Shown: piece after piece, positions 1 through 30,036 of the stretch
How positions within the stretch are numbered: position 1 is the first letter of the stretch
How the letters are laid out: each line of letters starts with the position of its first letter
Translations under genes and position numbers: made by a program
Virus record (IMG/VR): IMGVR_UViG_3300042881_003088
Span: 1-30,036 of that record
Reading direction: 5' to 3' (one strand)
DNA length: 30,036 nt
DNA from: a virus
Notes under the pieces: generated by a model
What the model saw: only the letters and a program-made list of their open reading frames with translations
Told to the model about the DNA's origin: nothing
The model's database searches: none

Positions 1-544
1 CTAGGTATTTCTTGAGGGTGCGGATGCGTTTGACGGTGGCGCCACCGAGGTCGTTGCCGGGTGTGGTGGCGTTGACCAGCAACAGCAGCGTGGTCATGGT
101 GCCGTCCAAGTTGCTGATGGTCAGTGTGGGGCGCGGCAGCGTGCCGGTGTTGCTGTATTCAAAACCGTCGGCCTTGACGGGCAGGCGGGTGTAGGTATTG
201 CCGTTCCAAGTGATGTTGCCGGTGACGTTGGCGTTGCAGCCGTTGTGCCAGCGATAGGTGTCACTGCTGCCGTGCAGGGCGCTGTCAAGCGTCATCTCAA
301 ATAGTTCGATGATGGCGCTCGGTGCCAGCGCGGCCAGTTCTTCGTAGACGCTGCTGATCGCCGTCCAAACAACCGTGCCATCGGTGATGGTGCTGCCAAT
401 GTCGGTTGGCCAGGCGGGTTGGGCGCTGGAGCTGGTGCCAGCTGTGGTGCATTGGAAGACGAGGCCGGATGCCTGCAGGCTGGTGGCGCGGACAATCGCG
501 CCAACGGCATAAGCGGTTGAACTGGCCCAGGCTGAATACGCCAT
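1..544 (-). CDS. Minor tail protein, lambda gpL-like (partial, 3' end missing)
   Basis: The frame opens with ATG at 544 and stays open to the left edge, so the C-terminus lies outside the window. Residues about 1-62 form a small aromatic module (WASSTAY at the start, then FQCTTAGTSS and DGTVVW) of the kind that phages append to virion proteins. From about residue 75 the protein reads EELAALAPSAIIELFEMTLD and later GFEYSNTGTLPRPTLTISN, which is the pattern of the lambda gpL family (a tail-tip protein; in lambda it carries an iron-sulfur cluster near the C-terminus, not visible here). The start overlaps the stop of the gpM-like gene. Family call is from recall; the N-terminal module as a sugar-binding domain is inference. 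Confidence 0.82.
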   Translation of the reverse strand, partial: MAYSAWASSTAYAVGAIVRATSLQASGLVFQCTTAGTSSSAQPAWPTDIGSTITDGTVVWTAISSVYEELAALAPSAIIELFEMTLDSALHGSSDTYRWHNGCNANVTGNITWNGNTYTRLPVKADGFEYSNTGTLPRPTLTISNLDGTMTTLLLLVNATTPGNDLGGATVKRIRTLKKYL

Positions 545-885
545 CAGGGTTCAAATACTTGTTGGAAGGTGACGTCGATTTTGCTGCGCTGGAAATCGTA
601 CATTTCGCGGGTCCAGCTGGGGCAGATCCACTTGTAAGACGTGGTGGTGTCGGGTGGGGTCCAGTCAAAACTGGCGTTGTCGGCGGCGCGGTCGTTTAGG
701 AAGGTTTCGATGATGTCGGCGTCAGCGTCGGTGACGTTGAAGCTGAGGCGCCACTCTTTCGGATTTTGGTTGAGGCCGTAGGTCAGGCGCTGTTGGTAGC
801 CGTCGCCGAATCGGACCGTGCGGACATTCGGCTGACTGCTCTTGTTGGCCGAGTAGGTCGGGTTGTAGCTGGGGAAGGTGGCCAT
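544..885 (-). CDS. Minor tail protein, lambda gpM-like
   Basis: 113 residues, close to the normal length for the phage minor tail (gpM) family. The N-terminal motif VRTVRFGDGYQQRL and the following EWRLSFNVTDADADIIETFL match the family pattern (a conserved FGDGY.QR signature). A C-terminal aromatic stretch (WTPPD, YKWICPSW) also fits. The protein belongs to the tail tip and acts between tape measure completion and the gpL-like protein. ATG at 885 overlaps the tape measure stop codon as TAATG, and its own stop overlaps the next ATG, so the three genes are translationally coupled. Confidence 0.88.
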   Translation of the reverse strand: MATFPSYNPTYSANKSSQPNVRTVRFGDGYQQRLTYGLNQNPKEWRLSFNVTDADADIIETFLNDRAADNASFDWTPPDTTTSYKWICPSWTREMYDFQRSKIDVTFQQVFEP

Positions 886-3800
886 TAGGCGAGCAAGCCT
901 CCGGGGCGTTTTTGTTTGATGAGTTCTTGCTGGACCGCGATGCCGATGGCTTTACCGAGCTGGTTGGCCTGGTTGCCATCGCCTTGCACACTAGACCCGC
1001 TGGCGTCCACATTCACCACGACGTTGGCGCTTCCCATTCCAAGGCTGTCGTTGGGCACGATACCGCCGCTGCGGCCTGGGACGAACAACTCGGGGCCTTT
1101 TTCGCCGACGATGTAGGGCGAGCCAGCAGATACAGGACCGCCTGCTGCTCTAAATCCAATAGGGCCAACCCCAAATCCGACAGCAGGATTTAATTTGCCC
1201 GCAGCGGCCGTAGCACCCCCAAGACCCATTCCGCCGCCGGGGAAAAGGTTAAGGACACTGTTGAGGATCGTCATTTCGATCCACTTGGCGATGATCTGGG
1301 CCGCCATGTCTAGGAAGCGGTCGGCCACGCTTTGGAAGAACGAGGACAGCGCCTCTTGGGCGGTCATGGCGCCAGATACAACTCCCTTGAACGAGTTGGC
1401 AAAGGCGGATCCAATGCCTTCAGCAGCAGCTGTAATTTGATTAATGGGATCAGTTAGCGTGTTTAGCTCGCCGCGTAGTTTTGCTATTTGATCTTCTAGA
1501 CGTTGGCGATCTGTAGGGCCTTCACCAGGGCCTTTTGCAGCTTCACCTTTAATAGCATCTTGCTGATCTTTATAGATTTTGAGTTGTTTTTCTAGTTCAA
1601 CGGTGCTTGCACCACGGGCCTTAGCCTCAATAATTGCAAGGTCCGTAATTTTAATTTGCTCTGCCACAGCATCTAGTTGCTGTGCAATCATTTTTTCGTA
1701 GTTAGCAATTCGTTGTGCCTCTGCGGGCAGCAAACCTTCGGTAACAAGGCGGTTGTACGTTTTAGCGTATTGAGCTTGGAACTCTTGCTCTTTACGAATC
1801 TGCACAAACGACTGCACGCTTTGCCTTACAGCAGCTGCTGCCTGCAACTCGTCTTCAAATTTCTTCTGATTGATTGCCCGAGCCTTGTCCGCTGTTTCTA
1901 AACGCAAGTTTTCAAGACGTGCCAGGGCAATCTGGTTAATTAGACCTTTTTCGCTAGCGTAATTTGCACTTAAAAGAGCTTTTACGCGATCGCGTTCAAT
2001 ATCTGCTCTAATTTTGTCTTCTTCTGCTGCCAATGCTGTGTAGTCCCTACCCTGGAACTGCAAATCTCTGATGCGGTCTTCTGCTTCACCGATGGCTACT
2101 ATTGCTGCAAGTTCTTCTTTTAATTGCCCCGCACGACTTTCAGGTCCCTTGGGTTTTGCTGTGTACTGATCCTGTAAAGCACTTTGTAATCCCAAAGCTC
2201 CTGTTTCTTGCGTCAAACCTCTCATTGCTGCTTCAACAGCAGCCCGCATTTGTTTTTCAAGTTCAGCCGCATTTTGTGTAGCAATTTGCTTACCGCTGCG
2301 GGCTCTTACACCTTCCAGCGCAGCAGCAACTTGATCCAGGAAGGGTAGTCTCAGTAAACTACCCTCGCGCATTTTTTGTATAAATTGAATAGCTAGGCTT
2401 AATGCGCCTGCAATGCCTGCAACGATATTTTCCCACGTACTTAGCAGATTATCCGTAAACTGCACTTGACTCTTAGCAGCTACGGCACTTTGTATGCTTC
2501 TTTCAACTACAAGTTTTAGTAGAGCGGCTTGAGTTTGCGTTGCTCCAACTGTATTTAGCTGTAACGCTAATTGATTGGCAGCTTCAGTACCAATGTACTT
2601 ACGCAGTTCAAATATAGAGGACAGCGCGTTTTTCTCGTCTATTCCAGCGCGGGCAATAGCTTCAAATGTAGCTGCTCCTCCAACGCCCCCAAACAGCGTT
2701 GCCAAAGCCTCTCGCGTTTGGGCGTCTCCGAACTGGCTAAAAGTATTTACTAGCTTTAGAGCTTCGTCATTTGTTATTTGCAGTGTTTTTGCCAGGCTCT
2801 TTATGTCATCTGCCGTTGTAGTCGATGTGTTGCCAGTTGAAGACAAACTAGAATTAAGATTTGCCAGAGATTTATTTAATGTTTCCGACTGTGTAATTAT
2901 ATCTCCGATAGCCGTACCAGCAATAGAAAGCGCGAAGCCGAAACCTCCTCCGAGAAGACCGCCGGCTAAACCGCCAAGGGCACCGCCTGTTGCCGCAGCT
3001 GCTCCTTGACCGAACAGTAGAGGAAAGCCGCCACCAATAATTGCACTACTGATAGCGCCTCCAGCACGACCACGCATAGCAGTGCCAAAGCCTCCTGGAC
3101 CTGCTACTGATGATGCGGGTTCGTTGTTAAAATATGCTTGTCTATCTTGTAATTTACGCGCCCTACGGGCACGGCTTTCTTCAAGTCGGTCAAGTTGCTG
3201 AATACGGTCTGCCGATTCTTTAAGTTCGCGGTTGTAACTGTCTTGACCTAGTTCAAGTTGTTTAATGCCTCTTGCAGAAGCGTTAAGCATTGTGGAGTCG
3301 GGCAGAGCCTTTATCCCCTGCAGTTTTACCGCTTGACCGGCGATCCCCGCGTATAGCGCCTGTATCTGACTTAACGGGCGTACTTGTTCTTCAAGAGCCT
3401 GCGCGAAGCGCAAGGCCATTGCAGCTTGGTCTTCGGTGCGTGCGCCGCCAAGGCGTTCCACAGGGCCGGTAATTCGGCGGCGGGCACCGCCACTCATTGC
3501 CGGGGCCCCAGGTGCAGCTGCTGGAAGCAAGAGTTGAGAAGCAGGCATATTTACGCCTGCACGCACTAAAGCAGCTGCTCGTTCTTGCCTATTTATTTTG
3601 TCTAGTAACGCTGCACGTTCTCGTAAGCCGGCATTTAAGCTATCAGTAGCTTGAGCATATTTTCTGGCTGCAATCGTAGCTTCATCTGTACCTAGAGCAG
3701 CTTTATTAAACGCTTCTGCGGCGTCTGCTACTACAGATTTTAAATTATTTACGCTTCTTACTATACCTCCTGTGCCTATGTTTTCTAGATAGTTATTTAA

Positions 3801-3899
3801 ACCGTCAACTAACTTAGAGGTGGCTGAAATTTCATTCTGCAGGCGCTTGAGTTCTTGTGCGCCGCGAACCGCAATTTCAATATCGGCTCTGTAGGCCAC
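885..3899 (-). CDS. Tail tape measure protein
   Basis: 1004 residues, the longest gene in the window. It sets tail length and lies inside the tail tube; it usually helps DNA enter the cell. The sequence is largely charged helix and coiled coil, with a Gly/Ala-rich hydrophobic segment at about residues 278-330 that could insert in membrane. The C-terminus carries GGPVSAGSPYIVGEKGPELFVPG (quoted in part: VGEKGPELFVPG, about 929-941), typical of lambda gpH-like tape measures. Start is GTG at 3899, just after the tail chaperone frameshift gene, the standard order. The middle of the gene is much less GC-rich than its neighbours (hand counts of single 60-base lines 42-50%), which suggests a different origin for this part. 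Confidence 0.93.
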   Translation of the reverse strand: MAYRADIEIAVRGAQELKRLQNEISATSKLVDGLNNYLENIGTGGIVRSVNNLKSVVADAAEAFNKAALGTDEATIAARKYAQATDSLNAGLRERAALLDKINRQERAAALVRAGVNMPASQLLLPAAAPGAPAMSGGARRRITGPVERLGGARTEDQAAMALRFAQALEEQVRPLSQIQALYAGIAGQAVKLQGIKALPDSTMLNASARGIKQLELGQDSYNRELKESADRIQQLDRLEESRARRARKLQDRQAYFNNEPASSVAGPGGFGTAMRGRAGGAISSAIIGGGFPLLFGQGAAAATGGALGGLAGGLLGGGFGFALSIAGTAIGDIITQSETLNKSLANLNSSLSSTGNTSTTTADDIKSLAKTLQITNDEALKLVNTFSQFGDAQTREALATLFGGVGGAATFEAIARAGIDEKNALSSIFELRKYIGTEAANQLALQLNTVGATQTQAALLKLVVERSIQSAVAAKSQVQFTDNLLSTWENIVAGIAGALSLAIQFIQKMREGSLLRLPFLDQVAAALEGVRARSGKQIATQNAAELEKQMRAAVEAAMRGLTQETGALGLQSALQDQYTAKPKGPESRAGQLKEELAAIVAIGEAEDRIRDLQFQGRDYTALAAEEDKIRADIERDRVKALLSANYASEKGLINQIALARLENLRLETADKARAINQKKFEDELQAAAAVRQSVQSFVQIRKEQEFQAQYAKTYNRLVTEGLLPAEAQRIANYEKMIAQQLDAVAEQIKITDLAIIEAKARGASTVELEKQLKIYKDQQDAIKGEAAKGPGEGPTDRQRLEDQIAKLRGELNTLTDPINQITAAAEGIGSAFANSFKGVVSGAMTAQEALSSFFQSVADRFLDMAAQIIAKWIEMTILNSVLNLFPGGGMGLGGATAAAGKLNPAVGFGVGPIGFRAAGGPVSAGSPYIVGEKGPELFVPGRSGGIVPNDSLGMGSANVVVNVDASGSSVQGDGNQANQLGKAIGIAVQQELIKQKRPGGLLA

Positions 3900-3937
3900 G
3901 GCGCCGCGTCACACTCTGGTACTTCAGTTTACGCCGT

Positions 3938-3963
3938 AAAAAGCCGCCAGGGTTAGTGGCGGC
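3938..3963 (-). terminator. Rho-independent terminator-like hairpin between tail chaperone and tape measure
   Basis: On the minus strand a 7-bp stem GCCGCCA/TGGCGGC encloses the loop CTAACCC and is followed by five T. The stop codon of the frameshifted chaperone lies in the loop. It would reduce read-through into the tape measure gene. The loop is the same as in the terminator at 19059-19084. Confidence 0.6.
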
Positions 3964-4479
3964 GTTTGGCCTTGTCGAGTTCCTTTTGCTGGTCCTCGTT
4001 CAGGATTTGGAAGTAGGCGCTCCAGCCGAGCAATTCCTCGGCGGTCATCGTGGTGCTGATTTCGGAAAGTGTTTTGCCTAGCTCCTTGGCGACTCCGAAT
4101 TGCAGCATGAGCCAAGTGTCTTTCCGAAGCTCGGCACTCAGGATTTTGGGTCGATCGGCTCCTCGCCGTCGGTCAGGATCGCCAGCATCAGGGCTTGCAG
4201 GTCCTTGTCCTTGACTTCGTTCTTCAAGACGTCGATTTCGCCGGCGTTGAAGATCTTGGCGCCAGTGTCGTCCAGGGCTTTGGTGATGAGCAGCTGGAGG
4301 GCGAAGGCGTTGGCGTCGTCGGACTTGGCCTGTTTTTGGGCGCGTTCGCGCTCGGCCATGGTCAGCGGTGTCACCCACATCTCAAAGTCACTACCGTCGC
4401 TAAGCGTGACGGTCTTTTTGGCAGGCTCCAGGTTGGCGGCCTTGCGGAGGCGGTCAATGGCGCGGACAGGAACTGGCAT
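3953..4479 (-). CDS. Tail assembly chaperone, gpGT-like -1 frameshift product
   Basis: Reads the gpG-like frame from ATG 4479, slips one base back at the heptamer CCCAAAA (4150-4144) and continues in the overlapping frame to the stop at 3953, giving about 175 residues. The downstream part, KDTWLMLQFGVAKELGKTLS and then GWSAYFQILNEDQQKELDKAKRR, looks like the T domain of phage tail chaperones, which binds the tube protein while the G domain coats the tape measure. Position directly upstream of the tape measure is the family rule. No separate start for the T frame is needed. The slip is inferred from frame, motif and synteny; efficiency cannot be read from sequence. Confidence 0.83.
4138..4479 (-). 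CDS. Tail assembly chaperone, gpG-like (unshifted product)
   Basis: 113 residues ending in EEPIDPKS with a TGA four bases after the slippery heptamer. Mainly helical (MAERERAQKQAKSDDANAFA, then LKNEVKDKDLQALMLAIL), as in the G protein of tail chaperone pairs. It would be made in excess over the gpGT form and keep the tape measure protein soluble before tube polymerisation. It sits between the major tail protein and the tape measure. Few direct sequence motifs exist for this family, so the call rests on position, size and the frameshift. Confidence 0.8.
   Translation of the reverse strand: MPVPVRAIDRLRKAANLEPAKKTVTLSDGSDFEMWVTPLTMAERERAQKQAKSDDANAFALQLLITKALDDTGAKIFNAGEIDVLKNEVKDKDLQALMLAILTDGEEPIDPKS
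4144..4150 (-). promoter_or_regulatory. -1 ribosomal frameshift slippery heptamer CCCAAAA
   Basis: Minus-strand bases read C CCA AAA in the gpG frame, the canonical X XXY YYZ form. After slipping, codons read CCC AAA ATC and enter the 63-codon T extension. The zero-frame stop follows one codon later. Confidence 0.8.
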
Positions 4480-4520
4480 ACCAGAAATTTGGGTATGGCA
4501 CTACTGTAGCGGACTAGAAA

Positions 4521-4547
4521 TAAAAAACCCCGGCGGTAAAGCCGGGG
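4521..4547 (-). terminator. Rho-independent terminator after the major tail protein
   Basis: Minus strand: 7-bp GC-only stem CCCCGGC/GCCGGGG, 6-base loop, then TTTTTTA. It lies 28 bases after the tail tube stop codon and would raise the tube protein's transcript level above that of the downstream chaperone and tape measure genes. A weak promoter candidate (minus TACAGT at 4508-4503) follows before the chaperone start. Confidence 0.85.
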
Positions 4548-4574
4548 TCACGGTCTCGTCCATTCGACAAGTTA

Positions 4575-5345
4575 TCAGGATTGAGCGAAGTCGAAGGTGG
4601 GGGTGCCAGCGGGGCGGAAGTTGACGGTCACCGATTGGGCGTCGTCGGGGTTGATGTTCAGGCTGGCGGAGGTCAGCACAGCGTCGAAGCTGATCGAGCG
4701 GCTGAGGGTCTCGCTCAGGCTGCCGCCGCTGAACACCCGGTCGGTGTACAGCTTGAAGGCGGCGCCGTCTTGCTGGCGCTGCAGCACGTCCTGGATCATG
4801 CGGTTGGACAGGGCGGCGTCCTCGTTGGTCATGTAGACCGTGGCGGTGCCGGTGCCGTCGCCGAAGCCGCTGATGTAGGTGCGGAAGGGCACGTACTGAC
4901 CAGGGGTTTGGCCGATGGTGGTGACGTCGATTTCAGCGCGGCTGATCTCGAAGCTCCAGTCGCGGACTTGGCCCACAACGGCGAAGTCGGCGTAATAGAC
5001 CTCGAATTCGTTGGGGGCAACGGCGGTGCCGTCGTCGGTGATGGCCAGGATGGTGCCACCGGCGCTGGTGGAGACGGTCAGCGCACCAGTGGCAGCGGTG
5101 TAGCTGAGAACGTAGTAGGTGGTGGCGTCAGAGATGGGGGCAGGCAGCGTGCCGGTGCCGGAGCCGCCGGTCTGGCTGTTCACCACGCGGAATTTCACGG
5201 GGTCACCAACCTTGAAGTTCAGGTAGGTCTCGACCGTGATGACGTCGGTGCTGATGTTGACGCCAGCTTCACCGAACGAACCGGTGGTGCCAGCGGGCTT
5301 GTAGTAGAGAGCGCCGGACGTGCCGGACAGAACGGTGGTGGCCAT
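4575..5345 (-). CDS. Major tail (tube) protein
   Basis: 256 residues starting MATTVLSGTSGALYYKPAG; about residues 35-110 form an inserted-looking segment (VETYLNFKVGDPVKF, then SDATTYYVLSYTAATGALTV), and the core continues FAVVGQVRDWSFEISRAEID, FRTYISGFGDGTGTATVYM and FDAVLTSASLNINPDDAQSV. The phrase W.feisRaeiDvT and the late aSL.in..da.svtv are typical of siphovirus tube proteins. It stacks as rings around the tape measure to make the tail. Position between tail terminator and chaperones, and its own strong terminator, agree with an abundant structural protein. ATG at 5345; no strong Shine-Dalgarno was seen. Confidence 0.85.
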   Translation of the reverse strand: MATTVLSGTSGALYYKPAGTTGSFGEAGVNISTDVITVETYLNFKVGDPVKFRVVNSQTGGSGTGTLPAPISDATTYYVLSYTAATGALTVSTSAGGTILAITDDGTAVAPNEFEVYYADFAVVGQVRDWSFEISRAEIDVTTIGQTPGQYVPFRTYISGFGDGTGTATVYMTNEDAALSNRMIQDVLQRQQDGAAFKLYTDRVFSGGSLSETLSRSISFDAVLTSASLNINPDDAQSVTVNFRPAGTPTFDFAQS

Positions 5346-5424
5346 AGGGGCGTACCAAGAGGCGGGGGTTTCTGGGCGGGCACTGCCCGGCTTATTACAG
5401 GTTAGCGCCTGTCCTAAACATTAT

Positions 5425-5856
5425 CTAAGACAGGACAGTTGCAACGAAAGAGGTGTCAATTCGACCCACGAAATGGGGCGCATCTTCTGTGGCGGAGAAC
5501 GTTGGGCCGTTTATTTCACCGACGCGGAAAAAGACGCCGCTAGTTGTTTTGGCGGTATTGTTTAACGTTTCAAGGGCGTTGACTGCTGTGGTCAGCAGGG
5601 TTTGGTTGCGGGCGGGGCCGCGACCTTTTTCCGTAAAAATGCGAATGACTATCGCGCCACGGGCATTATCCACGCTGGAAGTCAGCGTTGGTTCGTTGGT
5701 GATGCCGAAGGTGACGTTGACGCGGATGTATTCAGTCGTTGTGTTGGGTGGGACGGCGGTGATGTTGTCGAAGTAGACAGGAACCGCTGGAACCAACGCG
5801 CCAAAGGCTGTCAGCAGCGGGTTTTCGACGGTGGCGCGGATGGATTGGTAGTTCAT
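5425..5856 (-). CDS. Tail terminator / tail completion protein (DUF4128-like)
   Basis: 143 residues. The N-terminus MNYQSIRATVENPLLTAFGA and the middle EYIRVNVTFGITNEPTL and GAIVIRIFTEKGRGPARNQT fit the small alpha/beta fold of lambda gpU-like and DUF4128 tail terminators, which cap the tube once the tape measure is covered. It lies directly upstream of the tube gene and overlaps the preceding gene by four bases, the standard place. Downstream (5408-5434) the message can fold into a 10-bp hairpin without a T run. Family from recall and position. Confidence 0.72.
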   Translation of the reverse strand: MNYQSIRATVENPLLTAFGALVPAVPVYFDNITAVPPNTTTEYIRVNVTFGITNEPTLTSSVDNARGAIVIRIFTEKGRGPARNQTLLTTAVNALETLNNTAKTTSGVFFRVGEINGPTFSATEDAPHFVGRIDTSFVATVLS

Positions 5857-6392
5857 AACTTCACATTACGAAGGGACTGGTCCATGTACAAGCTGATGGT
5901 TTTGTCGATCGCTCCACCACGCAAATAAGTGGTGTACCAATCCAATGGGGCAGTGCGTCTGTTGGGTCCAGTTGGGTTTACAGCAAGATCACCGCGCAGG
6001 CCGCTGACTCGTTGACCTCTTTCTGCTTTTTTAATAGGTTCGTAGCCCGGATAGCGGTAGTTACTTTCAACCAAGTCGAGGGCTACATCTGCGTGAGGGG
6101 CCTTGTTTGCAATGTAGTATTTAATTTCTGGTTTAAATTTAAATTCGTCAACCGTAAGAATTGGCGCTTTAAGTCGTTGAGCTTCGCCAGAGGCACCAGT
6201 ACCAGTGGATACTTTGCTGGGGGTAGCTATTTCCCAAGAATTGGAAAATTGGCCGGACCAAGCTGGTCCTTGTTCTTGTAGTTGGAGGACGATGTTTTCG
6301 GCGCTGCGTGCCACGCCAATAATGAAGGGGGCAAGGAAGCCGGCTTCGATATTTTTTGCCAAACGCATGAAGTCGTTGCGGCGGCGTGCCAT
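5853..6392 (-). CDS. Neck/tail-joining protein, HK97 gp10-like
   Basis: 179 residues: MARRRNDFMRLAKNIEAGFL, then ENIVLQLQEQGPAWSGQFSNSWEI and KAPHADVALDLVESNYRYPG. The combination of an N-terminal helix, a GpAWSGqFsnSW-type core and an ending that describes a placed, solvent-facing edge is usual in gp10-like proteins of the head-tail connector set. ATG at 6392 overlaps the preceding stop as TAATG and its stop overlaps the tail terminator start. The DNA is more AT-rich than the genes on each side. The exact role in the neck is inferred from gene order. Confidence 0.6.
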   Translation of the reverse strand: MARRRNDFMRLAKNIEAGFLAPFIIGVARSAENIVLQLQEQGPAWSGQFSNSWEIATPSKVSTGTGASGEAQRLKAPILTVDEFKFKPEIKYYIANKAPHADVALDLVESNYRYPGYEPIKKAERGQRVSGLRGDLAVNPTGPNRRTAPLDWYTTYLRGGAIDKTISLYMDQSLRNVKL

Positions 6393-6769
6393 TACTGGGG
6401 CCTCGCTATGACGATGTGGAGCACGGGGGCGTCGCCTCGGTAAGTGTTGACGTTGAGGATTTTGGCCTCGCGGGTAACACCGGCTTGGGTATAACGGATG
6501 CGATCGGCTTCAGTTGGGTAGTAGGTTCCAAGTTCGTTGCTGCCGAAGATGAATTTGACGTCGGTGGCTTGGTACAGACCTTCGGATTCGCGGGGTGTGA
6601 CGCGGGTGATGACAGCTTTTACCGTTACGGAAATGTCGGGGCCGAAAACGTTGCCGCTGGTTGGGTCGTAGGTGCGGGGCGTGGTGCTTTTGATGAACGT
6701 GATGTCCTGGCCCCAGTCCGCAAGGATTGAGGTCGGGATTGGGGCAAAAGTGTCGTCGATTAGGCCCAT
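6392..6769 (-). CDS. Head closure / head-tail stopper protein
   Basis: 125 residues, all beta by appearance: FAPIPTSILADWGQDITFIK, then RTYDPTSGNVFGPDISVTVK and a late IRYTQAGVTREAKILNVNTY. Small beta-barrel proteins of this size between the connector adaptor and the gp10-like protein are head closure (stopper) proteins in siphoviruses; they seal the portal after packaging. The overlaps with both neighbours indicate one translation unit. No decisive motif is visible, so the call depends on size, fold impression and synteny. Confidence 0.58.
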   Translation of the reverse strand: MGLIDDTFAPIPTSILADWGQDITFIKSTTPRTYDPTSGNVFGPDISVTVKAVITRVTPRESEGLYQATDVKFIFGSNELGTYYPTEADRIRYTQAGVTREAKILNVNTYRGDAPVLHIVIARPQ

Positions 6770-6770
6770 G

Positions 6771-7301
6771 TCACCCTCGGAAGAGGCGGACGGCGTAGTT
6801 GGCGGCGCCGCCCATGCAATAGGGGCCTAGGTAGGTCTGGAGCCAGGGGTAGACGTCGAAGACGTTGTTGATGACGCCGCTGGTTTGGCTGGTTTTGTTG
6901 TATTTGACTTTGAGTTCGCCCAGTTCCACTTGGTCATAGATGCCGGTGGTGCCAGTGCTGCCGGTGATGGCGTCGGTGTCGTTGGCGAAGGCGCGTGCCA
7001 GCTCGTAGGTGGCGGTTTTGATGCCGTCGGGGATCACGGTGCAGGCGAGATCAACGCCGTCCACCGTGTAGTTGTCGCGGGGCCACTTCAGGGCTTGGGT
7101 GTCGGTGCAGCGATCGCCGTAGAAGCTGAGCGCGTCGATCCAGCGGGTGGCGGAGATCAGGGCGCGGTTTTTTTGGTCGGTGGTCTTGCTGGTCCAGGTG
7201 CTGGAATCAGGCACCGTTTCGAAGTAGGTGTCCGCAGCCGCCAGCGTCACATAGCTGTTGGCCGAAGCTCCACCCACTGTGGCGTCAATGGCGGCGGGCA
7301 C
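6771..7301 (-). CDS. Head-tail adaptor protein (DnaT-like phage connector family)
   Basis: 176 residues from GTG 7301: VGGASANSYVTLAAADTYFE, then KNRALISATRWIDALSFYGD, ALKWPRDNY and DGIKTATYELARAFANDT. This is the well-known pattern of a phage family often labelled DnaT-like (ANSYvs...A..Y......W......k..ALi.At..id....f.G....q.L.WPR), which is the adaptor bound to the portal. It is a structural protein, not the primosomal DnaT. It lies three bases after the 64-residue gene and two bases before the head closure gene. Confidence 0.8.
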   Translation of the reverse strand: MPAAIDATVGGASANSYVTLAAADTYFETVPDSSTWTSKTTDQKNRALISATRWIDALSFYGDRCTDTQALKWPRDNYTVDGVDLACTVIPDGIKTATYELARAFANDTDAITGSTGTTGIYDQVELGELKVKYNKTSQTSGVINNVFDVYPWLQTYLGPYCMGGAANYAVRLFRG

Positions 7302-7304
7302 GGC

Positions 7305-7499
7305 TTAATACAGTCTTTTCTTGAGTTTAGCTCCAGAAGTAGATCTTCTTGTTTTAGGGGGTGGACTCAAGATGACGGCGTGGTAAACCTTGCCACCGGT
7401 CATTTCAATGTCAGCTTGGATTTCGGCGTGTTGGTCGTAGGGGACGTCAATAAAGCTGCGGAGGTTATCCTGTAGTACGAAAAGCCGGACTGTACTCAT
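7305..7499 (-). CDS. Small protein of unknown function in the head-connector operon
   Basis: 64 residues, MSTVRLFVLQDNLRSFIDVP at the start and a basic tail (PPPKTRRSTSGAKLKKRLY). I do not recognise a family. The frame extends further upstream to 7700, but that part is Ser/Thr/Arg-rich noise opposite a plus-strand ORF, so ATG 7499 is chosen. It ends three bases before the adaptor gene and so probably shares its mRNA. The start codon overlaps, on the other strand, the ATG of the plus-strand gene at 7498 (shared CATG). No clear Shine-Dalgarno is present. Confidence 0.6.
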   Translation of the reverse strand: MSTVRLFVLQDNLRSFIDVPYDQHAEIQADIEMTGGKVYHAVILSPPPKTRRSTSGAKLKKRLY

Positions 7500-7782
7500 G
7501 CCTGCTCGCAAACTTGTGGACGCTGATGCCAGCGTAGAAACAAAGGTGGCTTCTGTTCCATCGGCGGCCCCCGGAAAAACCGTGCGGTCGCTGGAAGTGG
7601 TGGCTAACGCTATTCGGGAACGGTTCTCCAGTGGGGAATCTGCTGAGACGATCCTGCAGGATCTGCAGGTCAGTGAGCACGTATTTAGAGAACTGCTCAC
7701 CCAGTCGTACCAGCTGGTGGGGCGTGCCCCAGTGATTTTTGAGTATCAGGAGAAAATGCGGATTGGGGAGATTGAAGGCTGA
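7498..7782 (+). CDS. Plus-strand small protein with HTH-like segment, moron-like
   Basis: 94 residues: MPARKLVDADASVETKVASV, then VVANAIRERFSSGESAETIL and LQVSEHVFRELLTQSYQLVG, which could form a helix-turn-helix or other small helical domain. It points against the surrounding structural genes and fills the only long gap between the capsid gene and the connector operon, followed at once by a strong hairpin terminator. A gene with its own terminator inside a late operon fits a moron. Its start shares CATG with the minus-strand gene at 7499. Composition looks protein-like rather than shadow-like. No family recognised; expression is unproven. Confidence 0.6.
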   Translation: MPARKLVDADASVETKVASVPSAAPGKTVRSLEVVANAIRERFSSGESAETILQDLQVSEHVFRELLTQSYQLVGRAPVIFEYQEKMRIGEIEG

Positions 7783-7795
7783 GTAGTTTTTGGCA

Positions 7796-7830
7796 AAAGA
7801 AAAGGCCCCCGGTTTGGGGGCCTTTGTTTT
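7796..7830. terminator. Bidirectional Rho-independent terminator
   Basis: Stem GGCCCCC/GGGGGCC (7804-7810, 7816-7822) with loop GGTTT. The plus side is followed by TTTGTTTT and the minus side by TTTTCTTTT. It can end the plus-strand gene at 7782 and the minus-strand major capsid transcript whose stop is at 7846. Confidence 0.9.
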
Positions 7831-7845
7831 GGCGCGTACTGAAGA

Positions 7846-8952
7846 TCAGTAAGCGGTGGTGTCGAACGGGGTGTTGACCAGCAGGCGAGCGATGGGCACT
7901 TGCTTGGTGGTGCTGTACACCAGGCTCCAGCTGCTGGTGTTGGCCAGGTTGCCGGAGGTGGAGGCGTTGGTCGGGTTGTCGCCGGCGTCGGCCCACTTGG
8001 TGCCAGTGATGTGGTAACCGTAGTGGTAGTCAACGGCCAGGATGTCCTGCATGGACAGGATGTTGCGGTCTGCACCGAGGCGCAGGTCCTGCTGGATGCC
8101 CTCGGAAACCACACCCGACTTGAAGAGGTACACGGGGTACTTCTTGGCGTGGGTGGAGGTGCCGCCGGTCAGGGCAGTCAGTTGGTCGTCGATGACGACG
8201 CGGAGGCCAGCGAACGTAGCCACTTCAGCAGCGGTAACGCCCACGCCGCCGCCACCCCAGGTGATGGCGCCGCCGGTGGACAGAGCCGAGGTGCTGAAGG
8301 TCAGCATCCCGATTTGCTGCAGGTAGTAAGCCACGTTGGAGTGCATGGCGATCGAGTCCAGCTCGTCGCCGCGCTCACCCAGCTTGGCTTTGGTGCCAAC
8401 GACGTTGGCGACGTTCAGGAAGTTGGCCTCGGTCATGGAACCGGGGACACCAGCGAACGACTTGTCGTTCTGGTTGGGGCCGAGCACGCCAGCGCCGGAG
8501 ATGCCGCCGAACAGACCCAGCAGTTGGGCTGCCAGGGTGGCAGTCTTCAGCTTGTTGATGGCTGCAGACAGTTGGTTGCGGACGTGGGCCAAGGGGTCGG
8601 CGCCGGAGCCGAGTTTGCTGAGGTCGTCGGCCGCATAAGCAAAACCACGGTGCAGAATCGTCATAATCTGCTCGTCGGCAGTGACGTTCTGGGCGGTCAG
8701 ATAACCCAGGCCACCGTTCCAGCTGGAGGTGGACAGGATTTGGGTTTCGGTCGGGGCGATGGGATCGAAGAAGGGCACGCGCACGCGGGTGCCGCCAGCG
8801 CGGGCGTCGAGGGCAGCGTTGCGCTGCACAATGCCGCTCTGGATCCACTTCGATTGCTCGAAGATGCCTTCAGCGGTGTACTGAAGAAATTCAGGACGGG
8901 TAACAAGGTTCGAGAGAAAAGTTCCCCCGAAGTTGCTGTTAGAAGCAGACAT
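7846..8952 (-). CDS. Major capsid protein (HK97-fold type)
   Basis: 368 residues: MSASNSNFGGTFLSNLVTRP, then GTRVRVPFFDPIAPTETQIL, VTADEQIMTILHRGFAYAAD and SKLGSGADPLAHVRNQLSAAINKL (in part). This is the pattern of a siphovirus major capsid family (p-f-d, adEQ, R...w...Dl....sG.Dp). It forms the icosahedral shell. It follows the scaffold gene and ends at a strong terminator, as expected for the most abundant virion protein. ATG at 8952 has GGAG about eight bases upstream on the minus strand, one of the clearer Shine-Dalgarno sites here. High GC and strong codon bias compared with the tape measure. Confidence 0.9.
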   Translation of the reverse strand: MSASNSNFGGTFLSNLVTRPEFLQYTAEGIFEQSKWIQSGIVQRNAALDARAGGTRVRVPFFDPIAPTETQILSTSSWNGGLGYLTAQNVTADEQIMTILHRGFAYAADDLSKLGSGADPLAHVRNQLSAAINKLKTATLAAQLLGLFGGISGAGVLGPNQNDKSFAGVPGSMTEANFLNVANVVGTKAKLGERGDELDSIAMHSNVAYYLQQIGMLTFSTSALSTGGAITWGGGGVGVTAAEVATFAGLRVVIDDQLTALTGGTSTHAKKYPVYLFKSGVVSEGIQQDLRLGADRNILSMQDILAVDYHYGYHITGTKWADAGDNPTNASTSGNLANTSSWSLVYSTTKQVPIARLLVNTPFDTTAY

Positions 8953-8998
8953 GGGTTAGCTCCAGTGGAGTCAGGGTTGGGGAGGTGCCCCACAGGGG

Positions 8999-9706
8999 CT
9001 AGAAACCGGCTTCTGTTTTCAACAACCTAGCTTTGTCGGGGTCGCTGGCGAGCATCATCATTTGCTGAGTGACGTTCCAGGCGTCCTTGGACCAGGGGTT
9101 GGATTGGCCGGGGAGGGCGGTGGCGCGGGCACTACCCGTGACACCCATACCGGCGCGGTTCGTAGCCGCAAAGTGGTGCTCGTAACCGCTGCCGGGGTTT
9201 TTTAAGTTGGCGATATACTCGCCAATCGGAACTTCCACGCCGCCGACATAAGCCACAGGCTGTCCTTCTTTGGCGCGTAAGTTCTCCTGCACCAAACGAT
9301 ACAGCTGATCGGGTGCAAGCGCACCAGCAGAAGAGAGTTGGGCGATGGCGCCAGCGCGGAGTTGCTCTTTTGAGTAACCCTGGCGGATTTGCTCGACTTC
9401 CGCTTCTTTTGCCGCCATTTGTTGCTTGAGGTCAGCAACAGTTTGTTGGGCCTCTTCCCAGAGGGTTTTGAACTCGCCAGATTCGGCCAATTTGGCGGTT
9501 TTGGCGGATTCTTGCGCTTGGCGCAATTCTTCCAGCTGGGATTGGAGGGATTCGCGGTTTTCGCGGTCCTTGCGGCGCTCGGCGATCAACTCTTGGTTTT
9601 TCGCACGAAGTGCTTCGAGTTGGGCGGCCAGATCGGAGCTTTCAGCCACAGGCTGAGGGGCAACAGGCTCCACGGGAGTGACTGCTGCTTGCTGTTCTTC
9701 GGGCAC
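8999..9706 (-). CDS. Capsid scaffolding protein
   Basis: 235 residues from GTG 9706. Residues about 25-110 are a long coiled coil (AQLEALRAKNQELIAERRKD, then LQSQLEELRQAQESAKTAKL) after a Pro/Val/Glu-rich start; the C-terminal part contains a Gly/Asn-containing region and ends WNVTQQMMMLASDPDKARLL. Acidic, helical proteins of this size between portal and capsid genes are scaffolds that shape the procapsid and leave before packaging. No protease gene is visible nearby, so scaffold removal may not need cleavage by a separate phage enzyme. Function is by position and structure rather than motif. Confidence 0.8.
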   Translation of the reverse strand: MPEEQQAAVTPVEPVAPQPVAESSDLAAQLEALRAKNQELIAERRKDRENRESLQSQLEELRQAQESAKTAKLAESGEFKTLWEEAQQTVADLKQQMAAKEAEVEQIRQGYSKEQLRAGAIAQLSSAGALAPDQLYRLVQENLRAKEGQPVAYVGGVEVPIGEYIANLKNPGSGYEHHFAATNRAGMGVTGSARATALPGQSNPWSKDAWNVTQQMMMLASDPDKARLLKTEAGF

Positions 9707-9741
9707 GGTTGTGTATTACTTGGACGGTTCTAGATTAGCAG

Positions 9742-11181
9742 TTAAGAATTGAGTTCCTCTTCGCGCTCTTCCATGTCCTCGTCGCCGGTGTTCTCGGCGG
9801 CTTCGGGCAGGGCGAGGGCGTTCTCGGTGGAGACTTCCAGCTCGTCCTCAATGTTGATGTTGTCGGGCAGGACTTCGCCGCGGCGCAGGACTTCCAGCAG
9901 CATGGCGTCGCTGATCTTGCCTGCTTGGTTGAGTTGGGTCAGGACGGCGACGTCTTGGCCGATCAGGCGGTAGTAGTCGAAGTCGCGGTCGATTGTGATT
10001 TCGGGGGCTTCGATGCCGACGTACTGGGCGGCAAACTCGAAGGCTTGGTTGAGGGCGCTCTCCAGCTCTTGGCTGATGATCGAGAGGACGCTGTTGGATT
10101 GGGCTTGGTCGATACGCTTGGCCTCGGCAGACTCGGCCACAAACTTTTGACCAAAGAGTTTGGTGACGCCCAGCGTGGACATTTGAGATGCCAACGACTC
10201 CAGCTCGGCCATTTGGGCGTCGAAGCTGGTGGCGTCGGCCTGCACGTAGTACGCCTTGTTGCCCGGTTGCATGGCGATGGCGTAGTTGACACCCATCGTT
10301 GCGGAGCCAGTCGTGTCGTCCCAGCCCTCTAGGACGAGGGTGGGCATTGCGGCGATGTGGAGGGCGTGGATTAGGTCGGCTTGGCGTTGGTAGTGGGTGA
10401 TGTTGAGGTTGGCGATGTCCAGCAGTGGGGGCTGGGAGATCAGCAGGCCGCGGCGGTTGCTGTAGATCGGGACCAGGGGGATTTCGTCGAGGCTGTAGCC
10501 GCCGGTGGAGGTAAATTCGACGATCTCTTGGCCCAGCGTGTAGAGGTCGTAGCGGCCGGGGTAGATGACGCGCATTTCCTCGACCTGTTCTTCGCCGAAC
10601 TCGTTGAGGGGGCGGACGTCGTAGTCGTGGATGCGGACTTGCAGCAGGCGGTTGGTGCCGGGTTCTTTGCGCCAGCCCCAGATCTGGAAGGCATCGACGT
10701 GGACGAAGTAGGGGCGGCGGCCCATCGCACGCTCTTCCGCCAGATTCATCGCTCCAGCGGCGGCTGGGTAGTCAACGAGGATGGCGCTGTGGCCGTAGGT
10801 CAGGCTGCTGACCAAGGCGCGGCGGGCGTATTCGTTGATGTTGGAGCCCAAGCCGTCGATGTTTTGGATCAGGTCCAGCCAGTAGGGGTCGCCTTCGACG
10901 TGGATGGGTTTGCGGAGGATGGCGCCAGCGGCGGTTTCGATGAGGCGGCTGGTGTAGGGGCTCAGGACGCTGCGGTCAACGCGGGTTTGGTAGGCGTCGT
11001 CGTCTTCGCGGGGTTCTTGCGGGAGATAAGTTTCACTCATGTCCCGCAGGTAGTTGGTGCCGCTGGTGACGGCGGCCATTACGCTCCAGTCCGGCATCAT
11101 GGCGATGACGTCCAGGCTGCGGACAAACGGGGATTCGCTGACTACAGCACCAGTTGGTGGGATATTGGCGCTGTAGACCAC
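9742..11181 (-). CDS. Portal protein (DUF4055-like)
   Basis: 479 residues from GTG 11181, with AGGAG correctly spaced upstream. Key parts: GTNYLRDMSETYLPQEPRED, YQTRVDRSVLSPYTSRLIET, EYARRALVSSLTYGHSAILV and FVHVDAFQIWGWR, then SLASQMSTLGVTKLFGQKF with a helical C-terminus and an acidic tail (EDMEEREEELNS). The order L..m..tYLP.e..E.d..Y..R..R...y......i....G.if.kP belongs to the DUF4055 portal family. Twelve copies form the ring through which DNA is packaged and ejected. It follows the terminase region and precedes scaffold and capsid genes, as usual. Confidence 0.9.
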   Translation of the reverse strand: MVYSANIPPTGAVVSESPFVRSLDVIAMMPDWSVMAAVTSGTNYLRDMSETYLPQEPREDDDAYQTRVDRSVLSPYTSRLIETAAGAILRKPIHVEGDPYWLDLIQNIDGLGSNINEYARRALVSSLTYGHSAILVDYPAAAGAMNLAEERAMGRRPYFVHVDAFQIWGWRKEPGTNRLLQVRIHDYDVRPLNEFGEEQVEEMRVIYPGRYDLYTLGQEIVEFTSTGGYSLDEIPLVPIYSNRRGLLISQPPLLDIANLNITHYQRQADLIHALHIAAMPTLVLEGWDDTTGSATMGVNYAIAMQPGNKAYYVQADATSFDAQMAELESLASQMSTLGVTKLFGQKFVAESAEAKRIDQAQSNSVLSIISQELESALNQAFEFAAQYVGIEAPEITIDRDFDYYRLIGQDVAVLTQLNQAGKISDAMLLEVLRRGEVLPDNINIEDELEVSTENALALPEAAENTGDEDMEEREEELNS

Positions 11182-11225
11182 GGCTTGACTCCTACTTTGT
11201 ACCTATTTTGGCACTAGAGATCTAG

Positions 11226-11423
11226 GTGTGTCTCGTGCGTGAGTGGAACACGCCCGTGCGGGAGCCGTGGAACGCGCTCATTCACCAGTGTTTGAAGGGC
11301 GTTGATAATCACATGCACCAGTACATGGAAACTGGAAATGTTTGGCATTTAGAGAAGGCAGATGGGCTTAGAAAATATGTGTTGGAGTTAAAGATGTGGA
11401 TTCATAAAGTTGAGGGGAGATAG
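11226..11423 (+). CDS. Plus-strand small protein in the portal upstream gap
   Basis: 65 residues from GTG 11226 (a second GTG at 11235 would give 62). The middle, REWNTPVREPWNALIHQCLK and GNVWHLEKADGLRKYVLELK, is rich in Trp, His and Lys and looks like a real small helical protein, not an antisense shadow. Its DNA is clearly AT-richer than the portal gene beside it. It occupies the 240-base minus-strand gap between the portal start and the 90-residue gene, and its stop meets the minus-strand stop at 11424. No family recognised; no strong promoter or ribosome site was seen. Confidence 0.5.
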   Translation: MCLVREWNTPVREPWNALIHQCLKGVDNHMHQYMETGNVWHLEKADGLRKYVLELKMWIHKVEGR

Positions 11424-11696
11424 TCACCATTTCACCTTATTTGCCCAGTAGGCCGCACTCATTTTGCCCTTGGAGATATTTTGGGCGTGACGCGCCTTGA
11501 ACGATGCCCTTCTGGCCTTGTCTGCTGCTGACTCTCCTTTTTGTGCTGGTGAGCCAGATACGCCCTGTTGGCCGAAACGGATGAGTTTTACCGTGTCGCC
11601 TTCCTTGGCGAGGACGACGTGGGACTTTTTGGGGTGGTTGGGGGTGCGCTTGGGCTTGTTGTAGCCCTCGAATTTTTCACCGCGGTACTCAATCAT
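11424..11696 (-). CDS. Conserved small phage protein with C-terminal FKARH...YWANKVKW motif
   Basis: 90 residues from ATG 11696, which overlaps the stop of the gene before it. N-terminal half KPKRTPNHPKKSHVVLAKEG and KLIRFGQQGVSGSP, C-terminal half KARRASFKARHAQNISKGKM then SAAYWANKVKW. Small phage proteins with the ending R..F.ARH....K..a.YWa.k.W are common near phage structural genes; I recall them as conserved but without an agreed function. The longer frame to 11843 was not used because its first 49 residues overlap the upstream gene and look like shadow. Basic charge suggests contact with nucleic acid (inference). Confidence 0.65.
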   Translation of the reverse strand: MIEYRGEKFEGYNKPKRTPNHPKKSHVVLAKEGDTVKLIRFGQQGVSGSPAQKGESAADKARRASFKARHAQNISKGKMSAAYWANKVKW

Positions 11697-11886
11697 CGTC
11701 TTCCTCCTCGTCTTCGGGGTTTTCGATGGGTACCAGCACTTCGATGCCGAGGGCGAGCATCTTGATGAAGTTGCCCAAGGTGTCGGGGATTGAGGGGGTT
11801 TTGAAGACAAACGTGGCGTGCGTGGTGCCTTCCTCGCCGTCAATTTCGATGTGGAGGCAGCTGCCGGTGATTGTCTGGATGGTCAT
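11689..11886 (-). CDS. Small acidic-tailed protein of unknown function
   Basis: 65 residues: MTIQTITGSCLHIEIDGEEG, then THATFVFKTPSIPDTLGNFI and an acidic tail PEDEEEDDD. The first two thirds look like a small beta sheet. It overlaps the next gene by eight bases and its ATG overlaps the stop of the 415-residue gene upstream, so it is in the same operon as that virion-type protein. No family recognised. An assembly partner of a neighbouring structural protein is possible but only inference. Confidence 0.6.
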   Translation of the reverse strand: MTIQTITGSCLHIEIDGEEGTTHATFVFKTPSIPDTLGNFIKMLALGIEVLVPIENPEDEEEDDD

Positions 11887-13133
11887 CAGCGGCTGATTTC
11901 CTCCCAGTCCATGGATGCGTGCACATTAGACGTTGCCGCACTGGCTGTAACAACAAGGCTTAATTCGTAAGGGGTGGAGGTGAGGCCATTGCGTTCCAGT
12001 TGGAATTTGAATAGGGCTTCTTTAAGGATGTCTACGGATGCTGTGCTTTGGTTGGTGGAGCTGAAGTAGCCCTGGGCCAGGATGCGGCCGCCGGTTGTGG
12101 CGGTGCCGGTGAGGTTGTATTCGACGCTGGATTCGCTACCGGCGCTTGTCCAAGTGCCGCCGGTAGTGGTGGCGTTAGCCATTACGCGCCAGTTGTAGTT
12201 GGCGTTGGCGCTGGCGCCCAGGATGGATAGAGCGGTGAGAATGACGATTGCGTCTAGTGCAGCTGCTTTAAGACGTAAAGAAATAACCGGGTAGTAAGTG
12301 CCGGCGACGGTAAGGGCGTGAGGAGCGGTGATGGCGGTGCCGATGGCTTGTTGGAGGCCGCGGAGTTCGTAACCGCCCTCAGAAAGTACAGTCGAGCAGA
12401 CCTGTTTGAGGGTGCTGGCGCTTGTTGTGGCGGCGGTGTTTGTTATTTCGTATCGGAGAGGAAGTGAGGCGGTGGTGATATAAGTTGAAGTAATGATGTT
12501 GGCGTGGTGGAAGGAATGGCAATGGATAAATTTGCCGTTAATAACGAAACCTAGGCGGACGGTGCCGAGTCCCAGCCATTCAATGTCCATCCAAAGGATT
12601 TGGGACTTTGTGGTGTCCAGTTCGAGGTTGGAGGGGCCGTCGCCGTTTAGGGGGTCGGTGTTCCAGTCGGATTGGGAGACGCGGGTTTCGACGAGGGAGC
12701 CGGTGGAGGAGCTGCGTTCGACGAAGGAGAGGGTGTTATTGGCAAGTTCTAGGTACATGCCGTTGGCAGCGCCGTAGTAGCCGACGCGCTGGCGGAGGCC
12801 GGTTTTGGCGGGGTTCAGTGTAAAAGTGGACATCACCAGCAGGGATTTGCCCGGCTGGTATGAACAGCATTTGGTGGTTTCGCGGATGACCTCGGAGCCA
12901 GAGCTGGTGGTTACGGCGAGGTTGACGAGGCCGGCGTTAACGTCGAACGTGGACGTTCCACCGGTGGCGGTGGAGGTGGCCCAGAGGCCGTTGTCGTGGT
13001 ATCGGTGGCTGGAATCGAAAAGAGTAAGTGGGTTAGATGTGCGTAGACGTCCAAAAGCATCTCCGACACCAACGGGTAGAGCCGTGGTTACAAAGGGGTT
13101 GGTGTAGGAGGAGGTCTGGACGAATAAGGACAT
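11886..13133 (-). CDS. Large beta-rich virion surface protein (head fibre or decoration candidate)
   Basis: 415 residues. N-terminal part GDAFGRLRTSNPLTLFDSSH then DVNAGLVNLAVTTSSGSEVI, TTKCCSYQPGKSLLVMSTFT and LRQRVGYYGAANGMYLEL, followed by TRVSQSDWNTDPLNGDGPSN and WMDIEWLGLGTVRLGFVING (about residues 170-200). I recall this signature (RLRvSNP.tlFDsk, YQPGKS.l, RRVGYfd..NG, DiEWLGvGrVR.GFvi.G) from many environmental phage proteins of unknown role, usually near terminase and portal genes. The C-terminal third is Ser/Thr/Ala-rich and repeats an all-beta style. It probably sits on the virion surface; attachment to head rather than tail is inferred from gene position. Confidence 0.65.
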   Translation of the reverse strand: MSLFVQTSSYTNPFVTTALPVGVGDAFGRLRTSNPLTLFDSSHRYHDNGLWATSTATGGTSTFDVNAGLVNLAVTTSSGSEVIRETTKCCSYQPGKSLLVMSTFTLNPAKTGLRQRVGYYGAANGMYLELANNTLSFVERSSSTGSLVETRVSQSDWNTDPLNGDGPSNLELDTTKSQILWMDIEWLGLGTVRLGFVINGKFIHCHSFHHANIITSTYITTASLPLRYEITNTAATTSASTLKQVCSTVLSEGGYELRGLQQAIGTAITAPHALTVAGTYYPVISLRLKAAALDAIVILTALSILGASANANYNWRVMANATTTGGTWTSAGSESSVEYNLTGTATTGGRILAQGYFSSTNQSTASVDILKEALFKFQLERNGLTSTPYELSLVVTASAATSNVHASMDWEEISR

Positions 13134-13136
13134 GGC

Positions 13137-13295
13137 CTATTTCTTGCCTTTTTTGGCGGTTTTGGCGGATGCTTTGAAGGCAGCGGCGGTTGGGGCACCT
13201 TTAGTGCCAGGCTTGCGCATTTTTTCGCCGCTGCCGGCGGCGATGCGCTTGCGTTTGGCCGCAATGTTGGCGTACAAACCGGATTTTTTAGCCAT
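13137..13295 (-). CDS. Very small basic conserved phage protein (GLYANIAAKRKRI type)
   Basis: 52 residues: SGLYANIAAKRKRIAAGSGE, then KMRKPGTKGAPTAAAFKASA and a Lys-rich end. I recall this motif (GLYANI..KR.RI..GSgEkMR.pG.kGaPt) as widespread in small phage proteins near terminase genes; function unknown. The high Lys/Arg content suggests binding to DNA or to an acidic protein. It begins by a TAATG overlap with the next upstream gene and ends three bases before the ATG of the 415-residue gene. Confidence 0.75.
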   Translation of the reverse strand: MAKKSGLYANIAAKRKRIAAGSGEKMRKPGTKGAPTAAAFKASAKTAKKGKK

Positions 13296-13393
13296 TACTT
13301 TTTCTTAGGTGCTTTTTTCTTGGTGCTCTTGGCCGGCATCGGCTTAGCTTTACCTTTTTTGGGCATCTTCATGTCGCCGTAATGTCCAGGCAT
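13295..13393 (-). CDS. Tiny Lys/Pro-rich protein (MPGHYG type)
   Basis: 32 residues, MPGHYGDMKMPKKGKAKPMP followed by AKSTKKKAPKKK. The in-frame ATG at 13393 is chosen over 13372 because MPGHYG is an opening I recall from small cyanophage proteins, and because it overlaps the large terminase end by 15 bases in keeping with the tight spacing here. Nearly half the residues are Lys. Together with the following 52-residue protein it makes a pair of tiny basic proteins directly after the large terminase gene. Function unknown. Confidence 0.6.
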   Translation of the reverse strand: MPGHYGDMKMPKKGKAKPMPAKSTKKKAPKKK

Positions 13394-13408
13394 AACCAGT
13401 CGTCGTAC

Positions 13409-14659
13409 TTACCACACACGATAGGAGGTCTTTCCCAGGTTCTCTGGTTTGGCGAGGTTGAAAGTTTGCAGGCAGAGGTAGCCCAGGGCGTCAAATGCGT
13501 GGTCTACGCCGAGATTTTTGTTGGGGAGGCCGGTTCCAGGGGCATAAGTCAACGTGCGGAGGGATTTGATTAGTTCTTTGCACTTGGGGTGGATGAAGAG
13601 GCGGCGCGTTCCAGAGGCATCGAGGAGGGCGGTGTTGACGCAGGTGATTTTGTCGCGGATTTTCCAGGGATTTCGGGGGCTGGAGACCGTGAAGCCGGAC
13701 TTTCGGAGGATGTTGTGGTCGGTGGCGCCAACGCCGCTGGTTTTGCGGGCGCCGCCGGTGGGGTCTGGGCAGGCGATGATGCGGCGCTCCACGCCGTAGC
13801 GGGTCTGAATTTCTTCGCATAGATCCCAGGTGGTGGCGCCACCGGTCATGATGATTTCGTCGAAAACCCAGAGCACGTCGCCTTTTTTGACCGCGCATAC
13901 GGCGGACATGGGGTCCACGTTGAAGTCGACGCCCAGCAGCAAAGGCAGCACCGGCAGGTCTTGCACCACGCTGTCGATGTTTTCGTCGCTAAATGAGACG
14001 GCGACGAGACCGCTGAGATTCTCGAAGCTGGCCTCGAATTCTTGGCGGAAGGTGCGGGCGTCAAGCTGGGCGCGGGCGGCTTCAATTTCTTCCGGTGGGA
14101 CGTTATCGCCGTCGATCGTGGTGAATTGCCACCGGTGCCAGTCCGGGTCGTCCTGGTCGCAATAGCACCAGAGGTCGTAGAACCAGCTGGCCGTGCCGTC
14201 GGGCGTGGAAATGAACAATGCCCAGCCTTGTTTGTCGGCGAGGGCGGGGCGGATGACCTCGAACCAGACGTCGCTGGACATGAACGCGGCTTCGTCGAGC
14301 ACCACGCCAGCCAGACTGCGGCCTCGTAGGGCCATGGCGTTTTCAGTGCCCTTCAGTTCGATGGTGGAGCCGTTCACCAGCTCGATTTTCAGGTCGGTCT
14401 CGTTTTTGGATTTGATCCAGGCTTTGGGGACTAGTTTTTTTAGTACCTTCCAGGCGATGTCTTTCGCCATGCGGTAGGTGGGGGCGGCGTAGAAAAAGGT
14501 TTCGCCGGGGCGTTCGATTGCCCCACGCAAGAGTTCGATGCAGGAGAGGTAGCTCTTGCCGAAGCGACGGCCGGCTACCAAGACACGGAAGCGTTTACGG
14601 CTGGAAAACACTTGCCCCTGGGCGTAGCGGAGCGAGAGGGTTCCAGCCGTGTCGGTCAC
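13409..14659 (-). CDS. terL: Terminase large subunit
   Basis: 416 residues from GTG 14659. The ATPase part has Walker A AGRRFGKS (residues 29-36) and Walker B AGVVLDEAAF (about 115-123). The nuclease part has LLGVDFNVDPMSAVCAV (about 239-255) and a late Asp in NLGVDHAFDALGYL (about 380), as expected for the RNase H-like fold. The protein pumps DNA through the portal and cuts it at the end of packaging. Length is normal. The upstream gap holds no clear Shine-Dalgarno but has a GGTACGGGTACC inverted repeat at 14667-14679. Confidence 0.95.
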   Translation of the reverse strand: MTDTAGTLSLRYAQGQVFSSRKRFRVLVAGRRFGKSYLSCIELLRGAIERPGETFFYAAPTYRMAKDIAWKVLKKLVPKAWIKSKNETDLKIELVNGSTIELKGTENAMALRGRSLAGVVLDEAAFMSSDVWFEVIRPALADKQGWALFISTPDGTASWFYDLWCYCDQDDPDWHRWQFTTIDGDNVPPEEIEAARAQLDARTFRQEFEASFENLSGLVAVSFSDENIDSVVQDLPVLPLLLGVDFNVDPMSAVCAVKKGDVLWVFDEIIMTGGATTWDLCEEIQTRYGVERRIIACPDPTGGARKTSGVGATDHNILRKSGFTVSSPRNPWKIRDKITCVNTALLDASGTRRLFIHPKCKELIKSLRTLTYAPGTGLPNKNLGVDHAFDALGYLCLQTFNLAKPENLGKTSYRVW

Positions 14660-14713
14660 TTTTTCGGGTACGGGTACCTTCTAGGGTATTACAGGAATTG
14701 AACCCCTGCCCCC

Positions 14714-14923
14714 CTAAGGGTTGCGGTAGCCGGTGCAATAGCCGTTGTTGCGGTACGTTCCAACCGGGCAGGTGTTGCCGGAGGAGTTGATGGACTGGTT
14801 ATGCGAGTTGATGGATTTGGTGGGGATGCAGTAGCCGGTCTGGCCGTAGTAGCCGACGGGACACATTGAATTGACTTGCGTGAGGGGGATGACTTGGGCG
14901 AGTACCAGGGGCAGGAAAAACAT
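14714..14923 (-). CDS. Small secreted Cys-repeat protein
   Basis: 69 residues. MFFLPLVLAQVIPLTQVNS looks like a signal peptide (hydrophobic core, possible cleavage after LAQ or near VNS). The mature part has two copies of a Cys-pair unit, CPVGYYGQTGYC and CPVGTYRNNGYC, separated by a Ser/Asn-rich linker (SINSHNQSINSSGN). Each unit could form one disulfide. I recall CP.GYY...GYC units in short secreted cyanobacterial proteins, so a host origin is plausible (inference). It sits between the large terminase and a membrane-protein gene. A role in the envelope (lysis or superinfection) is only a guess. Confidence 0.6.
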   Translation of the reverse strand: MFFLPLVLAQVIPLTQVNSMCPVGYYGQTGYCIPTKSINSHNQSINSSGNTCPVGTYRNNGYCTGYRNP

Positions 14924-14947
14924 GGGGGATGTAGTACAGAAGAGGTT

Positions 14948-14983
14948 AGTTTAGCACAGTAGAAGGAAATGCGAATGTATCAG
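14948..14983 (-). promoter_or_regulatory. Minus-strand promoter candidate(s) for the secreted protein and terminase genes
   Basis: Two overlapping options. An extended -10 TGATACATT (14983-14975), matching the TGATAC core used at 17.0 and 28.3 kb. Or TTCGCA (14975-14970), 16 bases, TAAACT (14953-14948). Both lie 25-60 bases before ATG 14923 in a locally AT-rich gap. Confidence 0.4.
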
Positions 14984-15013
14984 TAGGTTCCCTGGGACCC
15001 ACTCCCACCTCGC

Positions 15014-15058
15014 CAGAACTCGAACCCTGCCCCCCGTCAAGGGGGAGGGCCGGTTCTG
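15014..15058. repeat. Large intergenic stem-loop
   Basis: CAGAAC (15014-15019) pairs with GTTCTG (15053-15058), and CCCT..CCCCC (15025-15035) pairs with GGGGGAGGG (15041-15049), loop GTCAA. There is no T run, so it is not a standard terminator. The rest of the gap from 14984 to 15084 shows nothing else clear. Confidence 0.55.
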
Positions 15059-15084
15059 TCACAAGCTGTAACAGCCGCAGCGGC

Positions 15085-15240
15085 TCAGCGGCCCAGCACC
15101 CGCAAGCGGCACTCCTCGGGGTGGGCGCCCGTAGCCTCGCAGCGTGCCAGCAGCTCAGATGCTGGGGGATGCGTCAGGCCCCACGCAAAGGTGGCGACCA
15201 TCAAAGGTACGAAAACGATGGGGCGGATTAGGTGGGCCAT
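15085..15240 (-). CDS. Small membrane or lipoprotein-like protein with Cys pair
   Basis: 51 residues from ATG 15240: MAHLIRPIVFVPLMVATFAW is a signal anchor or signal peptide, followed by HPPASELLARCEATGAHPEE and CRLRVLGR, with two Cys placed to form a disulfide. The frame could start at 15267 (60 residues), but a good -10 element (TATACT, 15273-15268) covers that start, so 15240 is preferred. I recall small phage proteins ending C...TG..P.ECRL.VLGR; no function is known to me. With the secreted protein at 14714 it forms a pair of envelope-targeted proteins beside the terminase. Confidence 0.6.
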   Translation of the reverse strand: MAHLIRPIVFVPLMVATFAWGLTHPPASELLARCEATGAHPEECRLRVLGR

Positions 15241-15267
15241 GGGTCGGCGTCCGTTGTTGTCTTGCAC

Positions 15268-15273
15268 AGTATA
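15268..15273 (-). promoter_or_regulatory. -10 element of a minus-strand promoter
   Basis: Minus-strand TATACT in the context TCTTTATACTGTGC, 28 bases before ATG 15240. No good -35 is seen at 16-18 bases, so it may depend on an activator or an upstream T-rich context. Confidence 0.4.
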
Positions 15274-15328
15274 AAGACAGCAGCAGCCCGCGCCAGGGCA
15301 GTGGCTGCCGGTTCTGCAGCTGTCTACT

Positions 15329-15363
15329 GTCTCAACCTAAGGAGCTGGGTCTCAGCCTAAGAC
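15329..15363. repeat. Tandem 13-mer GTCTCARCCTAAG at the small terminase stop
   Basis: GTCTCAACCTAAG (15329-15341) and GTCTCAGCCTAAG (15349-15361, extended to GTCTCAGCCTAAGAC), repeat period 20 bases. The second copy includes the stop codon of the small terminase gene. A near-identical but fully palindromic copy is at 18180-18194. Confidence 0.7.
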
Positions 15364-15827
15364 TCTGCGTTGCGCTTGTCGTCGATCTCCACGCGCAGCA
15401 CGGGGGCCGCGGCGGCTTGCTGTTCTGGTGCAGCTTCGCCGATGACAGCGCCCATGTCTTTGAGCAGCATCGCCACAGTCTGCAGCTGGCCTTTGGCCAT
15501 CGCTTTACGGCAGGCCGAGAGCCTAAGCGCCTGAATTTGGTTCAGGAGTTCGGATCTGGTGGCGATTTGCTCGGTCTTTAGCAGTTCGGTCGCGCGGCTG
15601 TAGTCTTCGTCCGCTGTTCTTTGAGACACATTGAAGCGATCTGCCAGCTTCTGGGTGATCTGCCGACGTGTGCCACCGTTCAGAATCTCCGCGTAGCACC
15701 AGTTGGCCCGTTCTTCCACGCGGACGCTGGAGCCCTTGCCGCCACGCCACCGCTTGCTCTCGTCGTTGGCGACGGTTCGCGGTTCGGTTACTTCCTGGCC
15801 GTCACAATCCGCCACGGTTACAGTCAC
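15357..15827 (-). CDS. terS: Terminase small subunit
   Basis: 156 residues from GTG 15827. A helix-turn-helix lies at about residues 45-80 (ILNGGTRRQITQKLADRFNV, then SQRTADEDYSRATELLKTEQ), followed by a helical part (RSELLNQIQALRLSACRKAM, LQTVAMLLKDMGAVIGEAAP) suited to ring formation and an Ala/Gln-rich linker before the C-terminal segment LRVEIDDKR that would contact the large subunit. It recognises the packaging site. Two other genes separate it from the large terminase, which is less usual than direct adjacency but common enough in phages with inserted small genes. Confidence 0.8.
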   Translation of the reverse strand: MTVTVADCDGQEVTEPRTVANDESKRWRGGKGSSVRVEERANWCYAEILNGGTRRQITQKLADRFNVSQRTADEDYSRATELLKTEQIATRSELLNQIQALRLSACRKAMAKGQLQTVAMLLKDMGAVIGEAAPEQQAAAAPVLRVEIDDKRNAES

Positions 15828-15943
15828 AAACTATCTGCGCCAATGATAAGCGGCCCTGCTATCACGTTTCGCAAGCGAGCGAAGCGAGCGCCGCGAAAAA
15901 GACCCAGCACAGTGGCCGGGCCGGTGATCGGTGGGGGTGCCAG

Positions 15944-16177
15944 TCAATAGGAGGGCAGCACGAACGCAACGGTGCAGGATCCTACGGGCCGCAGCTCGAA
16001 ACCCTCGCCACAATCAAACCGCCGGCACCGCTGGCCAGTCAGCCCCAGGGCTGCCTTGGCTGCGGTGATGATCCGCCGGTCGGATGCACTAGTGGGTAGC
16101 TCGAAGCTCTCGCGGCGCACCCAGCTGTAATTGGCCTGGCCGCCGAAGGTATCGGTCAACTCTACATTCCACAGCAC
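15944..16177 (-). CDS. Conserved phage protein of unknown function (TDTFGGQANYSWVRR type)
   Basis: 77 residues from GTG 16177: LWNVELTDTFGGQANYSWVR, then RESFELPTSASDRRIITAAK, a short helix AALGLTGQRC and the end FDCGEGFELRPVGSCTVAFVLPS (in part). I recall the opening W.VE.TDTFGGeANY.WV.R from small phage proteins encoded among early or accessory genes, without known function. Three Cys occur in the C-terminal half. The gap of 116 bases to the small terminase holds no recognised site apart from a GCGAGCGAAGCGAGCG run (15870-15886). Confidence 0.68.
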   Translation of the reverse strand: MLWNVELTDTFGGQANYSWVRRESFELPTSASDRRIITAAKAALGLTGQRCRRFDCGEGFELRPVGSCTVAFVLPSY

Positions 16178-16180
16178 CGC

Positions 16181-16381
16181 TCAGACCTCCTCGAATTCGG
16201 CTTTATCGCTGAGCAAGCCGGGATCGTGGGCCTGATTCCAGCTGCGGCAGAGGTCGCGGGCCTCCTCCTCGCTCCAGGCGTAGGCGATGTGATGGCGGGG
16301 GCCTACGCCAGGTTCGCGGCCGTCGGGCCAGCCGGGGTTGGCTTGCCACCAGGTACGGTGAAACACTCGAAACTTTGTCAT
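16181..16381 (-). CDS. Conserved phage protein of unknown function (FHRTWWQANPGWPDG type)
   Basis: 66 residues from ATG 16381. MTKFRVFHRTWWQANPGWPD is followed by GVGPRHHIAYAWSEEEARDL and CRSWNQAHDPGLLSDKAEFE. The first part is a short beta strand with a WW pair, the rest an acidic helix with an EEAr..C..WN.nhdPG.lS.KaEfE motif that I recall from many small phage proteins. The frame runs further upstream to 16810, but that part overlaps two other good genes and is not used. A minus-strand TACTAT (16412-16407) could be its -10. Confidence 0.7.
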   Translation of the reverse strand: MTKFRVFHRTWWQANPGWPDGREPGVGPRHHIAYAWSEEEARDLCRSWNQAHDPGLLSDKAEFEEV

Positions 16382-16439
16382 GGGTGAGCCTTGGTAGGGT
16401 TTGCTCTTGTGCAATAGTAGAACCGCTAGCGGCCCGGCG

Positions 16440-16757
16440 TCAAGTGCCAAGCCACAGAAAATCATGGGCGCCCGGATCCTCGCGGCAGTCACAGGCCCAG
16501 ATCCAGAGCACGCGGGCGCGGTTGGCGTTGTGATCCGCCAGGTCTGCAGCATCCCAGGCGCCAAACTCCCGCAGATGTTGGCGGAATAGCCACGGGGGGC
16601 CGTCAAACTGCAGGCGCTCCAGCCAGAAAGCCACCGTATCATCAGCAGGGCCGGGGCCGGAGCAGTCCGCCACACATTCGGCGGGAAGCTGGCGGCAGGA
16701 TTCGCGGCCGCCGCAATGGTTGAGATCGAACCAGGGGGTCCAGGGTTGAGTCTGCAT
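16440..16757 (-). CDS. Conserved phage protein of unknown function, Cys/Trp-rich
   Basis: 105 residues: MQTQPWTPWFDLNHCGGRES, CRQLPAECVADCSGPGPADD, then TVAFWLERLQFDGPPWLFRQ and a helical WDAADLADHNANRARVLWIW. The Cys cluster (C15, C21, C28, C32) could bind zinc or form disulfides. The middle and end resemble small phage proteins I have seen with the same D.v..W...L.fdgp....r..L.efGaWd...L.dh..N..RvLWi motif. Function unknown. It ends three bases before the next gene start upstream, consistent with one transcript. Confidence 0.68.
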   Translation of the reverse strand: MQTQPWTPWFDLNHCGGRESCRQLPAECVADCSGPGPADDTVAFWLERLQFDGPPWLFRQHLREFGAWDAADLADHNANRARVLWIWACDCREDPGAHDFLWLGT

Positions 16758-16760
16758 GGT

Positions 16761-17009
16761 TCAGCCCTCGCGGTAGGGTGCCAGCCCCAGCCAGCAGCGG
16801 ACTGCATCAATCCGGCGGTAAGTTTTGCCGGCCCCGTAACGGTTCCAGTGGGCAGCTTGTGCGGTGCCGTGGCTGCTGAACCGGGGGGCCGCCCACTGCC
16901 ACACTGCCAGGGCTTGCTGGCGCTCCAGCCCTTGAAGCTGCGTGGTGATCTGGTCCCAGCTGAGACCTAGGAACCGTTCGGGCCGTAGGCGCGGGGTTTG
17001 GTATGCCAT
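16761..17009 (-). CDS. Conserved phage protein of unknown function, first gene of the leftward transcript
   Basis: 82 residues from ATG 17009: MAYQTPRLRPERFLGLSWDQ, then GLERQQALAVWQWAAPRFSS and WNRYGAGKTYRRIDAVRCWL. Helical, Trp- and Arg-rich. The ATG is preferred over the longer frame to 17063 because the promoter candidate (17036-17063) lies upstream of it. It is the first gene after the divergent control region, so it would be made first in leftward transcription. No family with a known role recognised. Confidence 0.65.
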   Translation of the reverse strand: MAYQTPRLRPERFLGLSWDQITTQLQGLERQQALAVWQWAAPRFSSHGTAQAAHWNRYGAGKTYRRIDAVRCWLGLAPYREG

Positions 17010-17035
17010 GGCAGGGCTTGCCGAAGTGCCCCCGT

Positions 17036-17063
17036 ACTGTATCACACCTGCCAGCCTTGGCAA
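17036..17063 (-). promoter_or_regulatory. Leftward promoter of the divergent control region
   Basis: Minus strand TTGCCA (17063-17058), 16 bases, TACAGT (17041-17036) with TG one base before the -10 (extended -10 TGATACAGT). It would start transcription about 20 bases before ATG 17009. Confidence 0.6.
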
Positions 17064-17085
17064 ACCGCCGGGCTGCTGATACTGT
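17057..17085 (+). promoter_or_regulatory. Rightward promoter of the divergent control region
   Basis: TTGGCA (17057-17062), 17 bases, TACTGT (17080-17085), again with an extended -10 TGATACTGT. The -35 overlaps the -35 of the leftward promoter. A good ribosome site (TAGGAGG, 17110-17116) precedes ATG 17125. Confidence 0.62.
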
Positions 17086-17124
17086 ATTAAGCGAAGCCCT
17101 CAACCAAACCTAGGAGGCTCCCCA

Positions 17125-17337
17125 ATGAACCGACCCCTCGGCCCGCTCCAGCGAAATTGGCTTAACTTCCTCCGCCGCAATCCAGGCCCGCACTTTGTGG
17201 CGATGCCCCAGCGCGATCAGCGGATCGCCGATTCCCTGCAGGCCCGCGGCCTGATCACGATGGCCCCAGCTGCCATCACCGACCCTAAGGGTCTCCCGGT
17301 CTACACCCTCGAAGCGGTGGAGGCGCCCCAGCAATGA
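17125..17337 (+). CDS. Small winged-helix-like protein of unknown function
   Basis: 70 residues: LGPLQRNWLNFLRRNPGPHF, then QRDQRIADSLQARGLITMAP and PVYTLEAVEAP. The layout helix, turn, helix (IADSLQARGLI), then a two-strand wing (GLPVYTLE) resembles a reduced winged-helix domain, so DNA binding is possible. It follows the rightward promoter and a strong AGGAGG ribosome site, so it is probably the first and a well-translated rightward product. The position fits an early regulator, but that is inference. It overlaps the next ATG by four bases. Confidence 0.68.
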   Translation: MNRPLGPLQRNWLNFLRRNPGPHFVAMPQRDQRIADSLQARGLITMAPAAITDPKGLPVYTLEAVEAPQQ

Positions 17338-17765
17338 GCGGCGGAGACTGGAACACCACCCGGGAGCGTAAACAGCTGGCCCTAGATGCCCGAGAGCTTG
17401 AGCGCGAACAGCTGCGTCTCGAAAAGCGCCATCTGAAAGACCTGCGGTGGGCGGTGGAGCGATCCACCATCACCGCCAGTGACTGGGCCGACCTTTTAAC
17501 GCTCCAGGCTGCCCACGGTAAGGAAGGCCCCCTTCAGGTATGGCGGGAACTGGTGCCGTTTTGGTGCGCCAGTCAAAAAATAAATGGCGGCGCAGTGTGC
17601 CCCAAAGCACTGTTCCCGGAAGGCGAGTCGGGTATCCTTGAAAATTATTCGCAAAAAACTGCGCGCACAAAACCGACGAGCCGAAAGGCTCCAGGGGCAG
17701 CGCGTAAAAAACGCACCGATGCAGGAAAACCCCGCCAGCCATACAAAAAGCGCACCAGTGCCTGA
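17334..17765 (+). CDS. Basic helical protein of unknown function
   Basis: 143 residues: TRERKQLALDARELEREQLR and LEKRHLKDLRWAVERSTITA form a coiled coil (residues about 8-45), followed by SDWADLLTLQAAHGKEGPLQ. The last 45 residues are very basic and low in complexity (TARTKPTSRKAPGAARKKRT). The start overlaps the previous stop (ATGA). The basic tail region overlaps the next frame, so one of the two reading frames there is under weaker constraint. Function unknown; nucleic acid binding is likely from charge only. Confidence 0.6.
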   Translation: MSGGDWNTTRERKQLALDARELEREQLRLEKRHLKDLRWAVERSTITASDWADLLTLQAAHGKEGPLQVWRELVPFWCASQKINGGAVCPKALFPEGESGILENYSQKTARTKPTSRKAPGAARKKRTDAGKPRQPYKKRTSA

Positions 17766-18174
17766 AGCCTGGCTGCTGTTTACCCAAAACCCGGGGCTGC
17801 TGTCGTTTCAGCAGTTCCGGGAATCAAAGCGCCATAAAACCGAGGCTTACGTCTACGCGTGGCTCGGTTCTGATGGTTTGCCTGTTTACGTTGGCAGCGG
17901 GATCAAAAGCCGGGCGATAGCTCGCACACGCTCCAGGCTTAACCGAGTTATCCCTGAACCCCACTGCATCGCTGTTTTGCCGTGCGCGTCAGTGGCCCAC
18001 GCCAGGGCAGCGGAAGCGGCACTGATCCAGTGCCTTCCTGTTGAATGGCTCCCGCTCCAGTCCTATGAAAGGGCCCTTTTACGGCCCGGGCGGGTTAGGC
18101 GCTCAAAACCACGGAGCCACCGGCAAAACACACGGTCCGACGCCGGTGTAGCCAAAAAACGTTCCAGGCTATGA
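17719..18174 (+). CDS. GIY-YIG nuclease-like protein
   Basis: 151 residues from ATG 17719 (the frame is open from 17584, but that would overlap the previous gene by 182 bases). The core reads EAYVYAWLGSDGLPVYVGSG (about residues 42-61), a GIY-YIG-type pair YVY...YVG, followed by Arg at about 65-72 (SRAIARTRSRL) and an Ala-rich helix with Glu (ARAAEAALIQCL, Glu about 99) where the metal-binding Glu is expected. The C-terminus is basic. Free-standing GIY-YIG enzymes in phages are often homing endonucleases or DNA repair-type nucleases. No adjoining intron was seen. Start codon uncertain. Confidence 0.65.
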   Translation: MQENPASHTKSAPVPEAWLLFTQNPGLLSFQQFRESKRHKTEAYVYAWLGSDGLPVYVGSGIKSRAIARTRSRLNRVIPEPHCIAVLPCASVAHARAAEAALIQCLPVEWLPLQSYERALLRPGRVRRSKPRSHRQNTRSDAGVAKKRSRL

Positions 18175-18179
18175 ATGGC

Positions 18180-18194
18180 GTCTCAGCCTGAGAC
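18180..18194. repeat. Perfect 15-bp palindrome GTCTCAG-C-CTGAGAC
   Basis: Lies between convergent genes and includes the stop codon of the nuclease gene at 18183. It matches the repeats at 15329-15363 beside the small terminase stop. A protein dimer site or an mRNA-end hairpin are both possible. Confidence 0.7.
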
Positions 18195-19025
18195 TTGAAT
18201 GGGATTCTGGAGAGCTGCGAAATACTGCTCTACCCGTGCGAGGAACGAGCACTCTGCTTGCTCCAGCTCAGCCTGGGTCATGTAGTGAATGTTTGGATTG
18301 CCACAGCGGCGTGCTAGCACGATAGCGGCCCCGGTCGGTTGGAGGCCGGTGAGATGCTTGAGTCCCAGGCTGTAGGCGCCGCACTGGTCGATGTATGAAT
18401 GGCCGGGCGGGAGGCGCTCCAGGCCGTCGTCGTCCTTTTTGGTTTTGCGGCCCACGCTGGTTTTCCAGTCCGCTAGTACCAGCTCGTTATTCTTCATGCC
18501 GATGAGGGCGTCGCAGGTTCCAGCAAAGCCGGCGGGGTGGTGGATGCTGAATTCGCTGGCGAAAATTTCGGTGACGTTTTCGGCGATCCAGTCGGAGAGG
18601 CTGCGGGCGTAGCCGGAGGCGCTCCAGCCAACGCGGGGGACATTGGGGCGGACCCTTTTCAGGGCCCACTGCGTGATTGGCGAGGGAATCCGGGCTAGTC
18701 CCTGATCGTCCCAGCGGATGGCGTTGCGCTTGTTTGCAGTGGAGCGTGCCAGCTGCTGAGACGTTTTCAATAGATATTCCGCCTGACTGTGGGCCATGTT
18801 GCCTCGGGTGGCGGCAACATTGCGCTGGCAGCTGGCCTCGACGGGTCCCAAGCGGGCTTCCCAGCGTTCCAGCCCGGTTTTGTCGCTTGTTTCCTTCAGG
18901 ATGTGTGTAACACTATGGTATACATTACCTTTGATGTCCCTGTAGACCCGGAAGGGGCCGCTGTTATCTTGCTCCAGCCTCCACTTACGCAGTCCTGCCA
19001 GCGTGTCTTGGGTGTTGGAGGCCAT
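18183..19025 (-). CDS. PD-(D/E)XK family nuclease (RecB/Cas4-like)
   Basis: 280 residues from ATG 19025 (GGGAAAG upstream; a TTG at 19043 is the longer option). The nuclease core is GFAGTCDALIG (about residues 165-175) then ELVLADWKTS (about 180-188), giving the D...(D)xK pattern, and a following QCGAYSLGLKHLTGLQPTGA helix as in RecB-like nucleases. The N-terminal YHSVTHILKETSDKTGLERW and GNMAHSQAEYLL (His) also match phage exonucleases of this class. It follows an SSB-like gene, so a role in recombination or DNA end processing is likely. No Cys cluster for an iron-sulfur centre is evident. Confidence 0.82.
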   Translation of the reverse strand: MASNTQDTLAGLRKWRLEQDNSGPFRVYRDIKGNVYHSVTHILKETSDKTGLERWEARLGPVEASCQRNVAATRGNMAHSQAEYLLKTSQQLARSTANKRNAIRWDDQGLARIPSPITQWALKRVRPNVPRVGWSASGYARSLSDWIAENVTEIFASEFSIHHPAGFAGTCDALIGMKNNELVLADWKTSVGRKTKKDDDGLERLPPGHSYIDQCGAYSLGLKHLTGLQPTGAAIVLARRCGNPNIHYMTQAELEQAECSFLARVEQYFAALQNPIQVSG

Positions 19026-19058
19026 GAAGTTATTCTTTCCCAATTTGATAATACCAGT

Positions 19059-19084
19059 AAAAAGCCCCCTGGGTTAGAGGGGGC
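19059..19084 (-). terminator. Rho-independent terminator after the SSB-like gene
   Basis: Minus strand 7-bp stem GCCCCCT/AGGGGGC, loop CTAACCC, then TTTTT. It lies between the SSB-like and nuclease genes and so would lower nuclease expression. Same loop as the hairpin at 3938-3963. Confidence 0.85.
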
Positions 19085-19114
19085 GGTGCTACTTAATCGT
19101 TTTTAAGTTGTGGA

Positions 19115-19696
19115 TCAGGCTGCCTTAAAAGGATTGCCACCACTGAGAAGGCGGCTGATGTCGAAGCCTTCGGCCTTGGCTTCGAGCCAGGCGGCATCGA
19201 CGTGCTCTTGGCTGCCCTTTTTGCGGGGCACCGGGCGGACGGTGTACTCGGTGAGCAGGCCGCTGCCCTTCTTGCTGATCGTGAAGTCCCACTCCAGCAG
19301 GTTTTCGTAGTCCTCCATTTGGGAGATCTGGTCGATTTCCTTGAGGATGGACTTTTGGGTGATCTGCAGGACCTGGACTTTGCCGGACTCGTAGTTGTAG
19401 ACCGGGCAGGCGATGGCGAACTTCACGTCGGCGGTGCCAGGGCCGCCGCGGCCTTCGCGGGGCTCGAACTCGCCCATCTCAGTCGTCACGTCCTCATGGG
19501 TGGGCTCGTAGTCGAAGCGGAAGGGCTTGGATGCGCCGTTGGCTTGGCCCCAGCACTCGTAGAACTCCAGGGGTTCGTCGGTCAGCAGCGCGAAGCGGAC
19601 AGAGCCGCCGTCGGGGAGCTTGCTGAGGCTGAGGTAGCCGCCGCCGGTGCTGTTGGACGTAACAGCAGCAGAGGCTTGCTTGGAAAGGAAAGGCAT
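19115..19696 (-). CDS. Single-stranded DNA-binding protein, gp32-like
   Basis: 193 residues from ATG 19696. The start GGGYLSLSKLPDGGSVRFAL and LTDEPLEFYECW match the opening of phage gp32-like ssDNA-binding proteins (yLkl.dG..vrFrll.e....y..w). The middle CPVYNYESGKVQVLQITQKS and EWDFTISKKGSGLLTEYTV fits an OB-type beta barrel in which bound DNA is contacted by aromatic residues. It would coat single strands for the primase-helicase and polymerase. The longer frame to 19825 is not used; it lacks protein character. It pairs with the nuclease gene downstream, separated by a terminator. Confidence 0.72.
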   Translation of the reverse strand: MPFLSKQASAAVTSNSTGGGYLSLSKLPDGGSVRFALLTDEPLEFYECWGQANGASKPFRFDYEPTHEDVTTEMGEFEPREGRGGPGTADVKFAIACPVYNYESGKVQVLQITQKSILKEIDQISQMEDYENLLEWDFTISKKGSGLLTEYTVRPVPRKKGSQEHVDAAWLEAKAEGFDISRLLSGGNPFKAA

Positions 19697-19776
19697 TGGT
19701 GTTTCCGGTGTTTTGGTGGTCGCCCGAGGGCAACGTCTATGACAGTAACACGGGATTGACGGTACGGCTAGCCTAG

Positions 19777-19810
19777 TAAAACGCCCCAGCCGCGGAAGGC
19801 GGCCAGGGCG
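19777..19810 (-). terminator. Terminator-like hairpin on the minus strand in the primase leader
   Basis: Two 5-bp GC stems (CGCCC/GGGCG and GCCGC/GCGGC) with a 2x2 internal loop, followed on the minus strand by TTTTA. On the plus strand it lies in the leader of the primase-helicase mRNA, before the Shine-Dalgarno (AGGAG 19829-19833). Either block of antisense transcription or mRNA control is possible. Confidence 0.4.
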
Positions 19811-19842
19811 CGTGTAACACAACACTGTAGGAGTCTAACAAA

Positions 19843-22257
19843 GTGTCTCGTAAGACGCAAGAACTGCTGGATTTTGTGCGCCAGCTGCCTATTGGGCTGG
19901 CCTATGCACCGATTTACGCCAAGAAGTACGCGATCCAGTCCGGGAAAATCTCGAAGGGCAAGACACCGCTAGAGCGCAGTCACCATCAGGTGATGGCACC
20001 GTCGGATGTAGCGCTTCAGATCGAGCGCAAGCCGGATGTGTTCCAAGCGGTCGGTGTGTTCACCGGCGGTCGCAGCATGGGACTCGTGATTCTCGACGTG
20101 GATCGCAACCTTTCCCGGCTGCTGAAGAAGTGGGGCGAGACGCTGGAGGGGGCGCCGAAGGTCACCAGCACCAAGGCCAACGCGGCGAAGTATCTGTTTC
20201 GCGTCCCAGAGGCCCTGTGGGGCGATGTGAAGGGCTTTGGGCTGTCGGATACCGGCGCGGGGTATGAGGTCCTCTGGGGCCGTCAGGGCGTCATCTACGG
20301 GGCTTATCCGGGCTCCAGTGATGGGAAGGCACCGGAGGGCTATTACGGCTTTGAAGGCGACCTAGAGGCGATTCCTGACGCCCCTGAGTGGCTGTTGGCG
20401 GAAATGCGCGATCACGCCGGTAAAGAGATTCAAGACGGCGGCTTCATCAAGAACCGCCGGGCGTTGGATTTTTCGGATCGAGATCCAGCTGAGGTGGCTG
20501 AGATCATTCAGTCGGCGCTGAAGGTGATTCCCGGTCAAGGCAGCGGCAGCCGCGACCACTGGGTAAAGGTGGGGATGGCGATCCACAGCGAGTTGCCGAC
20601 TGACCTAGGGCTGACGCTGTGGTCGGCGTGGTCTGCGGAAGATCCCGAATTTTCACAGGAATGGTCTGAAGGCAATCCCTGTGAGGACGTGTGGAAGTCC
20701 TTTCGGAAAGGGCCAGTCAGCCTTGGGACGCTGTTCTGGATGGCGGATCAGCAGCTGCCTGCTCGCATGTGGCTTTCCGAGGATCTGCGGAAGGTTGTTG
20801 AGAAGGTTGAGGCCGACAACATCATCAGGATTCGGCAGATCCAGATCGGCTTCCCAGAACTGATCAAACGGGCGAAAGAGATCCAGCAGATTCAAAACCC
20901 CGCGGAAGCTGCTCACGCCATGAACGCGCTGGCGTTAGAAGGCGGTTATCGGGACGCTGGGGCGCTGGAGCGGCTGCTGATTGCCCAGATGCAGTTCGAG
21001 CAGCAAGATGACGAGATGGCCATGGACAGCCTGCTGGACAAGGATCTGCGGTTTGAGTACCTGATTCCTGATCTGCTGCCGTGCCCTGGGACCGTGATGA
21101 TTCACGGCGCTGGTGGTGATGGCAAGTCCATGTCGGCCTGGACCATCGCCAAGCACGTTGCACGCGGGATTCCGTTCTCGGTGCGGGGTGATCTTGTGCC
21201 AGTTGAGCCGGGCTCGGTGCTGATCCTTAATGGCGATCAGTCCGAGGTGCAGGTCCAGCAGCAACTGCGGGATCTGGAGTTCAGGAAGTCCGATCCGGTG
21301 ACGGTGGTGATGGGGTGGGACCTGAACTGGTACTACCGCTTCGTCAAGCTGATCGAGAAGCACCGGCCCAAGCTGGTCATCATCGACTCGATCACCGGCT
21401 GCTCCAGGGGTTCGGCGTTCGATGAAAACAAGAAGGAGTTTGCGAGCCCGATCTACTGGCTGGCCAACAACAATGGGCGGCTTTTCCCGGCCTGCACCAT
21501 CCTGCTGATTCACCACGCCAACAAGACCGGCGGGTTCCGGGGTTCCACGGCCATCAGGGACGCTGTGGACGAGGTGTGGGGCCTGCGGCGGCCTGATAAG
21601 AAACAGGTGGAGCAGACCGGCTACAACGCCCGCCTCATCACCGTGGAGAAGTCCAGGGCTGGGCGCGACGGCAGCAAGTTGCTGATGAAGCTGGAGAGCG
21701 ACCTGACCTTCTCCCTGGCGGACTACATGGAAGTCGACACCGAGAGCGCCGGGCCAGCTTCCATCGTGGATCGGGTGCTCCAGCGCGTTAGGGCGGCGTA
21801 TCCGCGGTCTGTAAGCCGCTCTGACCTGGCTGCTGATTCCCTGTGTGGTGGAAGCGTCGCCGGGATCCGCAAGGCGGTCCAGCGGTTGGTCTCCAGGGGG
21901 TTGATTGAGGTGGCTGAAGAACGTCCCAGTGAGGGGGGTGGTTCTCCTACTGCTTTTTACCGTGCAATTACCTCGCGTGAAAAGCCTATAAATATGTGTC
22001 CCACTGGGGAAGAACCCAGTCAGGGACTGGAAAGTACAGTGGGACAGCCCTCCGACGTGTCCCACTGCTGTCCCACTGCTGGGGATGAGGTGGATTCACA
22101 GTGGGACAACCCCCAACCGTGTCCCACTGCTAATCCCAGTGATACCAAGGGATCTGCCCCAGTGGGACAGGTTTTGGAGGTATCCCCAAAGGGAGAGGAG
22201 CGTTCTGAGGCTGAGCTGGCCCACCTGATGGAGGAAGCCGCACGGCTCTGGGACTGA
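19843..22257 (+). CDS. Primase-helicase: prim-pol, PriCT and RecA-like ATPase domains
   Basis: 804 residues from GTG 19843 with AGGAG upstream. Residues about 1-190 are an archaeo-eukaryotic primase-like domain (LDVD at about 84-87; later GYEVLWGRQGVIYGAYPGSS). About 205-300 is a PriCT-type domain (HWVKVGMAIHSELP, EWSEGNPCEDVWKSF, GTLFWMA). About 410-620 is a RecA-like ATPase: Walker A GAGGDGKS (421-428), Walker B KLVIIDSITG, then LLIHHANKTGGFRGSTAIRD. About 635-705 is a winged helix (RSVSRSDLAADSLCGGSVAG). The last 100 residues are a Cys/Pro/Thr-rich tail whose DNA contains the 9-mer cluster at 21998-22168. It makes primers and unwinds DNA at the fork. The usual motif II His of the primase is not apparent. 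Confidence 0.88.
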   Translation: MSRKTQELLDFVRQLPIGLAYAPIYAKKYAIQSGKISKGKTPLERSHHQVMAPSDVALQIERKPDVFQAVGVFTGGRSMGLVILDVDRNLSRLLKKWGETLEGAPKVTSTKANAAKYLFRVPEALWGDVKGFGLSDTGAGYEVLWGRQGVIYGAYPGSSDGKAPEGYYGFEGDLEAIPDAPEWLLAEMRDHAGKEIQDGGFIKNRRALDFSDRDPAEVAEIIQSALKVIPGQGSGSRDHWVKVGMAIHSELPTDLGLTLWSAWSAEDPEFSQEWSEGNPCEDVWKSFRKGPVSLGTLFWMADQQLPARMWLSEDLRKVVEKVEADNIIRIRQIQIGFPELIKRAKEIQQIQNPAEAAHAMNALALEGGYRDAGALERLLIAQMQFEQQDDEMAMDSLLDKDLRFEYLIPDLLPCPGTVMIHGAGGDGKSMSAWTIAKHVARGIPFSVRGDLVPVEPGSVLILNGDQSEVQVQQQLRDLEFRKSDPVTVVMGWDLNWYYRFVKLIEKHRPKLVIIDSITGCSRGSAFDENKKEFASPIYWLANNNGRLFPACTILLIHHANKTGGFRGSTAIRDAVDEVWGLRRPDKKQVEQTGYNARLITVEKSRAGRDGSKLLMKLESDLTFSLADYMEVDTESAGPASIVDRVLQRVRAAYPRSVSRSDLAADSLCGGSVAGIRKAVQRLVSRGLIEVAEERPSEGGGSPTAFYRAITSREKPINMCPTGEEPSQGLESTVGQPSDVSHCCPTAGDEVDSQWDNPQPCPTANPSDTKGSAPVGQVLEVSPKGEERSEAELAHLMEEAARLWD
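21998..22168. repeat. Seven copies of 9-mer GTCCCACTG/CAGTGGGAC (origin or control-site candidate)
   Basis: Plus-oriented copies start at 21998, 22059, 22070 and 22121; inverted copies at 22037, 22099 and 22160. Start-to-start spacings are 39, 22, 11, 29, 22 and 39. Copies fall in different reading frames of the primase-helicase (CPT, SHC, VGQ, QWD), so the DNA rather than the protein appears to be kept. Confidence 0.85.
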
Positions 22258-22601
22258 TGGACAAGTTCAGACCGCCTAACTTTTTCCTAGGGCTCATGCG
22301 GGTTGCCGCGTGGCTGATCTGGAGAGAACCCGTGGCTAAACCTGAACCGCCTCAGCCGAAGCGCCCCAGGAAGCCAACTCTGGGTTACACCGTCGGCGAC
22401 ATTCCCTTCGAGCTGCTGGCCGTCGTGCGCGTTCAGTGGTACCGAAGGGGCCGGGCGTATGAGGTTGAGGAGTACCAGATCGTTGAGTCAGACGATGCCC
22501 ACGGGCAGTTTCACTACATCGTTGGGACAGCGCTCAAACAGGGCGCCGACGTCTGTGTTCTGACTCAGTACCAGCCGGAAGACCTGGGGGTTCCAGCGTG
22601 A
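22257..22601 (+). CDS. Protein of unknown function with N-terminal hydrophobic segment
   Basis: 114 residues. FFLGLMRVAAWLIW (about 9-22) is an amphipathic or membrane-associated helix, followed by a Pro/Lys linker (KPEPPQPKRPRKPTLGYTVG) and a small alpha/beta part (FELLAVVRVQWYRRGRAYEV, YIVGTALKQGADVCVLTQYQ). ATG 22257 overlaps the primase stop as TGATG, so it is coupled to it. The last part looks like a small beta domain. No family recognised. A membrane link for the replication complex is a possible but unsupported idea. Confidence 0.6.
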   Translation: MDKFRPPNFFLGLMRVAAWLIWREPVAKPEPPQPKRPRKPTLGYTVGDIPFELLAVVRVQWYRRGRAYEVEEYQIVESDDAHGQFHYIVGTALKQGADVCVLTQYQPEDLGVPA

Positions 22602-22684
22602 TTCCGCCGGTGGTGGTCTTTGGGCTGACGTGGCTGCTGGGGATGCTGGTAGTCACTGTCTACCTCACCCAATGGGCCACATGA
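22598..22684 (+). CDS. Membrane micropeptide
   Basis: 28 residues from GTG 22598, overlapping the previous stop as GTGA, an arrangement seen repeatedly in this block. IPPVVVFGLTWLLGMLVVTV is a clear single transmembrane helix, ending YLTQWAT. It is shorter than most gene finders accept. Function unknown; the position before a terminator suggests the last gene of the primase operon. Confidence 0.5.
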   Translation: MIPPVVVFGLTWLLGMLVVTVYLTQWAT

Positions 22685-22735
22685 AGAATTGCAACAGCCC
22701 GGCTGGACGCCTAGCTGGCTGTGTGCAACAGTAAG

Positions 22736-22763
22736 GGCACGCCCGCAACGGCGTGCCTTTTAT
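22736..22763 (+). terminator. Rho-independent terminator ending the primase operon
   Basis: 8-bp stem GGCACGCC/GGCGTGCC, 6-base loop, then TTTTATT. A second imperfect hairpin (22690-22726, ACAGCC/GGCTGT) precedes it. Confidence 0.88.
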
Positions 22764-22774
22764 TACTGATTGAC

Positions 22775-23017
22775 ATGGACGATTTCACCTGCACCAAAGT
22801 TGACAACACCAAGCTCAGCCCGTGGTACTTCGCCGTCCACTGGTCTGCGATTCAGCTCCAAGAAAAAATCGTCGATAGCGAGCGTCTCGGTGTAGACCCG
22901 ACCTACGACATGCTCCAGCTCCAGCAGCTGCAGGACTTGGAACAGTTCTTGAAGATGAGCTGGGATGCCTGGATGGACGGCATCGAAGCCCGCCAAACTG
23001 CACGGGAGGTCAAATGA
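22775..23017 (+). CDS. Small helical protein of unknown function
   Basis: 80 residues from ATG 22775; the frame extends to 22721 but that would run through the terminator hairpin. MDDFTCTKVDNTKLSPWYFA, then VHWSAIQLQEKIVDSERLGV and a Leu/Gln-rich helix MLQLQQLQDLEQFLKMSWDA that includes two overlapping copies of the heptamer GCTCCAG. Function unknown. It begins just after a terminator, so a promoter within or near 22745-22775 should exist, but none is obvious. Confidence 0.6.
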   Translation: MDDFTCTKVDNTKLSPWYFAVHWSAIQLQEKIVDSERLGVDPTYDMLQLQQLQDLEQFLKMSWDAWMDGIEARQTAREVK

Positions 23018-23277
23018 GCCAGGTACTGGAAATTGAGGATCTGTGGTTTGAAGATGGTGGTACTCGCCTCTGTGTCAATGCCGTTGTTGACGACATGGTT
23101 GTGGTCATTCCGCAAAGCCACCTTTATCCGGCAGAGTGGGGGCCTGCCTTGTGCAGAGGCTCCTTCGACCTTCACGAAGAGGATCTGATCCCCGCCAGCG
23201 ATGACGGACTCCGCCAACTCCTCACCAACAGAATCGACGACTGGGCCCCAATCGACACGTCTGATTGGGACGACTGA
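23014..23277 (+). CDS. Small acidic protein of unknown function
   Basis: 87 residues: MSQVLEIEDLWFEDGGTRLC, VNAVVDDMVVVIPQSHLYPA and GSFDLHEEDLIPASDDGLRQ, ending APIDTSDWDD. Strongly acidic, mostly short strands at the start and a helix near the end. The ATG overlaps the previous stop (ATGA). I recall similar small phage proteins with a Y.P.EwgpA.c.g.f...e.elIP.d...l...l.....W.p.d pattern, function unknown. Confidence 0.68.
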   Translation: MSQVLEIEDLWFEDGGTRLCVNAVVDDMVVVIPQSHLYPAEWGPALCRGSFDLHEEDLIPASDDGLRQLLTNRIDDWAPIDTSDWDD

Positions 23278-23527
23278 AGCCCGCGAGCTTCGGAACTCCG
23301 AGGACTACGACGATTGGGAGTACGGTACCGAGCCGATTCCCGGCGACACGCACTGGGTCAAGGCGAAAACCCTGACCCAGTTGTATCGTCACCTGATCTA
23401 CGTGTTTGCTACCAGCGACACGATCTGCTCCAGCAGACTCGCCAAGCTGGCCATCCACGAGATTCTCAAGTTGCGTCTCACGGATCTCACCCGGTTACGC
23501 CACCAAGACCCCAGGTATTTCGCATGA
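23201..23527 (+). CDS. Protein of unknown function in a 77-base overlap with the previous gene
   Basis: 108 residues from ATG 23201, the only standard start before the conserved-looking part. After an Ser/Thr-rich first 25 residues inside the overlap, the protein reads ELRNSEDYDDWEYGTEPIPG, then LTQLYRHLIYVFATSDTICS and KLAIHEILKLRLTDLTRLRH. If a rare start such as ATT near 23264 is used, the overlap would be small. Helical second half. No family recognised. The stop overlaps the next ATG (ATGA type). Confidence 0.55.
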   Translation: MTDSANSSPTESTTGPQSTRLIGTTEARELRNSEDYDDWEYGTEPIPGDTHWVKAKTLTQLYRHLIYVFATSDTICSSRLAKLAIHEILKLRLTDLTRLRHQDPRYFA

Positions 23528-23718
23528 ACTTTGACTGGTACAACGATTACTATCGGCAGTCCCGGGGCTACGGCCCCGGTGAAATAGCCGATCTCTATCG
23601 GCAACCTGCTAAACCCTCCACCTCCGTTCCAAGGGAATTTCAAGGGCGTTTTGCGACGCCTGCTGAATACGACGCTTGGGTGCGCGAGCGCTGGAGCATT
23701 TACACCAACGGCTATTGA
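23524..23718 (+). CDS. Tyr-rich small protein of unknown function
   Basis: 64 residues from ATG 23524: MNFDWYNDYYRQSRGYGPGE, then LYRQPAKPSTSVPREFQGRF and ATPAEYDAWVRERWSIYTNG. Seven Tyr and three Trp in 64 residues. The start overlaps the previous stop; its stop overlaps the following ATG. The longer frame from 23314 is a shadow of the preceding gene. No function recognised. Confidence 0.6.
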   Translation: MNFDWYNDYYRQSRGYGPGEIADLYRQPAKPSTSVPREFQGRFATPAEYDAWVRERWSIYTNGY

Positions 23719-23975
23719 TGACTGAAACCAACGTGGTTCCGTTCTACAGGTCCTTCCTGTTGAGCCAGACCGTTTACTTGGACAAGATCAAGGAGATGCC
23801 GCTTCGAGACCTGGAGCTGCTCAACGTCGAGACGTTGGCGGCCCTCAACGAGTCGCGGCACAACTACTCCTTTATCGAGGACAAGCACAGCGACGATGCC
23901 AGCTCAGAATTTCGGCGCATGAAAATCGCCGGCTACTTCCAGGCTGCGCTCCAAATCGAGCTTTCTTCTCGCTAA
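23718..23975 (+). CDS. Small helical protein of unknown function
   Basis: 85 residues from ATG 23718 in a TGATG overlap. MTETNVVPFYRSFLLSQTVY, then MPLRDLELLNVETLAALNES and a mixed-charge helix FIEDKHSDDASSEFRRMKIA. Looks like a three-helix protein. It is the last of five overlapping genes (22775 on); the following 35 bases (23976-24010) contain TGTACTACACT, a weak promoter candidate for the HTH gene. Confidence 0.6.
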   Translation: MTETNVVPFYRSFLLSQTVYLDKIKEMPLRDLELLNVETLAALNESRHNYSFIEDKHSDDASSEFRRMKIAGYFQAALQIELSSR

Positions 23976-24010
23976 TCCTGTACTACACTCTCACCGTTCT
24001 ACCGACGACC

Positions 24011-24394
24011 ATGCACATTCTTTCTGACGAACAGTTCCAGCAGATCACCACTGCCCTGGAGCACGCCTTCGTGGCCATCAACGCCTGTCAGCACGTCGAA
24101 CTGGACGTGACCAAGCCGGCAATCGCACCAGCAGCCAAGGCTGTACGTACAACCGCCGTACAAACTCCGAAGTCTCAAAGTAAGACTCGTGTGTCGTGCC
24201 GCAAGACGCGGGCGGCGTTGACGGAGAAGAAGGTGCTGGAAATTAAGCGCCAGCTGCAGGCTGGTGGCAAGTCGGTCGCCAAGATCGCTAAGGAGTTTGG
24301 CGTCCACAGCACCACGATCAACTGCATCAAATGGAACAAGACGTGGAAACACGTGACGCTCCAGCAGGATCAGCCCACCACGGTGGTGATCTGA
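24011..24394 (+). CDS. HTH DNA-binding protein
   Basis: 127 residues. Residues 1-30 are a helix (MHILSDEQFQQITTALEHAF), residues 35-65 a Lys/Thr/Ala linker, and about 70-112 a resolvase-type helix-turn-helix: ALTEKKVLEIKRQLQAGGKS then VAKIAKEFGVHSTTINCIKW. The pattern i..l..G.s...iA..fgvh..tI..I......w is found in phage regulators and in the DNA-binding ends of HNH enzymes. No nuclease motif is present, so a regulator or accessory factor is likely. A sequence GTCTCAAAGTAAGAC (24172-24186) related to the 18180 palindrome lies within the gene. Confidence 0.7.
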   Translation: MHILSDEQFQQITTALEHAFVAINACQHVELDVTKPAIAPAAKAVRTTAVQTPKSQSKTRVSCRKTRAALTEKKVLEIKRQLQAGGKSVAKIAKEFGVHSTTINCIKWNKTWKHVTLQQDQPTTVVI

Positions 24395-24395
24395 A

Positions 24396-24908
24396 GTGTC
24401 CATCCTGTGTGACCATCAGATTGTGTCGCTGGTGCGGCGGAATCTGGTAAGCCCTTACGACCAGGAGTTGCTGAATCCCGCGAGTCTTGATGTGAGACTC
24501 GGCGAGAACGTGTTGGTGGAGTCACCGCTGACGCGCCACATGGTCCATCGCTCCATCGTGGGGCACACGCAGGAGGAACCTTTCTTGCTCCAGCCACATG
24601 AGTTCATACTCGCGGAGACGTTGGAGGAGTTCCAGCTGCCTGACTGTATTGCTGGGCAGCTGGCGCTCAAATCCAGCCGGGCTAGGGAGGGGATTGAACA
24701 TTTGCTCGCGGGGTATATAGACCCTGGTTACAAAGGGCGGTTGACGCTGGAGCTGCAAAATGCACGCGCTATGCACCCAGTTGCGTTGTGGCCTGGGATG
24801 CGGATTGCACAGATTGTGTTCCACCGCATGTCGATGTTGCCCGGCAAAGACTATTCGATGACTGGCCGTTACCACGGCGACACCACCGTTCAGGAATCCA
24901 AAGGATGA
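24396..24908 (+). CDS. dcd: dCTP deaminase
   Basis: 170 residues from GTG 24396, one base after the HTH gene. The family signature is visible: LNPASLDVRLGEN (residues 26-38), LALKSSRAREGIEHLLAGYI and DPGYKGRLTLELQN (89-122), with the likely catalytic Glu at 119, and a C-terminal PGMRIAQIVFHRM. The enzyme converts dCTP to dUTP (or, in the bifunctional type, to dUMP), feeding thymidylate synthesis during replication. No thymidylate synthase is in the window, so the host enzyme or a gene outside is needed. Length is a little below the usual 180-190 residues. Confidence 0.9.
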   Translation: MSILCDHQIVSLVRRNLVSPYDQELLNPASLDVRLGENVLVESPLTRHMVHRSIVGHTQEEPFLLQPHEFILAETLEEFQLPDCIAGQLALKSSRAREGIEHLLAGYIDPGYKGRLTLELQNARAMHPVALWPGMRIAQIVFHRMSMLPGKDYSMTGRYHGDTTVQESKG

Positions 24909-25168
24909 GCGATTTTGAGTTCCAGGTCAGCGACGCGGTGCATCATCCCAGCCACTACACCGCCGGGAAGATAGAAGTCATTGACATCTTGGAGGATTGG
25001 GTCCAGCACGCGCCCGACGCTGTGGTTGGCTCGCTCCAGTGGCAATGCCTGAAGTACCTCAGCCGGATGTGGTTGAAGAAGGATCCGCTGGAGGATGCCG
25101 AAAAATGTCGGTGGTATTTGAACCGGCTGATTAACACGTTGGCGACCGAGCCTTATCGGAATGAGTGA
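24905..25168 (+). CDS. DUF3310 protein (phage nucleotide kinase-like)
   Basis: 87 residues from ATG 24905, overlapping the dcd stop. AVHHPSHYTAGKIEVIDILE, then GSLQWQCLKYLSRMWLKKDP and EDAEKCRWYLNRLIN match DUF3310 (HY..g.iEvid......g....KYl.R...K....eDl.K..wYl.rl). These are often annotated as nucleotide kinases, but that activity is not proven for the family. Coupling to dcd supports some role in nucleotide metabolism or its control. Confidence 0.85.
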   Translation: MSDFEFQVSDAVHHPSHYTAGKIEVIDILEDWVQHAPDAVVGSLQWQCLKYLSRMWLKKDPLEDAEKCRWYLNRLINTLATEPYRNE

Positions 25169-25379
25169 GCCGAAGAGACCAGCGACGAAGACGTCGTTTC
25201 GGGAGGGGTCGATTCCGGGGACGGCGGTGTTGACGCCGCAGAACGCGCTGGATTTGAGGCATCTTTATGCCTCTGGCACTTCGATTTCGGAGTTGGCCAA
25301 GGTGTACGGGATTTCATACCAGCACGCTTGGTGCATTGTGAAAAACAGGAAGTGGCGTAATGCGATGCGCCAGGTGTGA
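25161..25379 (+). CDS. Small HTH protein
   Basis: 72 residues from ATG 25161, overlapping the DUF3310 gene by eight bases. LTPQNALDLRHLYASGTSIS and ELAKVYGISYQHAWCIVKNR form a clear helix-turn-helix (about residues 24-63), with a basic N-terminus. The core (G.s..elA..ygis...a..Iv....W) is the kind found in small phage regulators and NUMOD-like modules of homing enzymes. No catalytic domain. It overlaps the next gene by 20 bases. Confidence 0.7.
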   Translation: MSEPKRPATKTSFREGSIPGTAVLTPQNALDLRHLYASGTSISELAKVYGISYQHAWCIVKNRKWRNAMRQV

Positions 25380-25569
25380 TTTCAAGCGGATGGACGTGGA
25401 TCGCACTTGCCGGGATACGGCGGAGTCGATTCTGCGCCAGCGAAAATGCCCGCAATGTGGGCACAAGGTTTTTACGGTCGAGGTTGAGTTGCCTGATGGC
25501 GCAGCTCAGCACACCAAAACTGGCGTGTTAAAGCGCCTTCCAGGATTTTTACGTGTTCGTTTTTTCTGA
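25360..25569 (+). CDS. NrdR-like zinc ribbon protein without ATP-cone
   Basis: 69 residues from ATG 25360. MRCARCDFKRMDVDRTCRDT then SILRQRKCPQCGHKVFTVEV has two Cys pairs (C3/C6 and about C31/C34) and follows the N-terminal part of NrdR (C..C....V.dsR......R.RR.C..Cg..F.T.E), the repressor of ribonucleotide reductase genes. The ATP-cone domain that senses nucleotides is absent; instead there is a short basic end (KRLPGFLRVRF). It may act on host or phage nucleotide genes, in keeping with dcd nearby, but that is inference. Confidence 0.68.
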   Translation: MRCARCDFKRMDVDRTCRDTAESILRQRKCPQCGHKVFTVEVELPDGAAQHTKTGVLKRLPGFLRVRFF

Positions 25570-25841
25570 TGCAAGTTCCAATCAACAGTCGCCGCTGCAT
25601 CCAGTGCGGCAGCATCACTACCAATGCCGTCTACTGCTTCAAGTGTTATCGCTCCAGCGATGCAGGGAAAGAGGAGTTGCGGCTGCAGCATTTGTTGAAA
25701 AAACACAAGCCGCTGCCGGATGGCGGGGAGTGCCGGACCTGCGTTCACTGGTACCACCGCTGCACGCTAGGGATTCCCGAGGGTGGGACGGTGCTGGCTG
25801 AGTTGTGTGCGGCCAAAGAGCTGACAGGTGTGTTAGAGTAA
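25569..25841 (+). CDS. Second small zinc-binding protein
   Basis: 90 residues, ATG 25569 overlapping the previous stop (TGATG). An N-terminal ribbon RRCIQCGSITTNAVYCFKCY (Cys pairs about 10/13 and 23/26) is followed by a helix KEELRLQHLLKKHKPLPDGG and a second Cys cluster GECRTCVHWYHRCTLGIPEG (C..C...yh.C..g.peG), ending with a further Cys. The second cluster resembles Cys-containing phage proteins with iPegG. Two separate metal sites are likely. Possibly a nucleic acid-binding accessory factor. Confidence 0.65.
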   Translation: MQVPINSRRCIQCGSITTNAVYCFKCYRSSDAGKEELRLQHLLKKHKPLPDGGECRTCVHWYHRCTLGIPEGGTVLAELCAAKELTGVLE

Positions 25842-25863
25842 TACAGAACACGCCCTACCCGGC

Positions 25864-27696
25864 ATGAACATTCTTCAGGGGATCGAGCACCTGCACACGC
25901 TCGACGGCGCCAGCTTTGTGGCGTTTGACGTGGAGACCACTGGGCTCCAGCCAAAATTTGGTGGTCTGCGGCTGCTGCAGCTGGCCACCGTGGATCAATC
26001 GCCCGTCGTACTGGACTGTTGGCAGTTCAGCGATGAGGACTGGATCACGCTGGAAAACTTTTTCACCAAGGAGCGGACCTGGCTGGCGCACAATGCAGTG
26101 TTCGATCTGGGCTGGCTCCAGGAGCATGAGATTTACCCGGAAGGGCAGGTGCTCTGTTCGATGCTGGCTAGCCGGATCTTGACCAATGGCTTGGCTAACG
26201 TGAAGAACGGGCTCCAGCACGTGGTCCGGCGGTATCTGGGCTACGAAATTTCCAAGGAGGAACAGCGCAGTGACTGGTCGGCGGATGTGTCGGCGAGCCA
26301 GCTGGAGTATGCGGCGAAGGATGTGGTGGTGTTGACGGAGTTGTGGGAGCCGATCATGCAGCGGATGGCGGCTGCGTCGCCGCCGTTGTTGCCGGCTTGG
26401 CACCTGGAGTGCAAGGCGTTGCCGGCGATGGCGCAGCTGTGGCGCACCGGGCTTCCTTTCGACAAGGACTCCTTACAACAGCTGATCGAGGACCTCGACA
26501 TTGAGCACAACGAGATTGGTGCCAAGTTCATCGAAGACTTTGATGTGGCGCTGCCGGAACACGCCAAGCTGCATCGCGGGCTCGATGGCAACATCCTGTA
26601 CCAAACAAAGCCTGGGGCGAAAGGTAAGAAAACTGATCCTGATGTTTTTAACCTAAATAGTCCGGTGCAGTTGCTGGCGAAGTTCACCGCGTTGTTGGGT
26701 GAGGCGCCTGTGGATATGAAGACGGGGAAGAAAAGTGCGAGTAAGTCTGCGCTCCAGGAATACATCGGGGAGCACAAACTTATTGCGGATTATTTGCGGT
26801 GGAAACGTGTAGAGAAGCGGCGGCAAATGGCGGAGACTTTGTTAAAGAATTTGTCGGATGATGGTTTTATTCGCGCCAGCTATTTGCAGATGGGGGCTGA
26901 CACCGGGAGGATGAGTTGCATGAGTCCCAATCTGCAACAAGTGCCTCGGGACGTGCGTTTTCGGGCTTGCGTGCAAGCACCAACTGGTTGGCAACTGGTT
27001 GTAGCGGACTATGGACAGATGGAGTTGCGGCTGGCGGCGGCAGAAGCTCAAGATCCTCTTATGACTCAGGTGTTCCAGCAGGGGAAAGACCTGCATACGA
27101 TTACAGCGACGCAAATTTACGGGGTCAAGGAAGAAGATGTTACAAAAGAACAGCGGCAAGTTAGTAAATCAGCCAACTTCGGTTTGTTATATGGAAGCGG
27201 TGCAAAAGGGCTCAGAAATTATGCAGCAGCGATGGGAATCCAGATGGATCTTGATGAGGCTGCGACGGTGCGGGAAAAGTTCCACGCTGCATATAAAGGC
27301 ATCTCCAAATGGCAGCGCAACAATGCTCGCGCTGCTGATGCGGCTCCGGACAATCCATCTATCCGCATACGCATGTCGGGCTTGCGGCGGTTTTTACCGG
27401 GCGAGAACAATAAACTTACGACCCGTTGCAACACCCCAATCCAGGGAGCTGGTGCCGCCGTCCTCAAACTTACGCTCGGCAAACTGTGGCCGTTCCTTAA
27501 AGCAGACGGGGAAGAGCGGGTGCGCTTGGCCGGCGTGGTGCATGACGAGATCATCCTGCTCGTGAAAGAAGAGCACGCCGACGTTTGGGCCGCTCAGCTC
27601 CAGGCAATCATGGAAGAAGCTGAAGCTAAGTGGCTTGGCGATATTCCACCGCTGGCCGAGGCTAAGGTCGGGTTGAGCTGGGACCAGGCAAAGTGA
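25864..27696 (+). CDS. polA: DNA polymerase I (family A) with 3'-5' exonuclease
   Basis: 610 residues. The exonuclease domain has Exo I FDVETTGL (residues 20-27), Exo II WLAHNAVFDLGWL and Exo III YAAKDVVVLTELW. The polymerase domain has motif A VVADYGQMELRLAA (Asp about 382), motif B RQVSKSANFGLLYGSG (about 430-445; Phe at the position of E. coli F762) and motif C VHDEI (about 557). No 5' nuclease domain, as in T7 polymerase. It is the replicative polymerase, working with the primase-helicase and SSB-like protein. Motif A has Gly in place of the common Ser (DYGQ for DYSQ). DNA around 27060-27260 is AT-richer than the rest of the gene. Confidence 0.95.
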   Translation: MNILQGIEHLHTLDGASFVAFDVETTGLQPKFGGLRLLQLATVDQSPVVLDCWQFSDEDWITLENFFTKERTWLAHNAVFDLGWLQEHEIYPEGQVLCSMLASRILTNGLANVKNGLQHVVRRYLGYEISKEEQRSDWSADVSASQLEYAAKDVVVLTELWEPIMQRMAAASPPLLPAWHLECKALPAMAQLWRTGLPFDKDSLQQLIEDLDIEHNEIGAKFIEDFDVALPEHAKLHRGLDGNILYQTKPGAKGKKTDPDVFNLNSPVQLLAKFTALLGEAPVDMKTGKKSASKSALQEYIGEHKLIADYLRWKRVEKRRQMAETLLKNLSDDGFIRASYLQMGADTGRMSCMSPNLQQVPRDVRFRACVQAPTGWQLVVADYGQMELRLAAAEAQDPLMTQVFQQGKDLHTITATQIYGVKEEDVTKEQRQVSKSANFGLLYGSGAKGLRNYAAAMGIQMDLDEAATVREKFHAAYKGISKWQRNNARAADAAPDNPSIRIRMSGLRRFLPGENNKLTTRCNTPIQGAGAAVLKLTLGKLWPFLKADGEERVRLAGVVHDEIILLVKEEHADVWAAQLQAIMEEAEAKWLGDIPPLAEAKVGLSWDQAK

Positions 27697-27863
27697 TCCA
27701 GGAGGACTTCGAGTATCGGGTCAGGATGTATGCACTCCATGGCCCGATGCACGATGTTTATGTGGTGGCGCCGGATGCGTTCCAGGCGCACCAGCAGGTC
27801 AGGCAGCAGTATCCCGGCAGATTGGTCCAGTCCATTGTTCGTGTCGCAAAGTTAGACCAGTGA
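27693..27863 (+). CDS. Small conserved-looking protein after the polymerase
   Basis: 56 residues from GTG 27693, in a GTGA overlap with the polymerase stop. EDFEYRVRMYALHGPMHDVY, then VVAPDAFQAHQQVRQQYPGR and LVQSIVRVAKLDQ: strand, strand, helix, strand. The helix-then-strand part (A..QA...v...YPg..v..i..v) resembles the one in the protein at 28857. Below usual gene-finder length. Function unknown. Confidence 0.65.
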   Translation: MIQEDFEYRVRMYALHGPMHDVYVVAPDAFQAHQQVRQQYPGRLVQSIVRVAKLDQ

Positions 27864-28069
27864 GTCCAGCCCGCACGGGAAGGGAACTTGTGATGGAGTG
27901 GCTCCAGCGGGAGATACGGCTGGCGAAGACGGCGGACTTGCACAGAATGGCTGCGTTTTTGGAGTGGGCGCGGCAAATTCGGCAGGGGTGTGCCAAGCAG
28001 AGGGGTGGGGCGAGGCGGGCGCAGTCCAATGCGTGGCGGAAAAAAGTGGACGACGATATTCGGTGGTAA
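27860..28069 (+). CDS. Small basic helical protein of unknown function
   Basis: 69 residues from GTG 27860 (GTGA overlap with the previous stop). RELVMEWLQREIRLAKTADL and HRMAAFLEWARQIRQGCAKQ form helices, followed by a basic tail RGGARRAQSNAWRKKVDDDI. Its stop TAA abuts the stop of the minus-strand zinc-finger-like gene (TAATTA). Function unknown; charge suggests nucleic acid contact. Confidence 0.6.
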   Translation: MSPARTGRELVMEWLQREIRLAKTADLHRMAAFLEWARQIRQGCAKQRGGARRAQSNAWRKKVDDDIRW

Positions 28070-28240
28070 TTACCCGACGCCATGCCCACATTGGAGCAAC
28101 AAAGCCTCGGCCTCTTCTTCTGTCGGTGATTCAATGACGGCGACAGGTTTACCGCAGGCGGTGCAGAGATACCAGTGGGTCGAGCCTTCGCCGCCGATGC
28201 CGTATTCAGCTTTGCAGCAGGGGGTGGAATACTCGGACAT
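28070..28240 (-). CDS. Small zinc-finger-like protein on the opposite strand
   Basis: 56 residues from ATG 28240: MSEYSTPCCKAEYGIGGEGS, then THWYLCTACGKPVAVIESPT and EEEAEALLLQCGHG. The Cys pairs CC (8-9) and C..C (26/29) in the order CCkAe......HWY.C..Cgkp are typical of small phage zinc proteins. It is the only minus-strand gene between 19.8 and 29.3 kb. It lies divergent to the ribbon-helix-helix-like gene, with the palindromic operator between them. Confidence 0.68.
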   Translation of the reverse strand: MSEYSTPCCKAEYGIGGEGSTHWYLCTACGKPVAVIESPTEEEAEALLLQCGHGVG

Positions 28241-28263
28241 GGCGCGTGTCTAGTGTTTCTCAG

Positions 28264-28280
28264 TATGATACTATGTATCA
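28264..28280 (+). promoter_or_regulatory. Extended -10 promoter overlapped by palindromic operator TGATAC-TAT-GTATCA
   Basis: The perfect 6-bp inverted repeat at 28266-28280 includes an extended -10 (TG-A-TACTAT, 28266-28274) 23 bases before ATG 28297. It is the right size for a small dimeric repressor such as the ribbon-helix-helix-like protein encoded next to it. The TGATAC core also occurs at 17.0 kb and 14.98 kb. Confidence 0.6.
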
Positions 28281-28296
28281 GACTAGACCCCGTACC

Positions 28297-28572
28297 ATGC
28301 CGCTGAAGCACGGATCGAAGCTGTATTGCCAGTTGCTGCTGGACCCGCATCGGTACAAGCTGGCGGAAAATCTTGCGGCTGGGGAAGGTAAAAAGGTGAC
28401 GGCGTTGCTGCGGGAAATGGTTTATACGGCGCTTGAAAAAGCTCTGCCGGCCTCGGAATACAAGGCGGCGGAGGCTGCGGATGAAGCCTTGTGGCGTGAG
28501 TCGGTGAAAAAGCGGGTGGAGGGCAGGATGCGCTCCAGGCAAGAACAACCGAAAGCAAAACCGGACGCATAA
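28297..28572 (+). CDS. Ribbon-helix-helix-like DNA-binding protein (putative autoregulator)
   Basis: 91 residues from ATG 28297 (28246 and 28273 are upstream in-frame options, but both overlap or precede the operator). SKLYCQLLLDPHRYKLAENL then GKKVTALLREMVYTALEKAL gives strand (KLYCQLLLD), helix, turn and helix, the ribbon-helix-helix layout. The C-terminal part is charged helix (ESVKKRVEGRMRSRQEQPKA). A palindrome just upstream fits self-repression. No toxin gene accompanies it, so an antitoxin role is less likely. Confidence 0.62.
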   Translation: MPLKHGSKLYCQLLLDPHRYKLAENLAAGEGKKVTALLREMVYTALEKALPASEYKAAEAADEALWRESVKKRVEGRMRSRQEQPKAKPDA

Positions 28573-28626
28573 GACTTAGTTAGATGTCTTCATAGTCTGG
28601 TCCGATGGTGTAGGATCTATTAGACT
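28571..28626. promoter_or_regulatory. Intergenic region with AGACT/AGTCT inverted repeats
   Basis: AAGAC (28571-28575) with GTCTT (28586-28590), and AGTCT (28594-28598) with AGACT (28622-28626). TAGGAT (28611-28616) is a possible -10 for the gene at 28651; no good -35 is seen. Confidence 0.35.
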
Positions 28627-28650
28627 TACACAGTAATTCAATTACAACAG

Positions 28651-28866
28651 ATGACTCGGTATGTGGTTATGGCCGGGGATCGCTGGGTCACGGCGGTCTA
28701 CGGGCCAGGAAATGGAATCGGTTTTACGGCGACCAAGGAGGATGCCTCCAGCTGGGTCACGTACGAGCGTGCTGTCGAGGCGGCGCGAGTTGTTGCTGAC
28801 CGCACTAACAGCTTTGTTGCTGTTCATAGCATTGAAGAACCCAACTACCCCAAGTCATGGAAATAG
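28651..28866 (+). CDS. Small alpha/beta protein of unknown function
   Basis: 71 residues: MTRYVVMAGDRWVTAVYGPG, GIGFTATKEDASSWVTYERA and VEAARVVADRTNSFVAVHSI. Strands at the start, then a helix (ERAVEAARVVADRT) and a last strand (FVAVHSIEE). The pattern is a tiny alpha/beta fold seen in phage proteins of unknown role. The helix and last strand recall those in the neighbours at 27693 and 28857. It overlaps the next gene by ten bases. Confidence 0.62.
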   Translation: MTRYVVMAGDRWVTAVYGPGNGIGFTATKEDASSWVTYERAVEAARVVADRTNSFVAVHSIEEPNYPKSWK

Positions 28867-29126
28867 TGCCGGCGCAGGGAAAACTTCGGCAGTACGAGCT
28901 AACGATTTGGTTGCCCGGTAAGGGTGCCAAGCGGGATCTGGTGAAGGGGTTGTCGCTGAATCACGCGATTCAGGTGGCAAGGAATCTTTACCCGAATTGC
29001 ATGGTGGAGGTGCCGCCTGAGGCGGCGCCGAAGCCTAGGCTGGCGCGGTCACATGCTGGTCCCAAGGAAGGACGGAACCGGCGACTCAAACTCGTGGAGA
29101 AAAAGCAGAATGAGCACACCAGCTGA
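28857..29126 (+). CDS. Small protein of unknown function with Lys/Arg-rich tail
   Basis: 89 residues from ATG 28857. LRQYELTIWLPGKGAKRDLV, then LSLNHAIQVARNLYPNCMVE and a Pro/Ala/Arg-rich tail (PKPRLARSHAGPKEGRNRRL). The first 50 residues (strand, helix AIQVARNLYP, strand CMVEV) resemble the 27693 protein. The tail likely binds nucleic acid or a protein (inference). It overlaps the next start. Confidence 0.6.
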   Translation: MEIVPAQGKLRQYELTIWLPGKGAKRDLVKGLSLNHAIQVARNLYPNCMVEVPPEAAPKPRLARSHAGPKEGRNRRLKLVEKKQNEHTS

Positions 29127-29292
29127 TTGGGCGACGGAAGCCTGGGCGCGGGTTTGCGTGGATGATGCGCGGACTCGTTTCCTGGACAGGTTATATGTAC
29201 AAGATGGCCGGGACAGTTCCGATCATCCGCTCCATTCGCTGTACACCGGCTTGTACCAGCAGTACATCGAGCAGTTGGAGAAGGGGGACTAG
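29110..29292 (+). CDS. Small helical protein of unknown function, last rightward gene
   Basis: 60 residues from ATG 29110; the frame runs further to 29053 but overlaps the previous gene. MSTPADWATEAWARVCVDDA, RTRFLDRLYVQDGRDSSDHP, then YTGLYQQYIEQLEKGD. Helical, with ADWATEAWA recalling other small phage proteins. Its stop (TAG) shares the palindromic CTAG with the stop of the convergent minus-strand gene at 29289. Confidence 0.58.
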   Translation: MSTPADWATEAWARVCVDDARTRFLDRLYVQDGRDSSDHPLHSLYTGLYQQYIEQLEKGD

Positions 29293-29516
29293 GCCGAGTC
29301 GCGGTCTAGGCCAAATTGCCCGGTAAGGTTGTCGGCGGCTTCGCGGATTGCCCACCGGGCTTTTGTTTGCTCCAGCTGGTGGAGCGTGTTCAGGATGAGG
29401 GCGGCTTCGAGGAGGCCACGGTAATCGCCGGAGTTGAAGCGGTCGATCAACCACTGGTCGGTGGCGGCCTTGTGGAAGCAGGATTCGGTGGTGTGTTCGA
29501 TGGGGCGCATGGTCAC
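29289..29516 (-). CDS. Small helical protein of unknown function, end of the leftward structural transcript
   Basis: 75 residues from GTG 29516, in a GTGA overlap with the stop of the peptidase gene upstream (ATG 29510 is the other option). MRPIEHTTESCFHKAATDQW, LIDRFNSGDYRGLLEAALIL and NTLHQLEQTKARWAIREAAD: all helix, with one Cys. I recall no family. As it follows a peptidase, a lysis or envelope accessory role is conceivable but unsupported. No terminator was seen in the four-base convergence with the rightward gene. Confidence 0.58.
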   Translation of the reverse strand: MTMRPIEHTTESCFHKAATDQWLIDRFNSGDYRGLLEAALILNTLHQLEQTKARWAIREAADNLTGQFGLDRDSA

Positions 29517-30036
29517 CTAGGGCGAACTTTAAGGAACCAGCCGGTATCGTCACCCTCAATTAGCCAACGAGGCAGCCAGTTTTTGCGGGAGTAGGCGACG
29601 CCAGCTCCACCCTTGTGGCTGACGTAGCCACCGTTGACGAGGTTGGCCTCGCCGTAGGGGTCATTGTGGATGAAGTGGGTAGGCGTGAAGCCGACCACCA
29701 CGCTCCAGTGGCCGGTGCCGGATGGGTTGCTCACGGGGCCTTTGTGGAGCCAGCCGACTGGAGTGGGGTAGCCATTGTTAATCTCGTTCTCCAGCTCTTC
29801 GACTGTGCCGTCCATCTCGAAGGTGGCGGTTAGTCCCAGTGCTTTGAAGGCAGCGATTTGGGCTTTGGGGTCGGTGGTGTCGCCAAAGCGGGCGCGGAGT
29901 TTGTTGTACTCGTAGTCGCCCGAGATCTTGCCGTAGTAGCGGGCCACCATCGCGCAGCTGGAGCTGAAGCACTGCCGGTAGCCGGTGGCGCCGTCGTCGG
30001 GTCCCAGCTGATACTCGTATGCAACCTTTAGGATTT
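29513..30036 (-). CDS. C39-type cysteine peptidase domain (partial, 5' end missing)
   Basis: The frame is open to the right edge, giving 173 residues here; the ATG at 29950 is internal. The edge part includes YRQCFSSSCAMVARYYGKIS, where Cys aligns with the catalytic position of C39-like peptidases (q..C...s.aM...y.g), then VGWLHKGPVSNPSGTGHWSV (His in GHWSVVVGF) and FIHNDPYGE (Asp). These supply a Cys-His-Asp triad. Phages use such domains in lysis or tail-associated enzymes. Transcribed toward 29289; the missing N-terminus may carry another domain such as a sugar- or peptidoglycan-binding part. Confidence 0.75.
   Translation of the reverse strand, partial: ILKVAYEYQLGPDDGATGYRQCFSSSCAMVARYYGKISGDYEYNKLRARFGDTTDPKAQIAAFKALGLTATFEMDGTVEELENEINNGYPTPVGWLHKGPVSNPSGTGHWSVVVGFTPTHFIHNDPYGEANLVNGGYVSHKGGAGVAYSRKNWLPRWLIEGDDTGWFLKVRPR

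Follow-up and report, generated by a model that had tools for sequence, protein, structure and literature searches.

In a 30,036-base virus contig, analysed here at its full length and called the window, two promoter-like sequences point away from each other and overlap at their -35 hexamers. What such a pair controls is the question that the locus raises. The earlier note on this DNA had proposed a simple switch, in which polymerases exclude one another at the shared -35 and transcription passes between leftward packaging and structural genes and rightward early genes. Our analysis points instead, with a probability of roughly two in three, to a divergent hub of host sigma70-type promoters that would serve two short, exchangeable accessory operons rather than an early/late switch.

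Head and tail genes (terminase, portal, scaffold, capsid and tape measure) run leftward in the window, as do an exonuclease gene and an SSB gene at 18183-19825; primase, dCTP deaminase and DNA polymerase (polA) run rightward from 19843. A strong terminator-like hairpin lies between the SSB and exonuclease genes on the leftward strand (19064-19084), followed by the promoter-like sequence TGGTATTAT at 19056-19048. Two small rightward proteins (24011-24394 and 25161-25379), with weak helix-turn-helix matches below Pfam cut-offs, are possible regulators, and a leftward reading frame at 29513-29950 matches PF13529, a C39-like cysteine peptidase domain, with a score that clears the Pfam cut-off. No tRNA or Rfam element was found in the window.

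Geometry of the promoter pair

The region 17010-17124 is exactly the interval that separates the leftward ATG (17009) from the rightward one (17125); the features within and around it are collected in Table 1. Read directly from the letters, the spacers measure 17 nt rightward and 16 nt leftward, and the two -10 boxes lie 38 bp apart. Every letter that the earlier note gave for its two promoters, TTGGCA-N17-TACTGT and TTGCCA-N16-TACAGT, is correct, and the overlap of the -35s and the TGA before both -10s are borne out in the same way. Each strand thereby carries the sequence elements of a sigma70-type extended -10 promoter (TGn, a -10 and a -35 at 16-18 nt), from which we infer RNA starts near 17092 (rightward) and 17029 (leftward), about 63 bp apart.

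Table 1 Features of the promoter region and its flanking units (window coordinates)
Feature	Position	Strand	Remark
Predicted intrinsic terminator of the leftward unit, before terL	15901-15922	-	About 1.1 kb from the module
Probable second leftward gene, 105 aa	16440-16757	-	Tentative start, set at the point where this sequence abuts the promoter in certain relatives (e.g. L037)
First leftward gene, 82 aa, no family match	16761-17009	-	Exchanged in relatives
Leftward leader hairpin GGCA-AGCCC-TGCC	17010-17022	-	Touches the ATG
Leftward extended -10, TGATACAGT	17036-17044	-	TGA 17044-17042; hexamer TACAGT 17041-17036
Inverted repeat TGCCA-N4-TGGCA, possible operator	17049-17062		Central; overlaps the -35s
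Overlapping -35s, TTGGCAA near-palindrome	17057-17063		Read directly; over 24 representatives, both -35s exceed what shuffled spacers give
Rightward -35, TTGGCA	17057-17062	+	Five bases (17058-17062) common to both -35s
Leftward -35, TTGCCA	17063-17058	-	
Rightward extended -10, TGATACTGT	17077-17085	+	TGA 17077-17079; hexamer TACTGT 17080-17085
AGGAGG ribosome-binding site of the 70-aa gene	17112-17117	+	Read directly
First rightward gene (P70), 70 aa, incomplete winged-helix-like fold	17125-17337	+	
Second rightward gene, 143 aa, no family match	17334-17765	+	138 tblastn matches among fetched loci
Exonuclease gene converging on the rightward unit	18183-19043	-	

A generic promoter scan of 12000-22000 returned 5 sites against 2.4 expected; it listed the leftward site (9/12), and the rightward site (8/12) fell below its threshold. 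When the rule was tightened to TGnTAnnnT with a -35 match of 5/6 or better and a spacer of 16-18, the two promoters were the only sites in the 30-kb window, and dinucleotide shuffles of the window gave an overlapping pair in 0/2000 cases and two or more single sites in 79/2000; because this rule was fixed after the site had been seen, conservation in relatives is the stronger evidence.

A conserved block between exchanged genes

A profile of the block, searched against the window and the fetched loci (208 sequences in all, partly overlapping), gave 147 matches, and 98 sequences held one at E<1e-3. Among 114 distinct terminase-to-exonuclease intervals the module was present in 53 at E<=1e-3 and in 79 at E<=1, leaving 35 from which it was absent even at the latter threshold. 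From 92 distinct module regions we dropped 32 without a strict right-side TGnTAnnnT and reduced the other 60 to 31 representatives. The scored set comprises the 24 of these with a gap of 36-41, equivalent to 22 sites, two being read from both strands. Here 37-41 bp separate the two -10s, and both -35s persist in diverged spellings: their mean matches to TTGACA were 3.71 and 3.92, against 2.2 in shuffled spacers (0/5000), in a set of modules related by descent, for which shuffle statistics overstate independence. The left-side extended -10 is frequent in relatives, not universal.

The shared centre takes several forms over 57 modules: TTGGCAA (16), TTYCGCAAG (14), CTGSCAAG (11), GGCAACCCC (6) and TTGCAA (5), with none in the remaining 5. 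In the TTGCAA form exactly the same six bases serve both strands. The GGCAACCCC alleles keep their -10s and have no good -35, so a shared -35 is not essential in all modules; if functional, this group must lean on its extended -10s. Together the alleles form a natural series in which the sharing of one -35 by two polymerases could be tested. We discarded TACTGTAT as a direct-repeat operator (17035-17042 and 17080-17087), its left copy becoming TACAGTA, TAGTGTA or TAATGTA in relatives. A separate class of blocks (L068, L180, L190 and L193) has -10s only 27 bp apart, and in three loci (L068, L084 and L121) another promoter block, whose leader is similar, lies about 300 bp before terL.

The genes beside this block are exchanged. 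Sorting the first open reading frames gave 14 classes on the left and 13 on the right (one being 'none'), in 30 combinations over the 57 modules; these counts rest on a mechanical start choice, some frames are probably wrong, and the 57 include two sites read on both strands. Phages with left genes of different classes carry the window's 50-nt core unchanged, and among those that share it sequence identity begins at the left start codon. This exact core occurs in 18 contigs, one copy each, all already sampled. None of ten flank proteins passed the Pfam cut-off for any family; in PHROGs, two of them matched phrog_3906 (unknown) and one matched phrog_18452 (DNA ligase). The structure predicted for one left cassette (pLDDT 59) was of too low quality to be used. 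A rightward frame adjoining the exchanged genes (17731-18174) had no Pfam match; by eye, its protein resembles a GIY-YIG nuclease.

The leaders, too, recur. On the left, the hairpin has four pairs and a five-base loop, usually NACCC, with no evident Shine-Dalgarno sequence, and in relatives GGCA-NACCC-TGCC becomes GGGA-AACCC-TCCC. The four pairs form in 92% of the cells counted, and one pair changes from C-G to G-C in 7 of 29 leaders; these 29, of equal length, were chosen by hand from 76 distinct leaders, and the count leans towards structure. The 9-mer GGCANACCC, with at most one mismatch, is found in 41/52 left leaders and 26/52 right leaders, compared with ~3% of shuffled right leaders; the window's own right leader matches it at only 6/9.

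Reach of the two units and choice between readings

Leftward of the module, an intrinsic terminator is predicted before the terminase gene in 61/68 distinct segments, against 45/680 shuffles and 18/68 on the opposite strand; these terminators lie 0.6-1.8 kb from the module, and their stems differ in sequence among phages. Rightward, two or three small genes end at the end of the leftward exonuclease gene, about 1.2 kb from the module. Given the predicted terminator before terL on one side and the convergent exonuclease on the other, both units look short, and neither looks like the packaging operon or the main replication operon. Promoter-like TGnTAnnnT sites also occur upstream of the small pre-terminase gene, at 14948-14982.

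This layout bears directly on the proposed switch between packaging/structural and early transcription. The promoters do overlap and structural genes do lie leftward, but the window's terminator (15922-15901), like those of the relatives, is predicted to precede terL, and the leftward unit probably does not run into the packaging genes. Nor does the rightward unit look like the early one: it covers about 1 kb and meets the exonuclease gene head-on, and the exonuclease, SSB, primase and polA genes sit in other units. Overlap by itself does not imply a switch either. In E. coli, basal activity at all five bidirectional promoters tested was too low to set polymerases in competition, which arose only on activation (PMC12825309). 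Whether alternation matters would thus depend on promoter strength, and a true switch needs a regulator, such as pLS20 has (PMC4207663). We consider the timing switch very unlikely.

Direction might nonetheless be chosen by a phage or host repressor or activator bound to the central inverted repeat, as in lysogeny or plasmid switches. The overlapping divergent promoters of pLS20 are described as being under such control (PMC4207663), and over the 24 representatives the arms of the spacer inverted repeats average 4.9, against 3.9 in shuffles (0/1000). However, the sequence of the repeat varies from allele to allele, and the palindrome follows in part from two overlapping -35s. A PHROGs scan of 20 open reading frames in the window, itself a fragment of a genome, revealed no divergent repressor or integrase of a lambda-like switch. 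The regulator nominated in the earlier note, the 70-residue product of the first rightward gene, lost ground as well. It had been called winged-helix-like, and its AlphaFold model, a confident one (pLDDT 89.8), runs helix-strand-helix-strand-strand, with two helices and three strands instead of a three-helix core with a wing; the standard winged helix-turn-helix order has one helix more. In the PDB it finds only weak matches, with E values of 0.05 at best, and its best viral match is an unnamed S-CAM7 protein (E 6.7e-4, 30%). P70 type A accompanies the TTGGCAA, TTYCGCAAG and GGCAACCCC alleles 5, 9 and 2 times and type B 4, 2 and 4 times; since both types occur with the same three alleles, the protein does not track the DNA, which speaks against specific recognition of the centre and lowers the case for P70 as a general regulator. 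Operator control of direction is, on this evidence, unlikely, if less so than the timing switch. Just as improbable as the latter is the idea that only one direction is real and the other arises from the symmetry of the -10 and -35 elements. The -10 core TACTGTA does come close to symmetry by itself, and promoter symmetry commonly yields reverse transcripts (PMC10268837), but genes start close by in both directions, both -35s are kept above shuffles and the -10s of the two sides vary separately between alleles.

In the reading that we favour, the hub for two accessory operons, each side would use its own -10 and one -35 would be common to both. Because all elements are of housekeeping type, the host holoenzyme should bind either way. 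The overlapping -35s would admit one polymerase at a time and, as two holoenzymes presumably cannot share one -35, initiation would have to alternate; on this point the geometry agrees with the earlier remark that polymerases could not occupy both promoters at once. Polymerases probably exclude each other here, and the two outputs would be coupled by turn-taking, with no two-state switch. The leftward operon would run to its predicted terminator and the rightward one for about 1 kb to the convergent exonuclease gene. With genes exchanged at or near their start codons beside a promoter block that is kept, the block may act as a docking point at which a newly acquired gene would receive a ready promoter and leader.

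Known systems and the phage group

The literature that we searched on divergent pairs with a shared -35, phage switches and conserved phage promoters, a coverage with few subscription papers, gave no description of the module. Promoter-early stem-loops (PeSLs) of T4-like phages (Arbiol 2010 and Comeau 2014, via PMC4503421 and PMC3950731) likewise combine a conserved promoter block with a nearby hairpin, and lie between phage genes that are exchanged. Unlike PeSLs as described there, the module is divergent with a shared -35, has its exact core once per contig, belongs to a phage that is not T4-like and contains no internal stem-loop terminator, its hairpin sitting in the leader at the ATG. Lacking an internal terminator, being divergent and having one exact core per contig, it was not filed as a PeSL.

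Bacterial bidirectional promoters resemble it in that symmetry allows either orientation and binding in one excludes the other (PMC12825309, PMC10268837). Such promoters share a -10 and start 7-25 bp apart, whereas the module shares a -35 and has -10s 38 bp apart and predicted starts about 63 bp apart; with a separate -10 on each side, it falls outside the published definition of a bidirectional promoter (PMC10268837). The Pc/Pr pair of pLS20 also consists of overlapping divergent promoters in a mobile element, of sigmaA type; unlike the module, it pairs a strong promoter with a weak one and involves the regulator RcoLS20 and DNA looping (PMC4207663). Start-associated sequences of Cluster K mycobacteriophages are similarly conserved motifs beside the start codons of a subset of genes, but they contain a Shine-Dalgarno core and occur in 11-19 copies per genome, whereas the module's leftward leader is a hairpin with no evident Shine-Dalgarno sequence and is tied to a promoter (PMC3203893). 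The early promoter of anti-defence genes in archaeal viruses is likewise a conserved regulatory sequence with variable small cargo, and it has been used to find anti-defence genes (PMC11065993). That system is experimentally supported; here a single left gene, that of L188, has a match to anti-restriction PHROGs, and a weak one (E 0.0044).

Contigs of related phages extend to 40-47 kb. Relatives of terL in the genome collection amount to 12 loci in all. Terminase identity reaches 80% with a Prochlorococcus single-cell contig and 83% with an uncultured cyanobacterium; further terminase relatives lie in bins labelled with other phyla (one at 88%), which may hold stray phage. A picocyanobacterium is the likely, not proven, host. 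Cultured phages are more distant, with terL identities of 42% to S-2L and ~44-45% to Vibrio phages; among phage records, 16000-18200 had no DNA match and the exonuclease no match. In S-2L and the 12 genome-contig loci the module was not convincingly matched, the best E being 0.07 and the stretches short.

A broader and tentative proposal, which we regard as possible though doubtful, is that in a large, mostly uncultured phage group, probably on picocyanobacteria, the promoter with its shared -35 and matching leaders forms a standing landing site that captures and expresses exchangeable accessory genes, perhaps for anti-defence. Recombination would take place in the leader by the start codon, and the shared -35 would limit total output whatever is inserted. 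If so, the 50-bp signature would point to the sites at which these phages take up new accessory genes, and could be used to look for host-takeover and anti-defence genes in picocyanobacterial viruses. Among the left genes, an acid-rich class of 203-294 aa (e.g. L006 and L044) matches phrog_3906 and recurs beside the promoter.
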